This document shows, piece after piece, positions 1 through 64,000 of a stretch of DNA of 64,000 bases. Position 1 is the stretch's first letter, and every line of letters starts with the position of its first letter. Origin of the DNA: Algiphilus aromaticivorans DG1253 (GTDB lineage Bacteria > Pseudomonadota > Gammaproteobacteria > Nevskiales > Nevskiaceae). The notes under the pieces were generated by a model. That model was not told where the DNA came from and searched no databases. It was given only the letters and a program-made list of their open reading frames with translations. The position numbers and the translations under genes were made by a program. Location: the NCBI RefSeq assembly GCF_000733765.1, contig NZ_JPOG01000001.1, positions 248,001-312,000 on the forward strand, written 5' to 3'.

Positions 1-93
1 GTGTCGAGCCCGGGACGCTTCCGGGCTGAGCGCGGCGGACTTACTACCCGCAGGTCAGACGGTGGATGCAACAGATGGGACTGCGACTGGAGA

Positions 94-105
94 ACAGACC
101 ACGAT
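94..105. repeat. 12-bp direct repeat copy 1 (acagaccacgat)
   Basis: The 12-mer acagaccacgat occurs here and again at 2228-2239 in the same orientation, just after the transposase relic. In this copy it is followed by ctgt, giving a small ACAGA/TCTGT dyad. Sequences of this kind are often seen near ends of mobile elements, but the match is short and homology outside the 12 bases is absent. The rest of 1-204 shows no convincing gene. Confidence 0.25.
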
Positions 106-204
106 CTGTGTCGACTGACGGCTTTTGGCACAACCGTGCCTATAGGCTCAATGCAGTCGCGTGCTGAGCGTGGGCGTTAAGGTACAGCCCGAAGCGGACG
201 TTGA

Positions 205-1215
205 TCACGCATCGCTGAAGGTCGCCTCCTCCCCGCGCCGCTGTCGCGCCCAAGCGCGATACGCAGTCGGCGTCATGCCGGTGTGCCGCTGGAAAGCGCG
301 GCGGAAGCTGCCTTCGTCGCGCCATCCGCAATGCTGCGCCACAGCCTTTACCGCCGCACTATCGGTCTCCAGCAGGGTGCGGGCGGATTCAAGCTGCACG
401 CGGCTGATGAATGCCTTGGACGACTCCTCACCGAGTTTCTTCAGACGCCGAAGCAGGGTGCGCTCGCTGGTGGCGAGCTGCGCGGCCAGTGCGCTGGGCG
501 TGAGCGGCTCCTCGGCACGGTGACCACGCACGGCGATTTCGGCCGCAACCAGAAAAGGATCGCGCGCCTGCACATGGCCCGGCGGCACGTAGACGCTCTG
601 TGCCAGCGGTGCGGTGTCAATCACGGCGAAGTCGGCGGTGGTGCGCGCCGCTTTGGGTCCCACCAGTACGCGGATGGTGTAGAGCGCAAGGTCGATCCAC
701 GACAGGGGCCCGCCCGCCGTCACCACGCGGCCATCCTCGATCAGCGCACTGCCCCAGGCCGCGTCGCAACGGGGAAAGCGGTGTTTGAGCTCGTCATTCA
801 GCCACCAGGTGGTGGTGCAGCGGCGGCCATTGAGCAGACCCGCCTCGCCGAGCACGAACACGCCGGAGCAGCTACCCAAGACCCAAGCGCCGTGCGCGTG
901 CTGGTGACGGAGCCAGGTAGCGGCCTTGGCGGTCTGGGCGTTACGTGGCGGCAGGCCATCGCCCGCGGGCATGAGGCCTGGCACGAGCACGGCGTCGGCG
1001 CGGGGGATGTCGTCGAGCGCAGCGTCCACCTGCAAGGGGCGACCCCGACCGTCCGTCACGGCTCGGCCATCGGGACTGGCAAGGATCACCTCGCAGGGCC
1101 AGTGCGGAGCGTCGGGCTGGAGCGCGCTGGCCTTGCCAGCGAGCCAGAACACATCGGCGAGGCCTACGAGGCCGGAGGGCAGCTTCCCATCGAGAGCGAG
1201 CAACACGATGTTCAT
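205..1215 (-). CDS. GlxA-family transcriptional regulator (DJ-1/PfpI + AraC HTH)
   Basis: 336-aa predicted cytoplasmic transcription factor. Residues 1 to about 185 form a DJ-1/PfpI class I amidotransferase-like domain with GSCSG at 114-118 at the nucleophile-elbow position, followed by the AGLLNGRR...TTTWW stretch typical of GlxA proteins. Residues about 230-325 carry an AraC-type double helix-turn-helix ending in FRRAFQRHTGMTPTAYR. Length is normal for the family. The start is well supported: a GGAGAAA Shine-Dalgarno lies just upstream of ATG at 1215. It diverges from the small ABM-domain gene at 1398, with a 182-nt shared control region, so that gene is the likely target. The ligand is unknown; in this family the PfpI domain is usually a sensor rather than an enzyme. 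Confidence 0.9.
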   Translation of the reverse strand: MNIVLLALDGKLPSGLVGLADVFWLAGKASALQPDAPHWPCEVILASPDGRAVTDGRGRPLQVDAALDDIPRADAVLVPGLMPAGDGLPPRNAQTAKAATWLRHQHAHGAWVLGSCSGVFVLGEAGLLNGRRCTTTWWLNDELKHRFPRCDAAWGSALIEDGRVVTAGGPLSWIDLALYTIRVLVGPKAARTTADFAVIDTAPLAQSVYVPPGHVQARDPFLVAAEIAVRGHRAEEPLTPSALAAQLATSERTLLRRLKKLGEESSKAFISRVQLESARTLLETDSAAVKAVAQHCGWRDEGSFRRAFQRHTGMTPTAYRAWARQRRGEEATFSDA

Positions 1216-1397
1216 GGGTTTCTCCGACCTGCGATTGGTTTGGCGGATTTTGCCGGATCATTGTCTTGTACGCCACATGTTATGAGGCGCTGTACGGGAC
1301 CACACTGCGCCACATCGTCGCTGCCACCGGCTGCCGATGACGCTCGCGGCACGCTTCAAACACTCGTCATTAACCGTTTCGCAATAGGAGTTCAATC

Positions 1398-1700
1398 ATG
1401 GTCACAACCGCACTGTGGGTTCGTATGGAAGCCAAGCCTGGCAAGGAACAAGAAGTCGAGGAATTTCTGCTCGGGGGCCGTCCCCTCGTGATGGAAGAGC
1501 CCGCGACCATCGCCTGGTTCGGCGTGAAGCTCGGACCTTCGAGCTACGCCATCTTCGATGCATTTCCGGACGACGCCGGCCGTCAGGCGCATCTGTCCGG
1601 GAAAGTCGCTGCGGCGCTGATGGCGCAGGCGGCCGAGCTGTTCTCGCAGCCGCCTAGCATCGAGAAGATCGACGTGCTCGCATCAAAGCTGCCCGGCTGA
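1398..1700 (+). CDS. Antibiotic biosynthesis monooxygenase (ABM) domain protein
   Basis: 100-aa single-domain protein with the dimeric alpha/beta-barrel signature: an N-terminal strand [23 protein letters not shown], then a central ...[17 protein letters not shown] segment. Proteins of this type are small homodimeric oxygenases or unknown-function ferredoxin-like folds. There is no cofactor motif. A GGAG Shine-Dalgarno precedes ATG by about 7 nt. It diverges from the GlxA-type regulator and is followed after 33 nt by a truncated GlcG/HbpS gene, so the pair was probably an operon before that second gene was broken. The substrate cannot be inferred. Confidence 0.8.
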
Positions 1701-1733
1701 ATCCCACGACCACATCACACGGAGCCTCATCTC

Positions 1734-1859
1734 ATGGAAAACTCGCTGGTCACCCTGAAGGACGCCAGGACCATCCTGGCGGCCGCCGAAAACCGCGCCG
1801 TGGAAATCGGCGAGCCGATGAACATTGCCGTCGCCGATTCTGGCGAAGCAGCAATTTGA
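1734..1859 (+). pseudogene. GlcG/HbpS-family heme-binding protein, 5' remnant
   Basis: An open frame of 41 codons starts at ATG 1734 and stops at TGA 1857-1859. It reads like the first third of GlcG/HbpS-family proteins (...[27 protein letters not shown]), whose usual length is about 130-160 aa. Homology stops at the conserved VxDSG position, where the normal continuation (GGxLxAFxRMDGA) is replaced by unrelated sequence leading into a UvrA-like fragment. This is a truncated gene at a recombination junction near 1845-1860. It is unlikely to make a working protein. Confidence 0.7.
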
Positions 1860-1914
1860 CGGGGTGGCCAGCGAGGATCATGGGCCGATGTCCTTGGGAC
1901 GGGAGGGGTGACGA

Positions 1915-2100
1915 CGTCACTTACGGTCTCGTGTGGGCACGCGGCGCGCGCGAGCACAATCTGCGCGATGTTGACGTGAACATCCTGCGGAACGCGCTCG
2001 TGTTGTTTTCCGGCGTCTCGGGTTCGGGAAGATCCTCGCTGGCCTTCTCGACGATCTACGCGGAAGCCCAGCGCCGCTACTTCGACTCGGTCGCGCTGCA
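1915..2100 (+). pseudogene. UvrA-like excinuclease ATPase, N-terminal remnant
   Basis: About 60 codons read [16 protein letters not shown], then a Walker A region (GVSGSGRSS) and a [12 protein letters not shown] segment. This is clearly the N-terminus of a UvrA or UvrA2-type ATPase. Real family members are over 800 aa; this one ends near 2100. It also carries decay: the expected ATG before TYG is GTC, the Walker A lysine is arginine (GSGRSS), and the usual IPRDAL is ILRNAL. The chromosomal uvrA is intact at 45.3-48.2 kb, so this is a separate, dead copy, probably from a UvrA2-like paralogue. Confidence 0.75.
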
Positions 2101-2106
2101 GCAGCA

Positions 2107-2289
2107 GTGCGGAACGCTAAGCCGCGCTCCCTGGTTGGCTATCTGACGCCCACGAGCTATGCGAAGCAACTGGCCGCGAGGGCGTACCATCAACCTCGGA
2201 TTCCAAAACTACCGCGAGTAATAGGTGACAGACCACGATTTCTGAGGGATGACGACTATTGGCACATAGCGGTCTTCTGTGAATCCTAG
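2107..2289 (+). mobile_element. Probable IS3-family transposase C-terminal relic
   Basis: A short open frame contains [20 protein letters not shown], which resembles the C-terminal RPHSSLGYLTPxxYA motif at the end of IS3-family OrfB integrase-type transposases. It is joined at about 2100 to the UvrA remnant in a different frame, and the coding match fades after about 2200. No complete inverted repeats or second orf are visible. This is most simply a leftover of an insertion that broke the neighbouring genes. The IS3 assignment rests on one motif. Confidence 0.5.
2228..2239. repeat. 12-bp direct repeat copy 2 (acagaccacgat)
   Basis: Same 12-mer as at 94-105, here about 30 nt after the last transposase-like codons, so it may mark the end of the relic. 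Its direct rather than inverted orientation argues against the two copies being terminal inverted repeats of one element. Confidence 0.25.
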
Positions 2290-2375
2290 TGCCGGGCGGC
2301 TTCTAACTGCTCCTTGGGCAGGGCGCTCCCTCCGCGCAACGCACACGGGTCGTCAATATCTTTGCGGTTTCGGCC

Positions 2376-4490
2376 TCACCAGCCGAACTTGGCCCACTCC
2401 ATCTTCACCATCAGGACCAGGAAGTTCCACACGGTTGTGACCTGATCCCAGGCCGAGGTCTCGTGGCGTGCGCGCTCACGGATGTAGTGGCGCAGCGCTT
2501 CCAGCTCCTCGGGCGTTAGCTCGGGGTAGTTGGGCATGCCGCGGTCGAGCAGTGCGCCGTTCTGGACGATGGCATCGAAGGCCGAGGCGGACATCGGCAC
2601 CGAGGAGGCACGCAGATCGGGCGCGTAGCCGCCGGCGATGGCGGCGGTGCCATGGCAGATCACGCAGAACCTGCCGTAGATCTTCTTGCCCTGTTCGGCC
2701 TTGGCTGCGTCAACCACGAAATCGGCACCCTCAATCGGCTCCGGCCGTGACGGCGGTGGTGCATCGGGAAGCTCGGCGTCGCCATCCAGGGCGAAGACCA
2801 GCAGCCGCCGCGGGTGCTCGCGGCCGATCCAGCCGTGCTGCGCGCCCAGGGACCCCAGCAGCATCTGGCTGCCGCCCCATCCCGCCAGGATGGCGACGTA
2901 CTGGCGGTCGCCGACGCTGAAGGTCATGGGCGCGGCCTGCGTACCCACGCCCATGTCGAAGGACCACAGCTCGGCGCCTGACGCCGCGTCGTGGGCTTTT
3001 AACTGGCCATCGGCGCGTCCCTGAAAGACGAGATCACCGGCGGTGGCGATGACGCCGCCGTTGGCAACGCCGGGCGTTTCGACTTCCCAGGCGCGGCTCT
3101 GGGTCACCGGGTTCCAGGCTTCCAGCGCGCTGCTGCCGGCGTTGGCGGGGATGTCGTCGTAGAAGCCCTTCAGGCCCATCGGGTCTTCGCTGGTCAGATT
3201 CCAGTTTCTGGGCTCGCGCCCTTCGTCGTTGTAGTAGCCGGCCATCTCGCGGGTGGGAATGTAGGTCAGGCCGGTATCCGGGCTGAAGGCCATCGGGTGC
3301 CAGTTGTGGACGCCGCCGGAGCCGGGCCAGATCAGCGCTTCGCCACTTTCGTAGCGGGCGCCGGGGACTTCGATGGGGCGGCCCGTTTCCGGATCGATGC
3401 CTTCGGCCCAGGTCACCTTGCCGAGCTTCTCGGCGGAGATCAGCGCGCCGTCCTCGCGGTCGAGCACATAGAAGAAGCCGTTCTTCGGCGCGTGCAGCAT
3501 GGCCTTGCGCGGCTCGCCGTCGATGGTGAGATCGGCGAGCACCATGTCCATGGCGGAATTGAAGTCCCAGCTCTCGCCGGGCGTGGTCTGGTAGTGCCAG
3601 ACGTATTCACCGGTGTCGGCATCCAGCGCCACCACCGAGCACAGGAAGAGATTGTCGCCGCCGTCCGGCGAGCGCAGCTTGTGGTTCCAGGGCGAGCCGT
3701 TGCCAGTGCCGATATAGATGCGGTTGAACTCGGGGTCGTAGGTCATGGCGTTCCAGGCCGTCCCGCCGCCACCGAATTTCCACCATTCCCCGGTCCAGGT
3801 CTCGGCGGCCATCTCCATCGCCGCGTTCTCGAAGCCGTCCGCGGGGTTGCCGGGCACGGTGTGCCAGCGCCAGCGCTGTTCGCCGGTTTCGGTGTCGTAG
3901 GCGGTGACATAGCCGCGGACGTAGCCGAAGTCGGCACCGCCGTGGCCGATGAGGACCGTGTCGTTGAAGACCCTTGGTGCGCCGGTGATGTAGCGGTTGT
4001 CACCGGGTTTTGTGGTCAGCACCGACCACTCCGGCTTGCCGCTCTCGGCGTCGATGGCAATCAGCCGGCCATCCTGGACACCGACATAGACGCGGCCCTT
4101 CCAGAAGGCCAGCCCGCGGATGCCCCAGGCCATGCGCATCTTCTTCGGGTCGACCTCGGGATCGTAGCGCCAGAGCAGCTCGCCGCTGACCGCATCGATG
4201 GCGTAGACCTCGCTGTAGCCCACGGCCATGTAGATGACGCCGTCCACGGCCAGCGGCTGGGAGGACACGCTCCAGACATCGTCCAGCTCGTAGCTCCAGG
4301 CCAGGCCGAGCCGGTCGACCGAGTCGCGGTTGATCTGATCGAGCGGGCTGAAACGCTGCTCGTCGAAGTTGCGCCCCCACGCGGCCCAGTTCGTGCCATC
4401 GGCGGGGTCCGCCAAGGTCGTCTGGTCCACGCCCGCCTGCGCTGCGCCACAGAACAACAAGGCAGCGCACACCCCGAGTCGAATCCCCAT
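2376..4490 (-). CDS. PQQ-dependent quinohemoprotein alcohol dehydrogenase
   Basis: 704-aa predicted periplasmic dehydrogenase. A Sec signal peptide (MGIRLGVCAALLFCGAAQA) leads into an eight-bladed beta-propeller with repeated W-motif docking segments, then a C-terminal cytochrome c domain with CVICH at about 609-613 and a likely axial Met in RGMPNYPE. Family knowledge: such type II enzymes oxidise alcohols with PQQ and pass electrons through the attached heme to the respiratory chain. The ATG at 4490 has GGGAGA upstream; a 10-residue upstream extension lacks both this site and a signal-peptide start. The vicinal Cys-Cys normally found before the conserved RGxAxW segment is absent (MAWGIRGLAFW instead). 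The C-terminus adds a hydrophobic, tryptophan-rich tail. The exact substrate is unknown. Confidence 0.92.
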   Translation of the reverse strand: MGIRLGVCAALLFCGAAQAGVDQTTLADPADGTNWAAWGRNFDEQRFSPLDQINRDSVDRLGLAWSYELDDVWSVSSQPLAVDGVIYMAVGYSEVYAIDAVSGELLWRYDPEVDPKKMRMAWGIRGLAFWKGRVYVGVQDGRLIAIDAESGKPEWSVLTTKPGDNRYITGAPRVFNDTVLIGHGGADFGYVRGYVTAYDTETGEQRWRWHTVPGNPADGFENAAMEMAAETWTGEWWKFGGGGTAWNAMTYDPEFNRIYIGTGNGSPWNHKLRSPDGGDNLFLCSVVALDADTGEYVWHYQTTPGESWDFNSAMDMVLADLTIDGEPRKAMLHAPKNGFFYVLDREDGALISAEKLGKVTWAEGIDPETGRPIEVPGARYESGEALIWPGSGGVHNWHPMAFSPDTGLTYIPTREMAGYYNDEGREPRNWNLTSEDPMGLKGFYDDIPANAGSSALEAWNPVTQSRAWEVETPGVANGGVIATAGDLVFQGRADGQLKAHDAASGAELWSFDMGVGTQAAPMTFSVGDRQYVAILAGWGGSQMLLGSLGAQHGWIGREHPRRLLVFALDGDAELPDAPPPSRPEPIEGADFVVDAAKAEQGKKIYGRFCVICHGTAAIAGGYAPDLRASSVPMSASAFDAIVQNGALLDRGMPNYPELTPEELEALRHYIRERARHETSAWDQVTTVWNFLVLMVKMEWAKFGW

Positions 4491-4568
4491 CGTTGTCTCC
4501 CCTGGTCTTATCGGTACCAATCTAGCCGCGCCGGGGGACGACCGGCCTCCCGCAAAAGCGGTAGCCCG

Positions 4569-5519
4569 CTAGCCGGCGCTGGCCAGCTCCAGCACGTGCC
4601 GATAGCCGGGTTGCGGTTGCACCAGTCCGCGTGCGCGCAGCTTGTCGTGCAGATCCTTCAGGCGGTAATACGGCACCGACGCCATCAGGTGATGTTCGAC
4701 GTGGTAGTTGACGCGGAAGGGCGCCACCGTCAGGCGAGCCAGCCAGTTGGCGTGGGTGGTGCGGGTGTTGTTCAGGACCTCCGGGCCGCCTTCGGTGCAG
4801 GCGTGCTCGGCGATGGAACGGATGCGCACGTACAGGCTGAAGGTGGTGAGGTAGGCGACCACCCAGGCGCTGTACACCCACAGCGCGCCAAGCGCGGCCA
4901 GCACCGCTGCCAGCACGCCATTGGCGATGAGCACCGGCCCCATGTTGCGCAGGCTGGCGCGCAGATAATCCCGCCACGTCCGGCCCTCCTGCGGCAGGCG
5001 CTCGACATCGGCGGCCACGGTGTACTTGAGGATGCCGAGATCCATGCCGATCAGGCCGATCACGCGGCGCAGGCCGGAGCGGCCGCTGAGGTCGCGCAGC
5101 AGTTTGCGCCGCAGCGAGGCTCGGCTTCCCGGAAACGGCCGCACCAGGCTCATGTCCGGATCGTCCTCCGTGCCGGTATGGGCGTGGTGGCCCATGTGGT
5201 GCTGCCGGTAGCGCTTGACGTCGGTCCAGATCGGGCGTGCGACCAGCCAGTCGGTCACGACCTCGTTCATCCAGCGCGTCTTGAACAGGGTGTAGTGCGC
5301 TGCCTCGTGGGTGAGCACGGCGCAGGCCAGTTGCTGCCCGCCCAGGATGAAGACTGCCAGCAGGAAGGTCAGCGGGGTCGGGTAGGCCGCGAGCAGCGCG
5401 AAGGTTGCGGCAATGCACAGCCACACCTGCAGGATGGCCCAGGCGCCGCGCAGATCGGACTTGCGGCAGAGCGCTGCCATTTCCTCGCGGCTCAGCACGT
5501 CACGGATGGCGATACTCAT
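4569..5519 (-). CDS. Membrane fatty acid desaturase family protein
   Basis: 316-aa integral-membrane diiron enzyme. The three histidine boxes are visible: HEAAH at 71-75, HHMGHH at 107-112 and HVEHH at 273-277, with hydrophobic hairpins around residues 28-65 and 180-225. This is the acyl-lipid/acyl-CoA desaturase or hydroxylase superfamily, which uses O2 and electrons from ferredoxin or cytochrome b5-like donors. No fused reductase or cytochrome domain is present. ATG at 5519 has AGGGG about 7 nt upstream; the open frame extends upstream to 5933 but that part has no family resemblance. It lies 78 nt upstream of the PQQ dehydrogenase on the same strand. The region 5520-5790 holds no recognisable gene. 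Confidence 0.9.
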   Translation of the reverse strand: MSIAIRDVLSREEMAALCRKSDLRGAWAILQVWLCIAATFALLAAYPTPLTFLLAVFILGGQQLACAVLTHEAAHYTLFKTRWMNEVVTDWLVARPIWTDVKRYRQHHMGHHAHTGTEDDPDMSLVRPFPGSRASLRRKLLRDLSGRSGLRRVIGLIGMDLGILKYTVAADVERLPQEGRTWRDYLRASLRNMGPVLIANGVLAAVLAALGALWVYSAWVVAYLTTFSLYVRIRSIAEHACTEGGPEVLNNTRTTHANWLARLTVAPFRVNYHVEHHLMASVPYYRLKDLHDKLRARGLVQPQPGYRHVLELASAG

Positions 5520-5790
5520 TGCAGTACCCCTGTGGTGGCTTGTTCTTCGCTCATGGAAGGCATTGCCGATACGGATCTGATCAAGCTGCTGACACAGCGC
5601 CTTGCTCGTCTCGTCAGAACGTTTCTCGGTTTCCAGGTAGGCGTGGCGGGTATCGTTGTCGATCATCGGCGCCCGGGGGCGAAGACCTGTGAGCGTACCG
5701 TCTTGGCAAGCGCGCGGACACCCACCGTCCCAACTGGCGCCCCGAGTCCCGGCAAAGCGCAGCGTGGACTGACTCGCGCCTGCGGCACCG

Positions 5791-6828
5791 TCAGGGTGCG
5801 GCCGGCCCATCCCCTGTTCCGGCTGCCGGCCCCGCGAAGGCCGTGCCCAGTTCCCGCACGACATCGGCGGCGGGGCGGATGTCGGCGATCTGCGCCACGC
5901 ATTCGCCGGCGTACAGCGGAGCCACGTCGCCACGCCCGGCCGGCATCTGCCGCGAGAAGGGGAAGGGTCCGAACAGTGGCAGGCCGGGTTGCTCCCAGCG
6001 AATCAGCGACGCGGCGGCACTCAGCGGCAACAGCCGGCTCGGCCCCTCGAACAGCGTATTCAGCCCGGCGAGCCAGCGCGGCGCCCGGGCGTCGGCGCGG
6101 CACCAGCGCCGGGTCGCCGCATTGGGCGCCACCCGGTGCGGGGCGTTCCAGCCCAGCCCGAAGAGGTCGGTCAGCAGGGTTTCGCTTGCGTCGAGCAGGG
6201 CCTGCTTGTAGTCGTCGTGGGCGTGGCTTTCCGGCGTGAGCAGGAAGCGCGTGCCCGCGGCGACGCCGTCGGCGCCCAGTTCGCGCGCCCGGCGTGCGGA
6301 GGCCGCGTCGAAGATGCCGCCCGCGGCCAGCACCGGAACGTTGCTGTGCCGGCGGCGGATGCGCGGCAGCAGATTCGCCAGGCGCTGTGTCGAGCGCACG
6401 TGGCCGCCGGCCTCGCAGCCCTGCACGATCAGCGCGTCGGCGCCGTCACCCAGCACGCGGTCGGCTTCGGCCTCGTCGCCGACCTGGTAGATGACGTAGC
6501 AGCCGGCGTCCTTGAGCTGCCGCACCATCGCCGGGTCGTGGCCGAAGAAGACCGACACCACCGGTACCCGGTGCTCGACGCAGGCGCGTACATGCCCGCG
6601 GCGCAGTAGCGGCATCAGCAGGTTGGCTGCGAAGGGCTTTCCGTCCAGCTCCCTGCTGGCGCGCGCGATCTCGGCGGCGAACTCGGTCTCCGGCATCAGG
6701 CCGATGGTGCCCAGGCCGCCGGCGGCGGACACCGCGATCGCCAGATCGGCGGTGGATATGCCGCCGCCCAGCGCCGCCTGCGCCACGGGCCAGCGCAGGC
6801 CCAACGTCTCCTGCCATGTTGTGTGCAT
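5791..6828 (-). CDS. Nitronate monooxygenase / 2-nitropropane dioxygenase family protein
   Basis: 345-aa FMN-binding TIM-barrel protein. The N-terminus (LGLRWPVAQAALGGGIS...LAIAVSAAGGLGTIG) is the family signature, followed by DALIVQGCEAGGHVRS and VLAAGGIF...LGADGVAAGTRFL, the phosphate-binding loops for FMN. Known members oxidise alkyl nitronates such as propionate 3-nitronate; some are enoyl reductase-like. Start ATG at 6828 has GAGAGA about 8 nt upstream. It is on the same strand as the desaturase, 271 nt away, so separate transcription is possible. It diverges from the cupin gene at 6985. Confidence 0.88.
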   Translation of the reverse strand: MHTTWQETLGLRWPVAQAALGGGISTADLAIAVSAAGGLGTIGLMPETEFAAEIARASRELDGKPFAANLLMPLLRRGHVRACVEHRVPVVSVFFGHDPAMVRQLKDAGCYVIYQVGDEAEADRVLGDGADALIVQGCEAGGHVRSTQRLANLLPRIRRRHSNVPVLAAGGIFDAASARRARELGADGVAAGTRFLLTPESHAHDDYKQALLDASETLLTDLFGLGWNAPHRVAPNAATRRWCRADARAPRWLAGLNTLFEGPSRLLPLSAAASLIRWEQPGLPLFGPFPFSRQMPAGRGDVAPLYAGECVAQIADIRPAADVVRELGTAFAGPAAGTGDGPAAP

Positions 6829-6903
6829 AAGGTGTCTCTCCGCGAAAAGACCGGGGGACGGTCCCGGAAACGCCGTACTAGCACAACTCACGGCCGCGTC
6901 TAC

Positions 6904-6920
6904 CTACCCGCCCCGGGTAG
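6904..6920. promoter_or_regulatory. Inverted repeat CTACCC-N5-GGGTAG between divergent genes
   Basis: A perfect 6-bp inverted repeat lies in the 156-nt gap between the nitronate monooxygenase (minus) and the cupin (plus). It could be an operator for either gene or a small hairpin. No regulator gene is adjacent, so this is only a candidate site. Confidence 0.3.
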
Positions 6921-6984
6921 TGGCTGCGGCCGGATCGCGCGGCTAGGGTGCGGGGACGACGATAAACCCCGAGGAGGAGACGCC

Positions 6985-7545
6985 ATGACCACTTCCAATG
7001 ACCCGACCGAGGTCAGGACTTCGAGCGGCACGCCGCTGCCCGTTCTGTCGCAGCCGCAGGGCGAGCTGCTGACGGTGAATATCGACAACATCCCGCTGCT
7101 GAAGAACGCCATCGTCGAGGGTGCCCACTTCCAGCCGCTGTGCCTGGATATGGAGAACAACCTCTGGGTCGTGCTGGCGAACTTCGATCCGGGCGTGGTG
7201 CTGCCGATCCACTACCACACCGGCCCGGCGCAGGTGTACACGCTGCAGGGCTGCTGGAAGTACAAGGAGTACCCCGACCAGCCGCAGACGGCGGGCTCCT
7301 ACCTCTATGAGCCGGGCGGCTCGGTGCATACCTTCTACACCCCGGAGGAGAACACCGAGCAGACCATCTTCCTGGTCATCGTCTCGGGCGCGAACGTGAA
7401 CTTCACCGAGGACGGCAAGTTCCATTCGATCCTGGATGCGCTGCATCTGACGCAGCTCACCGACCAGGCTGCGAAGAAGCAGGGGCTCTCGGATCTGCCC
7501 TACATCCGCGGTGGTGAGATGCATCTGACGGGCAAACGGCGGTAG
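6985..7545 (+). CDS. 2,4'-dihydroxyacetophenone dioxygenase-like cupin protein
   Basis: 186-aa cupin. The central segment FDPGVVLPIHYHTGPAQVYTLQG followed by SYLYEPGGSVHTF gives the two cupin motifs with metal-binding HYH and a later His. Overall the sequence resembles the 2,4'-dihydroxyacetophenone dioxygenase (DAD)/ChrR-like cupin group. DAD cleaves an aryl ketone side chain using iron and O2, but many homologues are uncharacterised, so the substrate should be left open. ATG at 6985 has a strong GAGGAGGAG Shine-Dalgarno. It stands alone: divergent on the left, with a 546-nt non-coding gap to the right. Confidence 0.8.
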   Translation: MTTSNDPTEVRTSSGTPLPVLSQPQGELLTVNIDNIPLLKNAIVEGAHFQPLCLDMENNLWVVLANFDPGVVLPIHYHTGPAQVYTLQGCWKYKEYPDQPQTAGSYLYEPGGSVHTFYTPEENTEQTIFLVIVSGANVNFTEDGKFHSILDALHLTQLTDQAAKKQGLSDLPYIRGGEMHLTGKRR

Positions 7546-8091
7546 GGACGACTGCCGCGCTGGCCGTGGCCGGTCGCGATTGAAGAGGCGCCAGGCTCGC
7601 GGGGCGGCGCCGTGACCGGATGCGGCCAGTTGTTCGTCGCCTTCTTTCCGCGCGGTGCATGGGCGCATCGCGCGTTGATCCGTGGCGAAGCGCGAGCCGG
7701 GACGCCTGGGCAACGTGATCGTCGGGCTCGCTCTGGCGCGTGGCTCGGCTGTGTGGCCGTACAGGCCTGCGCCTGCAAGTAGGGCACGCGCTGTAACAGT
7801 CGCGGACGGGCGGAGCTGTTCATCGCCTTGATGCCCGACGTATATTCCTTGGGAGACCTGGGGCGTTCCTCTGCTTCGTGGAGGGGCGTTCTCCGCTGAT
7901 GGGCGTGGGGCTGCTTGGCCTAATCCTTCTGCCGAACAAGTTTCCAGCCCTCGCCATACGTGCGGAGGCGTACCGACGCGCGAGGAGCCGGCCACTAGGG
8001 TGTTCGGCAGGACGGTACTCAAGACATGGGGGTCGTCCATGCACCACGGTCGGAACACGACCAGCCCCCGCAACCACATAAGGTGATTCAC
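7546..8091. other. 546-nt stretch without a recognisable gene
   Basis: No frame on either strand in this gap looks like a known protein or has both a good ribosome site and gene-like composition. One visible structure is a 10-bp inverted repeat, ctgccgaaca at 7929-7938 and tgttcggcag at 8001-8010, 62 nt apart. The final part holds the ribosome site of the SYLF gene at 8092. The gap could include a long leader or a decayed gene. Confidence 0.5.
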
Positions 8092-8694
8092 ATGAATATC
8101 GAATGCAGGGGGCTCTGGGCCCCGCTACTTTTCGCCACACTCTTCGTCTTTGGCCAGCCCGCCATCGCGGATGAGAACGAAGCCAAATTGAAGGCCGATA
8201 CCAAGACCGAGGCCGAGGCCGCGACGACGGCCGATCTGGAACGTGACGCGAAGCAGGCGCTACAAAGCCTTGTGGGCAAGAATTCTGTGGCTGCCGAGAT
8301 CGCCGGGCATGCCGAGGCGGTTCTGGTGTTCCCGAATCTCATCAAGGCCGGGCTGGTCTTCGGTGGCGCCTACGGCGAAGGCGTGCTGCTCGACGACGGC
8401 GAGGTGGCCGGGTATTTCAACTCCGTAACCGCATCCTGGGGCCTGCAGGCCGGGGCGCAGTCCTATAGCTACGTCGTCTTCCTGATGACAGAGAAGGCCA
8501 TCAGTTATCTCGACAGATCCAGTGGCTGGGAGCTGGGCGTCGGCCCGACGCTCGTCGTCGTCAATGAAGGTGTTGCGAGGAATCTGTCCACTTCCACGCT
8601 GAAAGAGGACTCCTACGCCTTCATCTTTAACCAGCAGGGTGTGATGGGCAGCCTCAGCATCGAAGGCACCAAGATCACGCGTATCGAGCGCTGA
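8092..8694 (+). CDS. YSC84/SYLF-domain protein with signal peptide
   Basis: 200-aa predicted exported protein. The N-terminus has a hydrophobic signal (APLLFATLFVFGQPAIA) followed by a charged linker rich in E, K and A. Residues about 60-200 are the SYLF domain: AVLVFPNLIKAGLVFGGAYGEGVLL, GYFNSVTASWGLQAGAQSYSYVVFLMT and a final KITRIER. Bacterial SYLF proteins bind lipids or phosphoinositide-like surfaces and are thought to act in the envelope; a precise role is unknown. AAGGTGA lies about 7 nt before ATG. A strong bidirectional terminator follows at 8737-8774, so it is monocistronic. Confidence 0.85.
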   Translation: MNIECRGLWAPLLFATLFVFGQPAIADENEAKLKADTKTEAEAATTADLERDAKQALQSLVGKNSVAAEIAGHAEAVLVFPNLIKAGLVFGGAYGEGVLLDDGEVAGYFNSVTASWGLQAGAQSYSYVVFLMTEKAISYLDRSSGWELGVGPTLVVVNEGVARNLSTSTLKEDSYAFIFNQQGVMGSLSIEGTKITRIER

Positions 8695-8736
8695 TCCAGT
8701 AGCCGCGAGGGGGGGGCAAGGACACCGCTCCCACTC

Positions 8737-8774
8737 AACGAAAACGCCCGGGCTCTGACCCGGGCGTTTTCGTT
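8737..8774 (+). terminator. Strong bidirectional rho-independent terminator
   Basis: A perfect 16-bp stem (8737-8752 with 8759-8774) and a 6-nt loop. The stem base is A-rich on the left and T-rich on the right (GCGTTTTCGTT), so it can act in both directions. It closes the SYLF gene and insulates the TonB receptor gene downstream. Confidence 0.92.
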
Positions 8775-9023
8775 ATATCGGCCGCTGAAAACCGCTTGGC
8801 CGCGTGACCGCTGATTGCTTCGATTTCAGCCGGCGTTGAGCTTTTGCGAGGCGATGCCTCGACAGGCGTTCACGGAAGCGCCTGCGTGCTGCCTATTGTC
8901 TACCGCGCCATTCTGATCGCCTCCCGGACATTGCGTGCGGTGCAATCACTGATGCAAAGCATTCGTGTTCGCATGTATGATGGTGCGCGTAGCCGCCACG
9001 CGGCTCTGCGGCCGGGGAATGCA

Positions 9024-11252
9024 ATGAGTCGATGCAGCAGACACGCCTTTTCGCGGTACCCCGCGAGCGCCGGGAGGGTGGCCGGTCGCCGCTGTGCAGC
9101 GCTTGCCTTCGTGCTGGGGGCGATGCCGCTCTCGCTGCCGGCGCAGCAGTCTCCGGAGACGGTCGAGACCATTCCGGTCGAGCCGGTTGAGGATCACGAT
9201 CGTGGGCCCGCTGCATTCGATGATGTTGTCGTCTACGGCTCGGCGCTGGCGGAGCCGCGCTACAGCCAGGACAGCGCCCAGGCCGCGACCAAGACCGAAA
9301 CACCCATCATCGAGACGCCGCAGTCGGTGTCGGTGATCTCGGCAGCGCGGCTGGAGGATCTGGGCGCGCTGACGCTGCAGGAGGCACTGCGCTATTCGGC
9401 CGGTGTCCGCGCCGGCGCCTATGGCTTCGATACGCGCGGGGACTTCGCGATGATTCGCGGCACCGAGTTCGCCCAGTACCAGGACGGCCTGCGCATGCTC
9501 TTCGGCTCGTACAACAACGTGCGGCCGGACGTCTACACGCTGGAGGGTGTCACCATCGTGCGGGGGCCGTCGTCGGTGCTCTACGGCCAGGGGCCGAGCG
9601 GCGGCATGGTCAATCTCACCAGCAAGCGGCCCAGGGTTGTGCCGCAGCACGAGTTGCGTGCCGAGTACGGCAGCTACGAGCGCCGCCAAATCGCTCTCGA
9701 CAGCACGGGGCCGCTCACCGAAAGTGGCAGCCTCGCTTACCGGATGGTGGCGTTGGCCCGCCAGTCCGATACCCAGGTCGATTTCGTCGAGAACGATCGC
9801 TGGCTCGCGGCACCGTCCTTGCGCTGGGTGCCTTTCGGCTGGCTGCGCTGGACCGTGCTCGGCCACTTCCAGAAGGACGAGAGCGGTTCGTCGACCGCCT
9901 TTCTTCCCTGGGAAGGCACCGTGCAGCCCAACCGCAACGGGCAGGTGCCTACCAACCGCTTCGTCAGCGAGCCGGATTTCGACCGTTACGACACCGAGCA
10001 ACAGGCCGTCACCTCGCTGCTGGAGATCGACCTCGGCGCGCGCTGGCGCTTTCATCAGAATCTGCGCTACTCGGACAGCAGCTCGGTGTACCGCTCGATG
10101 TTCCCGAACATCTATACCGGCGATCCCTATCTGCTGAATCCGCTGCGCCGCGATTCGGTGCTGCGCGTGACCTATGTCCGGGACTCGGATGTTCAGGCGT
10201 TGACCGCTGACCAGCGCGTCACCGGTCGCTGGCAGTGGGGTCCGGTGGCGAACCTGCTGTTGGCCGGTGTCGACATCACGCACGTTCGTGCCAACGAGGT
10301 GATGGGGCAGCTCGACCCGCTACGCATCATCGCCCAGGGGCAGTTCAATCTCTACGAGCCCGAATACGGCAGTTTCATCGTGCCCGAGGCGACCCCGCAG
10401 CCGGAGCTCACCACGCGTCAGACGGGCTACTACCTGCAGAATCAATTGGGCATCGGCGAGCATCTGGTCGTGCTGGCCGGCGCGCGCTTCGATACCACTT
10501 CCTCGGAAGAGGAAGGCGCTCCCAAGATCGAGGACGAGCAAACCTCGCTGCGTGGCGGTCTGCTCTATCGCTTCGACGCCGGCTTCGCGCCCTACGTGAG
10601 CTACGCCGAATCCTTCGAGCCGGTGGCCGACTACGACGCCGAGGGCAATCCCTTCGAGCCCGTCATCGGCCGCCAGATGGAAGCCGGCGTCAAGTACCAG
10701 CCACCCGGTGCGCAGACGCTGCTTACTGCCGCCTGGTTCGATATCGAGGAGGAGAATCGTCTGGCACCGGGCCCGACACCGGCGGAGCAGATCCAGCTCG
10801 GCGAAGCGCGCGTCCGCGGTTTCGAGTTCGAGGCTACCAGCACCTGGCGCGAGCGCCTCGATCTCATCGCGACCTACACGCGCCTGGTCGACGCCTACAG
10901 CGACGAAGGCCCGAATGCCGACGGCCAGCGCATCAAGAAGCTGCCCGCCATTGCCGACGAGCAGGCGTCGCTGTTCGGGCGTCTGCGCTTTGGTCTCTTT
11001 GGCATGCCGGGATTTTCGGTCGGCGCCGGCGTGCGCTACACCGGCGCCATTCCCGACGAGAGCCAGACGGTGGAAGTGCCGTCCACAACGCTGTTCGACG
11101 CCATGGCGGCCTTCGAGTCGGAGCACTGGCGGGTCGCGGTCAACGGCACCAATCTGGAGGATGAAGTCGTGCTATCCGCGTGCCTGGAGCGCGGGGACTG
11201 CTTCTACGGTGCGCGCCGAAGCGTTGTGGGCAGCGTGGCGTATCGTTTCTAG
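9024..11252 (+). CDS. TonB-dependent siderophore receptor
   Basis: 742-aa outer-membrane receptor. A signal peptide region (AALAFVLGAMPLSLPAQQ) precedes a TonB-box-like DDVVVYG segment, a plug domain (TETPIIETPQSVSVISAARLE...MIRGTE...GVTIVRGPSSVLYGQGPSGGMVNL) and a long beta-barrel ending in the C-terminal aromatic F (AYRF). The plug motifs are those of ferrichrome/hydroxamate-type siderophore receptors. ATG at 9024 follows GGGGA; the open frame runs 60 codons further upstream, but that part lacks receptor-like sequence. No TonB/ExbBD, reductase or ABC importer genes sit beside it. I saw no convincing Fur box in 8775-9023. Confidence 0.93.
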   Translation: MSRCSRHAFSRYPASAGRVAGRRCAALAFVLGAMPLSLPAQQSPETVETIPVEPVEDHDRGPAAFDDVVVYGSALAEPRYSQDSAQAATKTETPIIETPQSVSVISAARLEDLGALTLQEALRYSAGVRAGAYGFDTRGDFAMIRGTEFAQYQDGLRMLFGSYNNVRPDVYTLEGVTIVRGPSSVLYGQGPSGGMVNLTSKRPRVVPQHELRAEYGSYERRQIALDSTGPLTESGSLAYRMVALARQSDTQVDFVENDRWLAAPSLRWVPFGWLRWTVLGHFQKDESGSSTAFLPWEGTVQPNRNGQVPTNRFVSEPDFDRYDTEQQAVTSLLEIDLGARWRFHQNLRYSDSSSVYRSMFPNIYTGDPYLLNPLRRDSVLRVTYVRDSDVQALTADQRVTGRWQWGPVANLLLAGVDITHVRANEVMGQLDPLRIIAQGQFNLYEPEYGSFIVPEATPQPELTTRQTGYYLQNQLGIGEHLVVLAGARFDTTSSEEEGAPKIEDEQTSLRGGLLYRFDAGFAPYVSYAESFEPVADYDAEGNPFEPVIGRQMEAGVKYQPPGAQTLLTAAWFDIEEENRLAPGPTPAEQIQLGEARVRGFEFEATSTWRERLDLIATYTRLVDAYSDEGPNADGQRIKKLPAIADEQASLFGRLRFGLFGMPGFSVGAGVRYTGAIPDESQTVEVPSTTLFDAMAAFESEHWRVAVNGTNLEDEVVLSACLERGDCFYGARRSVVGSVAYRF

Positions 11253-11379
11253 CCGCACCCGCAAGAAGCCGGCGCGTGGCGGCCGAGGGCGTCTCGCCGG
11301 TATCGGGCGACGAGACACGAGAGCAGCGCCCGTGTTTCGGCCCGGGCACGGCCAGCGCAAGCGGAGCCCGTCGCCGGGC

Positions 11380-12861
11380 TCAGGAGACGTTGAACTCCTC
11401 CCACTGCGGCCGCTGCATCTCGCGCTGGAAGCGCTCGAAGCTCCAGGGCCACATCGTCACATTGCCGTTGGCGTCGAGATACCAGCTGTTGCAGCCGCCG
11501 GTGCGCCAGATGGTGCCGGCCGCGCCTTCGTCCATGTCGCGCACGAAGCTCTGTAGCGCGTCCTCTTTGGCTTCGACCTGCTGCAGCTCGCCGCGCTTGA
11601 AGCGCTCGATGAAGGCCATGATGTAGTCGACCTGGATCTCGGAAGTGGAGATCAGGGGATAGTTGCCGACCGGCGTGTAGGGGCCGGCGACCATGAAGTA
11701 GTTGGGAAAGCCCGGCACCGCCACCGAGCGCAGGGCTTTGGCGCCGTCCGCCCAGGCGTCGTCCAGGGTCCTGCCCTGGGCGTTGATCAGCTGCATGGGG
11801 CGCACATAGCGCTGGGCGTGGAAGCCGGTGGCCATCACCAGCACGTCCAGCTGGTGCAGAGCGCCGTCGGCGGTGCGGATGCCGCCGGCCTCGACACGCT
11901 CGATGGGCGAGGTAACCAGTTCGGCGTTGTCGCGCTGGATCTTGTCGTAGAAGTCCGGCGAGATGATCAGGCGCTTGCAGAAGGGTTCGTAGTCAGGCTG
12001 CAGGCGCTCGCGCAGATCGGGATCGCGCACGCTCTTTTCGAGATTGCGGCGGGCGATGGCGGAGAGGATGCGGTGCGGCAGGTTGTGGCCCAGTACGGCG
12101 CGCGAGAAGCTCCACTGAAAGCTCAGCCGTGTCAGGTGGTACCAGAGCTTGCCGATGCCCGGCAGGTGTCGGAAGCACCATTTGGCGAAGCCGGAGTGCT
12201 CCGGATTGGGCAGCGGGAAGATCCACTGCGCCGTGCGCTGGAAGAGGCTGAAGCGCGCCACCTTCGGGGTCAGCGCGCTGGTGATCTGCGCGGCTGTGGA
12301 GCCGGTGCCGACCACGCCCACGCGCCGGCCTTCCAGCGGCACGGAGTGATCCCATTGCGCGCTGTGGAAGCAGGCGCCCTCGAAATCCTCCAGGCCCGGA
12401 ATCTCGGGGCTGTGCGGGTGATGCAGCACACCGGTGGCGGCGACGAGGATGTCGGCGCTGTATGTGCTGCCGTCCTTGCATCGGATATGCCACTGCTTGC
12501 CGTCGTGACGGGCTTCCGCACCCTCGGTGTTGTAGCGGATGCGCTCGGGCAGGCCGTAGTCGGCGGCGACGCGCTCGAAGTAGGCCTGGATCTCCTCGCC
12601 GGGCGCGAACCAGTGGCTCCAGCCGGGGTTGGGCGCGAAGGAATAGCTGTAGAAGTGCGAGGGAATGTCGCAGGCAATCCCCGGATAGGTGTTCTCGCGC
12701 CAGGTGCCGCCGAGCTTGTGGGATTTCTCCAGGATCTCGACGTCGGTGATGCCGGCCTGCTGCAGGCGGATGCCCATCAGCAGACCGGACATGCCGGCGC
12801 CGATGATGATGACGCGCGGTCCTCCGGTGGCCGTGTCTTGTGCGACGGCTGCTTGTGTCAT
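11380..12861 (-). CDS. Flavin-containing (Baeyer-Villiger type) monooxygenase
   Basis: 493-aa class B flavoprotein monooxygenase. An FAD Rossmann motif GAGMSG is at 21-26, the Baeyer-Villiger fingerprint FxGxxxHxxxW is seen as FEGACFHSAQW at 160-170, and a second NADPH Rossmann motif GTGSTA is at 185-190, with a C-terminal ATGF motif (VLVMATGFHAQ). It should use NADPH and O2 to oxygenate ketones or related lipophilic substrates. ATG at 12861 has a GGAGGAGA site. It is 111 nt downstream of a TetR gene on the same strand and convergent with the TonB receptor. The TetR is the likely regulator. Confidence 0.92.
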   Translation of the reverse strand: MTQAAVAQDTATGGPRVIIIGAGMSGLLMGIRLQQAGITDVEILEKSHKLGGTWRENTYPGIACDIPSHFYSYSFAPNPGWSHWFAPGEEIQAYFERVAADYGLPERIRYNTEGAEARHDGKQWHIRCKDGSTYSADILVAATGVLHHPHSPEIPGLEDFEGACFHSAQWDHSVPLEGRRVGVVGTGSTAAQITSALTPKVARFSLFQRTAQWIFPLPNPEHSGFAKWCFRHLPGIGKLWYHLTRLSFQWSFSRAVLGHNLPHRILSAIARRNLEKSVRDPDLRERLQPDYEPFCKRLIISPDFYDKIQRDNAELVTSPIERVEAGGIRTADGALHQLDVLVMATGFHAQRYVRPMQLINAQGRTLDDAWADGAKALRSVAVPGFPNYFMVAGPYTPVGNYPLISTSEIQVDYIMAFIERFKRGELQQVEAKEDALQSFVRDMDEGAAGTIWRTGGCNSWYLDANGNVTMWPWSFERFQREMQRPQWEEFNVS

Positions 12862-12972
12862 AGGTCGTCTCCTCCGGCTTGTGTCGAGCCGTCTGGCGTG
12901 CCAGCTTGCCACGGAGTGGTGTGCCACCTGATTGGGAAGGGGCTATGCGGGCCCCCATATTGTCGGCGGGGC

Positions 12973-13644
12973 TCAGCGCGAGCCGGTGCGGCCGAAGTCT
13001 TGAGCAGACGTATCGCTGGCGGCCTCCGTGCTTTCGATGCCGCGCAGCAGGGTCGTGATCATGGCGGCAACCAGATCGTCCACCGAGCGGCCCATGACGA
13101 ACTGTCCGGCCACGTCCAGCGCTACCAGTCCATGCGCGCCGGCCCAGAACAAGTGGCTCGCCGTCAGCGGGTCGACCGACAGCTGCAGCTCGCCGGCGGC
13201 ATCGGCGGCGGCCACGGTGCGGGTGCAGACGTCCAGAGCGTCGCGCTTGGCGGCCTTGAGCTCCAGCGAAGCCGGGCCGTCTTCCGGCTCCGGCAGTCGG
13301 AAGAACATCAGGGCGTAGCGCTGCGGGCAGCGGATGCCGGCACGGATGAAGGCCTCCGCCAGTCGCTGCAGCTGCGTCATCGGCCGGTTCGAGGCGCGGA
13401 TGACCTTCAGCATCTCGGCCTCCATCCACCGGAAGGCCTGCGCGCGCATGGCGGTGATCAGGCTGTCCTTGCTGGGGAAATAGCGGTAGAGCGCGGTATA
13501 GCTGCAGCCCATGGCGGCGGCGACCTTGCGCAGGCTGACGCCGTCCAGGCCATCGCGCTCGAAGAGCGTCATGGCTGTCTCCAGGATATCGGAGCGGCGC
13601 TGCTGCACCTTGTTTTCGCTGAACGGTTGTCGGGCCATGCTCAT
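12973..13644 (-). CDS. TetR/AcrR-family transcriptional regulator
   Basis: 223-aa one-component repressor. N-terminal HTH: RRSDILETAMTLFERDGLDGVSLRKVAAAMGCSYTALYRYFPSKDSL (about residues 16-62), followed by a helical ligand domain of the TetR_C WHG type (ASHLFWAGAHGLVAL). Two starts are possible, ATG 13644 or ATG 13638; neither has a Shine-Dalgarno and the first abuts the operator-like dyad, so a leaderless message is possible. It precedes the flavin monooxygenase on the same strand and diverges from the SnoaL/ABM fusion gene, so it probably controls both. Confidence 0.9.
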   Translation of the reverse strand: MSMARQPFSENKVQQRRSDILETAMTLFERDGLDGVSLRKVAAAMGCSYTALYRYFPSKDSLITAMRAQAFRWMEAEMLKVIRASNRPMTQLQRLAEAFIRAGIRCPQRYALMFFRLPEPEDGPASLELKAAKRDALDVCTRTVAAADAAGELQLSVDPLTASHLFWAGAHGLVALDVAGQFVMGRSVDDLVAAMITTLLRGIESTEAASDTSAQDFGRTGSR

Positions 13645-13677
13645 AAGTTGACAGTATTAAATTAATGGTGTCAACTT
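13645..13677. promoter_or_regulatory. TetR operator candidate: AAGTTGACA-N15-TGTCAACTT
   Basis: Perfect 9-bp inverted repeat (13645-13653 and 13669-13677) with an AT-rich 15-nt spacer, located between the divergent TetR gene and the SnoaL/ABM fusion. It starts at the base next to the TetR start codon and includes TTGACA on both strands, so bound repressor would block promoters both ways. The location fits autoregulation. Confidence 0.75.
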
Positions 13678-13717
13678 TTGTGAGACGCGGATCGCGCGCG
13701 AAGAACGGAGACATGCC

Positions 13718-14686
13718 ATGAAGTTGTCGGTGTTGGGCGGAGCAATGCTCCGGGGCCTTTTCCGCGCGCCCCGTCGCCTGATGCGCGCGCGTCGTTTCCT
13801 CGACGCCTGGAATGCGCACGACGCCGACGCGGTCGTCGCGCTGCTCGCCGGCGGGCGCTATCGCGACCCGCTGAGCGATGGCTTTCTGGAGGGCGACGCG
13901 CTGGCGACGCACATCCGGGCGCTGTTCCGTGCCTTCCCCGATCTGAGCCTGACGCCGGATGAGCGCGCCCTGATGGTCGGCGGACGAACCGTCGCGGCGC
14001 GCTATCGGTTGCAGGGTGTGCAGTCGGGTCCCCTGCCGGGCGGGCTCGGCATCGCCGAGGTGGCGCCCACCGACCGCGCCATCGCGCTGGATGCCACCCT
14101 GGTCATCGATTGCGCGCAATCGGCGTGGATCGTCGACAACCACTTCGATCTGCAGGAACTCGCCCAGCAGCTCGATTTCCTGGCCTTGCTAATGCCGCGC
14201 CGGCAGGGCGACTACGAGTTCGGCGCCTTTTACCGGCTGCACCGCGGCAACCCGGTGCCTCCCGAGGCCATCGGCATCACCTGGCTGCAGGTGCGTGGCG
14301 GCAAGGCGGCCCTGGAAGAGGCCGCAACCGTAACCAACGGCGTGCTGGAAAGCTTTGCCGGCAAGCCCGGTTTCGTCACCGGCATCATCGGCGCACAGCC
14401 GGCGGACGAAGCCGGGCACGGCTACGGATTCACGCTGTCTGCCTGGGAAAACCGCGAGGCGCTGGAGGCCAACCTGCTGCCCAACCCGGAGCACCGCGCC
14501 GTGGTCGAGCGCTTCATGAAGCAGGGTTTCTCCTATGCCACGCACTCGCGCGTCTACGAGCTGGTGCGCGCCAAGCCGATGATGATCGCCTGCACGGCGT
14601 GCGGGAAGAAGAACAATGCGCACAAGGCCAAGCCGGTCTGCTCGGCCTGCGGTGGGGCGCTGGAGGCTGCACCGGCTTATATCTGA
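13718..14686 (+). CDS. SnoaL-like / ABM-like / zinc-ribbon fusion protein
   Basis: 322-aa multidomain protein. Residues about 20-155 are a SnoaL/NTF2-like domain (RRFLDAWNAHDADAVVALLA...YRDPLSDG...HIRALFRAFPDLSL). Residues about 170-290 look like an antibiotic-monooxygenase dimeric alpha/beta barrel (ITWLQVRGGKAALEE...SFAGKPGFVTGIIG...YGFTLSAWENREAL...YELVR). The C-terminus is a CTAC...CSAC zinc ribbon (about 296-316). Individual domains bind small hydrophobic ligands or act in polyketide-type chemistry; the combination is unusual to me. It diverges from the TetR gene across a palindromic operator and ends before a REP-like cluster. Function unknown; a ligand-modifying partner of the neighbouring monooxygenase is a guess. 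Confidence 0.75.
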   Translation: MKLSVLGGAMLRGLFRAPRRLMRARRFLDAWNAHDADAVVALLAGGRYRDPLSDGFLEGDALATHIRALFRAFPDLSLTPDERALMVGGRTVAARYRLQGVQSGPLPGGLGIAEVAPTDRAIALDATLVIDCAQSAWIVDNHFDLQELAQQLDFLALLMPRRQGDYEFGAFYRLHRGNPVPPEAIGITWLQVRGGKAALEEAATVTNGVLESFAGKPGFVTGIIGAQPADEAGHGYGFTLSAWENREALEANLLPNPEHRAVVERFMKQGFSYATHSRVYELVRAKPMMIACTACGKKNNAHKAKPVCSACGGALEAAPAYI

Positions 14687-14710
14687 CGTTGTCGGGAAGG
14701 TGTCTGTTTG

Positions 14711-14802
14711 TGAGGCCGGCCTGCAGTCCCACAGCTTGATCCAGCATGTCGGATTGAAGCCCGGCCCACGGGCATCTTGTGGGTCGGCCTCCAGGCCGAC
14801 AA
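14711..14802. repeat. Cluster of three REP-like palindromic units
   Basis: Three related units follow the pattern TGTGGG-C-GGC-T-CA-GCCGAC: one on the minus strand at about 14711-14736, one on the minus strand at about 14745-14769, and one on the plus strand at about 14779-14802. The third contains a perfect 8-bp hairpin (14783-14790 with 14793-14800). The arrangement in alternating orientation between convergent genes is typical of REP/BIME elements. No RAYT transposase gene is in the window. Confidence 0.65.
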
Positions 14803-14863
14803 GCCGATAGCGCGTGGTGACGATATCGGATTGCACCGCCTCCAACGGCTGCCGGCCCTGAGC

Positions 14864-14896
14864 CGAAAAAAAGCGCCCGGGCGTGTGACCCGGGCG
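14864..14896 (-). terminator. Rho-independent terminator of katG
   Basis: An 8-bp perfect GC stem (14874-14881 with 14889-14896) is followed on the minus strand by a run of seven T (complement of 14866-14872). It lies 46 nt beyond the katG stop codon, in the right orientation. Confidence 0.9.
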
Positions 14897-14941
14897 TTCT
14901 GTTGCTCCGGGCATCGAGGCCCGGCCTGTGTTGTGCCGCGG

Positions 14942-17224
<2,283 letters not shown>

Positions 17225-17403
17225 TCAACCCGATGATCTTCAAGCTACCCCTAGTGCTGCACGAGGACAATGCCGCTCTCTCGACGGGAGCCATAGCCCC
17301 TCTTTATCGGTGGCCGCGGTTGGCGTCGTTTCGGTCGTCGGCCAGATGATCGGGTGGCTGGCCTTATGCTGTGCGCATACGGATACAACGGAAGGGAAGA
17401 GTC

Positions 17404-18636
17404 ATGGCCAACAAGGCACGCGAATTCGATCTGGTGGTGTACGGCGCGGCGAGTTTCGTCGGCCGACTGCTGACGCGCTATCTGGTCGAGCGCATCGGTA
17501 CCGGTGGCGAGATCAAGTGGGCGCTGGCGGGGCGCAACGCGGACAAGCTGCGCGCGGTGGCACAGGAATTCGGCGTCGAGGCGCTGCCCACCATCATCGC
17601 GGATGCTGGCGACCGCTCGGCGCTGGATGCCATGGCGGCGCGCACGCAGGTGGTCGTGACCACCGTGGGCCCCTACGCGCTCTACGGCTCCGAGCTGGTC
17701 GCGGCCTGCGCCGCACAGGGCACCGACTACTGCGACCTCACCGGCGAGCCGCAATGGATGCAGCGCATGATCGACGTGCACCAGGACACCGCCCGCGCCA
17801 GCGGTGCGCGCATCGTGCACAACTGCGGCTTCGACTCCATTCCCTCGGACATGGGCGTGGACTTCCTGCAGGAGCAGGCGCAGGCCGAGTTCGGCGCGCC
17901 CTGCACGCAGATTCGCATGGCGGTGAAGGCGGCAAAGGGCGGCTTCAGCGGCGGCACGGTGGCCAGCCTTATCAATGTCATGAACGAGATCAAGGCCGAC
18001 CCCGGCCTGCGCAAGATCATGCAGAGCCCCTATGCGGTCTGCCCGCAGGGCCAGCGCGAGGGCGTGCGGCAGCCGAATGTCACCGGGCCGACGCACGATC
18101 CGGATATCGGCGTCTGGCTGGCGCCCTTCGTCATGGCGGCCATCAACACCAAGGTGGTGCATCGCAGCCACGCGCTGCTCGGCCGGCCCTGGGGCGAGGA
18201 TTTCCGCTATGACGAGTCGATGATGACCGGCCGCGGCGCTGCCGGTGCCACCAAGGCCGCCATGGTGTCCGGTGGCATGGGCGGCTTCATGGCGCTGGCC
18301 GCCATCGGCCCGACGCGCAAGCTGCTGGAACGAACCGTGCTGCCCAAGCCCGGCGAGGGGCCGAGCCCGGAGCAGCAGAAGGCGGGTTTCTTCGATCTGC
18401 GCTTCTACGGCAAGACCGCCGCGGGCGAGCAACTGGTCGGCAAGGTCACCGGGCAGGGGGATCCCGGCTACGCCGCCACTGCCGGCATGCTGGGCGAAGC
18501 CGCGCTCTGCCTGGCGCAGGATCGCGACAAGACGCGCGGCGAGGGCGGCTTCTGGACGCCGAGCACGGCCATGAACGGCGCCCTGCGCGAGCGGCTCATG
18601 CAGCACGCCGGGCTGACTTTCGAGCGGCTGAGCTGA
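17404..18636 (+). CDS. Trans-acting enoyl reductase / saccharopine dehydrogenase-like protein
   Basis: 410-aa NAD(P)-binding protein. The N-terminus (FDLVVYGAASFVGRLLTRYLV) is a Rossmann-type motif as in the saccharopine dehydrogenase NADP-binding family, with downstream DLTGEPQWMQRMIDVHQ and HNCGFDSIPSDMG, which are hallmarks of the trans-acting enoyl reductase (Rv2449c/Rv2953-like) group. In mycobacteria Rv2953 reduces a polyketide precursor of lipid virulence factors. In proteobacteria the role is unknown, probably lipid or ketone reduction. ATG at 17404 is preceded by GGAAGAG. The GNAT gene follows 28 nt downstream and may be co-transcribed. Confidence 0.85.
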   Translation: MANKAREFDLVVYGAASFVGRLLTRYLVERIGTGGEIKWALAGRNADKLRAVAQEFGVEALPTIIADAGDRSALDAMAARTQVVVTTVGPYALYGSELVAACAAQGTDYCDLTGEPQWMQRMIDVHQDTARASGARIVHNCGFDSIPSDMGVDFLQEQAQAEFGAPCTQIRMAVKAAKGGFSGGTVASLINVMNEIKADPGLRKIMQSPYAVCPQGQREGVRQPNVTGPTHDPDIGVWLAPFVMAAINTKVVHRSHALLGRPWGEDFRYDESMMTGRGAAGATKAAMVSGGMGGFMALAAIGPTRKLLERTVLPKPGEGPSPEQQKAGFFDLRFYGKTAAGEQLVGKVTGQGDPGYAATAGMLGEAALCLAQDRDKTRGEGGFWTPSTAMNGALRERLMQHAGLTFERLS

Positions 18637-18664
18637 CGGGCGTATCCCCGTGGGGAAGCTGCCA

Positions 18665-19108
18665 ATGATCGAGGCTGTTTCCGATCGCAATCTGGAAGAA
18701 GTACTTCCGCTCATCAGGGCCTACCAGGCCTTCTACGCCGTTGCGGACATCGATGACGAGCGCAATCGGCGCTTCTTCTCCCGTTTCGGTGAGGGCAGCG
18801 ACGAGGGTTGTCTCTTCCTCTACCGTGCTGTTGAAGGCAATGCCGTGGCCTTTGCTACGGTCTACTTCAGCTATGTCTCCAGCGTTCCGGCCCGGGTCGG
18901 TGTCATGAACGACCTCTACACGGACCCTGCTTATCGAGGCCGTGGTATCGGCCGGCAGCTGGTGGACCATTGTCGGGACTTCGCCCTGAGCAAGGGGGCG
19001 GCACGATTGCAATGGCTGACGGCAATAGATAACGAGCGCGCCCAGAAGCTGTACGACGCAATGAACACGAAGAAGAGCACCTGGCACGTCTACACCTACA
19101 CGGCCTGA
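18665..19108 (+). CDS. GNAT-family N-acetyltransferase
   Basis: 147-aa single-domain acetyltransferase. The acetyl-CoA pyrophosphate loop is present in the form YRGRGIGRQLVDH (motif A, R/QxxGxG/A), preceded by the beta-strand VMNDLYTDPAYR and followed by LQWLTAIDNERAQKLYDAMN. It transfers acetyl from acetyl-CoA to an amine of unknown identity. I chose ATG 18665 over GTG 18650 because GGGGAAG lies at correct spacing before it. It follows the enoyl reductase gene closely. Confidence 0.88.
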   Translation: MIEAVSDRNLEEVLPLIRAYQAFYAVADIDDERNRRFFSRFGEGSDEGCLFLYRAVEGNAVAFATVYFSYVSSVPARVGVMNDLYTDPAYRGRGIGRQLVDHCRDFALSKGAARLQWLTAIDNERAQKLYDAMNTKKSTWHVYTYTA

Positions 19109-19185
19109 TTCCGGAGGAGCGAGTCCAAGTCGCGCATCGTGACCGTCGTCGAGCTCGACAAGCGGGCGAGGAACGCTTGCCCGGA

Positions 19186-19785
19186 TCAGTGCGCGGCGGC
19201 GAGGGTCTCGCGGACGAAATCCAGTCGGTCCTGGCCCCAGAACATCTCCTCACCAACGAAGATCGTCGGCACGCCGAAGAGGCCGCGCTGCACTGCGGCT
19301 TCCGTGACTTGCTTGAGCTGTGCCTTCACCGCGTCGTCCCCGGCCAGGCGCAGTGCCTCGTCGGCGTCGAATCCCGCCTGCGCCAGTGTCTGCCGCAGGA
19401 TGGTGTCGTCGCCGAGGTTGCGGCCGTCCACCCACATGGCCGTGTATAGCGCTTCCACCAGCGCCGGGAAGCGCTCCGGCTGATGCTGTTGCACGCCGGT
19501 CGCGATGCGCATGAGCGTCAGCGTGTTGATCGGGAAGTGCGGATTGAAGGCCAGCGGCACGTCATAGTGGCGGGCGAAGCGCTTCAGGTCGCGCACCATG
19601 TAGGCGCCCTTGGCGGCATTCGTCATCGGCGAGGCATTGCCGGTGGCCTGGAAAATTCCGCCCAGCAGGACGGGGTGGTAGACGAGTTCGGCGCCGGTAT
19701 CCCGGGCGATGCCCGGCAACTGCGTCCAGGCGAGATAGGCGGTGGGGCTGCCGACGTCGAAGTAGAAATCGATGCGTTGCGTCAT
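19186..19785 (-). CDS. DsbA-family 2-hydroxychromene-2-carboxylate isomerase-like protein
   Basis: 199-aa thioredoxin-fold protein of the HCCA isomerase/GST-kappa group. The N-terminus IDFYFDVGSPTAYLAW has the Ser of the DxxSPxxY motif instead of a CxxC, and the C-terminal GVPTIFVGEEMFWGQDRLDFV carries the cis-Pro loop. Such proteins use glutathione to isomerise aromatic catabolic intermediates, or are general GST-kappa types. A GTG at 19794 overlaps the SDR stop codon (GTGA), but the ATG at 19785 has GGTGA 5 nt upstream and gives the usual N-terminus. It is translationally coupled to the SDR. Confidence 0.88.
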   Translation of the reverse strand: MTQRIDFYFDVGSPTAYLAWTQLPGIARDTGAELVYHPVLLGGIFQATGNASPMTNAAKGAYMVRDLKRFARHYDVPLAFNPHFPINTLTLMRIATGVQQHQPERFPALVEALYTAMWVDGRNLGDDTILRQTLAQAGFDADEALRLAGDDAVKAQLKQVTEAAVQRGLFGVPTIFVGEEMFWGQDRLDFVRETLAAAH

Positions 19786-19790
19786 GGGGG

Positions 19791-20534
19791 TCACCAGGTT
19801 TCCATGTAGGGGCGCAGATCCATCTCGAAGGTCCAGGCGTCGCGCGGCTGGCAGTGGATGCGCCAGTAGTTCTCGGCGATGTGCTCGGGCTTGAGCACGC
19901 CATCCTTCGGCATGCGCTCGGCGTAGAGATCCGGCATGTTCTCGCGGATGAAGTCGGTGTCGACCGCGCCGTCGATAACGATGTGGGCGATATGGATGTT
20001 CTTCGGGCCCAGCTCGCGCGCCATGCTCTGCGCCAGCGCGCGCAGTGCCGCCTTGGCGCCGGAGAAGGCGGCGAAGCCGGGCGCCCCGCGCAGGCTCGCC
20101 GTCGCCCCGGTGAACAGGATCGTTCCTCGCCCGCGGTCGACCATGCGCCTCGCGACCTCACGGGCATTTAGGAAGCCGGCAAAGGTGGCCATCTCCCAGA
20201 TCTTGAAGTACTTGCGCGCGGTTTCCTCCAGGATCGAGCTGGGGACGTTGGCGCCGATGTTGAAGACCAGCACCTCGATCGGGCCGATCTCGGCTTCGAT
20301 CCGCTCGACGAGCGCGACGACTTCTTCTTCCCTGCGGGCGTCGGTGCCGAAGGCGACGGCGCGGCCGCCTTCGGATGTGATCTGCGCCACCAGCCCGTCG
20401 AGCTTGTCGGCGTCGCGACGCGTCACGCAGGCCACATAGCCTTCGCTGGCGAAGCGTCGGGCGATGGCGGCGCCGTTGCCGTCGCCGGCGCCGACGATGA
20501 GGGCGGCGCCCTTGGGGGCGGGATCGGTGGGCAT
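19791..20534 (-). CDS. SDR-family oxidoreductase lacking the catalytic tyrosine
   Basis: 247-aa Rossmann protein. The nucleotide-binding turn is GAGDGNGAAIAR and NIGAN replaces the usual NNAG. The catalytic region reads FTGATASLRG...FAAFSGAKAALRALAQSMARELG: the Lys is kept (K of SGAK) but the expected Tyr of YxxxK is Phe. ATG 20534 has GGAGATAG upstream. It is the first gene of a pair with the isomerase-like gene and diverges from a TetR gene. It may be a non-classical SDR with a different proton donor, or a binding protein. The substrate is unknown. Confidence 0.85.
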   Translation of the reverse strand: MPTDPAPKGAALIVGAGDGNGAAIARRFASEGYVACVTRRDADKLDGLVAQITSEGGRAVAFGTDARREEEVVALVERIEAEIGPIEVLVFNIGANVPSSILEETARKYFKIWEMATFAGFLNAREVARRMVDRGRGTILFTGATASLRGAPGFAAFSGAKAALRALAQSMARELGPKNIHIAHIVIDGAVDTDFIRENMPDLYAERMPKDGVLKPEHIAENYWRIHCQPRDAWTFEMDLRPYMETW

Positions 20535-20594
20535 GGCTATCTCCGGTTGGGCAGCCGCGGCGGGCATCGGCGATGGCCGCGCGTGGCGTATCGG

Positions 20595-20622
20595 TAACGA
20601 TCGTTATTAGTAACGAACGTTA
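20595..20622. promoter_or_regulatory. Tandem TetR operator candidates, TAACGATCGTTA and TAACGAACGTTA
   Basis: Two near-identical palindromes: 20595-20606 is a perfect 12-mer, 20611-20622 matches except in its centre. Their centres are 16 bp apart. They lie between the divergent SDR and TetR genes, just where an autoregulating TetR would bind. This arrangement also argues against the upstream ATG at 20622 as the TetR start. Confidence 0.75.
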
Positions 20623-20660
20623 TGCTAGCCTTGCCAACGTGTCAACGACGGCTGATTGCC

Positions 20661-21236
20661 ATGCGCTACTCTGCGGAACAGAAGGCCAAGAACCGTGAAC
20701 GCATCCTTGATGCCGCCGGCGCGCTCATCAAGGAGCGGGGCTTTGCCGCCACTGGGGTCGATGCGCTGATGGCTGCCTCCGGACTGACTGCCGGCGCCTT
20801 CTACACGAACTTCCGCTCGAAGGCCGAGTTTCTGGGTGCGCTCGTCGAGCGCGAAATGGCCGGCTCGGTATCGCGATTCAAGCCGGCATCGGCGGCCGAT
20901 ACCAAGGCCTGCTTCGCGTCCTATCTCAGCCGCACCCACGTCGAGCAGCCGGAGCGCGGCTGCATACTCCCGGCGCTGAGCGCGGAGGTGGCCCGCTCGG
21001 ACGAGACCGTGCGCGAAGCCTTCGAGGGGCGGCTGCTCGAAGCGCAGGCCGGAGTTGCCGGGCAGACCGGCGACGATGCGCTGGCCTGGTCGCTGCTCGC
21101 CCAGGCCGTCGGCGGCGTCATGCTGGCGCGGGCCGTGCAATCTCCGGAAACGCGCCAAATCATTCTGAAGAGCCTGCGTGAGCGCATCGACGCAGCGATC
21201 GATCGAGCCGAAAGCCAGACTGACAAGGCGGAGTAA
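20661..21236 (+). CDS. TetR-family transcriptional regulator
   Basis: 191-aa repressor. HTH: RERILDAAGALIKERGFAATGVDALMAASGLTAGAFYTNFRSKAEFL, characteristic of the TetR/AcrR branch that has GAFYTNFxSK. The C-terminal domain shows ERGCILPALSAEVARS. ATG 20661 is chosen because the only upstream alternative overlaps the operator; it has no strong ribosome site. It is followed 39 nt later by enoyl-CoA hydratase on the same strand and diverges from the SDR/isomerase pair, so it probably controls all four genes. Confidence 0.9.
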   Translation: MRYSAEQKAKNRERILDAAGALIKERGFAATGVDALMAASGLTAGAFYTNFRSKAEFLGALVEREMAGSVSRFKPASAADTKACFASYLSRTHVEQPERGCILPALSAEVARSDETVREAFEGRLLEAQAGVAGQTGDDALAWSLLAQAVGGVMLARAVQSPETRQIILKSLRERIDAAIDRAESQTDKAE

Positions 21237-21275
21237 CGGTACCCCGCCAACGCATCATCGAAAGAGGAGACCTGC

Positions 21276-22055
21276 ATGTCGCATATCGAAACCACCGTCG
21301 AGGGCCACGTCCTCGCCATCAAGGTCAACCGCCCCGACAAGCTCAACGCGCTGTCGCCGGAGATGTACAACGACCTCGCGCTGGCGCTGGGCCGGCTCGA
21401 CCGCGAGCCCGAGCTGCGCGTCGGCCTGATCCACGCCGAAGGCAAGCATTTTTCCGCCGGCGTGGAGCTGGACAAGTGGGCGCCGATCTTCGCCAAGGGC
21501 GACGGCTTTCCCTGTCCGGAGGGCGGCATCGATCCCTTCGCGCTCTCCGGGCCGCGCTGCAGCAAGCCGGTGGTCATGGCTGTGCAGGGCTACTGCTACA
21601 CCTGGGGCGTGGAGATCATGCTCAACACTGATGTGCGCGTGGCGGCCGACGACACCCGCTTCGCCATGCTGGAGGTCAAGCGTGGCATCTATCCCTGCGG
21701 CGGCGCGACGCTGCGCCTGCCCGCACAGATGGGCTGGGCCAACGCCCAGCGCTATCTGCTCACCGGCGACGCCTGGAGCGCGGCCGAGGCGCAGCGGACC
21801 GGGCTGGTGCAGGAGGTAGTCAGCCCTGGCGAACAGCTGCGCACAGCGCGCGCCATCGCCGAGCGCATGGCCGCTGCCGCGCCTCTTGGCGTGCAGGCGG
21901 TGCTTCGCTCTTCGCGCCTTGCCTATCAGGAGGGAGACGCGGCCGCGGCGGCGCGCATCTTCGAGGACATGCCGGCCGTCATGGCCAGCGAGGACGCCAA
22001 GGAGGGGGTGCAATCCTTCTTGGAGCGCCGGGACGCTGTCTTCACGGGCAATTAG
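21276..22055 (+). CDS. Enoyl-CoA hydratase/isomerase (crotonase) family protein
   Basis: 259-aa crotonase-fold protein. The N-terminus VLAIKVNRPDKLNALSPEMYNDL is typical; the oxyanion-hole segments are HFSAGVELD and MAVQGYCYTWGVEIMLNTDVRVAADDTRFAMLEVKRGIYP. Family members hydrate or isomerise enoyl-CoA esters. In the second segment the usual AGGxE is TWGVE; the acidic residue is conserved, so hydratase activity is plausible but not certain. GAGGAGA precedes ATG. It lies directly downstream of TetR and may be co-transcribed with it. Confidence 0.9.
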   Translation: MSHIETTVEGHVLAIKVNRPDKLNALSPEMYNDLALALGRLDREPELRVGLIHAEGKHFSAGVELDKWAPIFAKGDGFPCPEGGIDPFALSGPRCSKPVVMAVQGYCYTWGVEIMLNTDVRVAADDTRFAMLEVKRGIYPCGGATLRLPAQMGWANAQRYLLTGDAWSAAEAQRTGLVQEVVSPGEQLRTARAIAERMAAAAPLGVQAVLRSSRLAYQEGDAAAAARIFEDMPAVMASEDAKEGVQSFLERRDAVFTGN

Positions 22056-22169
22056 CGTCCGCAATCAGTTCTGGCAGCGCTAGCGGCTGTCGTATGTGGG
22101 GGAATCTCGGGACAGTGTGCGGGCGGCATGGTGCGTAGGCTTGATGCGTCCCGGCAACGAGCCCCGAAC

Positions 22170-23468
22170 ATGCGATTGCTCAAGCGCTTCGTGCCCTCCC
22201 GGTTTTCCGTGGTGTTCGTCATCAATGCGATGGGTCTGGCGCTGCTGCCGAGCGCGCAGGCAGCCGGCGAGCGCTATCCCGACGGTCACGGCGGTGAGGT
22301 CTTCTTCCCGATGGGTGCGGTGTCCTTCGCCGATGAGGTGGTGCGCTTCGACGCCGGTGATCCGGCAGCCGAGGACGCGCAGTACTCCGAGGCTGAGCGT
22401 GTGCTCGGCGCGCCGCGCTACACGCAGGATGAGGACGACTTTCTCACCCTGGGCTGCGCAGGTGAGTTGGTGCTGCGCTTTGGCGACAATCAGCTGATCG
22501 ACGTGCCGGGGCCGGATCTCTATGTCTTCGAGATCGGTCCGGATACCGAGCCCACGGCGCTGGCGGTCTCCGAGGATGGCAACGACTGGACGCGCGTCGG
22601 CACCATCGCCGGCGGCAAGGCTGAAATCGACCTAGAGCCTTACGTGGGAGTCGGCGACAGCTTTCGGCTGGTGAAGTTGGTGGACCTCAAGCGGGCCTGC
22701 AACAGCGGCACACCGGGCGCGGATGTCGATGCTGTCGGCGCCATCGGCTCGGCTACCAGCATCGCTCTGGACAGTGCGGTGCTCTTCGATTCCGGCGCGC
22801 ATCAGCTCAAGCCCGGCGCCTTCGAGGCGCTCGACGAGATCATCGCGCGGATTGCCGACCCGGCATCCAGTGAGGTGGAAGTCGCAGGCCATACCGACAG
22901 TGTCGGCGAAGCGCAGGACAACCTCGTACTGTCGCGCAAGCGTGCGCAGGCGGTGGCCCGCCATCTGCGGGACAACGGCGATTTCGCCGCGGAGGCGGTG
23001 ACGACCCGGGCCTTCGGGCAGACGCGACCGGTGGCCGACAATGACACTGCCGAGGGCCGCGCCCGGAACCGACGCGTGGAACTGACGGTGCGCACCACGC
23101 GAACGGCCGAAGCCGGCCCGGCGGAGGTCGATATTCTCGGCGTCTGGGGTGGTACGAGCGGCCGCAGTGCAGACCGCATCCTGGAGCTGCGCCGCGAGGG
23201 CGACACCGTTCGCGGCGATTACGACTTCGACGGCAGCCGTATGCTCGGCGAACTCATCGACGCGACGACCTTCGAGGGCTTCTGGATCAAGAAGCACTCC
23301 GGGCGCAAATGCGATACCGAGAAGGACGGTAGCCGCTATTGGGGGCATCTGCGCCTGGAGTTTGAATCGCCCGAGCGCGATCGCCTCGACGGTTTCTGGC
23401 GCTACTGCGGCAGCGGCGAGGAGGACTGGAGCCCGAAGGGCTGGCAGGGCATCGAACGTATGCTCTGA
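22170..23468 (+). CDS. OmpA-family outer-membrane protein with N-terminal beta-sandwich
   Basis: 432-aa predicted envelope protein. The signal peptide region (FSVVFVINAMGLALLPSAQA) is followed by a domain at about 45-195 (GPDLYVFEIGPDTEP...ALAVSEDGNDWTRVG...SGTPGADVDAVGAI), as in cell-surface beta-sandwich proteins. An OmpA peptidoglycan-binding domain follows at about 200-315 (VLFDSGAHQLKPGAFEAL, VAGHTDSVGEAQDNLVLSRKRAQ), and then a C-terminal segment of about 95 aa of unknown type. The start is uncertain: ATG 22170 fits the signal peptide, whereas ATG 22128 would add 14 residues; neither has a good ribosome site. A hairpin follows the gene. Confidence 0.8.
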   Translation: MRLLKRFVPSRFSVVFVINAMGLALLPSAQAAGERYPDGHGGEVFFPMGAVSFADEVVRFDAGDPAAEDAQYSEAERVLGAPRYTQDEDDFLTLGCAGELVLRFGDNQLIDVPGPDLYVFEIGPDTEPTALAVSEDGNDWTRVGTIAGGKAEIDLEPYVGVGDSFRLVKLVDLKRACNSGTPGADVDAVGAIGSATSIALDSAVLFDSGAHQLKPGAFEALDEIIARIADPASSEVEVAGHTDSVGEAQDNLVLSRKRAQAVARHLRDNGDFAAEAVTTRAFGQTRPVADNDTAEGRARNRRVELTVRTTRTAEAGPAEVDILGVWGGTSGRSADRILELRREGDTVRGDYDFDGSRMLGELIDATTFEGFWIKKHSGRKCDTEKDGSRYWGHLRLEFESPERDRLDGFWRYCGSGEEDWSPKGWQGIERML

Positions 23469-23473
23469 TCCGC

Positions 23474-23499
23474 GCCGCGTCGCTCCGCAGCGACGCGGC
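23474..23499 (+). terminator. Terminator-like hairpin without a T-run
   Basis: A perfect 11-bp GC-rich stem (23474-23484 with 23489-23499) with loop CCGC lies 5 nt after the OmpA-like stop. There is no T-run, so it may be a weak terminator or an mRNA end-stabiliser. Confidence 0.5.
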
Positions 23500-23577
23500 A
23501 GGGCCGATCGTCGGCGAGCCAGCGCCGTCAAGCGCGCGGGCCCCGTCCTTGATGCGGGCACTGACTAGCGTGTGCGC

Positions 23578-26500
23578 ATGGTCTCCGAATTGCCCCAGCT
23601 TGCGGTCCAGGGAGCGGCAGCTTTGGCGCCGCTGACCTGGCCGCTGGTTCAAGCGCCGGCGCCTCCGCCAGGGCGGCAGGCTGCGGGGTCGTCGACGGAG
23701 CAGCGGCCGGACGGCTGCCTGATCATTGATGCCGAGTGCGGCGTGATTCTGGATGCGGATCAGCACGCTGCGGCCTTGCTCGCTTATGCGCCCGAGGCGC
23801 TGGAAGGGCGAGCTATATCCGAATTGATCAACGAGGGTGATCGCGACGCTTTTGCCGGCGCCTTGCGGATGTTGGTGGCCGAGGGAGGCGTGCGGCGGGA
23901 AACGCTGCGCTTGCTTGCAAGCGACGGTACTGAGCGCCCCGTCGAGCTGGTCTGCGGTCTGGGCCGTAACGCGGACGAGGTCGAGTGCTGGCTCAGGGAC
24001 CTGCGTAAGCGGTGGCGCGACGAGAAGGAGCTGCGTGAGCGCGTGAAGGAGCTGCGCTGCATTATGCGCATTTCCGGCATTCTGCATCGCATCGATGCGC
24101 CGCTGGATGGCTTGCTGGACGAGGTCGTCGCCTGCCTGCCGGAGGCGTTGCAATTCCCGGCCGTCACGACCGCGCGCATTACGCTGGACGGGCACGAGTA
24201 CGCGACACCCGATTTCCGCCGCACGGCGCATTGCCTGGCTGAACCCATCGTCGAGTACGGTCGAAGCACCGGCCTGATCGAGATCTGCCTGCGGCATTTG
24301 CCGGAGACAACCGACGGTGAGGTGTTTCTCGATGAGGAATACGCCCTGGTCGCGCTCGTCGCGCTGGAGATCGCGCAGATAAGCGCGCAGCGCCGGCAGG
24401 CGGACCACTTCCGCAACCTGATCGAAAGCGCACCGGATGCCATGGTGATTGTCGACGGCAGCGGTTGCATCATGATGGTCAACGCTGGCTTGGAGCAGCT
24501 CTTCGGCTATCAGCGTGACGAGCTCGTCGGTCAACCGATGGAGATTCTCGTCCCGAAGCGCCTTGCAGCGCAGCATCGCGAGCATCGTGCCGCCTTCGCG
24601 CGTACGCCGGAGGCGCGGCCAATGGGGAGCAGTAGCCAACTGGTGGGGCGTCGCTGTGACGGCAGCGAGATGCCGGTTGAGGTCAGCCTCGGCCCCTTGG
24701 AGACGGTCGACGGCGCACTGGTGGCGGCGACCATCCGGGATGTCTCGGAACGCCGTCGCGCCGAGGCGGTGCTGCAACGGCTGCATCGGGTGCGCGTGAT
24801 GATGTCTGCGGTCAACGCCATGATCGTGCGCGCCAATGATCGAGACGAGCTGCTGAGTGATGTCTGCCGCATTGTTGTCGAGGATGGCGGTTTCCTGATG
24901 GCCTGGGCCGCCTTCGTTGAGGGCAACGATATCCGGCCGGCTGCCAGCTATGGTGAGGATCGCGGCTACGTGGCGAAGACCGAGGTCCGCCTCGATACCG
25001 GGCATCCGCGCGGACAGGGGCCTGTCGGCCGCGCAGTGCGCGAGGCGCGGAGCCATGTGGTCAACGACATTAGCAGCGATGCCAGCATGGCTCCCTGGCG
25101 CGAGGCTGCGCTTGAGCGCGGTTACCGTGCTATCGCAGCCGTGCCGATGGTGCGCGAGGGGCGGGTCTTCGGCACCTTGAATTTCTATTCTGCCGAGGGT
25201 GGTGTCTTCGACGACGATGAAGTCGGCTTGCTCGAGGAACTGGCCGGCGATGTCGCCTTTGCCATCGACGCGATCGAGCAGCGGCAGCGCGTCGATTATC
25301 TGGCCCTGCATGATCCGCTCACGCAGCTCGCCAACCGCGCACTCTTTGCCGAGCGGCTGAGCCGGGTCCTGGAAACCGCCAAGGAGGAAGCCCACCAAGT
25401 CGCACTTCTGGTGCTTGATATGGAGCGCTTCAAAGCCATCAACGACGCGCTGGGGATGGTGGCTGGCGACGCGGTGCTACGCGAAGTGGCTCAGCGTCTT
25501 AGCGCTTTGGCCGGAGCCCACGACCGCGTCGCACGCCTCGAAGGTGACCGTTTCGCGATGCTGATACCACGCATCCGCGGCGCTTCGGATCTGTCGGCGC
25601 TGGTAGAGGAGGAGATCTGGGAAAAGCTGGGTGCGCCGATGACGCAGAACGAGGTCGAGCTTCGGCCCGCCGTGCGCAGCGGCATCGCGCTCTACCCGGA
25701 TGATGGAGTTGATTCCGAAGCGCTTTTCCGCAACGCCGAGGCCGCGCTGAAGGAAGCCAAGTCGAGCAACGAGCACTACGCCTTCTACGCGCAGTCGATG
25801 AATCGCGCGGTGCATCAACGCCTGGCGCTGGAAGCACGCTTGCGTCAAGCCGTGGATGCCGAGCAGTTGACGATTCATTATCAACCCAAGCTGGCGCTGA
25901 GCGATGGCCGTATTTGCGGGGCCGAGGCGCTGCTGCGCTGGCCGGAGCTCGAGCAGGAGCTTGGTATCGGCGAGATCATCCAGCTTATCGAGGATGTAGG
26001 CGCCATCCATGACGTCGGCCATTGGGCGGTTCGGCGCGCCATCGCCGATCGGCGGCGCTGGCAGCAAGCCGGGCTCGTGGCGCCTCCGGTTGCGGTCAAT
26101 GTCTCGGGGCTGCAGCTGCAACATCCGCGCTTTGTCGAAGGCATGGCCGCGCTGTCGCCCGGTCCTGGTCATTTCAAGGACGCCGGCATCGAGCTCGAGC
26201 TGACCGAGTCGACGCTGTTGCGTGATGTCGCGGCAACACAGGACAAGCTGCAGCAGCTGGCGGTGCTGGGGCTGCAGGTCGCGATCGACGACTTCGGTAC
26301 TGGATATTCGTCGCTCAGCTATCTGTCCCGGCTGCCCCTGCACGCGCTCAAGATCGACCGCTCCTTCATCACTGAGCTGGGTGTTTCGACGACTGCAGGC
26401 AACATCGTGCAGGCCATCATCTCGCTGGCGCACTCGATGCGACTGCGAGTCATCGCCGAAGGTGTCGAGACGCCTGAGCAGTATCAGCTACTGCGGCAGC

Positions 26501-26622
26501 TCGGTTGCGACGAGATCCAGGGCTGGCTTTTCAGCAAGGCAGTGCCTCCGGATGCTTTCGCCGATCTGCTGCGCTCTCGAATGTCGCTGAGTCCACAGGG
26601 TGTGGTCCAGCGCGTCGAGTAG
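23578..26622 (+). CDS. PAS/GAF sensor protein with GGDEF and EAL domains
   Basis: 1014-aa c-di-GMP signalling protein. An N-terminal PAS-like region (about 40-130) and a second module are followed by a clear PAS (about 280-400, LIESAPDAMVIVDGSGCIMMVNAGLEQLFGY), then a GAF-like domain (about 420-580), GGDEF (about 585-740) and EAL (about 765-1005). The GGDEF active site reads EGDRF (655-659), so cyclase activity is probably lost. The EAL motifs are intact: EALLRW at 783 and DDFGTGYSS at 904. It should act as a sensor-controlled phosphodiesterase, perhaps with GTP-binding regulation by the GGDEF domain. No TM segments are seen, so it is cytoplasmic. GTG 23572 is an alternative start. Confidence 0.9.
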   Translation: MVSELPQLAVQGAAALAPLTWPLVQAPAPPPGRQAAGSSTEQRPDGCLIIDAECGVILDADQHAAALLAYAPEALEGRAISELINEGDRDAFAGALRMLVAEGGVRRETLRLLASDGTERPVELVCGLGRNADEVECWLRDLRKRWRDEKELRERVKELRCIMRISGILHRIDAPLDGLLDEVVACLPEALQFPAVTTARITLDGHEYATPDFRRTAHCLAEPIVEYGRSTGLIEICLRHLPETTDGEVFLDEEYALVALVALEIAQISAQRRQADHFRNLIESAPDAMVIVDGSGCIMMVNAGLEQLFGYQRDELVGQPMEILVPKRLAAQHREHRAAFARTPEARPMGSSSQLVGRRCDGSEMPVEVSLGPLETVDGALVAATIRDVSERRRAEAVLQRLHRVRVMMSAVNAMIVRANDRDELLSDVCRIVVEDGGFLMAWAAFVEGNDIRPAASYGEDRGYVAKTEVRLDTGHPRGQGPVGRAVREARSHVVNDISSDASMAPWREAALERGYRAIAAVPMVREGRVFGTLNFYSAEGGVFDDDEVGLLEELAGDVAFAIDAIEQRQRVDYLALHDPLTQLANRALFAERLSRVLETAKEEAHQVALLVLDMERFKAINDALGMVAGDAVLREVAQRLSALAGAHDRVARLEGDRFAMLIPRIRGASDLSALVEEEIWEKLGAPMTQNEVELRPAVRSGIALYPDDGVDSEALFRNAEAALKEAKSSNEHYAFYAQSMNRAVHQRLALEARLRQAVDAEQLTIHYQPKLALSDGRICGAEALLRWPELEQELGIGEIIQLIEDVGAIHDVGHWAVRRAIADRRRWQQAGLVAPPVAVNVSGLQLQHPRFVEGMAALSPGPGHFKDAGIELELTESTLLRDVAATQDKLQQLAVLGLQVAIDDFGTGYSSLSYLSRLPLHALKIDRSFITELGVSTTAGNIVQAIISLAHSMRLRVIAEGVETPEQYQLLRQLGCDEIQGWLFSKAVPPDAFADLLRSRMSLSPQGVVQRVE

Positions 26623-26640
26623 GCTTTCGGAAGAAAGGCC

Positions 26641-27684
26641 TCAGCTCGCTTGCTCGGGTCGCTGCGCGTGCTGTTGGCGAAAGCGCGCCGGGCTCGCGCC
26701 GGTGGCGCGCCGGAAAGCGCGCGTAAAGTTGGCGGCGTCGCTATAGCCGAGTTCCAGAGCGATGCGCGTGATGCTCAGATCGCTTTCTCTTAGCAGGCGG
26801 ATCGCGTTCTCGCGTCGGACTTCGTTGGACAGGCCGCGGAAACGGAAGCCCTCGGCCTTCAGGTGCCGGTCCAGGGTGCGTGGCGTGACGTTCAGGATCT
26901 GCGCCAGCTCGGCGAGAGTGGGCACGCCGCCGCTGGCTTCGCGCAGCATCATGACAATCCAATCCGAGACATGGCCGGCAGCCGCGGCGTTGCGCAACAG
27001 CGTCTGGCAGCGCGCTTCGGCCATGCTGCGTGCGTTGGGGTCGGCCATGGCCATGGGGTGGCGGTCGATGGCGGCCGGGAAGCGCAGGCGCACGCCGGGG
27101 GTGGGCCCGGCGTCGAAGTGACAGCTGGCCTCGGTCAACTCGGCGTAGCGCGCCGCATGCGGCGGGGCAGCCATCGACAGCTGCAGCCGATAGTCCGGCA
27201 TCCGCCCCTCGCTCAGGTCGCGGACTTCGTAGTGCGCGGCAACGGCGATGGCCTCCAGATGGAAGTCGAGGCACTGGTGCCCCATGGCGACCTCGGGCGT
27301 GAAGCTCAATTCGGCAACGCGCGCGTCCAGCTGGTAGCGCGCCCGGAAGCTGGGCATGACCAGACCGAAATAGCGCGCGACGAAGCGCAGGGCGTCGCCC
27401 AGCACCGCGCTACTGAGCATGCCGTAGCCGACGATGTGGTGAGCGCTGACCTTCAGTGAACGGCCCAAGTCGAATGCGAGATCCGAGCGCCCGCCGCGCT
27501 CCGCTATCAATGCAATCAGCTGCTCAACCTGCGGCAGGCCCAGCATGGCGTCCGGCGGTGCCCAGGCATCGGGATCGATGCTCGCGTCGCGCAACAGCGC
27601 TGCGGTGTCGAAGCCGTTCTGCACCAACAGCTCGCCAAGCCGCGTGTAGTACCGCGCTGGCACCTTCGGATTCGCTTGTCGCAT
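26641..27684 (-). CDS. AraC-family regulator with arabinose-binding-like N-domain
   Basis: 347-aa regulator. The N-terminal half is the AraC arabinose-binding type 'Arabinose_bd' domain (YYTRLGELLVQNGFDTAALLRDASIDPDAW...LSSAVLGDALRFVARYF). The C-terminal HTH reads LAELAQILNVTPRTLDRHLKAEGFRFRGL...IALELGYSDAANFTRAFRRATGASPARFR. Proteins of this type commonly sit beside alkane or fatty-acid metabolism genes. It diverges from alkB-rubredoxin, and the gap holds a phased dyad pair next to its start. It is the likely regulator of alkB. Confidence 0.92.
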   Translation of the reverse strand: MRQANPKVPARYYTRLGELLVQNGFDTAALLRDASIDPDAWAPPDAMLGLPQVEQLIALIAERGGRSDLAFDLGRSLKVSAHHIVGYGMLSSAVLGDALRFVARYFGLVMPSFRARYQLDARVAELSFTPEVAMGHQCLDFHLEAIAVAAHYEVRDLSEGRMPDYRLQLSMAAPPHAARYAELTEASCHFDAGPTPGVRLRFPAAIDRHPMAMADPNARSMAEARCQTLLRNAAAAGHVSDWIVMMLREASGGVPTLAELAQILNVTPRTLDRHLKAEGFRFRGLSNEVRRENAIRLLRESDLSITRIALELGYSDAANFTRAFRRATGASPARFRQQHAQRPEQAS

Positions 27685-27709
27685 GGCGCGCCTCCCGTAT
27701 ACGGGGCAG

Positions 27710-27745
27710 TGTCAGAAAATGACAAGTCAATGTCAATAAATGACA
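27710..27745. promoter_or_regulatory. Two phased TGTCA-N5-TGACA dyads, AraC operator candidate
   Basis: The dyads are at 27710-27724 and 27731-27745, each TGTCA-N5-TGACA, and start 21 bp apart, two helical turns. They lie 26-61 nt upstream of the AraC start and about 100 nt upstream of the alkB ATG. Same-face double sites are typical for AraC-type dimers; the match to each other is exact in the arms. Confidence 0.75.
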
Positions 27746-27773
27746 GGCTGGATAGGGTGTCGGCGCGCAGCAT

Positions 27774-27825
27774 GAATCCTGCAGGCGGGCAAGCGCCGGA
27801 AGGGCGCACCGCCGTTGCAGGATTC
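27774..27825 (+). promoter_or_regulatory. Structured leader of alkB: nested hairpin
   Basis: Outer arms GAATCCTGCA (27774-27783) and TGCAGGATTC (27816-27825) enclose GGCGG (27784-27788) with CCGCC (27809-27813), and GCGCC (27793-27797) with GGCGC (27803-27807). This is 20 base pairs with small bulges, ending 5 nt before the alkB Shine-Dalgarno at about 27830-27837. The ribosome site itself is free. No T-run follows. Confidence 0.6.
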
Positions 27826-27843
27826 CATCGGAGGAGGACACCC

Positions 27844-29250
27844 ATGACTACATCCACTATGCATCACGAAACCACGACCTGGCGCGACGGCAAGCGCTGG
27901 CTCTGGCTGCTGAGCCCGCTGCTGCCGCTGGCCGGGCTGACCACGATCGCGCTCGCCGCCATCCATGGCATCGGCGCGCTTTACTGGGCGCTGCCCGTTA
28001 TCTTCTACGGCCTGGTGCCGCTGCTCGACTATCTGATCGGCGTCGACCGTGTGAACCCGCCGGAGTCGGCCGTCGCGCAGCTCAGCGAGGATCGCTTCTA
28101 CCGCGGCATCGTCTACGCCTATATCCCGACGCAGTACGCAGCGACCATTCTCGGCGCCTTTCTGGCGGTGCAGGGTGGGCTGGTCTGGTGGGAGATGCTG
28201 GGCCTGGTCATCGCTGTCGGCATGGTCAACGGCATCGGCATCAATACCGCCCACGAGCTCGGCCACAAGACCAACAGCCTGGAGCGATGGCTGGCCAAGC
28301 TGACGCTGGCGCCGGTGGCCTATGGGCATTTCTTCATCGAGCACAACAAGGGCCACCACAAGAATGTCGCCACGCCGGAGGACCCGGCCAGCTCGCGCAT
28401 GGGCGAGAGCTTCTGGGGCTTCTTGCCGCGCACGATGATCGGTAGCCTGCGCTCGGCCTGGAATATCGAGAAGGCGCGCCTGCAGCGGCTCGGCAAGGGT
28501 CCGTGGACGCTGGAGAACGAGAATCTGCAGGCCTGGGCCATGACCGTGGTCTTCTTCGGCGGCTTGACGGTCTGGCTCGGCTGGCCGGCGCTGGCCTTCC
28601 TGGCGGCGCAGGCCTTCTACGGCGCGAGCCTGCTGGAGGTCATCAACTACATCGAGCACTACGGCCTGCTGCGCCAGAAGCTGCCGAGCGGACGCTACGA
28701 GCGCTGCAACCCCAGTCATTCCTGGAACAGCAATCACGTCGTGACCAATCTGTTCCTCTACCAGCTGCAGCGCCACGCCGATCATCACGCCAACCCGACG
28801 CGGCGCTTCCAGGCGCTGCGCCACTTCGACGACAGCCCGCAGCTGCCTTCCGGCTACGCCTCGATGCTGCTGCTGGCCTATTTCCCGCCGCTGTGGTTCC
28901 GGCAGATCGACCGGCTGGTCTTCGCGCACTACGACGGCGATCTGACGAAGGCCAATGTCCTGCCTGCCAAGCGCGCCAAGCTCATCGCGAAGTGGCACGG
29001 AACGCCACTGGATGACGGTCATCCGGACCCCTTCCCCGGCGAGCACGACAATGCCGCCGCCACGGTTCCCTCCGAAGGCCAAGGTCTGCGCTACCAGTGC
29101 ACTGACTGCGGCTTCGTCTACGACGAGCGCGAGGGGTGCCCGCACGAGGGCTTCCCGCCCGGCACCCGCTGGGTTGAAGTTCCGGACGACTGGGCCTGCC
29201 CGCAGTGCGCGGTGCGCGACAAGGTCGACTTCCGGCAGCTGGCCGCCTGA
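27844..29250 (+). CDS. alkB: Alkane 1-monooxygenase AlkB fused to rubredoxin
   Basis: 468-aa integral-membrane non-heme diiron hydroxylase. TM segments lie at about 20-65, 95-135 and 230-265. Histidine boxes are HELGH at 137-141, EHNKGHH at 166-172 and HADHH at 311-315, plus the AlkB-specific NYIEHYG at 268-274. After a linker, residues about 415-468 form a rubredoxin with CTDC at 419-422 and CPQC at 452-455. The enzyme hydroxylates the terminal carbon of n-alkanes; rubredoxin supplies electrons, here covalently attached. ATG at 27844 has GGAGGAGG. It diverges from the AraC regulator. No separate rubredoxin reductase gene is nearby. Confidence 0.97.
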   Translation: MTTSTMHHETTTWRDGKRWLWLLSPLLPLAGLTTIALAAIHGIGALYWALPVIFYGLVPLLDYLIGVDRVNPPESAVAQLSEDRFYRGIVYAYIPTQYAATILGAFLAVQGGLVWWEMLGLVIAVGMVNGIGINTAHELGHKTNSLERWLAKLTLAPVAYGHFFIEHNKGHHKNVATPEDPASSRMGESFWGFLPRTMIGSLRSAWNIEKARLQRLGKGPWTLENENLQAWAMTVVFFGGLTVWLGWPALAFLAAQAFYGASLLEVINYIEHYGLLRQKLPSGRYERCNPSHSWNSNHVVTNLFLYQLQRHADHHANPTRRFQALRHFDDSPQLPSGYASMLLLAYFPPLWFRQIDRLVFAHYDGDLTKANVLPAKRAKLIAKWHGTPLDDGHPDPFPGEHDNAAATVPSEGQGLRYQCTDCGFVYDEREGCPHEGFPPGTRWVEVPDDWACPQCAVRDKVDFRQLAA

Positions 29251-29266
29251 AGTCGCGCTTGCTGCC

Positions 29267-29295
29267 GGCCCCGCCGCGCTCTGCGCGGCGGGGCC
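29267..29295 (+). terminator. Probable terminator after alkB
   Basis: A 12-bp perfect GC stem (29267-29278 with 29284-29295) with loop CTCTG lies 17 nt after the alkB stop. Only two T follow, so termination strength is uncertain, but the position between alkB and the toxin-antitoxin promoter fits. Confidence 0.65.
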
Positions 29296-29320
29296 TTCCC
29301 GTGCCGGGCCACCTACCGAC

Positions 29321-29372
29321 TTTAGTGTGTTTATCATCACTAAAACGCGTATAGTGTGCATATATGCACACT
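29321..29372 (+). promoter_or_regulatory. Toxin-antitoxin promoter and operators
   Basis: Two dyads are present: TTTAGTG/CACTAAA at 29321-29327 and 29338-29344, and a perfect 20-bp palindrome at 29353-29372. A TATAGT -10-like hexamer lies at 29350-29355. The palindrome contains the antitoxin ATG at 29364, so a transcript from this -10 would have almost no leader. This layout fits strong autorepression by the antitoxin. Confidence 0.7.
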
Positions 29373-29747
29373 TCGGATCGCGTCATGGAAGCGGCCCACA
29401 AGCTCCCGCTGAGCGATGACAACGCACTGATCAGGAAGGCGGCAAAGAATGCCGCCGAGGCGCTGGGCCTGAGCCTGGCCGCGCTCGGTAACATCGTCGG
29501 TACGCGGCGCGAGAACTTCTCGCGCGCCAGCGCGCGGCTGGATCCGAAGCAGGCCGAGCTGGCGCTACTGGTCGTCCGGGTGGCGCGCGATCTCTCGGCG
29601 CTGAGCAGTGGCGACCGCGCCAACATGCGGCACTGGGTCGCCACCCCCAACCGGCATCTTGAGGCGGCACCCGCGGAGCTGATGACCTCGGTGGAAGGAC
29701 TGGTGCGCGTCGTGCACTACCTGGATGCGATGCGCGGGAAGCTCTAG
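29364..29747 (+). CDS. Xre/MbcA/ParS-type antitoxin
   Basis: 127-aa antitoxin partner of a RES toxin. The N-terminal region is an Xre-like HTH (IRKAAKNAAEALGLSLAALGNIVGTRRENFSRASARLD), followed by a MbcA/ParS toxin-binding C-terminus ending in LVRVVHYLDAMRGKL, typical for antitoxins of this group. It neutralises the toxin and represses the operon. The start at 29364 lies inside the palindromic operator; ATG 29385 (MEAAHKLP) is an alternative that would leave a short leader. The toxin gene follows after 2 nt. Confidence 0.85.
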   Translation: MHTSDRVMEAAHKLPLSDDNALIRKAAKNAAEALGLSLAALGNIVGTRRENFSRASARLDPKQAELALLVVRVARDLSALSSGDRANMRHWVATPNRHLEAAPAELMTSVEGLVRVVHYLDAMRGKL

Positions 29748-29749
29748 GC

Positions 29750-30487
29750 GTGGTCGCACCGGAAGGGGCCGAGGGGCTTTCCTTAGAGGCGTTCGACCGC
29801 CGGGCCTTGCGCTATGTCGAGAAGCAGAGCCGTATCGCCACCAGCGAGCTGGTGGATAACCAGGCCGAGCAGCAACGTCTGGAGGAGCTGCTTGAAGCCA
29901 GCAAGCCGGCGGTGCCGCCGAAGGCGCAGGGGCTGGACTGGCTGCTGCGCTCGGCTTTCCGCTATCCACCCCTGCGCTACGGCAGCCGCTTCGGCAGCGC
30001 CACCGAGCGCGGCATCCTCTATCTCAGCGAGACGCGGCGTGCCCTGGAAGCGGAGCTGGCCTTTTACGCCTTCAAGTTCTTCGAGGGCATGAGCGAGCCG
30101 CCGCCACGCCCGCTGCGCCGCGAGCTGACGGTGATCACGCTGCGCGTTCGCTCACAGACCGGCTTCGATCTGGGCCGGCTGGAGGATCCCGCATTGCGCC
30201 CGCTGGTGGATCCCGAAAGCTGGCAGGCAAGCCAGCGTTTCGGCCGCAGCGCGCGCGAGGCCGGGGCGGCAGTGATCCGTTATCCCAGCGCCCGCGTCGC
30301 CTGGCCGGCGGCGCGGGCGAACCGCAATCTGGCCGTGCTGGCTCCCGAAGCGGTGGCCGGCAACGGCCATCCGCGCGCCAGCGGCTCCTACGTGGTGCTG
30401 ACCGACGCCGAAGGCGTGCGCCTGCAGGGCGATCTGAAGCCCACGCGCTATGTGCCCGCCGAGCAGCTCAGGGGCGGCCCATTCTGA
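29750..30487 (+). CDS. RES-family NAD+-degrading toxin
   Basis: 245-aa toxin with the RES domain (RYGSRFGSATERGILYLSE near residues 77-95, named for conserved Arg, Glu and Ser, and a later ASGSYVVLTDAEGVRLQG). Characterised members cut NAD+ by phosphorolysis or hydrolysis, lowering cellular NAD+. It starts with GTG at 29750, 2 nt after the antitoxin stop, so it is translationally coupled. Its length is at the upper end for RES toxins because of an N-terminal extension of about 60 aa. It is convergent with the small beta-barrel gene. Confidence 0.88.
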   Translation: MVAPEGAEGLSLEAFDRRALRYVEKQSRIATSELVDNQAEQQRLEELLEASKPAVPPKAQGLDWLLRSAFRYPPLRYGSRFGSATERGILYLSETRRALEAELAFYAFKFFEGMSEPPPRPLRRELTVITLRVRSQTGFDLGRLEDPALRPLVDPESWQASQRFGRSAREAGAAVIRYPSARVAWPAARANRNLAVLAPEAVAGNGHPRASGSYVVLTDAEGVRLQGDLKPTRYVPAEQLRGGPF

Positions 30488-30499
30488 GCGGGGAGTGAC

Positions 30500-31147
30500 T
30501 CAGAAACGCATGCTCAGGCCGGCACTGGCCTCGATCTGCGTGAAGGCGCCGCCCCGGTAGCCGAAGACGCAGCCCGACTGCTCACCGGAAACCACGCAGA
30601 AGACGCCGCTGTCGTCGCCGGTAAAGGTGGCGTGGCCGCGGCCCTCCAGGCGCAGATGCAAGGGGCCCACGAGCGGAATCTCCAGACCCAGCGCCAGCGA
30701 CAGCGAGGGGCTCAGATCCGAGCCGCTGCCGTTGCCGCGAGCTTCCAGACGCGTTGCGCCGATGCCGCCGGCCAGGAAGTGCGAGAAGCCCGGATGCTGC
30801 CAGCGCAGCAAGCCGCCGATCTGCAGATAGTCGACCCGCAGCCGGACATCGCTGCCGCGGATCCGCGTGTCCTGACGGCTGTAGTAGAGCTCGTAGAGCC
30901 GGTCCGGTTCCTGCTGCAGATTGAGGATGACGCCGGTGGCGCGCTTGGCATCGGCGCTCCGACCATCGGCGGTGTCGCGTTCCTCCAGGCGTCCGCCGCC
31001 GCGGTAGCTGATGGTCGGCGTCACCGTGTACAGCGCGTCGTCGGCGGCCGTCGCTGCGCCGGGCCAGCCGGCAAGCGCGGTGACGGCAGCGGCGAGCAAG
31101 CAGGCGCAGCGTGCGATGGGGAGGAGCTTGGCAGTATCGGTGTGCAT
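30500..31147 (-). CDS. Small outer-membrane beta-barrel protein
   Basis: 215 aa with a signal peptide (CACLLAAAVTALAGWPGAATA) and alternating amphipathic strands (LYTVTPTISYRGGG, LYELYYSRQDTRI, RVDYLQIGGLLRW, FSHFLAGGIGATRLEA) and a C-terminal LSMRF with terminal Phe, the usual end of BamA-recognised barrels. Two cysteines in VFCVVSGEQSGCVFG may form a loop disulphide. No family name is certain. It is 12 nt from the convergent RES toxin gene. Confidence 0.75.
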   Translation of the reverse strand: MHTDTAKLLPIARCACLLAAAVTALAGWPGAATAADDALYTVTPTISYRGGGRLEERDTADGRSADAKRATGVILNLQQEPDRLYELYYSRQDTRIRGSDVRLRVDYLQIGGLLRWQHPGFSHFLAGGIGATRLEARGNGSGSDLSPSLSLALGLEIPLVGPLHLRLEGRGHATFTGDDSGVFCVVSGEQSGCVFGYRGGAFTQIEASAGLSMRF

Positions 31148-31215
31148 GGTGCGCCCGCGACGGAGTACGGACGCCGATGGTAGTGCGCGCGTCGCGCGTT
31201 GCGGAAGCTCGCCCT

Positions 31216-32409
31216 TCAGCGACGAATTGCGGCGAAGACGCTGCGATTCGCGATCAGGCTGACTAGTGCACCCAGCACGCCGATGGCGCAGGCGGCGGCG
31301 CCGTTGAAGTCCACGCCGGCGCCGGAGATGACCAGGCCGCCCAGTACAGCGCCGGTGCCCTGTCCGAGGAAGATGGCCGAGGCGTGCAGCGCCACGGCCA
31401 CCGGCATGTGCGGCCCGGCGAGCACGGCCAGGCGCGCCTGCTGCAGCGGCACGAAGGCGAATCCGGGCAGCGAGGCCACCGCCATCAGCGCCACGGCCGC
31501 ACTCTGGCGGATGGCGCCTTCAGGCAACAGCACAAGCAGCGAGAAGCCGCCCTGCACGATGCCGATCAGCAGCAGGCAGAGGGTGATGACCGGCCCCAGC
31601 CGCAGTCGGTCCGCGAGGATGCCCCCGATGGTCGTACCAGCCAGCGCGGTGACGCCGAAGAGCAGCAGCGCCAGGCTGATGGTGGCCGGCGCCATGCCCG
31701 CCGCCTGGCCGAGGACCGGGCCGATGTAGGCGAAGACGCTGAAGGCCGAGGCGAAGGAGAAGGCTGTCAGCAGCAGCGTGACGACGATGCGCGGGTCGCG
31801 CAGCACGACGAAGGCCGCGCGCCCGGGCGGGGCGTCGCTCCAGACGCGTGGCACCATCGCGCGCACCGCGCCGGCGGCAATCAGCGCAGCAAAGGCCAGC
31901 CCGAAGAAGACCGGCCGCCAGCCGATCGTGCTGCCGAGGTAGGTGCCCAGCGGCACGCCGAAGGCGAAGGCGACCGTGATGCCGCCCATGATCAGCGCCA
32001 TGATGCGGCCGCGGTGGCTTTCCGGCGACAGTTGCGCGCCGGTGGCCACGGCCACGGGCGTGATCAGCCCGGCTGCCAGCGCGGCCAGCACGCGCGAGAC
32101 CATCAGCCAGCCGAAGCTGGGCGCCAGCGCCGCCACGACATTGGCGGCGCCGAAGGCGATCAGCGCCATCACGATCAGGCGCCGGCGCTCGATGTGCGAG
32201 GCCATGGCCGTGAGTACCGGCGCGGTCAGCGCGTAGGCCACTGCGAAGGCCGAGGTCAGCTGGCCGGCGGCGCCCAGCGAGACGCCGAAGTCGCGCGCGA
32301 TGGGCTCCAGCACACCCGCGACGAAATAGGTCGCGGTGCCGACGACGAAGGCGGCTGCGGCGAGCACGAAGGCAATGCGCAGCGGCGGTTGGCTGAAGGG
32401 CGCGGACAT
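31216..32409 (-). CDS. MFS transporter, DHA1-type efflux permease
   Basis: 397-aa inner-membrane protein with 12 predicted hydrophobic segments and the MFS loop signature between TM2 and TM3 (MASHIERRRLIVMALIAFG). Similar to arabinose-efflux/AraJ-type drug:H+ antiporters. The start at 32409 (MSAPFSQPPLR) is chosen because the open frame upstream is not transporter-like; there is no strong ribosome site. It sits alone on the minus strand, diverging from the DUF2339 gene at 32531. The substrate is unknown. Confidence 0.88.
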   Translation of the reverse strand: MSAPFSQPPLRIAFVLAAAAFVVGTATYFVAGVLEPIARDFGVSLGAAGQLTSAFAVAYALTAPVLTAMASHIERRRLIVMALIAFGAANVVAALAPSFGWLMVSRVLAALAAGLITPVAVATGAQLSPESHRGRIMALIMGGITVAFAFGVPLGTYLGSTIGWRPVFFGLAFAALIAAGAVRAMVPRVWSDAPPGRAAFVVLRDPRIVVTLLLTAFSFASAFSVFAYIGPVLGQAAGMAPATISLALLLFGVTALAGTTIGGILADRLRLGPVITLCLLLIGIVQGGFSLLVLLPEGAIRQSAAVALMAVASLPGFAFVPLQQARLAVLAGPHMPVAVALHASAIFLGQGTGAVLGGLVISGAGVDFNGAAACAIGVLGALVSLIANRSVFAAIRR

Positions 32410-32530
32410 GAGGGCGCGCAGCTTAGCCGAGCCCGTCCGTCGTTGCTCGGCTTGGCCGGCTTCCGGTGGGCCGTATCGGAGGCGCCGAAAGCGGGCTAGA
32501 CTTTTTGCCCAAAACAGGGGGAAGACAGCC

Positions 32531-35314
32531 ATGGACAGGCGTGACGCGGCGCCGGCCGTGCGAATCGCTCCGACGGTGCTCCGGGCGCTGCTCAGCGCCG
32601 GTGCCGGCGCAGCCGCGGGCGGTCTGCTGGGTGCCATCTATCTGGGTACAGCGGGTGCGCTGCTGGCACTGCTTGGTGGGCTGGGTGCCTTCGCCTGGTA
32701 CCTGCTGCATGTGCTGAATGGCGCCCTGGCCGAGAGCGAGCGGCGCATTCTGCAGCAGCTGGGAAGGCCTGCGGCAGAGGATGAGACGCCGGGCGCCGAG
32801 GCCCGCGAACCCGACCCCACGCCCGAGCCCCAAGCACCGGCGCGGCCGAGCGCCGCGACCTCGGCACCCTCGGCACCCTCGGCACCCGCCGCGGACGGGC
32901 CACAAGGCGAGGTCACAACGCCGCCGAACGCATCGTCGGCGACAGCTGGCTCGGCAGCGCGCTCTGACGACATCCTGCGTCGCGGTCTGCGCTACGCGCG
33001 CGCCTGGCTGCAGCGCGGCAATCCCATCGCGCGTGTTGGCGTGGTCATTCTCTTCATCGGTGGCGCCTTCCTGGTCAAGTACGCGGCCGATAACGCCCTG
33101 CTGCCGCTGGAGCTGCGGCTGGCCGCCGTGGCGGCCGGCGCCATCGTGCTGCTCGGCTTCGGTTGGCGGCTGCGGCACCGCCAGCCGCTCTACGCCTTGA
33201 CCTTGCAGGGTGGTGGCGTCGCAGCGCTGTATCTGACGGTCTACGCCACGTTGCGTCTCTACGCGCTGATCCCGCCGGGCGTGGCGCTGGCCATGATGAC
33301 GGCCGTGTCGCTGGCCGCAGCCGTGCTGGCGGTGGCGCAGCGCGCGCCGGCGCTGGCGGTGATCGGCTTCGCCGGCGGCTTCGCGGCGCCGCTGCTGGCC
33401 TCCAGCGGCTCGGGCGATCACATCGCGCTGTTCAGCTACTACGCGGTGCTCAACCTGGGCGTCTTCGCGGTGGCCTGGTTCCGCGCCTGGAAGCTGCTGA
33501 ATCTGGTCGGCTTCGTCTTCACCTTCGGCGTCAGCGCCCTGTGGCGCGGCAGCGGTTACGGGCCCGAGCAGCTGCTCAGCACGGACGCCTTCCTGCTGCT
33601 CTTCTTCGCGATGTACGTGGCGGTGTCGATTCTCTTCGCGCTGCGCCAGCCGCCGAATCTGAAGGGGGCGGTGTCGGGCACGCTGGTCTTCGGCCTGCCG
33701 GTGGTGGTCTTCGGGCTGCACGGCTCGCTGGTGGCGGACATCGAATATGCGCTGGCCTGGAGCGCCTTCGGCTTCGGGCTGTTCTACATGGCGCTGGCCT
33801 GGGCACTATTCCTCGCCGGGCGGGCGAGCCTGCGCCTGCTGGCCGAGGCCTTCGCAGCGCTGGGCGTCATCTTCGCCAGCCTGGCCATCCCGCTGGCCTT
33901 CGACGAGAAGACCACGGCTGCCATCTGGGCGGTGGAGGGCGCCGGCCTGCTCTGGCTGGGCATTCGCCAGGACCGCCGACTGGCGCGTGCCTTCGGCGCC
34001 CTGCTGCAGCTGGCTGCGGCCGGGCATTACGCAACCGGGCTGCTCGCGGCCGGCAGCGCGCAGACGCCGTTGCTCAACGCGGGTTTCCTGGGCGGCGCCG
34101 GCCTGGCCGTGGCCGGTTTCCTGAGCGGCTGGTGGCTGTATCAAGCGCGCGAGCGACTGCGGCCTTACGAGCGCTATGCCTTCTGGGGACTGCTGCTGTG
34201 GGCGGTGTTCTGGTGGCTGGTGGCCGGCATCAACGAGGTCGAGCGCTTCCTGCCCTGGCGCTGGCAGATAGGCGCGGGACTGACCTTCCTTGTCGGAAGC
34301 GCGCTGCTGCTGGATGGCCTCGGCCGCGGCGTACGCTGGCCGGCGGCCTTCGGCACGGCGCCGCTGCTCGGAGCGCTGCTGCTGGTGCTGGGCAGCCTCG
34401 GTGCGCTGGAGGCGGTGCATCCTTTCGCCCGGGGCGCCTGGCTTGGCTGGCCATTGCTGTGGCTGGGCTACTACACGCTGCTCCACCGGCGCGACAGCGA
34501 CGACGCACGGCTGTTCCCCATGGCCAATCGCTGGCTGCATGCGCTGGGCTTCTGGACCCTGGCCGCAGTGGTTGCGATGGAGCTGCAATGGCGTATTGGC
34601 CAGCATGTGGGCGGTGTATGGCCGGTGCTGGCCTGGGGGCTGGTGCCGGCCGCGCTGCTATGGCTGGGCGCGAACGCGCCGGTCTGGCCGCTGGCAGCGC
34701 AGCGCACGGCCTATCGCTTTGTTGCTGCGCTGCCGCTGGCCACGGTCGCAGCCTTGTGGATGATAGTGACCAGCCTCTACAGTGCAGGCGACCCGGTGGT
34801 GCTGCCTTATGTGCCGCTGCTGAATCCGCTCGATATCGCGACGATGGTGGTGCTGTTGGCGCTGGCTGGTTGGTGGCAGGCGCTGCCGGCGGCCGAGCGC
34901 GCGCCGCTGCGCGCTGGCCATCCGGTGTTGCTCCCAGGGGCAGTTGCGGCGCTGGTCTTCCTGTGGCTGAACGCAGCGCTGATCCGCGCCATGCATCATC
35001 TCGGCGGCACGCCGTTGCTCTTCGACGGCGTCATGACGTCGACGCCGGTGCAGGCCGCGCTGTCGATCTTCTGGGGGCTGCTCGGTTTCGTCGCGATGAT
35101 AGTCGCCACTAGGCGCGCCCTGCGCGCGGTATGGCTGTGCGGGGCGGGCCTGATGGCGGTGGTGGTGGCCAAGCTCTTCCTGATCGATCTGGCGGCCACC
35201 GACACGCTGGCGCGCATTGTCTCTTTCCTGAGCGTGGGTGCGCTGCTGCTGATCACCGGTTACTTCTCACCGTTGCCACCCAAGGGCAAGGATATCGCGG
35301 AGGAAAGCGAATGA
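32531..35314 (+). CDS. DUF2339-family polytopic membrane protein
   Basis: 927-aa integral-membrane protein with more than 20 hydrophobic segments. After two TM segments at about 12-55 comes a Pro/Ala-rich soluble linker (about 80-150, repeats of SAPSAP type), then the family signature (LRRGLRYARAWLQRGNPIARVGVVILFIGGAFLVKYAADN), followed by repeated TM pairs. ATG 32531 follows GGGGAAGA. The stop overlaps the next gene by 4 nt (ATGA), so the two are translationally coupled. Its function is unknown in the literature I know; a stable pairing with DUF3999 suggests a membrane complex. Confidence 0.9.
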   Translation: MDRRDAAPAVRIAPTVLRALLSAGAGAAAGGLLGAIYLGTAGALLALLGGLGAFAWYLLHVLNGALAESERRILQQLGRPAAEDETPGAEAREPDPTPEPQAPARPSAATSAPSAPSAPAADGPQGEVTTPPNASSATAGSAARSDDILRRGLRYARAWLQRGNPIARVGVVILFIGGAFLVKYAADNALLPLELRLAAVAAGAIVLLGFGWRLRHRQPLYALTLQGGGVAALYLTVYATLRLYALIPPGVALAMMTAVSLAAAVLAVAQRAPALAVIGFAGGFAAPLLASSGSGDHIALFSYYAVLNLGVFAVAWFRAWKLLNLVGFVFTFGVSALWRGSGYGPEQLLSTDAFLLLFFAMYVAVSILFALRQPPNLKGAVSGTLVFGLPVVVFGLHGSLVADIEYALAWSAFGFGLFYMALAWALFLAGRASLRLLAEAFAALGVIFASLAIPLAFDEKTTAAIWAVEGAGLLWLGIRQDRRLARAFGALLQLAAAGHYATGLLAAGSAQTPLLNAGFLGGAGLAVAGFLSGWWLYQARERLRPYERYAFWGLLLWAVFWWLVAGINEVERFLPWRWQIGAGLTFLVGSALLLDGLGRGVRWPAAFGTAPLLGALLLVLGSLGALEAVHPFARGAWLGWPLLWLGYYTLLHRRDSDDARLFPMANRWLHALGFWTLAAVVAMELQWRIGQHVGGVWPVLAWGLVPAALLWLGANAPVWPLAAQRTAYRFVAALPLATVAALWMIVTSLYSAGDPVVLPYVPLLNPLDIATMVVLLALAGWWQALPAAERAPLRAGHPVLLPGAVAALVFLWLNAALIRAMHHLGGTPLLFDGVMTSTPVQAALSIFWGLLGFVAMIVATRRALRAVWLCGAGLMAVVVAKLFLIDLAATDTLARIVSFLSVGALLLITGYFSPLPPKGKDIAEESE

Positions 35315-36636
35315 AGTGGGTTCTGGCAGGGCTGTTGCTGGTGCCGGCCACGGTGCTGGCTGCGCCGGTTACGCAGGATTTTGCGCGGGGCCTGCCGCTG
35401 GAAGCCGATGAGCCGGCGGCGGCCTACGGCCTGCCACTTCCGGATGCGGTCTATCGCGGCGTAACGCGCCGCGACCTGGGTGATCTCCGCGTCTTCGACG
35501 CCAACGGTCGCGTCGTGCAGCACGCGCTTTGCCCACCCGAGGCGCCGGAGAAGCAGAGCGAACGGCACGCGGCCGCGATCTGGGGGCTGCCCGCAGGCAG
35601 CGCACCGCGGCGCCGTCAGGGCACGCGCATGGAGATCGAGACCGCTGACGGCACGCGGCTGGCACTGAACGAGGGCGCGGCCGAGGTCACGGCGCCTGGT
35701 GGCGCCTTCGAGTATCTGCTCGATGTGCGCGAGCTTGAGGTGCCGATAACCGCGCTGGCCCTGGACTGGGCTTGGCGCACGCCCGAGGGCCGTGCCGAGT
35801 TGGCCGTGCGCGTTGCCGCGAGCGATGATCTCGACAATTGGCGCACCCTCCTGCCGCAGGGCACGCTGCTGCGCGCCGAGGGCGAGGGCGGCAAGCTGGA
35901 ACGCTCGCAGCTGTCCTTGCCCGAGCGGCGCTACGCCTTCCTGCGCCTGACGCCGCTGGACGGTCGCGCGCGCGACTGGCTGCGCGGCGCGACGCTGGTG
36001 TCGGTGGCCCCCGAATCGGTGCCCGATCTGCGCTGGTTCGACGCCGAAGCCATGCCGGTCGAAACCCCGGATATGCGCGAGTACCGCAGCGACCGACGGG
36101 CGCCGGTGCAGCGGCTGCGGCTTGACGCCGGCGACCTGCGCCTGGGAGTGCGCGTCAGCTCGCGCGATGCACTGGACGCGCGCTGGTGGCGCCGCGCCAC
36201 CACGCCGGCGCCGGCTACGGGCGACGATGACACCGCCGCCGGGATCACGGTTGTGCCGCCGGTCGCCGAGCGTTTCTGGCGCGTGGAAGTCATGCAGGGG
36301 GCTGAGGCGCTGGGTAGTCGGGCGCTGGGCCTGCGCATGGGCTATGCACCGGAGCGGCTGCGTTTCTTCGCGCAGGGCGAGGGGCCCTGGCTGCTTGCCT
36401 ACGGCAGCGCTCAGGCGATGCCGGCCGAGCCGTTGGCTTGTGCGCGTTTCGAGCAGGTCTCGACGGCGGTCGGCATCGGCGTCGAGCGCAGTCTGGGCGG
36501 CGACAGCCGTCTGTCGCCGGAAACCGGCTGGCCGCTGCGCCGCATCGTGCTGTGGGTCATGCTGGGCGCCGGCGCGTTGTTGGTCGTGGCGATGGCGCTG
36601 AGCCTGCTGCGACGGCTCGGCCGCGGCGACGGTTGA
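35311..36636 (+). CDS. DUF3999-family exported/membrane-anchored protein
   Basis: 441-aa protein. Signal peptide MKWVLAGLLLVPATVLA, a large periplasmic region of beta-rich sequence (DVRELEVPITALALDW, RRYAFLRLTPLDG, RFWRVEVMQG), and a single C-terminal TM (IVLWVMLGAGALLVVAMALSLL) with a short basic cytoplasmic tail. This topology is typical of DUF3999. It overlaps the preceding DUF2339 gene by 4 nt. Function unknown; by topology it could be the periplasmic partner of DUF2339. Confidence 0.88.
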   Translation: MKWVLAGLLLVPATVLAAPVTQDFARGLPLEADEPAAAYGLPLPDAVYRGVTRRDLGDLRVFDANGRVVQHALCPPEAPEKQSERHAAAIWGLPAGSAPRRRQGTRMEIETADGTRLALNEGAAEVTAPGGAFEYLLDVRELEVPITALALDWAWRTPEGRAELAVRVAASDDLDNWRTLLPQGTLLRAEGEGGKLERSQLSLPERRYAFLRLTPLDGRARDWLRGATLVSVAPESVPDLRWFDAEAMPVETPDMREYRSDRRAPVQRLRLDAGDLRLGVRVSSRDALDARWWRRATTPAPATGDDDTAAGITVVPPVAERFWRVEVMQGAEALGSRALGLRMGYAPERLRFFAQGEGPWLLAYGSAQAMPAEPLACARFEQVSTAVGIGVERSLGGDSRLSPETGWPLRRIVLWVMLGAGALLVVAMALSLLRRLGRGDG

Positions 36637-36646
36637 GGCCCGGCGC

Positions 36647-37081
36647 TCAGGCGCGCAGCGCGGCGGTGGCTTCGATCTCGAAGAGCATGCCGTCCAGCGC
36701 CAGGCGCGGCACCGGAATGAGGGTGCAGGCCGGCTTCATCGCATCGCCCCAGGCGCGTTCCAGCTCCTCGCCGAAGATATGCAGGCGCTCCTCGCTGTGA
36801 TCGACGACCAGCACGGTGGTGCGCGCAACGTCGCCGAGCGCGGCGCCGGCGGCCTGCAGTGCGGTCTCCAGATTGCGCATGGCCTGCCGCACCTGGGCAC
36901 GGAAATCAGCCGGCAGCGCGCCGTCTGCGTCCTCGCCGCCCTGGCCGGCGACCAGCAGCAGCCGGCTGCCGGGAGCGACTTCGGCAAGATGCGAATAGCC
37001 GTTGGGCGCCGGATCGTAGAGGCCGTCCGGGTTGGTGAGGCGCACGACACCGGAAGAGGAGGTGGCGGTTATTGCAGTCAT
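36647..37081 (-). CDS. RidA-family protein
   Basis: 144-aa Rid/YjgF fold protein. The trimer-forming pattern SHLAEVAPGSRLLLVAGQGGEDADG...QVRQAMRNLETALQAAG...VARTTVLVVDH is clear, ending LDGMLFEIEATA. Classic RidA enamine/imine deaminases have an Arg before the VxVxxL strand; by alignment by eye that position looks like Cys (PACTLIPVPRL), so deaminase activity is doubtful and this may be one of the Rid4-7-like groups. It is the second gene of a small minus-strand group with the AhpD-like and aldo/keto reductase genes upstream. Confidence 0.85.
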   Translation of the reverse strand: MTAITATSSSGVVRLTNPDGLYDPAPNGYSHLAEVAPGSRLLLVAGQGGEDADGALPADFRAQVRQAMRNLETALQAAGAALGDVARTTVLVVDHSEERLHIFGEELERAWGDAMKPACTLIPVPRLALDGMLFEIEATAALRA

Positions 37082-37105
37082 GGGGTGCTCCGGGTGGGGC
37101 TCGGA

Positions 37106-37549
37106 TCAGTCGACCGGGTGAATGGCCCGGAAGCCGATGGCGAAGCGGTTCCAGATATTGATCGTGCCGATGAGCAGGGTGAGCTTGGCCAGCTCGTCAT
37201 CGGTGAAGGCGTCGCGCGCTTGCGCGAAATCCGCGTCCGGCGCGCCGGTGTCGGCGATGCGGGTCAGCGACTCGGTCCAGGCCAGAGCGGCGCACTCGCG
37301 CGGCGTGTAGAGCGGCGATTCGCGCCAGGCCGCAAGCAGGTGCAGGCGGTCCTCGCTCTCGCCGGCGGCCCGGGCGTCGCGGGTGTGCATGTGGATGCAG
37401 AAGGCGCAGCCATTGATCTGCGAGGCGCGCGTCTTCACCAGTTCGATGAGGCTGTGCTCCAGCCCGCTTTCGCGAACCTGCTGCTCCAGCGCGAGCAGTC
37501 CTTTCATGGTGTTCGGCGAAGCGCTTTGATAGTCCAGTCGGCTTTGCAT
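37106..37549 (-). CDS. Carboxymuconolactone decarboxylase/AhpD-like protein
   Basis: 147-aa helical protein with the redox motif CAFCIHMHTRDARAAGE, i.e. CxxC followed by HxxxxR, as in the AhpD-like alkylhydroperoxidase subgroup of the carboxymuconolactone decarboxylase superfamily. It may reduce peroxides or act as a general disulphide redox protein. ATG 37549 has GGAGAA upstream. It precedes the RidA-like gene by 24 nt, so the two are probably co-transcribed. Confidence 0.9.
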   Translation of the reverse strand: MQSRLDYQSASPNTMKGLLALEQQVRESGLEHSLIELVKTRASQINGCAFCIHMHTRDARAAGESEDRLHLLAAWRESPLYTPRECAALAWTESLTRIADTGAPDADFAQARDAFTDDELAKLTLLIGTINIWNRFAIGFRAIHPVD

Positions 37550-37622
37550 GGGTTCTCCGGATAGGGGGTGCAGGGCGATGGCGCCCGTCTGCATAGACGA
37601 GGCGGCGCAATGGAATGTGACA

Positions 37623-37654
37623 ACGCGGCCGCCCGCAGCAGCGGACGGCCGCGT
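37623..37654 (-). terminator. Terminator-like hairpin after the aldo/keto reductase gene
   Basis: Arms ACGCGGCCG (37623-37631) and CGGCCGCGT (37646-37654), continued by a CCGC/GCGG inner stem, 13 nt beyond the aldo/keto reductase stop on the minus strand. There is no T-run after it, so rho-independent termination is only probable. Confidence 0.5.
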
Positions 37655-37666
37655 CGATGGGCCGCC

Positions 37667-38677
<1,011 letters not shown>

Positions 38678-38876
38678 GTGGGGCTCCTGCGAGGATTGGC
38701 TTAGGGTGTGACGGGACGTCGTGCCGCGGTGCATGCGGCTGCAGTCGACACAGGGATGCTAGGTGCTGCGGCGGCCGCTGCGTCAGACGGGTTCCTGCTC
38801 GGTTTTTGCCTGATCCTGCACGCGGCGCGCGTCGCGATGGCAGGGATAGGGCCCGATTGCCATACTCGCCATCGTC

Positions 38877-39812
38877 ATGACCATGGAATCTTCAGCGCAA
38901 TCGATTGCGGCCGGCAGCATGCTGGCGGAGTGCATCGCGCCCTTCGCCACGGCACCGGGCATCAACGAAACACCCTGGCCGGGCGTCGAGGTGCTGCGTG
39001 CCGATGCGCCCGGCCCACGCCGGCCGGTCGTCTACGAGCCGACGGTCTGCGTGGTAGCCCAGGGGCGCAAGCGCGTCTACCTCGGCGACGACAGCTTCGT
39101 CTACGACGCGTGGCACTACCTGGTGCTGTCGGTGCCGCTCCCGATGGACGGCGAGATCCTCGAGGCTAGCCCGGAGCACCCCTTCCTGGCGCTGCGCCTG
39201 CATCTCAACGCCACCGCGCTGGGCGAGATCATGCTGCAGGCCGGCGTGGCGGGCGATGTGCCGAGCAACCCGGCGGCCTGCCGCGGCGTCTGCGCGTCGC
39301 GCTTCGACGCGGCTCTGCACGACGCCGTGTGTCGGTTGGCCGCTGCCGTCGGCGATCCCCGCGAGCGGCCGGTACTGGCGCCGCTGGCCGAGCGTGAGGT
39401 GCTGTACCGGTTGGTGACCGGCGAGCGCGGCCAGCTGCTGCGCGAGTTCGCGCTACGCGACAGCCGTTCCTATCGCATCTCGCGCGTGTTGCAGCACATC
39501 CGCAATCACTTCGACCAGCCGCTGGATGTCCCTAGCCTGGCGCGGATCGCGAATATGAGTCCCTCGGCGCTGCATCATGGTTTCCGCGCGGTGACGTCGT
39601 CCTCGCCGATGCAGTACCTCAAGAAGATCCGCCTGCATCAGGCGCGTACGCTGATGCTGCACGACGGCGTCGGCGCGGGCATCGCCGCGCGGCGCGTCGG
39701 ATACAACAGCGAGTTCCAGTTCAGCCGCGAGTACCGGCGCTTGTTCGGGCAGCCGCCGATGCGCGATGTAGCGGCGCTGCGCGCGGAGAGTGGTGCCGTC
39801 GGGGCACGCTGA
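38877..39812 (+). CDS. AraC-family regulator, AraC_N (CuRO-like) type
   Basis: 311-aa regulator with an N-terminal AraC_N cupin-like domain (VVYEPTVCVVAQGRKRVYLGDDSFVYDAWHYLVLSVPLPMDGEI) and C-terminal double HTH (LDVPSLARIANMSPSALHHGFRAVTSSSPMQYLKKIRLHQAR...AARRVGYNSEFQFSREYRRLFGQPPMRD). ATG 38877 or the in-frame ATG 38883 may be used. Divergent with aldo/keto reductase. Regulators of this kind often respond to aldehydes or electrophiles. Confidence 0.92.
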   Translation: MTMESSAQSIAAGSMLAECIAPFATAPGINETPWPGVEVLRADAPGPRRPVVYEPTVCVVAQGRKRVYLGDDSFVYDAWHYLVLSVPLPMDGEILEASPEHPFLALRLHLNATALGEIMLQAGVAGDVPSNPAACRGVCASRFDAALHDAVCRLAAAVGDPRERPVLAPLAEREVLYRLVTGERGQLLREFALRDSRSYRISRVLQHIRNHFDQPLDVPSLARIANMSPSALHHGFRAVTSSSPMQYLKKIRLHQARTLMLHDGVGAGIAARRVGYNSEFQFSREYRRLFGQPPMRDVAALRAESGAVGAR

Positions 39813-39820
39813 GCGCGCAC

Positions 39821-39846
39821 AAAAAAGCCCGCGCCGGAGCGCGGGC
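39821..39846 (-). terminator. Rho-independent terminator after the DUF1302 gene
   Basis: Eight-bp perfect GC stem (39827-39834 with 39839-39846), loop CGGA, followed on the minus strand by six T (complement of 39821-39826). It lies 33 nt beyond the stop of the minus-strand DUF1302 gene and also just after the AraC stop on the plus strand. Confidence 0.88.
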
Positions 39847-39878
39847 TCAGTCATACCCCCCTGTGGCAGACGCTTCTT

Positions 39879-42479
39879 CTAGAACTGGTAGCGGACGAAG
39901 AATCCGAGGTTGTCGCGGTCGCGCAGCACGTGATTTTCGCCACCGCCGGTGAAGAGCTGATAGGAGACGTTGAAGGACAGCGCCGTCTTGTAGCGGAACT
40001 GGAAGGTCGAGTTCAGCGTCTTGCGGCCTTCGACGAAGTTCGGTCCCGGTCCTGGCGCATTGCCATTGATGTCGTGGCCCCAGATCAGCGTCGGCTCGAT
40101 GGACAGTCCCGGCAGCACCGAGTCGTAGCGGATGATCGAGACGATGCGATAGCCCCAGGAGAAGCGGTGCGCGAACTCGTCGCGCCGCGCCTGCGTGGGG
40201 TTGAAGCGCAGACCGTCGACACCTACCGAGCAGGCCGGATTGGTGGAGCAGGCCAGGCGCGAGCCGTCGGCACCGGTGCCGTCGGCGCCGGCGGTGGCGT
40301 GCGTGGTCTGGCGGTCCGGCCCCTGAATCTGCAGTTGGTCGAAGTCCGGGAAGCCCAGCACGTGGGTGGCGCCGACTTCGTAGATCATGATGATCTGGTC
40401 GGCGCCCAGGATCGCGTCCGACTGGCCGTAGACGCGCGTGGCGCCCAGGTTGTACTGCAGCACGTCGAAGGGCTCCCAGCCCCGGATGAAGCTGCCGGCC
40501 GGATTGCTGCCGATGTCCTGACCGCGGTAGGGCAGGACGAAATTCGGGAAGGCGCGTGCTACGCCGGGTAGCGCGCCCACCGCCAGATTGATGGTGTCCG
40601 GATAGGGGTTATTGCCGTCGGCGTCGACGAAGTTGTTCTGCTCGTAGATGACCCGATCGCCTTCGGCGTCGAAGCCTTCCGCGGCGCTGGCCCCGGCGCA
40701 GTCGGCGTCCTCCTTGTGGCATTCGGAGAGTGACGGCCCGAGCGCGGCAAAAGCCACGTCGGTGAAGGAAACCTGCAGCGGCAGGTTGGGGCGGTAGGCC
40801 ACCTCGCCCTGCATCGAATAGTTGGCGCCGGCCGGCGTGTTGAAGCTGAGGCCGAACATCTTGCGGTCTTCCGGGTAATCGAGCTGGAAGGTGATGTCGT
40901 CGAAGCTGACGATGCTGTCCACCGGCTCGTTCGGGTTGCCAATCAACAGGTTGGCGATGCCGCCGATAGCGCCGATATTGGCGACGCCGATCTCGGAAAG
41001 CACGCCCGGGCGCTGGGTGGCCAGGCTCACCAGATCCAGGGCGAGCTGCGTTGTGCCGCGCGTGTTGAAGGCCAGCGGGAGGTTGTCGCAGGCCTGCAGG
41101 AACTCGGTGGTGGTGGTCGGCGAGATGCCAGCCGGGTTGCCTTCGGGGCGCGCGCAGCTCGCGCTGCTCGAGTAGGCGTTCAGGTACGGCAGCTTGGAGT
41201 GGTAATTCATGAAGTAGAAGCCGAACTCCGTGCCGTAGTTCAGATCCGGCAGGAACCACTTCAGGCCGACGCCGTACTGGCCCTGGTCGTCGGGCTTGTT
41301 GTCAGCGATGCGTGGGATGCTCGCGGTGGTCGGCGTCAGCACGGACAGCGCGTTGTCGAGGTGCCCGCCCAGGAAGAAGGGGTCCTCGGCGGCGCCGCCG
41401 AAGCTGGCATTGAATGAGCCGATCACGGCCTCGTCGGTGTTGGTCGAGAAGCGGGGTGTCTCACCGTCGCGCACGCTTGGCGCCAGACGGTCCGACTGCG
41501 GATTCTGGCCGACGTTGGGCGTGCCGAAGTCGAGGAAGCTGAAGTAGCTGCCCTGCGGCGGGATCTCGACGGAATCCCATTCGTACTGGTAATAGGCTTC
41601 GATCGAGACATTGTTCGACAGGTTGATGCTGCCGAAGGCCATGCCCACCGGCGTGAAGACCTCGTCGAGCGTGAAGCCCGTGCGGTAGAGGTTGTTGACG
41701 TTGGCCGGGTTGGCCTGGTTGACGCTGTTGACGACGAGCACGGTCGACTCGCCCCAGTTCACGGTTTGCCGGCCGATGCGGAAGACGAAGTCGCGCTCGC
41801 CGAAGTAGGGCAGGTCCAGCGGGAAACGGCCGTAAAAGTTCAGATCCAGCAGCTGGAAGTCGGTGCCGACCTGCGAGAGCGTACGACCCTGGCGCCGTTC
41901 GCTTTCCACGGCACCGCCGGCGGAGAAGACCTGATCCAGATAGCGGTTGGAGATCTCGAAGTCGTCTTCGACCACCACATCGTCCAGATTCCCGGGCGTG
42001 ATGCGGTTGGGCGAGCGCTCGGTGAAGCTGTTGTTCTCGAAGTCGTAGAACCAGAGCCAGCGGCCGAAGAAACCGAAATCACCGAAGGAAAGATTGAAGT
42101 CCTGGTTGATGCGGAAGGGCGCCTGGACGATGTCACCCTGGTCGTAGTTCAGGTTGCCGTCGTCGCCGTTGACGGTGGGCGCGCCGGGGGCATTGGCCAG
42201 CCGTTCGGCGGGGTAGCTCTGTTCGCGGGAAAGTCCCTGGCAGGACTGGAACTGGCGTGCACAGACGTTGGGGTCGAGATTCGACTTGCCGACCAGATCC
42301 GTGCTGCGGCCGTTGAGGCGCCACGCTGCACCGGCCACGATGTTGGTGTTGATCTGGAGGTCGATCTCGTCGGTCACGCGGAAGTCAGCGGACCAGGCGG
42401 GCACGGCCGCCAACAGGCCTGCTGCCGCCAGAGTCAATGAGAACGGGCGCAACCCGGTCAGCACGCGGAATCGCTTCAT
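39879..42479 (-). CDS. DUF1302-family outer-membrane protein (paralogue B)
   Basis: 866-aa protein of the DUF1302 family. A signal peptide (FSLTLAAAGLLAAVPAWSA) leads into INTNIVAGAAWRLNGRSTDLVGKSNLDPNVC, then aromatic-rich beta strands throughout (FGFFGRWLWFYDFENNSF, FRIGRQTVNWGESTVLVVNSVNQANPAN) and a C-terminal aromatic RYQF, consistent with an outer-membrane barrel. Members occur in hydrocarbon, steroid and other hydrophobic-substrate clusters; a transport role is inferred. Start ATG has GGGGGAGAC. It is a tandem paralogue of the gene at 42730-45210 but carries an additional internal segment (around residues 310-340, QSDRLAPSVRDGE...STNTDEAV) missing in its neighbour. Confidence 0.9.
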   Translation of the reverse strand: MKRFRVLTGLRPFSLTLAAAGLLAAVPAWSADFRVTDEIDLQINTNIVAGAAWRLNGRSTDLVGKSNLDPNVCARQFQSCQGLSREQSYPAERLANAPGAPTVNGDDGNLNYDQGDIVQAPFRINQDFNLSFGDFGFFGRWLWFYDFENNSFTERSPNRITPGNLDDVVVEDDFEISNRYLDQVFSAGGAVESERRQGRTLSQVGTDFQLLDLNFYGRFPLDLPYFGERDFVFRIGRQTVNWGESTVLVVNSVNQANPANVNNLYRTGFTLDEVFTPVGMAFGSINLSNNVSIEAYYQYEWDSVEIPPQGSYFSFLDFGTPNVGQNPQSDRLAPSVRDGETPRFSTNTDEAVIGSFNASFGGAAEDPFFLGGHLDNALSVLTPTTASIPRIADNKPDDQGQYGVGLKWFLPDLNYGTEFGFYFMNYHSKLPYLNAYSSSASCARPEGNPAGISPTTTTEFLQACDNLPLAFNTRGTTQLALDLVSLATQRPGVLSEIGVANIGAIGGIANLLIGNPNEPVDSIVSFDDITFQLDYPEDRKMFGLSFNTPAGANYSMQGEVAYRPNLPLQVSFTDVAFAALGPSLSECHKEDADCAGASAAEGFDAEGDRVIYEQNNFVDADGNNPYPDTINLAVGALPGVARAFPNFVLPYRGQDIGSNPAGSFIRGWEPFDVLQYNLGATRVYGQSDAILGADQIIMIYEVGATHVLGFPDFDQLQIQGPDRQTTHATAGADGTGADGSRLACSTNPACSVGVDGLRFNPTQARRDEFAHRFSWGYRIVSIIRYDSVLPGLSIEPTLIWGHDINGNAPGPGPNFVEGRKTLNSTFQFRYKTALSFNVSYQLFTGGGENHVLRDRDNLGFFVRYQF

Positions 42480-42729
42480 GTCTCCCCCTGTAGGAACTGC
42501 GCCACCCCGGGGTGGGTGGCGCTGGTGGTGCTTCTATCCCTGACGGGCAATGTGCCCGACCACTTTTGTAGTCATTTCTCCCGACGCACGGCTGGGGGCC
42601 GAACAGTCGGTCGATAAAGGACCTCGCAATGCTTACACAAGGCTCGCGGCCTGTGAAGCCCTGAAGCTACCTTTGTGGGGATTTTCTTATCCTGCGGGGG
42701 AGCGCAGGACATTCAGAGCACTTGTGCCC
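42480..42729. other. Hairpin-rich spacer between the DUF1302 genes
   Basis: This 250-nt stretch has no gene. A 9-bp hairpin GCGCCACCC/GGGTGGCGC (42499-42507 with 42514-42522) is 5' of the paralogue B Shine-Dalgarno on the minus strand. CGGGCA/TGCCCG lies at 42544-42549 and 42553-42558, and TCCTGCG/CGCAGGA at 42690-42696 and 42703-42709 could help end the paralogue A transcript. The set suggests a processed or structured intergenic RNA. Confidence 0.5.
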
Positions 42730-45210
42730 TCAGAACTGGTAGCGGATGAAGAAGCCCAGGTTGTCGCGGTCGCGCTGGATGTGGTTGGAACTGCCGCCAG
42801 TGAACATCTGATAGGAAATATTGAAAGAGGTCGCCGTCCGATAGCGGAACTGGAAGGTGGCGTTGAGCGTCTTGCGCCCCTCGATGAAGTTCGCACCCGG
42901 GCCGGGTGCGTTGCCGTGCACGTCGTGCCCCCAGATCAGCGTCGGCTCGATGCTGATGCCGGGCAGCACCGAGTCGTAGCGCAGGATGGAGACGATGCGG
43001 TAGCCCCAGGAGAAGCGGTGCGCGAACTGGTCGCGGTCAGCCTGGTAGGGATTGAAGCGCAGGCCGTCCGGCCCGACCGTACAGCTGGGATTCGTCGAGC
43101 AGGCCTGTCGTGATCCATCGGCTCCGCTGCCGTCGGCGCCGGCGGAAGCGTGCGTGGTGCCGGAAAGCGGGCCCTCGATCTGCAGTTCATCGAAGTCGGG
43201 GAAACCGGGCACGTGGGTGGCGCCGAGCTCGTAGATCATGATGATCTGATCCGCGCCCAGGATGGCTTCCGATGAGCCGTAGACGCGGGTGGCGCCCAGG
43301 TTGTACTGCAGCACCTGGAAGGGCTCCCAGCCGCGGATACGACCGTTGGGCGCGTTCTCGCCGATCTCCTGGCCGCGGTAGGGCAGCACGAAGTTCGGGA
43401 AGGAGCGCGCCGAGCCGGGCGCCGAGCCCACGATCAGATTGACGGTGTCCGGGTAGGGGTTGTTGCCGTCGGCGTTTACGAAGTCGCTGTCGCCGACGAT
43501 ATCCCGGTTGCCGTTCTCGTCGAAGTCCACACCCGCGGTGGAGCCGTTGCAGCCCAGCTCTTCACGATGACAGGCGGTGAGCGAGGGACCGAAGGCTGCA
43601 AAGGCCAGATCCGCGACAGAGACCTGCAGCGGCAAATTCGGTCGGTAGGCGATTTCGCCTTGCAGCGAATAATCCGCGCCGGCCGGCGTGTTGAAGCTGA
43701 TGCCGAGCATCTTGCGATCCTCGGGGTATTCGAGCTGGATGCGCGCAGTGTCGAAGCCCACCGTGTCCGAAACCGGCTCGTCCGGGTTGAAGCTCAGCAG
43801 GCTGCCCAGCGCCGGCAGCAGGGCACCGAGGTTGCCGATGCCGAAGTCAGCCAGCACGCCGGGTCGTTGCGCCGCCAAAGCCAGCAGATCCGCGGTCAAC
43901 GGCCCCGGTGCCTGGCCCACCGGCAGGTTCGGGCAGGCTTGCAGGAACTCGAGCGTATTGGTGGCATCCATGCCCATCGGGTTGCCGCCGGCGCGCGCGC
44001 AGCTGGCGTCGACGGCGTCGAAGCTGGCGTAGGGCAGCTTCGAGTGGTAGTTCATGAAGTAGAAGCCGAACTCCGTGCCGTAGTTCAGATCCGGCAGGAA
44101 CCACTTCAGCGCCACACCGTACTGCCCCTGATCGCGCGCCTTGTCGTCGGGGCGGCGCGGGATGGTCGCGGTGGTGGGCGTTATCAGCGCCAGCGGGCTG
44201 TTCAGCGGCGTGCCGATGGCCTCGGGATCCTCCGCGGCGCCGCCGAAGCTGGCATTCACCGAGCCGCCGATATTGGGCGTGCCCAGGTCGAGGAAGGAGA
44301 AGAAGCCGCCCTGCGGAGGGATCTCCACGGAGTCCCACTCGTACTGGTAGTAGGCCTCCAGCGACACGCGGTTGGTGAGATTGACGCTGGCCGTCGCCAT
44401 GCCCACCGGCGTGAAGACCTCATCCAGCGTGAAGCCGGTGCGGAAGAGGTTGTTGGTGTTGGCCGGGTTCGCCTGGTTGACGCTGTTGATGACCAGCACC
44501 GTCGACTCGCCCCAGTTGATGGTCTGGCGGCCGATGCGGAACTCCAGATCGCGGTCGACCAGCGGCAGCGGCACGCGACCGAAGAAGTTGAAGTCCAGCA
44601 GCTGCAGGTCGGTGCCGAGCTGCTCCAGCGTGCGGCCGTTGCGGCGCTTGCTGCGCACGACGCCGCCCTGGCCGAAGACCTGGTCGAAGTAGCGGTTGGC
44701 AGCCGGGTCGCCGCGCTGGCCGACGTCGTCGACGTTCTCCGGCGTGATGCGATTGGGCGAGAACTCGGTGAAGCTGTTGTTGGCGAAATCGTAGAAGGTC
44801 AGCCAGCGCGCGAAGAAACCGAAGTTGCCGCGCTCGATCTTGATGTCCTGGTTGATGCGGAAGGGCGCCTGCACGACGTCGCCCTGGCCGTAGTTCAGAT
44901 TGCCGTCGTCGAAATTCAGGCTGGGCATGCCCGGCGCGTCGCGCAGCCGCTCGGCCGGTGCGGTCTCGCTGCGGAACAGGCCCTGGCAGGACTGGAAGTG
45001 GCCGCTGCAGAGCGTCGGGTTCAGATTCGATTTGCCGATCAGATCGCTGCTCGGGCCGTTCAGCCGCCAGGCGGCGCCGGCGACGATGTTGGTGTTGAGC
45101 ACCACCGTCGTGTCGCCGTTGCGGAATTCGAGGGCCTGGACGGCGGGGGCGGAGAGGGCGGCAACACACAGCAGGGCTGTGGTCGCGGCCGCGCGCAGGG
45201 CAGGCGACAT
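42730..45210 (-). CDS. DUF1302-family outer-membrane protein (paralogue A)
   Basis: 826-aa tandem paralogue of the gene at 39879-42479. A signal peptide at the N-terminus (ALRAAATTALLCVAALSAPAVQA) is followed by NTNIVAGAAWRLNGPSSDLIGKSNLNPTLC, FRIGRQTINWGESTVLVINSVNQANPANTNNLFRTGF and GQYGVALKWFLPDLNYGTEFGFYFMNYHSKLPY, all shared with paralogue B, and the same terminal RYQF. Probable outer-membrane barrel; the substrate is unknown. It is shorter than paralogue B mainly by loss of an internal loop. ATG 45210 is preceded by GAGGATCC. It lies downstream of uvrA on the same strand, separated by 125 nt with a hairpin. Confidence 0.9.
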   Translation of the reverse strand: MSPALRAAATTALLCVAALSAPAVQALEFRNGDTTVVLNTNIVAGAAWRLNGPSSDLIGKSNLNPTLCSGHFQSCQGLFRSETAPAERLRDAPGMPSLNFDDGNLNYGQGDVVQAPFRINQDIKIERGNFGFFARWLTFYDFANNSFTEFSPNRITPENVDDVGQRGDPAANRYFDQVFGQGGVVRSKRRNGRTLEQLGTDLQLLDFNFFGRVPLPLVDRDLEFRIGRQTINWGESTVLVINSVNQANPANTNNLFRTGFTLDEVFTPVGMATASVNLTNRVSLEAYYQYEWDSVEIPPQGGFFSFLDLGTPNIGGSVNASFGGAAEDPEAIGTPLNSPLALITPTTATIPRRPDDKARDQGQYGVALKWFLPDLNYGTEFGFYFMNYHSKLPYASFDAVDASCARAGGNPMGMDATNTLEFLQACPNLPVGQAPGPLTADLLALAAQRPGVLADFGIGNLGALLPALGSLLSFNPDEPVSDTVGFDTARIQLEYPEDRKMLGISFNTPAGADYSLQGEIAYRPNLPLQVSVADLAFAAFGPSLTACHREELGCNGSTAGVDFDENGNRDIVGDSDFVNADGNNPYPDTVNLIVGSAPGSARSFPNFVLPYRGQEIGENAPNGRIRGWEPFQVLQYNLGATRVYGSSEAILGADQIIMIYELGATHVPGFPDFDELQIEGPLSGTTHASAGADGSGADGSRQACSTNPSCTVGPDGLRFNPYQADRDQFAHRFSWGYRIVSILRYDSVLPGISIEPTLIWGHDVHGNAPGPGANFIEGRKTLNATFQFRYRTATSFNISYQMFTGGSSNHIQRDRDNLGFFIRYQF

Positions 45211-45301
45211 GAGGATCCTCGTAGGGGTTGGGGGTCTGCTCGCGGTCGGCCGCCCGCGGATCTCATGCCGCAGTGCAACGGACCACTCGTTTAATTATCG
45301 C

Positions 45302-45320
45302 GCCTCCGGATACCGGAGGC
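45302..45320 (-). terminator. Hairpin after uvrA, possible terminator
   Basis: Perfect 8-bp stem GCCTCCGG/CCGGAGGC (45302-45309 with 45313-45320) with loop ATA, 16 nt beyond the uvrA stop on the minus strand. The next bases on that strand are AT-rich (GATAATTAAAC) rather than a T-run. The GATAAT there could serve as a -10 element for the DUF1302 gene. Confidence 0.45.
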
Positions 45321-45335
45321 AATCCGACCACTGGT

Positions 45336-48170
<2,835 letters not shown>

Positions 48171-48273
48171 GGCGTTTGGAGGGTCGTTCAAGGGCAATCC
48201 TCTAATATACGTTGCTGAGCAAGTCGCGGCGAAGCCGTAGACCCCGCGCCCCACTTTTCAGCCGACCCTGCCG

Positions 48274-49434
48274 ATGACCTCCACCGAGTGGCGCACAACC
48301 CTCGGCCTCTCCGCCGTTTACGCGCTGCGCATGTTTGGCCTCTTCATGGTGCTGCCGGCCTTCGCGCCCTTCGCTGCGCGCATGGAAGGCGGTGAGCTGG
48401 CCCTGCTCGTCGGGTTAGCGCTGGGCGTCTACGGCCTGACGCAGGCCGTCTGCCAGATTCCCTTCGGCATGGCCTCGGACCGCTTCGGACGCAAGCCGGT
48501 GATCGTTGCCGGCATGCTGATTTTCGCGGCGGGTTCCTGGCTGGCGGGCAGCAGCGAGACCATCGCCGGGCTTATCGCCGGTCGCGCGCTGCAGGGCGCC
48601 GGCGCCATCTCCGCGGCGGTGTCGGCGCTGGTGGCCGACAGCACGCGGCCGCAGGTACGCACCATGGCCATGGCGATTCTGGGCGCCGGCATGGGGGCTT
48701 CCTTCGTTGTCGCGCTGGTGGCCGGTCCGCCGGTGGCGGGCTGGATCGGCGTCGACGGCATTCTCACCGCTGCCGGCTGGCTGAGCCTGGTGGCGGTGGC
48801 GGTGGTGATCTGGGTGGTGCCGCCCGCCCCGCAAGTAGAGACGGCCTCGGCCCGTCTCGGGCCCGTGCTGCGCAATACCGAGCTGTGGCAGCTCAACGCC
48901 GGCATCTTCCTGTTGCACGCGTTGCTGACGGCCAGCTTCATGCTCTTTCCCGAGCGCTTCGAGCGCCTGCTGGCGCTGGATCTCGCCGGGCAGTGGAAGC
49001 TCTACCTGCCGGTGATGTTGCTGTCGCTGGTTGTGGTGCTGCCGGCGATCCGCTGGGCGGATTTGAACAACCGCGTGCGCGAGCTGCTGGTGGTGGCTGT
49101 GTTCGGGCTGCTGGGCGCCAGCATCCTCCTGGCCCTGGGCGAGTCCGCTGCGCCGCTGCTGCTCGCCGGCGTGCTGCTCTATTTCATGGCCTTCAATTAT
49201 CTGGAGGGGGCGCTACCCTCGCTGGTGTCCAGGCGCGCGCCGGAGGCCAGCCGCGGCGCGGCGATGGGGCTCTATGCCACGTCGCAGTTCCTTGGCGCCT
49301 TCTGTGGCGGGCTGCTCGGTGGTTTGGCCAGCGGTGCTGACGCCCCGGGCTTCTGGCTGCTCGCGGCGCTGCCCTTACTGTGGTGTACTTTCGCTTATCG
49401 GCTGCCGCGCGAGCGGTCGCCAGCAACGATCTAG
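48274..49434 (+). CDS. MFS transporter (YajR-like), between uvrA and ssb
   Basis: 386-aa inner-membrane transporter with 12 hydrophobic segments and the MFS A-motif region GMASDRFGRKPVIVAGMLIF between TM2 and TM3. It diverges from uvrA and precedes ssb by only 12 nt, so ssb is likely read from the same promoter. A transporter in this place is a well-known gammaproteobacterial arrangement. The substrate is unknown; the similarity to YajR is general. The ribosome site before ATG 48274 is weak (CCGACCCTGCCG). Confidence 0.9.
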   Translation: MTSTEWRTTLGLSAVYALRMFGLFMVLPAFAPFAARMEGGELALLVGLALGVYGLTQAVCQIPFGMASDRFGRKPVIVAGMLIFAAGSWLAGSSETIAGLIAGRALQGAGAISAAVSALVADSTRPQVRTMAMAILGAGMGASFVVALVAGPPVAGWIGVDGILTAAGWLSLVAVAVVIWVVPPAPQVETASARLGPVLRNTELWQLNAGIFLLHALLTASFMLFPERFERLLALDLAGQWKLYLPVMLLSLVVVLPAIRWADLNNRVRELLVVAVFGLLGASILLALGESAAPLLLAGVLLYFMAFNYLEGALPSLVSRRAPEASRGAAMGLYATSQFLGAFCGGLLGGLASGADAPGFWLLAALPLLWCTFAYRLPRERSPATI

Positions 49435-49446
49435 GGAGTCTTCGAT

Positions 49447-49932
49447 ATGGCACGCGGCATCAACAAAGTGATCCTCATCGGCAACCTCGGCCAGGATCCG
49501 GAAGTCCGCTATACAGCCAGCGGCACGGCGGTGGCGAATCTGCGCATTGCCACCAGCGAGAGCTGGCGCGACAAGCAGACCGGCGAGCAGAAGGAGAACA
49601 CGGAGTGGCACACCGTGGTGCTCTTCGGCAAGACCGCCGAGATCGCCAGCCAGTACCTCAAGAAGGGCCGGCAGGTCTACATCGAGGGCCGCCTGCAGAC
49701 GCGCAAGTGGCAGGACAAGTCCGGCAATGATCGCTTCTCCACCGAGGTCGTCGGCAACGACATGCAGATGATCGGCGGCGGCGCCGGTGGCGGTGGTGGC
49801 GGCGGCGGTTACGACGACGGCGGTGGCTCTATGGGCGGCAGCCGTGGCGGTAGCGGCGGCCAGCAGTCCGCGCCGCCGCAGCGCGAACCGGCCGGTGCGC
49901 CGGACTTCGAGGACGACGACATACCCTTCTGA
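49447..49932 (+). CDS. ssb: Single-stranded DNA-binding protein
   Basis: 161-aa SSB. The N-terminal OB-fold ([41 protein letters not shown]...[51 protein letters not shown]) is followed by a Gly-rich linker and the acidic tip DFEDDDIPF that recruits partner proteins. It acts as a tetramer coating single-stranded DNA in replication and repair. It follows the MFS gene closely and is convergent with a LysR gene 7 nt away. Confidence 0.98.
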
Positions 49933-49939
49933 GCCGGCT

Positions 49940-50833
49940 TCAGCCGGTCTCGCCCAGGTCAGCGAGCAGCGCGGTCATGCGCGCGACCGTCGGGCTGGGG
50001 TCGTCGCGGCGGTGGATCAGCACCATCGCCGCGCGCGGCGCCTCGCCGGCGATGGGGCGGTAGGTCACGCCCTCCGAATGCACCTGCTGCATGGAAGCGG
50101 GTACCAGCGACACCCCCAGCCCGGCGGCGACGAGGTTGACGATGGACGTCACCTGCGAGGTTTCCTGGCTGATGCGCGGGGAAAAGCCCGCGCGGCGACA
50201 GCTGGCGATGATCTCGTCGTAGAGGCCGGCGCCCACCGTGCGCGGAAAGAGCACGAAGCGCTCGCCGGCCAGCGCCCACAGCGACAGGCTCTCGAAGCGC
50301 GCCAGCGGGTGGCCGTTGGGCAGTGCCACCAGCACATCCTCGTCGAAGAGCGCGACGGCGGCGATGTCGGCGGCGTGCCCCAGCGGCGGTCGGACGAAGG
50401 CGATGTCGCACTGCTCGCTGCGCACATCCTCGACCAGCGCCGGCGTGCTGTTCTCATCCAGCGACAGGCGCACCTCCGGGTAACGATGGCCGAACTCGCG
50501 GATGGCGCGCGGTACGAAGGGGTGGAAGGGCGCGGAGTTGATCATGCCGATGCGCAGTCGTCCGACATCGCCGGCTGCGACGCGCTGGGCGCGCTCGACC
50601 GCGCGCTCGGCCGCGCTGACGATGTGACGCGCGTCCTCGGCAAAGGCGCGACCGGCTTCGGTCAGCTGGACGCCGCGCGAATGGCGCAGGAAGAGCGGTG
50701 TGCCCAGCTCGGTCTCCAGCGCCCGGATCTGCTGTGACAGCGGCGGCTGGCCGATGCCCAGCCGCGCCGCCGCGCGCGTGAAATGCTGCGCCTCGGCAAC
50801 GGCCAAGAAATAGCGCAGGTGGCGCAGCTCCAT
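49940..50833 (-). CDS. LysR-family transcriptional regulator
   Basis: 297-aa regulator with the N-terminal winged HTH (MELRHLRYFLAVAEAQHFTRAAARLGIGQPPLSQQIRALETELGTPLFLRHSRGVQLT) and a type 2 periplasmic-binding-like effector domain. This N-terminus resembles the BenM/CatM branch. Start ATG 50833 is the family start, without a clear Shine-Dalgarno. It diverges from aceE; the 94-nt gap contains CAAT-N5-ATTG at 50843-50855, a possible LysR box. Regulation of aceEF is possible but unproven. Confidence 0.92.
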   Translation of the reverse strand: MELRHLRYFLAVAEAQHFTRAAARLGIGQPPLSQQIRALETELGTPLFLRHSRGVQLTEAGRAFAEDARHIVSAAERAVERAQRVAAGDVGRLRIGMINSAPFHPFVPRAIREFGHRYPEVRLSLDENSTPALVEDVRSEQCDIAFVRPPLGHAADIAAVALFDEDVLVALPNGHPLARFESLSLWALAGERFVLFPRTVGAGLYDEIIASCRRAGFSPRISQETSQVTSIVNLVAAGLGVSLVPASMQQVHSEGVTYRPIAGEAPRAAMVLIHRRDDPSPTVARMTALLADLGETG

Positions 50834-50842
50834 ATTTATAAC

Positions 50843-50855
50843 CAATCAATTATTG
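50843..50855. promoter_or_regulatory. Small dyad CAAT-N5-ATTG between LysR and aceE
   Basis: Short inverted repeat in the AT-rich divergent region upstream of aceE, next to the LysR start. LysR-type proteins bind such interrupted dyads. Weak evidence on its own. Confidence 0.35.
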
Positions 50856-50927
50856 CAGTTTCATATATTGGACATATCGGATTGCTGCCGTCTACAGTCA
50901 TCGCATCAGCAGCGCGAGGAGACAGCG

Positions 50928-53593
<2,666 letters not shown>

Positions 53594-53594
<1 letters not shown>

Positions 53595-55270
53595 TGGCCA
53601 GCGCAAAGCCCGTCAAGATTCCGGATATCGGCGGCTTCAGTGATGTGCCGGTCATCGAGGTGCTGGTCAGCCCCGGTGACACGGTGGAGGCCGAGCAGCC
53701 GCTTATCGTTCTGGAGTCCGACAAGTCGACGATGGAGATCCCGGCGCCGGAGGCCGGCACCATCGAGTCCGTGGCGCTGAAGGTGGACGACAAGGTTTCC
53801 GAGGGCGACACCATCTGCCAGATCGTGCCGGCTGAAGCCGCGTCCCCCGCGCCTGCGCCGGAGCCCGAAGCGGCGCCCGCTGCCGAGCCCGAGCCCGAGC
53901 CGTCGCCCGAGGCGGCCGCGCAGCCGGAGCCGGAGCCGGAGCCGGCGCCGGCCGCCGAGGCCAGCGTGGAAACCGTGCGCGTCCCCGACATCGGCGACTT
54001 CACGGACGTCCCGGTCATCGAGGTGCTGGTCAGCGCTGGCGATAGCGTCGAGGCCGATCAGCCGCTGATCGTGCTGGAGTCCGAGAAATCGACGATGGAA
54101 GTGCCGTCGCCGAAGGCCGGCACGGTCGAAAGTGTCAGCGTCAAGGTCGACGACAAGCTCAAGGAAGGCGACGCCATCTGCGAGCTGCGCGTGGCCGGCA
54201 AGGCTGAGGCCGCGCCCGCTCCGCAAGCTGCTGCGCCCGAGCCTGCGCCCGCGGCGAAGAAAGAAGCCTCGCCGGCTCCCAAGAGTGAGGACAAGGCGGA
54301 TTCCCAGGCGGAAGAGGAAGAATCCGCCGCGCAGGGTCCGCGCATGCGCCCGGAAGGCGACGGCCAGCTCATTCCGCACGCCAGCCCCGCCGTGCGCCGC
54401 TTCGCGCGCGAGCTGGGTGTCGATCTCGCGCAGGTCAGCGGCAGCGGTGCCAAGGGCCGCATCCTGCGCGAGGACGTCCAGCAGCATGTGAAGTCGGCCA
54501 TGAAGGCCGCGCCGCAGGCTGCGGCCGCAACGGCCGGTGGCGGCGGCGGTCTGCCGCAGCAGCCGGAGGTCGACTTCAGCCGTTTCGGGCCGGTGGAGGC
54601 GGTGGATCTTGCCCGCATCCGCCGCATCTCGGCGCAGAACCTGCACCGCAACTGGCTGCTGGTGCCGCACGTCACGCAGACCGACAGCGCCGACATCACC
54701 GATCTGGAAGCCTTCCGCAAGGCCGAGTCGATGCCCGAGCAGAAGCTGACGCTGCTGCCCTTCCTGATCAAGGCCGTGGCGCAGTGCCTGCGCGACTTCC
54801 CGGACTTCAACGCCTCGCTGTCCGCCGACGGCCAGCAGCTGATCCGCAAGCAGTACTGCCATATCGGCTTCGCGGCCGATACGCCGAACGGTCTGCTCGT
54901 GCCGGTGATCCGCGACGTCTGGAGCAAGTCGGTCACTGAGCTGGCCGCCGAGAGCGGCGCGCTGGCGGCGAAGGCGCGCGACGGCAAGCTCAAGCCTGAC
55001 GAAATGCAGGGCGGCTGCTTCTCGATCTCCAGCCTGGGCGGCATCGGCGGCAGCCATTTCTCGCCCATCGTCAACGCCCCCGAGGTCGCGATCCTCGGCG
55101 TGTCCAAGGCGTCGATGCAGCCAGTCTGGGATGGCGAAGCCTTCCAGCCGCGCCTGATGTGCCCGCTGTCGTTGTCCTACGACCACCGCGTGATTGATGG
55201 TGCGGCCGCGGCGCGCTTCATCGTGCAGCTGAAGACACTGCTGGAGGACCTGCGTCGGCTGCTGCTCTGA
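53594..55270 (+). CDS. aceF: Pyruvate dehydrogenase E2, dihydrolipoyl acetyltransferase
   Basis: 558-aa E2 with two lipoyl domains joined by Ala/Pro/Glu-rich linkers: lipoyl Lys at about 44 (ESDKSTMEIP) and about 165 (ESEKSTMEVP). An E3/E1-binding domain follows (HASPAVRRFARELGVDLAQVSGSGAKGRI), then the catalytic core with the H-x3-D active site HRVIDG (His at about 531). It forms the complex core and passes acetyl to CoA. It is coupled to aceE. No lpd (E3) gene follows; instead a toxin-antitoxin pair lies on the other strand, so E3 must come from elsewhere. Confidence 0.97.
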
Positions 55271-55696
55271 TCAGCGCTCAAGGAAGGGGTTGACGATGCG
55301 CAGTTGCTCGATCTGCTGGCCGTGCTGCATGTCTTCCGAGAGCAGGTGTTGGCAGCCCGCCTCGAGGGCTGCCGCGATGATCAGGCTGTCGTAGAAGCCG
55401 TAGCCGTAGCGGGTCTGAATCTCCAGCGCGCGACGGTACAGCGCGTGACTCGGCATCACCCGGCACAAGGGCTGCAGGACCGAGTCCAGGAAGCGCCGCG
55501 CCTGGTCCAGATCGGCCGGGACGGGGATTTTCCGCGTGATGACCGCCAGGCTTTCCTGGACCACCTGATAACTGATCAGGGCGGAGCCGCTGCGGAGCGC
55601 GAATTCGATCAGCTCGGCCGCGCGTCGCGACTTGTCGGGCGCGCGCTCGTCGAAGAGATAGACGAGGAGGTTGGAGTCGATGAAATCAACGCTCAT
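55271..55696 (-). CDS. PIN-domain toxin, VapC-like
   Basis: 141-aa PIN ribonuclease-like toxin. Acidic active-site residues are recognisable: D in FIDSNLLVYLFDE, E in VVQESLAVITRKI, D in YGYGFYDSLIIAAALEAGCQHLLSEDMQHG. Such toxins cut specific RNAs. The start ATG 55696 overlaps the antitoxin stop by 11 nt, giving coupled translation. It is convergent with aceF, with its stop next to the aceF stop. Confidence 0.9.
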   Translation of the reverse strand: MSVDFIDSNLLVYLFDERAPDKSRRAAELIEFALRSGSALISYQVVQESLAVITRKIPVPADLDQARRFLDSVLQPLCRVMPSHALYRRALEIQTRYGYGFYDSLIIAAALEAGCQHLLSEDMQHGQQIEQLRIVNPFLER

Positions 55697-55910
55697 TCAT
55701 TTCTTCGCGCGTGAACTTGCGCCCACCCGTGCGCAGTTTGCCGCGCAGTTCCTCGACGACCGCCATGGCCTGGTCGGCTTGCTGCTGCCGGCGTGTGTAA
55801 TCCTCAAGCCAGCGCCGGAACTCCTCGTTCAGAGTGGTGTTGCGCGCCCTCGCCTGGGCGCGGGCGGTCTCGATGAGGTGCTCATCGGCGCTGAAGGTGA
55901 TGTTGCGCAT
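55686..55910 (-). CDS. Antitoxin partner of the PIN-domain toxin
   Basis: 74-aa small protein MRNITFSADEHLIETARAQARARNTTLNE...., with a ribbon-helix-helix-like N-terminus and a basic/acidic C-terminal tail ending in REEMNER. Its size and position, immediately upstream and overlapping the PIN toxin, fit an antitoxin of the RHH class. ATG 55910 is taken as the start; a 12-codon upstream extension overlaps the operator dyads. It probably binds the dyads at 55928-55957 for autorepression. Confidence 0.82.
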   Translation of the reverse strand: MRNITFSADEHLIETARAQARARNTTLNEEFRRWLEDYTRRQQQADQAMAVVEELRGKLRTGGRKFTREEMNER

Positions 55911-55927
55911 GGCTGTAGCCCCGTAGC

Positions 55928-55957
55928 TCGTGTAGGCAGTGTACACGACACTCGTGT
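55928..55957. promoter_or_regulatory. Three TCGTGT(A) half-sites, toxin-antitoxin operator
   Basis: TCGTGTA (55928-55934), TACACGA (55942-55948) and TCGTGT (55952-55957) alternate in orientation, so the first two make a perfect 7-bp dyad with a 7-nt spacer and the last two a 6-bp dyad with a 3-nt spacer. They are directly upstream of the antitoxin start, where RHH antitoxins bind several tandem dyads cooperatively. Confidence 0.7.
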
Positions 55958-55976
55958 GATTCCTTGGTTCCAGGAA

Positions 55977-56882
55977 TCAGGTTTCTTCGAGTTGCGCGAA
56001 GGCCTCGGCCAGATGGTCGAGCAGCGCGCGCACGGCCGGTAATTGACCGCGCTTGGAGGGGTAGACGGCATGGATCAGGTGCGGCTTCGGGCCCCAGCCG
56101 TGCACGGGACGCAGCAGCGCGCCGCTGCGCACTTCGTCCAGGACGATGATGGTTGGTAGCTGCACGACGCCGATGCCGGCCACCGCGGCCGTGCGCAGCG
56201 CCACCATGTCGTCGGTGACCAGCCGCGGCTGATGCCGGATGCGTGCCTGCTCTCCTTCCGGCCCGTAGAGATCCCAGCGATGATCCGGCCGGGGCGGACC
56301 GAGATCGAGGCTGGGTAGCTCGCCTAGCTGCGCGGGGTGGGATACCGGCCCGCAGCGCGCGAGCAGCTCCGGGCTGGCCACCAGGCACTGGCTGCGCTGG
56401 GCGAGCACCTTGAGGAAGAGATCGCTGTCGTCGAGTGGCGGGTAGCGGACACGGATAGCGAGGTCGAAACCTTCGGCGATGACATCGACACGACGATTGG
56501 TCGCCTCCAGATGCAGCGTCACTTTCGGGCAGGTGGCCTGGAAGTCCGCCAGCATCGTGCCAACTTGAGCGTGCAGCAACGCGATGGGGCAGCTGATGCG
56601 CACCACGCCGCGGGGCTCGGTACGCGTCAGCGCGATGGCTTCCTGCGCCGCTTCGGCCTCCACCAGCATCGCCTTGCAGTGCGCGTAGTACGTCTGCCCC
56701 AACTCCGTGACCGAGAAGTGTCGCGTTGAGCGCTGAATCAGGCGCACGCCCAGACGCTCTTCCAGCGCCGCGACGCGACGGCTGAGCTTGGACTTCGGCA
56801 GCCCGAGCGCTCGGCCGGCCGACGCGAAGCCGCCGTGCTCGACGACGCGGGCGAAGTAGTAGAGGTCGTTCAGGTTTTCCAC
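55977..56882 (-). CDS. LysR-family transcriptional regulator, divergent from the pirin operon
   Basis: 301-aa LysR protein. HTH: LNDLYYFARVVEHGGFASAGRALGLPKSKLSRRVAALEERLGVRLIQRSTRHFSVTELG, then an effector-binding domain. Its N-terminus resembles the DsdC/YhjC-type group that often regulates pirin-type or quinone-related genes. Start GTG 56882 is preferred because GGAACA lies before it and the family N-terminus (M/VENLNDL) begins there; the open frame upstream to 57332 is not LysR-like. It diverges from pirin 1. Confidence 0.9.
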   Translation of the reverse strand: MENLNDLYYFARVVEHGGFASAGRALGLPKSKLSRRVAALEERLGVRLIQRSTRHFSVTELGQTYYAHCKAMLVEAEAAQEAIALTRTEPRGVVRISCPIALLHAQVGTMLADFQATCPKVTLHLEATNRRVDVIAEGFDLAIRVRYPPLDDSDLFLKVLAQRSQCLVASPELLARCGPVSHPAQLGELPSLDLGPPRPDHRWDLYGPEGEQARIRHQPRLVTDDMVALRTAAVAGIGVVQLPTIIVLDEVRSGALLRPVHGWGPKPHLIHAVYPSKRGQLPAVRALLDHLAEAFAQLEET

Positions 56883-56958
56883 GGCGATATTGTTCCAAAA
56901 ATAAGACGCACTATCTGAATATTGCCGTCTACCGGGGGGATTGTCGCGCCTATATCTT

Positions 56959-57002
56959 CTTTCTCCGAAACAACGGTCGCAATGCGGCCTTAGCGGAGAA
57001 AG
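56959..57002 (+). promoter_or_regulatory. Inverted repeat overlapping the pirin 1 ribosome site
   Basis: CTTTCTCCG (56959-56967) and CGGAGAAAG (56994-57002) form a perfect 9-bp inverted repeat with a 26-nt loop. The right arm includes the GGAGAAAGG Shine-Dalgarno of pirin 1 (ATG 57006). In RNA this could hide the ribosome site; as DNA it could be the LysR operator. Confidence 0.55.
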
Positions 57003-57005
57003 GAT

Positions 57006-57881
57006 ATGAAAGCGATTCTCGGCGTTTACAGCACCCCTGAAAGGCACTGGGTCGGCGACGGTTTTCCGGTGCGCACCCTTTTCGCGCCGGATACCCACGG
57101 CCAGCAGCTCAGCCCCTTCCTGATGCTCGATCACGCCGGGCCGCGCGACTTCGTGCCGGGCATCCGACCACGCGGCGTCGGGGAGCATCCGCATCGCGGC
57201 TTCGAAACGGTGACCATCGTCTACGAAGGCGAGGTCTCGCATCGCGACTCCACGGGCGCGGGCGGCGACATCGGCCCCGGCGATGTGCAGTGGATGACCG
57301 CCGGCGCCGGCATTCTGCACGAGGAGTTCCACTCGCAGGCCTTCACGCGTCGCGGCGGCAGGCTGGAAATGGCGCAGCTATGGGTCAACCTGCCCGCGAA
57401 GGACAAGATGACCGTGCCGGGCTACCAGACGCTGCTTGCGGCCGATATTCCCGAGGTCGCGTTGCCGGATGCGGCTGGCCATCTGCGGGTCATCGCTGGC
57501 GTTTATGAGGGCAATGCCGGCCCGGCGCGTACCTTCAGCCCGATGGATGTCTGGGATCTGCGTCTGCAGCCCGGCGGACTGACGCGGCTGCCGGTGGCCG
57601 ATGGCCGCACGCTGGCGGTGGTCGTGCTGCACGGCACCGTCGAGATCAACGGCGTGGAGCTTGCGCGCGAGGGTCAGCTCGTTGTGCTGGCGCGCGACGG
57701 TGCCGATGTCCAGATTGAAGCCAACGACGTGGCCACCCTGCTGCTGCTATCCGGGGAGCCCCTCGACGAGCCGATCGCCGCCTACGGGCCCTTCGTCATG
57801 AACAGCGACGACGAGATCCGTCAAGCGATCACCGACTTCCGCAGCGGCGACTTCGGGCGTATTGCGCCTTCGCCGGCCTGA
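57006..57881 (+). CDS. Pirin-family protein 1
   Basis: 291-aa bicupin. The N-terminal cupin carries the metal ligands in EHPHRGFETVTIVYEGEVSHRDSTG and WMTAGAGILHEE. Pirins bind Fe; bacterial homologues such as YhhW have quercetinase activity, others interact with pyruvate dehydrogenase E1 or act as redox sensors. It is the first gene of a four-gene plus-strand unit (second pirin, OsmC, quinone reductase), with a LysR divergent on the left. The ribosome site lies in an inverted repeat. Confidence 0.93.
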   Translation: MKAILGVYSTPERHWVGDGFPVRTLFAPDTHGQQLSPFLMLDHAGPRDFVPGIRPRGVGEHPHRGFETVTIVYEGEVSHRDSTGAGGDIGPGDVQWMTAGAGILHEEFHSQAFTRRGGRLEMAQLWVNLPAKDKMTVPGYQTLLAADIPEVALPDAAGHLRVIAGVYEGNAGPARTFSPMDVWDLRLQPGGLTRLPVADGRTLAVVVLHGTVEINGVELAREGQLVVLARDGADVQIEANDVATLLLLSGEPLDEPIAAYGPFVMNSDDEIRQAITDFRSGDFGRIAPSPA

Positions 57882-57904
57882 TGATCGTCAGCATGATGGT
57901 GGTA

Positions 57905-57927
57905 CCGGCGGGCTCGGGGCCCGCCGG
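57905..57927 (+). other. Hairpin between the two pirin genes
   Basis: Perfect 9-bp stem CCGGCGGGC/GCCCGCCGG (57905-57913 with 57919-57927) with loop TCGGG, 24 nt after pirin 1. There is no T-run. It could lower readthrough into pirin 2 or stabilise the pirin 1 message. Confidence 0.5.
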
Positions 57928-58020
57928 ACGTCGATGGCCCGCCGTGCGTGCGACCGGCATGATGCGGAGCATTCGCCGCAGTCGTGATCTTCGTTTCGCC
58001 ACGCAATAGGAGAAGAAATC

Positions 58021-58980
58021 ATGAGCAGTGTGATGGAGCAGGACCAGCTGTCCGTCTCGACGGATTGCCCGGAGTGTCCTGGTCGCCCGGTGGCCGAGCG
58101 TATCGCCTCGCGGGAGAGCCAGCTCGGCGAGGGGCTGCTGATTCGCCGTGCGCTGCCTTCGAAGCAGCGGCGAATGGTGGGCGCCTGGTGTTTTCTCGAC
58201 CACGCCGGGCCGATGGAATACGGCCCTGGCGAAGGCATCGCGGTGGGCCCGCACCCGCACATCGGGCTGCAGACCTTTAGCTGGATGATGGAGGGCGAAA
58301 TTCTGCATCGCGACAGCCTGGGCGTAGAACAGATCATTCGCCCCGGGCAGGTGAATCTGATGACCGCCGGTCGCGGCATCGTGCACAGCGAGGACGCGGT
58401 CAGCGATGCGCCGGGCCGCATCCATCTCGCCCAGCTCTGGATTGCTCTGCCCGATGCCGAGCGTCATTGCGAGCCGGCTTTCGAGCATTATCCAGAGCTT
58501 CCCGTCGTTGATTCCAACGGATTCCGAACGACGGTGCTGGCCGGTTCGGCACTGGGCCGGACCTCCCCGGCCAGGGTCTACACGCCATTAATTGGTCTCG
58601 ATCTGGAAAGCGCCGGTGCGACGCGCACGGCGCTGCCGCTGGAGCCCGCCTTCGAGCACGCCGCGCTCGTGCTGCGCGGGGCTGCAACAGTCGCAGGCGA
58701 GACGCTGGAGCCAGGATCGCTACTTTATCTCGGCACGGGCCGCCAGACGCTGGATGTTTCCTGCGACGAGGCCGCGCAGATTCTCATTGTCGGCGGCGTA
58801 CCTTTCGAGGAGGAAATCCTCCTTTGGTGGAACTTCGTCGCGCGCGAGCCCGCGGAGATCGAGGAAGCCGTCGCCGACTGGAACGCGGGCCGGCGCTTTG
58901 CCCGCGATGTGGGGAGCCCCTCGAAGCCGCTGCGTGCTCCAGATCCGGCCGGCATCCGACTGAAGGCAGGCAGATCATGA
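58021..58980 (+). CDS. Pirin-family protein 2
   Basis: 319-aa pirin paralogue of the upstream gene. The N-terminal cupin shows GPHPHIGLQTFSWMMEGEILHRDSLG and MTAGRGIVHSED with the metal-binding His/His/Glu set, and a characteristic RRALPSKQRRMVGAWCFLDHAGP stretch. ATG 58021 is preceded by AGGAGAAG. Its stop overlaps the OsmC ATG (ATGA, 4 nt). Together with pirin 1, OsmC and the quinone reductase it appears as one operon. Confidence 0.93.
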   Translation: MSSVMEQDQLSVSTDCPECPGRPVAERIASRESQLGEGLLIRRALPSKQRRMVGAWCFLDHAGPMEYGPGEGIAVGPHPHIGLQTFSWMMEGEILHRDSLGVEQIIRPGQVNLMTAGRGIVHSEDAVSDAPGRIHLAQLWIALPDAERHCEPAFEHYPELPVVDSNGFRTTVLAGSALGRTSPARVYTPLIGLDLESAGATRTALPLEPAFEHAALVLRGAATVAGETLEPGSLLYLGTGRQTLDVSCDEAAQILIVGGVPFEEEILLWWNFVAREPAEIEEAVADWNAGRRFARDVGSPSKPLRAPDPAGIRLKAGRS

Positions 58981-59381
58981 AGACCATCGCCTCGCTCACC
59001 ACGCGCAGTAGCGGCGCGCCCTGGCGTGCCGACATGCAAACCGGCGCCCACGCCCTCGTCGCCGACGAGCCCGCGACAGCCGGCGGGCAGGATGCCGGCC
59101 CGTCGCCCTACGGCTACATCCTCGCCGGTCTCGGCGCATGCACGGCCATGACGCTGCGCATGTACGCCCAGCGCAAGGGCTGGGAGCTGGGCGAGGTGGC
59201 GGTCGCGCTGACGTTGCGCAAGGACGATGAAGGCGCCACCCATATCGCCCGAGAGCTGACCTGCAGCGCTCCCCTCGACGAGGAACAATGGCAGCGCCTG
59301 CTCGACATCGCCGGCAAGACGCCCGTGACCCGGACCCTGATGGCGGGCAGCGCCATCACCACGCGGCGCGCGGCCCCGTGA
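58977..59381 (+). CDS. OsmC/Ohr-family protein
   Basis: 134-aa OsmC-fold protein with the two cysteines expected for peroxiredoxin-type activity: LGACTAMTLRMYA and ELTCSAPLD. Such proteins reduce organic hydroperoxides with lipoyl or thiol reductants, though some OsmC-like proteins bind other ligands. Its start (ATGA) is coupled to pirin 2, and its stop (GTGA) is coupled to the next reductase, a very tight operon arrangement. Confidence 0.9.
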   Translation: MKTIASLTTRSSGAPWRADMQTGAHALVADEPATAGGQDAGPSPYGYILAGLGACTAMTLRMYAQRKGWELGEVAVALTLRKDDEGATHIARELTCSAPLDEEQWQRLLDIAGKTPVTRTLMAGSAITTRRAAP

Positions 59382-60343
59382 AGGCGTTGCGCTTTGCGGC
59401 TACCGGTAGCCTTGAGGAACTGCGGTTGGAGAATGCGGCGGAGCCCGAGGTAGGGCCCGGGGAGGCATTGGTGGTCGTGAAGGCGGCGGGACTGCATCCC
59501 AGCGATGTGAAGAATGTACTTGGCCGCTTCCCCGACACGAGCTTGCCGCGTATACCGGGACGCGATGGCGCCGGTGTGGTGCTGCGCGGGCCGAAGGCCT
59601 GGGTCGGTCGAGAAGTCTGGTTCAGTGGCAGCGAGCTGGGTTTCCGCCGCGACGGGAGTCATGCGCAGCGTATTGTGCTTCCGGTGGCAGCGCTCTCGGC
59701 CAAGCCGGAGTTGCTCTCCTTCGAGCAGGCGGCGCGTTGCGGCGTGCCGCTGACCACGGCGCGGGACGCCCTTGAGCGCACCGGGGTGCGGCGAGGTACT
59801 CGGCTGCTCGTGATTGGTGCGGCGGGCGCGGTGGGTCGCGTCGCGCTGCAGCTCGGCCGGGCGCGCGGAGCCCAGGTGCTGGCTGCGGCACGCCGGCCCG
59901 AGCAATTGACGGCTTTGGCGGGCGCCGGTTTCGATACCGTCTCGTTGGTCGAGGGCGCGCCTCCGCTCGCTGATCAGGCGCAGAGACGCTTCGGTGACGG
60001 TGCCGATGTCGTCTTCGACACGACCGGATTCTGCTTGCCGGCGGCCATCGCGGCGCTATCGATCGGCGGCCGCGTCGCGGTCATCGCGGCGCCCGACGGG
60101 GGGCTCGTCGAGGTGCCGGTGCTCGACCTCTATCGGCGCGCCGGCAGCATTGTCGGTGTCAATTCCCTGTTGCACGACAGCGCGGCCTGCGCGCGCATGC
60201 TGGACCGCTTTTCCGCCGCGATCGATGGCGGGCAACTCGTCCTCGACCCGCAGCCCGCGACATGCACCCTCGGGGATGGGGTGGCGGCCTACGCATCGCT
60301 TGCCCACGGCGAAGCGAACGAGCTTGTCCTGCGGATGGCGTAA
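59378..60343 (+). CDS. Zinc-independent quinone-oxidoreductase-like MDR protein
   Basis: 321-aa medium-chain dehydrogenase/reductase without the structural or catalytic zinc ligands (no CxxCxxC cluster). The N-terminal GroES domain (VKALRFAATGSLEELRLENAAEPEVGPGEALVVVKAAGLHPSDVK) and Rossmann segment LLVIGAAGAVGRVALQLGRARGAQVLAAARR place it among quinone oxidoreductases. The start is GTG 59378, overlapping the OsmC stop by 4 nt. It is probably NADPH-dependent, reducing quinones or enones. It is convergent with another MDR gene 28 nt away. Confidence 0.9.
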   Translation: MKALRFAATGSLEELRLENAAEPEVGPGEALVVVKAAGLHPSDVKNVLGRFPDTSLPRIPGRDGAGVVLRGPKAWVGREVWFSGSELGFRRDGSHAQRIVLPVAALSAKPELLSFEQAARCGVPLTTARDALERTGVRRGTRLLVIGAAGAVGRVALQLGRARGAQVLAAARRPEQLTALAGAGFDTVSLVEGAPPLADQAQRRFGDGADVVFDTTGFCLPAAIAALSIGGRVAVIAAPDGGLVEVPVLDLYRRAGSIVGVNSLLHDSAACARMLDRFSAAIDGGQLVLDPQPATCTLGDGVAAYASLAHGEANELVLRMA

Positions 60344-60371
60344 CGGCGCGTACCCGCTGCCGAGGTTAGGA

Positions 60372-61361
60372 TCAGACGGTGACGACCACCTTGCCGAATT
60401 GGGCGTTGGACTCCATGTAGCGGTGGGCCTCGACGATGTCGTCGAGGCTGAAGCGCTTGTCGTCGACGGTCGGCTTGAGATGGCCGCTCTCCAGGCCTTC
60501 GGTGACGAAGCTCTTGCCGCGCGCGAAGCGCTCGGGGTCGGCGATGACCTCGAAGAGGGTATAGCCGCGAAGAACCAGCCCCTTCTGCAGCGCCGGCATC
60601 AGCGGGAAGGGCGTGGGCGCGCCGGCGAGGCCGCCGTAGAGGAAGATCATTCCACCCGGGCCGGTGGCCTTGGCCAGTGATTCGACCTGTGGCCCGGCAA
60701 CCGGGTCGAAGACGACGCGTGCACCTAGCCCGCGGGTGATGCGGTCGACCTCTGCCGCCAGATCCTGGTCACCGGTGACGACGTGCGTGGCGCCGGCGGC
60801 CTTCAGCGCGTCGACCTTCTCGGGCCCGCGCGTCGTGGCGATCGGTATCGCCCCCTGCTGCAGCGCGATCTGGATGGCAGCCAGGCCGACGCTGCTGGAG
60901 GCCGCCGGGATGATGACCGCCTCGTCCTGCCGGATCTGGGCGATGTCGATCAGCGCGCCGAAGGCTGTCAGGTAGGGCATCCAGATCGCCGCCGACTGCA
61001 CGGCATCAAGGCCTTCCGGCCGATGCGTGCAGGCGTAGGCTGGCACGATGGCTTCCTCGCCGTAGACGCTGTAGTCGTTCATGGAAAAGGCCGGGATGAT
61101 GCAGATGGCGTCGCCGGGGGCGTAATCCGTGACGCCTTCCCCGGTGGCTACGACGGTTCCGGAGGCTTCGTAGCCGACGCCCGATGGGAGATTCGGTGCT
61201 TCCAGGTAAGCGCCGTAGCGAAACATGATCTCGGCGCGATTCAGTCCGATGGCCTCGATTCTGGCGCGGAGTTCGCCGGCGCCGGGCTGGCCGATGTCGG
61301 CGTCCTCGATCTTCAGGACTTCGGGGCCACCGGTCTCGTGAAAGCGGACGACCTTGCTCAT
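60372..61361 (-). CDS. Quinone-oxidoreductase-like MDR protein (NemR/NemA operon)
   Basis: 329-aa MDR enzyme with MSKVVRFHETGGPEVLKIEDADIGQPGAGELRARIEAIGLNRAE and the NADPH-binding VIIPAASSSVGLAAIQIALQQGAIPIATTRG, no zinc-site cysteines. Quinone/enone reductase is the likely role. Its ATG lies 42 nt after the old yellow enzyme stop on the same strand, after a GAAGGAGAGA ribosome site, so it is probably the third gene of the NemR-like operon. Confidence 0.92.
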   Translation of the reverse strand: MSKVVRFHETGGPEVLKIEDADIGQPGAGELRARIEAIGLNRAEIMFRYGAYLEAPNLPSGVGYEASGTVVATGEGVTDYAPGDAICIIPAFSMNDYSVYGEEAIVPAYACTHRPEGLDAVQSAAIWMPYLTAFGALIDIAQIRQDEAVIIPAASSSVGLAAIQIALQQGAIPIATTRGPEKVDALKAAGATHVVTGDQDLAAEVDRITRGLGARVVFDPVAGPQVESLAKATGPGGMIFLYGGLAGAPTPFPLMPALQKGLVLRGYTLFEVIADPERFARGKSFVTEGLESGHLKPTVDDKRFSLDDIVEAHRYMESNAQFGKVVVTV

Positions 61362-61403
61362 GGTTTCTCTCCTTCGGTTTCGGCTGGATTCGGTCAGGTT
61401 TGT

Positions 61404-62507
61404 TCAGGCCGCTGCGCTATCGGCCAGTGCCGGGTAGTCGGTGTAGCCGTGCTCATCACCACCGTAAAAGCTTTGTGGATCCGGTGTGTTGAGCGCCGCG
61501 CCGGCAGCGAGGCGTTCGGGCAGATCCGGATTGGCGATGTAGGCGCGGCCGAAGGCCACTGCGTCGGCGTCACCGGCAGCGATGGCGGTCTCGGCGCTGG
61601 CCGCGTCGTAGTCGGCGTTGACTACCAGTCGGCCCCTGTAGAGCGGCCGGAAATGCCGCGTCGGAATGGCGTGTCCGCCGTGGCGGATATCGGCTTCCAC
61701 GGGTTCCAGCAAGTGGAGATAGGCCAGATCGTAGTCGTTCAGCTTCTTCACGAAGCTGTCGAAAGTGGTCTCGGGGTCCGAGTCGCGCATGTCGTTGAAG
61801 GTGCCGCTCGGTGACAGCCGGATGCCGACGCGACTGGCGGGCCAGACCGACAGCACGGCTTCCAGAACGGCCAGTGGCAGCCGCATGCGTTTCTCAAGGC
61901 TGCCGCCCCAGTCGTCGTGACGCTGATTCGTGCCGTCGCGCAGGAATTGATCCAGCAGATAGCCGTTCGCGTTGTGGATCTCGACACCGTCGAAGCCGGC
62001 GCTTCGCGCATTCTCGGCAGCCTGCCGATATTGCTCGATGATGCCGGGAATCTCCTCGGCTTCAAGGGCGCGTGGCGTTACGAAGTCCTGCGGTCCGTCG
62101 TAGGTCAATGCCTTTCCCGCGGGGCGAACCGCGCTCGGGGCGACCGGTAGCTCGCCCTTCGGTTGCAGCGAGGGGTGCGATATGCGGCCGACGTGCCAGA
62201 GTTGCATGAAGATGCGCCCGCCGGCTGCGTGTACCGCGTCGGTAACGCGCTGCCAGCCCGCGATCTGCGCTTCGCTGTGGATGCCCGGCGTGTTCGGGTA
62301 GCCGATCCCTTCCGGAGCGATCTGGGTAGCTTCGCTGATGATGAGCCCCGCCGATGCGCGCTGTTCGTAATAGCGTATGTTCATCGCTTGCGGCACGTTG
62401 CCGGTGCCGGCGCGGTTGCGCGTCAGTGGTGCCATCAGCACCCGGTTGGGCATGGCGATGTCGCCCAGTTGCAGGGGCTCGAAGAGGTACGGGTGGGGGG
62501 TGCTCAT
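61404..62507 (-). CDS. Old yellow enzyme, alkene reductase (NemA-like)
   Basis: 367-aa FMN-dependent ene-reductase. Starts MSTPHPYLFEPLQLGDIAMPNRVLMAPLTRNRAG; the FMN/active-site pieces are FMQLWHVGRISHPSLQPKG, FDGVEIHNANGYLLDQFLRDGTNQRHDDWGGSLEKR (H-x2-N pair) and the C-terminal DADAVAFGRAYIANPDLPERL. It reduces activated C=C bonds, maleimides and nitro compounds with NADPH. ATG 62507 has AGGAGT. A NemR-type operator precedes it (62538-62553). Confidence 0.94.
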   Translation of the reverse strand: MSTPHPYLFEPLQLGDIAMPNRVLMAPLTRNRAGTGNVPQAMNIRYYEQRASAGLIISEATQIAPEGIGYPNTPGIHSEAQIAGWQRVTDAVHAAGGRIFMQLWHVGRISHPSLQPKGELPVAPSAVRPAGKALTYDGPQDFVTPRALEAEEIPGIIEQYRQAAENARSAGFDGVEIHNANGYLLDQFLRDGTNQRHDDWGGSLEKRMRLPLAVLEAVLSVWPASRVGIRLSPSGTFNDMRDSDPETTFDSFVKKLNDYDLAYLHLLEPVEADIRHGGHAIPTRHFRPLYRGRLVVNADYDAASAETAIAAGDADAVAFGRAYIANPDLPERLAAGAALNTPDPQSFYGGDEHGYTDYPALADSAAA

Positions 62508-62537
62508 GTATGGACTCCTGTTTCTTCTGAATCCGAG

Positions 62538-62553
62538 TAGACCGGTCGGTTTA
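62538..62553. promoter_or_regulatory. NemR-type box 2, TAGACC-N4-GGTTTA
   Basis: TAGACCGGTCGGTTTA lies between the TetR stop (62572) and the old yellow enzyme start (62507). It fits the E. coli NemR box pattern TAGACC-N4-GGTCTA with one substitution, and shares TAGACCGGTCG with the site upstream of the TetR gene at 63210. It suggests an extra promoter for nemA. Confidence 0.7.
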
Positions 62554-62571
62554 GGCCGGGGCAAATAAAAA

Positions 62572-63198
62572 TCAGGCCCGCGCAAGCACGCGTTCGAAGA
62601 AGGTGTCGCGGAAGGCCTGCATTGGTTGCGGGTCGCGGGTGACCTTGGCGCGCAGCACCGCGCCCTCCCAGCCGACGAGGAGGAACTCGGCGAGTTGCTC
62701 CGGCTCGCTGTCCGGGGCGAGATCACCGCGCCGGCGCGCCGTCGCAAGGCATTCGGCGAAGCGTGCTGTCCAGCCCGAGAAGACTTCCTGCAGGCGCTCG
62801 CGGAATGCAGCGTTCTGCCCGGCGAGTTCCTGCGCGAGATTGCCCATCAGGCAGCCTCGCGCGAAATCGCCGGCGCCCATCTCCGTGATGCCAGCCTCCA
62901 GAAAGTTGCGCAGCCGCTCAAGCGGTGCGACGGCATCGTCGTCGAGGATGCGGTCGAGCTTGTCCTGATAGTGGGCGTCGAAATGCTCGATGACGGCGAG
63001 CCCGAAATCTTCCTTGCTGGCGAAGTAGTAATAGAAGGAGCCCTTGGGGACGCCTGCGGCGTCGAGGATCGCCTTGATGCCGGTGTTGTTGTAGCCCTGC
63101 GTACTGATCAGCTCCGCGCCCACCTGCAGAAGCTGGCTGCGCGTATCGGCGCGCCCGACTCGCGCTGGGCAGGAGCTGTTGGCTGTATCAGCGTTCAT
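62572..63198 (-). CDS. TetR-family regulator, NemR-like
   Basis: 208-aa repressor. HTH: RSQLLQVGAELISTQGYNNTGIKAILDAAGVPKGSFYYYFASKEDFGLAVIEHF, which matches the NemR/AcuR style. Conserved cysteine near the end of the ligand domain region (ARGCLMGNLAQELA), the Cys position used for electrophile sensing in this group. The start ATG 63198 follows a NemR-type dyad at 63210-63224. First gene of an operon with old yellow enzyme and MDR reductase. The gap 63225-63490 shows no gene. Confidence 0.9.
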   Translation of the reverse strand: MNADTANSSCPARVGRADTRSQLLQVGAELISTQGYNNTGIKAILDAAGVPKGSFYYYFASKEDFGLAVIEHFDAHYQDKLDRILDDDAVAPLERLRNFLEAGITEMGAGDFARGCLMGNLAQELAGQNAAFRERLQEVFSGWTARFAECLATARRRGDLAPDSEPEQLAEFLLVGWEGAVLRAKVTRDPQPMQAFRDTFFERVLARA

Positions 63199-63209
63199 GC
63201 ACGCCAGAA

Positions 63210-63224
63210 TAGACCGGTCGTCTA
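63210..63224. promoter_or_regulatory. NemR-type box 1, TAGACCGGTCGTCTA
   Basis: Dyad TAGAC-N5-GTCTA upstream of the TetR start, sharing the first 11 bases with the second box at 62538. It fits autoregulation. Confidence 0.7.
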
Positions 63225-63490
63225 TATGTCGCAAGTGACGGGGCAGCGTGCTTCTTTTGAGGGTGAAGACCGGCGCTGGTCCGGCGGCGGCCGTTCCCTG
63301 GTCAGGGCCACGAGCCACAGGTCGCGCGCCGGGTGTCTGCGGTGTGTGGCCCGAAGCCTCGACATCGGCTGCATCCACATCCGGCACTGCCACGTAACTG
63401 AGTGTTGGAGGAGGTCGTTTCAGATCGGCTTGTGCCGCGTCGGCTTTCCTCCTTCGCAGTGCACCGAACCGAATGATGAGGAGTTGCAAG

Positions 63491-64000
63491 ATGGCCAGAT
63501 CGAAACTATCGACATCCGCCACCGGGGGTCTCCGGGCAGCGGTCGCTGCTGCAGCCTTGCTGGCTGCAGGCAATACATGGGCGACGGACTTCGTCGTGAC
63601 CTCGCTCGCGGACAACACCGCCAGCGATGGTGACGTCACTCTGCGCGAGGCGTTGATCGCCGCGAGCACCAACGCGAGCGCTGGCGATGCGCCCGCTGGT
63701 GAAGTGGACGGCGACAGCATCACCTTCGCGCCGGGGCTGCTGGAACTCGCCGAGCCGACTATCACCCTTAACAGCAATCTAGGCGCGCTGAGTATCGACG
63801 ACGATGTTGTTATCGACGGCAGCATCGGCCTGACAGGGCTGGTTTCGCTCACCGTCGATGCTGGCGGTATGCAGCGCGCCTTCAGCATCGACGCGAGCGG
63901 CGGCGCTGGCAGCATGCAGTCCGTGACGATCAGCAGCATCAACATCACCAACGGCGCCAGCGACAGCAGTGGCGGTGCGATGCAGATTGTCGCGGGCAGC
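63491..64000 (+). CDS. CSLREA-type parallel beta-helix surface protein, 5' part
   Basis: 170 codons to the window edge, frame still open. ATG 63491 has GAGGAG. A signal peptide (ALLAAGNTWA) is followed by DFVVTSLADNTASDGDVTLREALIAAS, the CSLREA-domain pattern seen at the start of right-handed beta-helix (polymorphic outer-membrane/choice-of-anchor) proteins. Then come short repeats such as LGALSIDDDVVIDGS and VTISSINITNGASDSSGGAM, as expected for beta-helix coils. These proteins are typically very large, exported and anchored or released by a C-terminal domain not seen here. Truncated only by the window. Confidence 0.85.
   Translation, partial: MARSKLSTSATGGLRAAVAAAALLAAGNTWATDFVVTSLADNTASDGDVTLREALIAASTNASAGDAPAGEVDGDSITFAPGLLELAEPTITLNSNLGALSIDDDVVIDGSIGLTGLVSLTVDAGGMQRAFSIDASGGAGSMQSVTISSINITNGASDSSGGAMQIVAGS

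Follow-up and report, generated by a model that had tools for sequence, protein, structure and literature searches.

A LysR-linked pirin-pirin-OsmC-reductase locus of Algiphilus aromaticivorans with a probable role in coping with quinone-like electrophiles

The window, the 64,000-nucleotide stretch of Algiphilus aromaticivorans DG1253 DNA analysed here, contains four neighbouring genes that an earlier note had described as a pirin-pirin-OsmC-quinone reductase operon. An ORF check and Pfam searches confirm the position of these genes, all of them on the + strand, and their assignment to the pirin, pirin, OsmC and MDR families. The features of the locus and its surroundings are the following:

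50853-55270, + strand: aceE-aceF-type genes (PDH E1, E2), ending 1.7 kb upstream
55977-56882, - strand: LysR-type regulator, GTG start, PF03466 and PF00126, divergent from pirin1
56883-57005: LysR-pirin1 intergenic region, 123 nt, presumed LysR operator/promoter
57006-57881, + strand: pirin1, 291 aa, Pfam Pirin and Pirin_C
57905-57927: perfect inverted repeat CCGGCGGGC/GCCCGCCGG in the pirin1-pirin2 gap, without a T tract
58021-58980, + strand: pirin2, 319 aa, Pfam Pirin and Pirin_C
58977-59381, + strand: OsmC-family protein, 134 aa, PF02566, ATGA overlap with pirin2
59378-60343, + strand: MDR oxidoreductase, 321 aa, GTG start, PF08240 (ADH_N) and PF00107 (ADH_zinc_N), GTGA overlap with the OsmC gene
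60372-61361, - strand: second MDR, PIG3/quinone-oxidoreductase type, a convergent neighbour outside the operon

The ATGA and GTGA overlaps are confirmed by the coordinates, so the tight coupling proposed before stands for pirin2, the OsmC gene and the MDR gene. It does not extend to pirin1, which is set apart from pirin2 by 139 nt containing a perfectly paired hairpin with 9-bp arms and a 5-nt loop. An equally long inverted repeat appeared in 9 of 2000 dinucleotide shuffles of this gap. The hairpin may act as an attenuator, as an RNA stabiliser or as a boundary between modules. Because of the 139-nt gap, a separate pirin1 transcript is possible. For instance, pirin1 could be transcribed alone next to the LysR gene, while pirin2, OsmC and MDR would make up an independent stress operon driven by a promoter of their own; the gap and its strong hairpin favour this arrangement. 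However, a simple consensus scan of positions 56700-60500, which is a weak test, detected neither a sigma-70-like promoter nor an intrinsic terminator, the pirin1-pirin2 gap included. Co-transcription of pirin1 with the other three genes is presumed here.

Pirins are widespread proteins whose role in bacteria is poorly settled. Both pirins of the window have the two family domains, Pirin and Pirin_C, together with the HPH...HxE motif, whose residues we take to be the metal ligands. In pirin2 these residues are H78, H80, H122 and E124, which align with HPH and HAE in chains of human pirin, and by analogy with this alignment those of pirin1 are H61, H63, H105 and E107. The closest PDB chains are 7te5 and 6d0p for pirin1 and 6d0g for pirin2.

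The cassette indeed adjoins a LysR gene, as had been proposed, the two being divergent and separated by 123 nt. The regulator scores 418 bits with NCBIfam NF011573/PRK14997 (cut-off 380) and its nearest PDB chains are 7trw/7trv. Among the 10 fetched loci whose pirin1 is at least 52% identical, 7 likewise have a LysR gene in divergent orientation to pirin1; five of these regulators share 54-65% identity with that of the window and two share 34%. The E. coli YhaJ box (TCA-N7-TGA) is absent from 56883-57005 and from the pirin1 upstream regions of eight relatives, and the alignment of the nine upstream regions reveals no clear dyad that could represent a conserved LysR operator.

The OsmC-family protein matches PF02566 with 64.5 bits (cut-off 27.5) and scores below the NCBIfam cut-offs for Ohr and OsmC-Se. 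The peroxidatic cysteine, C55, is present and occurs in every one of the 17 clade members aligned, the window included, but the resolving cysteine is replaced by T115. One further cysteine, C96, is not conserved in the clade. The column that we assigned to the catalytic glutamate contains Gly in the window and E, D or G across the clade, and the catalytic arginine column is poorly aligned. The protein belongs to a clade of 24 sequences (98/91), called TPVT here, with threonine at the resolving-cysteine site; the tree was built with this Thr/Cys column included and after dropping a duplicate row of the window's own protein (L004). Since the resolving cysteine is missing, the peroxidase label given to this protein before is not supported. 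Tentatively, and with some doubt, the TPVT clade, frequently associated with pirins and flavin reductases, might be neofunctionalised for a new chemistry based on one active-site cysteine, different from that of the Ohr-type two-cysteine peroxidases. The protein might, for example, reduce hydroperoxides with glutathione as the resolving thiol, or its own thiol might accept quinone intermediates or pass them between the reductase and the pirins. The fixed Cys-to-Thr change in an OsmC protein beside pirins is the single new and testable point of this locus.

With respect to the MDR oxidoreductase, its ADH_N and ADH_zinc_N domains agree with the enone/quinone reductase announced previously as far as the family is concerned, but it misses the NCBIfam cut-offs for quinone reductases: 86.9 bits with the PIG3 model TIGR02824 (cut-off 296.8) and 34.3 bits with PRK10754 (NF008024; cut-off 348). 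Its best PDB matches are 2eih (alcohol dehydrogenase), 4ida, 5k1s and 1iyz. The protein appears, from sequence, to be enone/quinone-reductase-like, and the name "quinone reductase" serves as no more than a label. The second, convergent MDR scores 189.1 bits with the PIG3 model (cut-off 296.8).

Conservation of the neighbourhood was analysed at 58 pirin2-type loci, made up of the top 39 matches of the order, locus L177 and the top 18 matches of the class. L177 was taken ahead of two slightly better order matches, its OsmC being known already. A same-strand OsmC gene lies within 2.5 kb at 14/58 loci (13/57 without L177) and was not seen at the other 44, with 10 of the 58 loci ending within 2.5 kb of the pirin at a contig or locus end. 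A second pirin on the same strand occurs at 13 loci, and pirin-pirin-OsmC in the order of the window at 4. Other neighbours, sought within a chosen reference set only and with family names Pfam-checked on one example each, are LysR (11/58), flavin reductase (8/58), DoxX (6/58), YcaC-type (isochorismatase-type) hydrolase (4/58) and a Kef-type transporter (3/58); the flavin reductases and DoxX of the relatives occur elsewhere in the cluster. None of the 58 loci carries an MDR resembling either MDR of the window, so conservation of the four genes is unsupported: the gene order expected by the earlier note recurs as pirin-pirin-OsmC, not with the MDR. The eight nearest MDR homologues (54-59%, 85 order genomes) give this conservation no support either, their flanks of about 1.5 kb being devoid of pirin, OsmC and LysR genes.

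The same survey bears on the arrangement in which pirin1 and the overlapping genes are independent. The modules are found apart elsewhere, since one locus (L196) lacks pirin2 and three (L138, L139, L037) lack pirin1. However, the same-strand pirin pairs speak against it and, the promoter scan being also negative, we regard this arrangement as rather doubtful.

Counts led by OsmC come from the order genomes and from the phylum sample. OsmC proteins above 130 bits are found in 13 of the 85 order genomes, the window included; 11 of them adjoin a same-strand pirin and the other two an FMN reductase. Outside the order, 11 other TPVT-type loci occur among the 30 best of the phylum sample, and their flanks (about 1.5 kb) show a same-strand pirin at two, a flavin reductase at one, a YcaC-type gene at two and none of these at six; Cys-type OsmC loci of this sample have a pirin match in 2/18 cases (L263, L264). 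A separate set of four TPVT loci has a pirin at two and none at two. The link between OsmC and pirins is looser outside the order. For the TPVT clade as a whole, the count of 16/24 is biased upwards because many rows come from loci chosen for their pirin; the "other" OsmC class stands in the same count at no less than 1/72 once L085 is included. Four loci were taken out of the control OsmC set by hand: L038, L039 and L080, which belong to the two OsmC clades, and L085. The remaining loci carry a pirin in 0/27 cases, but with L085 restored the fairer figure is 1/28 for pirin and for LysR; the 27 have none of the neighbours listed above and one glutathionyl-hydroquinone reductase.

The aceE-aceF-type genes, located upstream on the same strand, suggest another function. 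The pirins could be mainly redox-sensing partners, e.g., modulators of pyruvate dehydrogenase, with OsmC and MDR as general stress genes carried along, and an interaction of pirin with PDH E1 is the subject of reference 34 of PMC5557065, as judged by its title. However, a conserved aceEF context is rejected, since homologues of aceE/aceF occur at 0/69 pirin/OsmC or reference loci (flanks mostly of about 5 kb, some shorter), and the recurring neighbours, among the chosen reference set, are of the quinone/electrophile type. We consider this function very improbable.

Although the open-licence literature yielded no description of the pirin-pirin-OsmC-MDR set, the earlier statement that this is not a described system goes too far, because an operon of this type, the P. 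aeruginosa PA1202-PA1205 genes (hydrolase-OsmC-quinone reductase-pirin), has been described. These genes are reported as a putative operon that is upregulated when BexR is expressed, and quinone oxidoreductase activity is attributed to PA1204 (PMC2796861, PMC4051601). The cluster compared here is a plasmid copy, equated with the PA numbers by gene content. It shares with the window a divergent LysR and a pirin and an OsmC close together on one strand (51% identity for pirin2 and 42% for OsmC). However, its order is LysR / YcaC-OsmC-FMN reductase-pirin, with one pirin, which OsmC precedes. Its OsmC has both cysteines while that of the window has one of the two, and its FMN-type reductase and YcaC hydrolase contrast with the MDR of the window, where neither a flavin reductase nor a YcaC-type match lies within 2.5 kb of pirin2.

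Other relatives are also partial. Novosphingobium sp. UBA1948 (L085) also has a divergent LysR, with pirin, pirin and OsmC genes in this order on a single strand, but its OsmC keeps the second cysteine, its pirins are 30% and 41% identical and it has no MDR match. The same-order loci L145 and L150, and also L140, share the pirin-pirin-OsmC order with a TPVT OsmC, but a reductase of flavodoxin fold (PF02525; resembling AzoR by eye) and DoxX lie upstream, the LysR belongs to a different cluster and there is no MDR.

A possible catabolic function should also be considered, in which the cassette uses an aromatic compound or flavonoid instead of detoxifying it, the pirins being quercetinase-like dioxygenases and the MDR an enone reductase. 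The HPH...HxE motif of both pirins fits this proposal, as does the description of YhhW as a quercetinase in the discussion of PMC5031710. In one relative, Cupriavidus pBB2, the pirin adjoins genes of catabolic appearance (VOC, fumarylacetoacetate hydrolase family and FAD monooxygenase). However, the four-gene unit contains no uptake or ring-fission gene and the P. aeruginosa relatives are accompanied by a reductase and KefB. The proposal is weakly tested because the majority of the other genes around the related loci are unannotated, and we consider it unlikely. Oxidised-lipid or flavonoid handling, suggested earlier, is not supported at this locus.

Several less related systems offer points of comparison. 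The E. coli yhaJ-yhaK genes (with yqjF-yqjG) are likewise a divergent LysR/pirin-like pair and respond to hydroquinone: YhaJ mediates the induction of yhaK, and an inducer persists when yhaK is lost, which serves as an analogy only. Orthology is rejected by sequence, since the LysR of the window matches YhaJ with 34% identity over only 73 aa and pirin1 does not match YhaK at E 0.01; the YhaJ box is also lacking, and neither OsmC nor MDR is annotated alongside the E. coli pair. E. coli YqjF, to which the DoxX of one relative (L146) is 53% identical, is activated by YhaJ with DNT and hydroquinone. An OsmC-like protein and a pirin are listed for Acinetobacter DW-1 as seen in acetate+phenol cells only. 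The L. pneumophila pirin-acpD operon (lpg2286-2287), in which a pirin accompanies an azoreductase, is upregulated in an RNA-seq comparison from a study of stress by HGA, a secreted quinone; just two genes are named, and the likeness to the window is by description only.

This kind of operon is already known in other bacteria and the gene mix found here is unusual. Judging from sequence, the four genes beside the LysR gene most likely help the bacterium to cope with toxic quinone-like chemicals. We favour, with a probability of about 0.6, a LysR-linked operon for quinone-like electrophiles composed of a LysR/pirin1 module, a pirin2-OsmC module and an MDR recruited in this lineage. The dedicated pathway under a LysR that the earlier note had suggested is supported, as a putative quinone/aromatic-electrophile cassette beside a LysR, by the recurring pirin-pirin-OsmC order and by relatives with flavin reductases, DoxX, YcaC hydrolase and Kef-type transporter. 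The genes, overlaps, families, ligand motifs, missing cysteine and partly conserved context are observed here, and the inducer, the substrates and every reaction step of the following scheme are inferred. Quinones or enones, whether produced by plants, fungi or other microbes or released as aromatic compounds are broken down, would be sensed through LysR, which would activate the genes. The MDR would fill the place of the relatives' flavin reductases and reduce the quinone or enone with NAD(P)H, and the two metal-binding pirins could oxidise or open the resulting quinols. The single active-site cysteine of OsmC may attack a hydroperoxide or a reactive intermediate, and a small thiol would then close the cycle in place of a second cysteine of its own.

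The recurrent association of pirins and OsmC with an exchangeable reductase would allow a direct test of whether they act one after another on quinones, and the fixed Cys-to-Thr change singles out one position for study in a peroxidase family that is otherwise well characterised.

The four-gene unit is best read as a LysR-linked quinone/electrophile operon that would have been assembled from two recurring modules, a reading drawn from sequence comparison to which we give a probability of about 0.6. The genes of the unit and their neighbours are arranged as follows:

55977-56882, reverse strand (-), LysR gene, Pfam-supported family (123-nt divergent gap to pirin1)
57006-57881, forward strand (+), pirin1, Pfam-supported family (139-nt gap to pirin2)
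58021-58980, forward strand (+), pirin2, Pfam-supported family
58977-59381, forward strand (+), OsmC, Pfam-supported family
59378-60343, forward strand (+), MDR oxidoreductase, both MDR domains Pfam-supported
60372-63195, reverse strand (-), downstream of the unit: PIG3-like second MDR, old yellow enzyme and TetR gene (profile scores)

The ATGA and GTGA overlaps described in the earlier note are both present, by coordinates and sequence, at the pirin2/OsmC and OsmC/MDR junctions. Both pirins carry the HPH...HxE motif, which in pirin2 aligns to the same columns as in human pirin. The Algiphilus genome encodes three pirins, two of them at this locus. Between pirin1 and pirin2 lies an inverted repeat with perfect 9-bp arms and no T tract, a length that 9/2000 shuffles reach.

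Conservation was surveyed within 2.5 kb of pirin2 homologues at 58 loci drawn from the best-scoring matches (40 from the order and 18 from the class; 10 of the 58 were cut short), excluding two further loci picked for their OsmC. A same-strand OsmC was found at 14 loci, a same-strand second pirin at 13 and both together at five, four of them ordered pirin-pirin-OsmC. Other neighbours were LysR (11/58), flavin reductase (8/58), DoxX (6/58), YcaC-type hydrolase (4/58), Kef-type transporter (3/58) and glutathionyl-hydroquinone reductase (1/58). Products were named by eye and one example of each was then checked with Pfam, giving Flavodoxin_2, DoxX, LysR, Isochorismatase, Na_H_Exchanger+TrkA_N and FMN_red. 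At 27 control loci around other OsmC-family genes, none of the surveyed neighbours appeared except one glutathionyl-hydroquinone reductase; locus L085 had been removed from this control by the author, and restoring it gives pirin 1/28 and LysR 1/28. The nearby genomes with pirin-pirin-OsmC (L140, L145, L146, L150) have a flavodoxin-fold reductase and/or DoxX upstream, the L146 DoxX being 53% identical to E. coli YqjF. At three loci (L138, L139, L200) a Kef-type transporter gene lies downstream of the pirin/OsmC genes, a placement that would be in keeping with an electrophile response.

The four-gene order of the earlier note thus recurs as pirin-pirin-OsmC but not with its last gene, since MDR was found at 0/58 loci. 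The MDR misses the NCBIfam quinone-reductase cut-offs. Because pirin, OsmC and LysR are absent from the flanks (about 1.5 kb) of the eight nearest MDR homologues (54-59% identity) in 85 genomes of the order, the MDR was probably recruited at this locus, where it would take the role of the flavin reductase.

Seen from OsmC, homologues above 130 bits occur in 13/85 order genomes (window counted), adjoined by a pirin at 11 loci and an FMN reductase at two. Beyond the order the OsmC-pirin link is looser. Of the best 30 OsmC loci in a phylum-level sample of 398 genomes, 12 (window counted) carry TPVT, the motif in which T115 replaces the resolving Cys; their flanks of about 1.5 kb hold pirin at three, flavin reductase at one, YcaC-type genes at two and none of these at six. 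Cys-type loci of the same 30 have pirin at 2/18.

Related arrangements are known. An annotated P. aeruginosa plasmid record reads LysR / ycaC-OsmC-FMN reductase-pirin-SRPBCC-kefB. Passages of PMC2796861 treat PA1202-PA1205 as a putative operon whose level rises strongly when BexR is expressed (see also passages of PMC5521831) and suggest a role in small-molecule detoxification. A section of PMC4051601, which also reports quinone oxidoreductase activity for PA1204, contradicts this effect of BexR with up-regulation in a bexR deletion. In E. coli, according to a portion of PMC5031710, hydroquinone induction of yhaK runs through YhaJ, and a yhaK mutant retains the inducing activity. Sequence comparison ruled out the window LysR and pirin1 as YhaJ/YhaK orthologues, so this pair serves as an analogy only. 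In part of PMC5501837, acetate+phenol cells are the only ones of Acinetobacter DW-1 for which a pirin and an OsmC-like protein of 14 kDa are listed, and in an A. baumannii record a TPVT OsmC immediately follows a pirin. In P. fluorescens In5 confronted with R. solani, pirin-family genes, two azoreductases and a glutathionyl-hydroquinone reductase were raised (passage in PMC5557065).

The surroundings of the unit also appear to resemble electrophile handling, and 60372-63195 is likely a second electrophile-response cluster adjoining the pirin operon. Its old yellow enzyme resembles N-ethylmaleimide reductase, narrowly missing the 403 cut-off at 397.5 bits, and its TetR is AcuR-like (224 bits vs a 247 cut-off). 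On the other side, between aceF and LysR, lies a PIN-domain gene (55271-55696, -, PF01850). The short ORF that precedes and overlaps it (about 55686-55910, -) is ribbon-helix-helix-like and has 0 Pfam matches; the pair (55271-55910) looks like a VapBC-type toxin-antitoxin, the antitoxin being assigned by eye.

The window OsmC keeps the peroxidatic C55 and has TPVT where most relatives have CPVH/CPIH-like motifs. C55, T115, P116, V117 and T118 are invariant across 17 clade members (window counted), the others being 36-63% identical to the window OsmC. In a 106-sequence tree, 24 of the 26 Thr forms group in a single clade (98/91) that includes the window; the remaining two, L023 and L024, pair separately and represent an independent second gain of Thr at this position in another OsmC lineage. 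The sister group of the 24-member clade (10 rows, joined at 86/85, P. aeruginosa protein included) has both cysteines. A same-strand pirin lies within 1.5 kb in 9/10 sister-group rows and in 16/24 Thr-clade rows, the latter biased upwards by the many TPVT rows from loci chosen for their pirin. It is upstream of OsmC in 16/16 Thr cases and downstream in 9/9 Cys cases; exceptions outside this tally are L085, L263 and L264, with a Cys-type OsmC downstream of pirin. At a Frateuria locus (L037, 4069-6405) an OsmC gene stands on each side of a pirin: the upstream OsmC has both cysteines and the downstream OsmC is TPVT-type.

Neutral decay of the resolving Cys seems less likely than maintenance of TPVT by selection, because the motif is fixed across alpha- and gammaproteobacteria. 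The column of a Glu near the active Cys holds Gly in the window, and most clade members have D or E there; it was therefore given no weight. The resolving Cys is present in 9wo1, the closest chain of known structure. Since Ohr and OsmC carry two conserved cysteines and are reduced via lipoyl systems (in a section of the review PMC8945050), the absent second Cys argues against an Ohr-type label for the peroxidase proposed in the earlier note; the protein may instead be a thiol-resolved one-cysteine peroxidase. The kind of operon is already known and what is new is its combination of two pirins, a TPVT OsmC and an MDR, the TPVT OsmC clade being the most novel point to survive the analysis.
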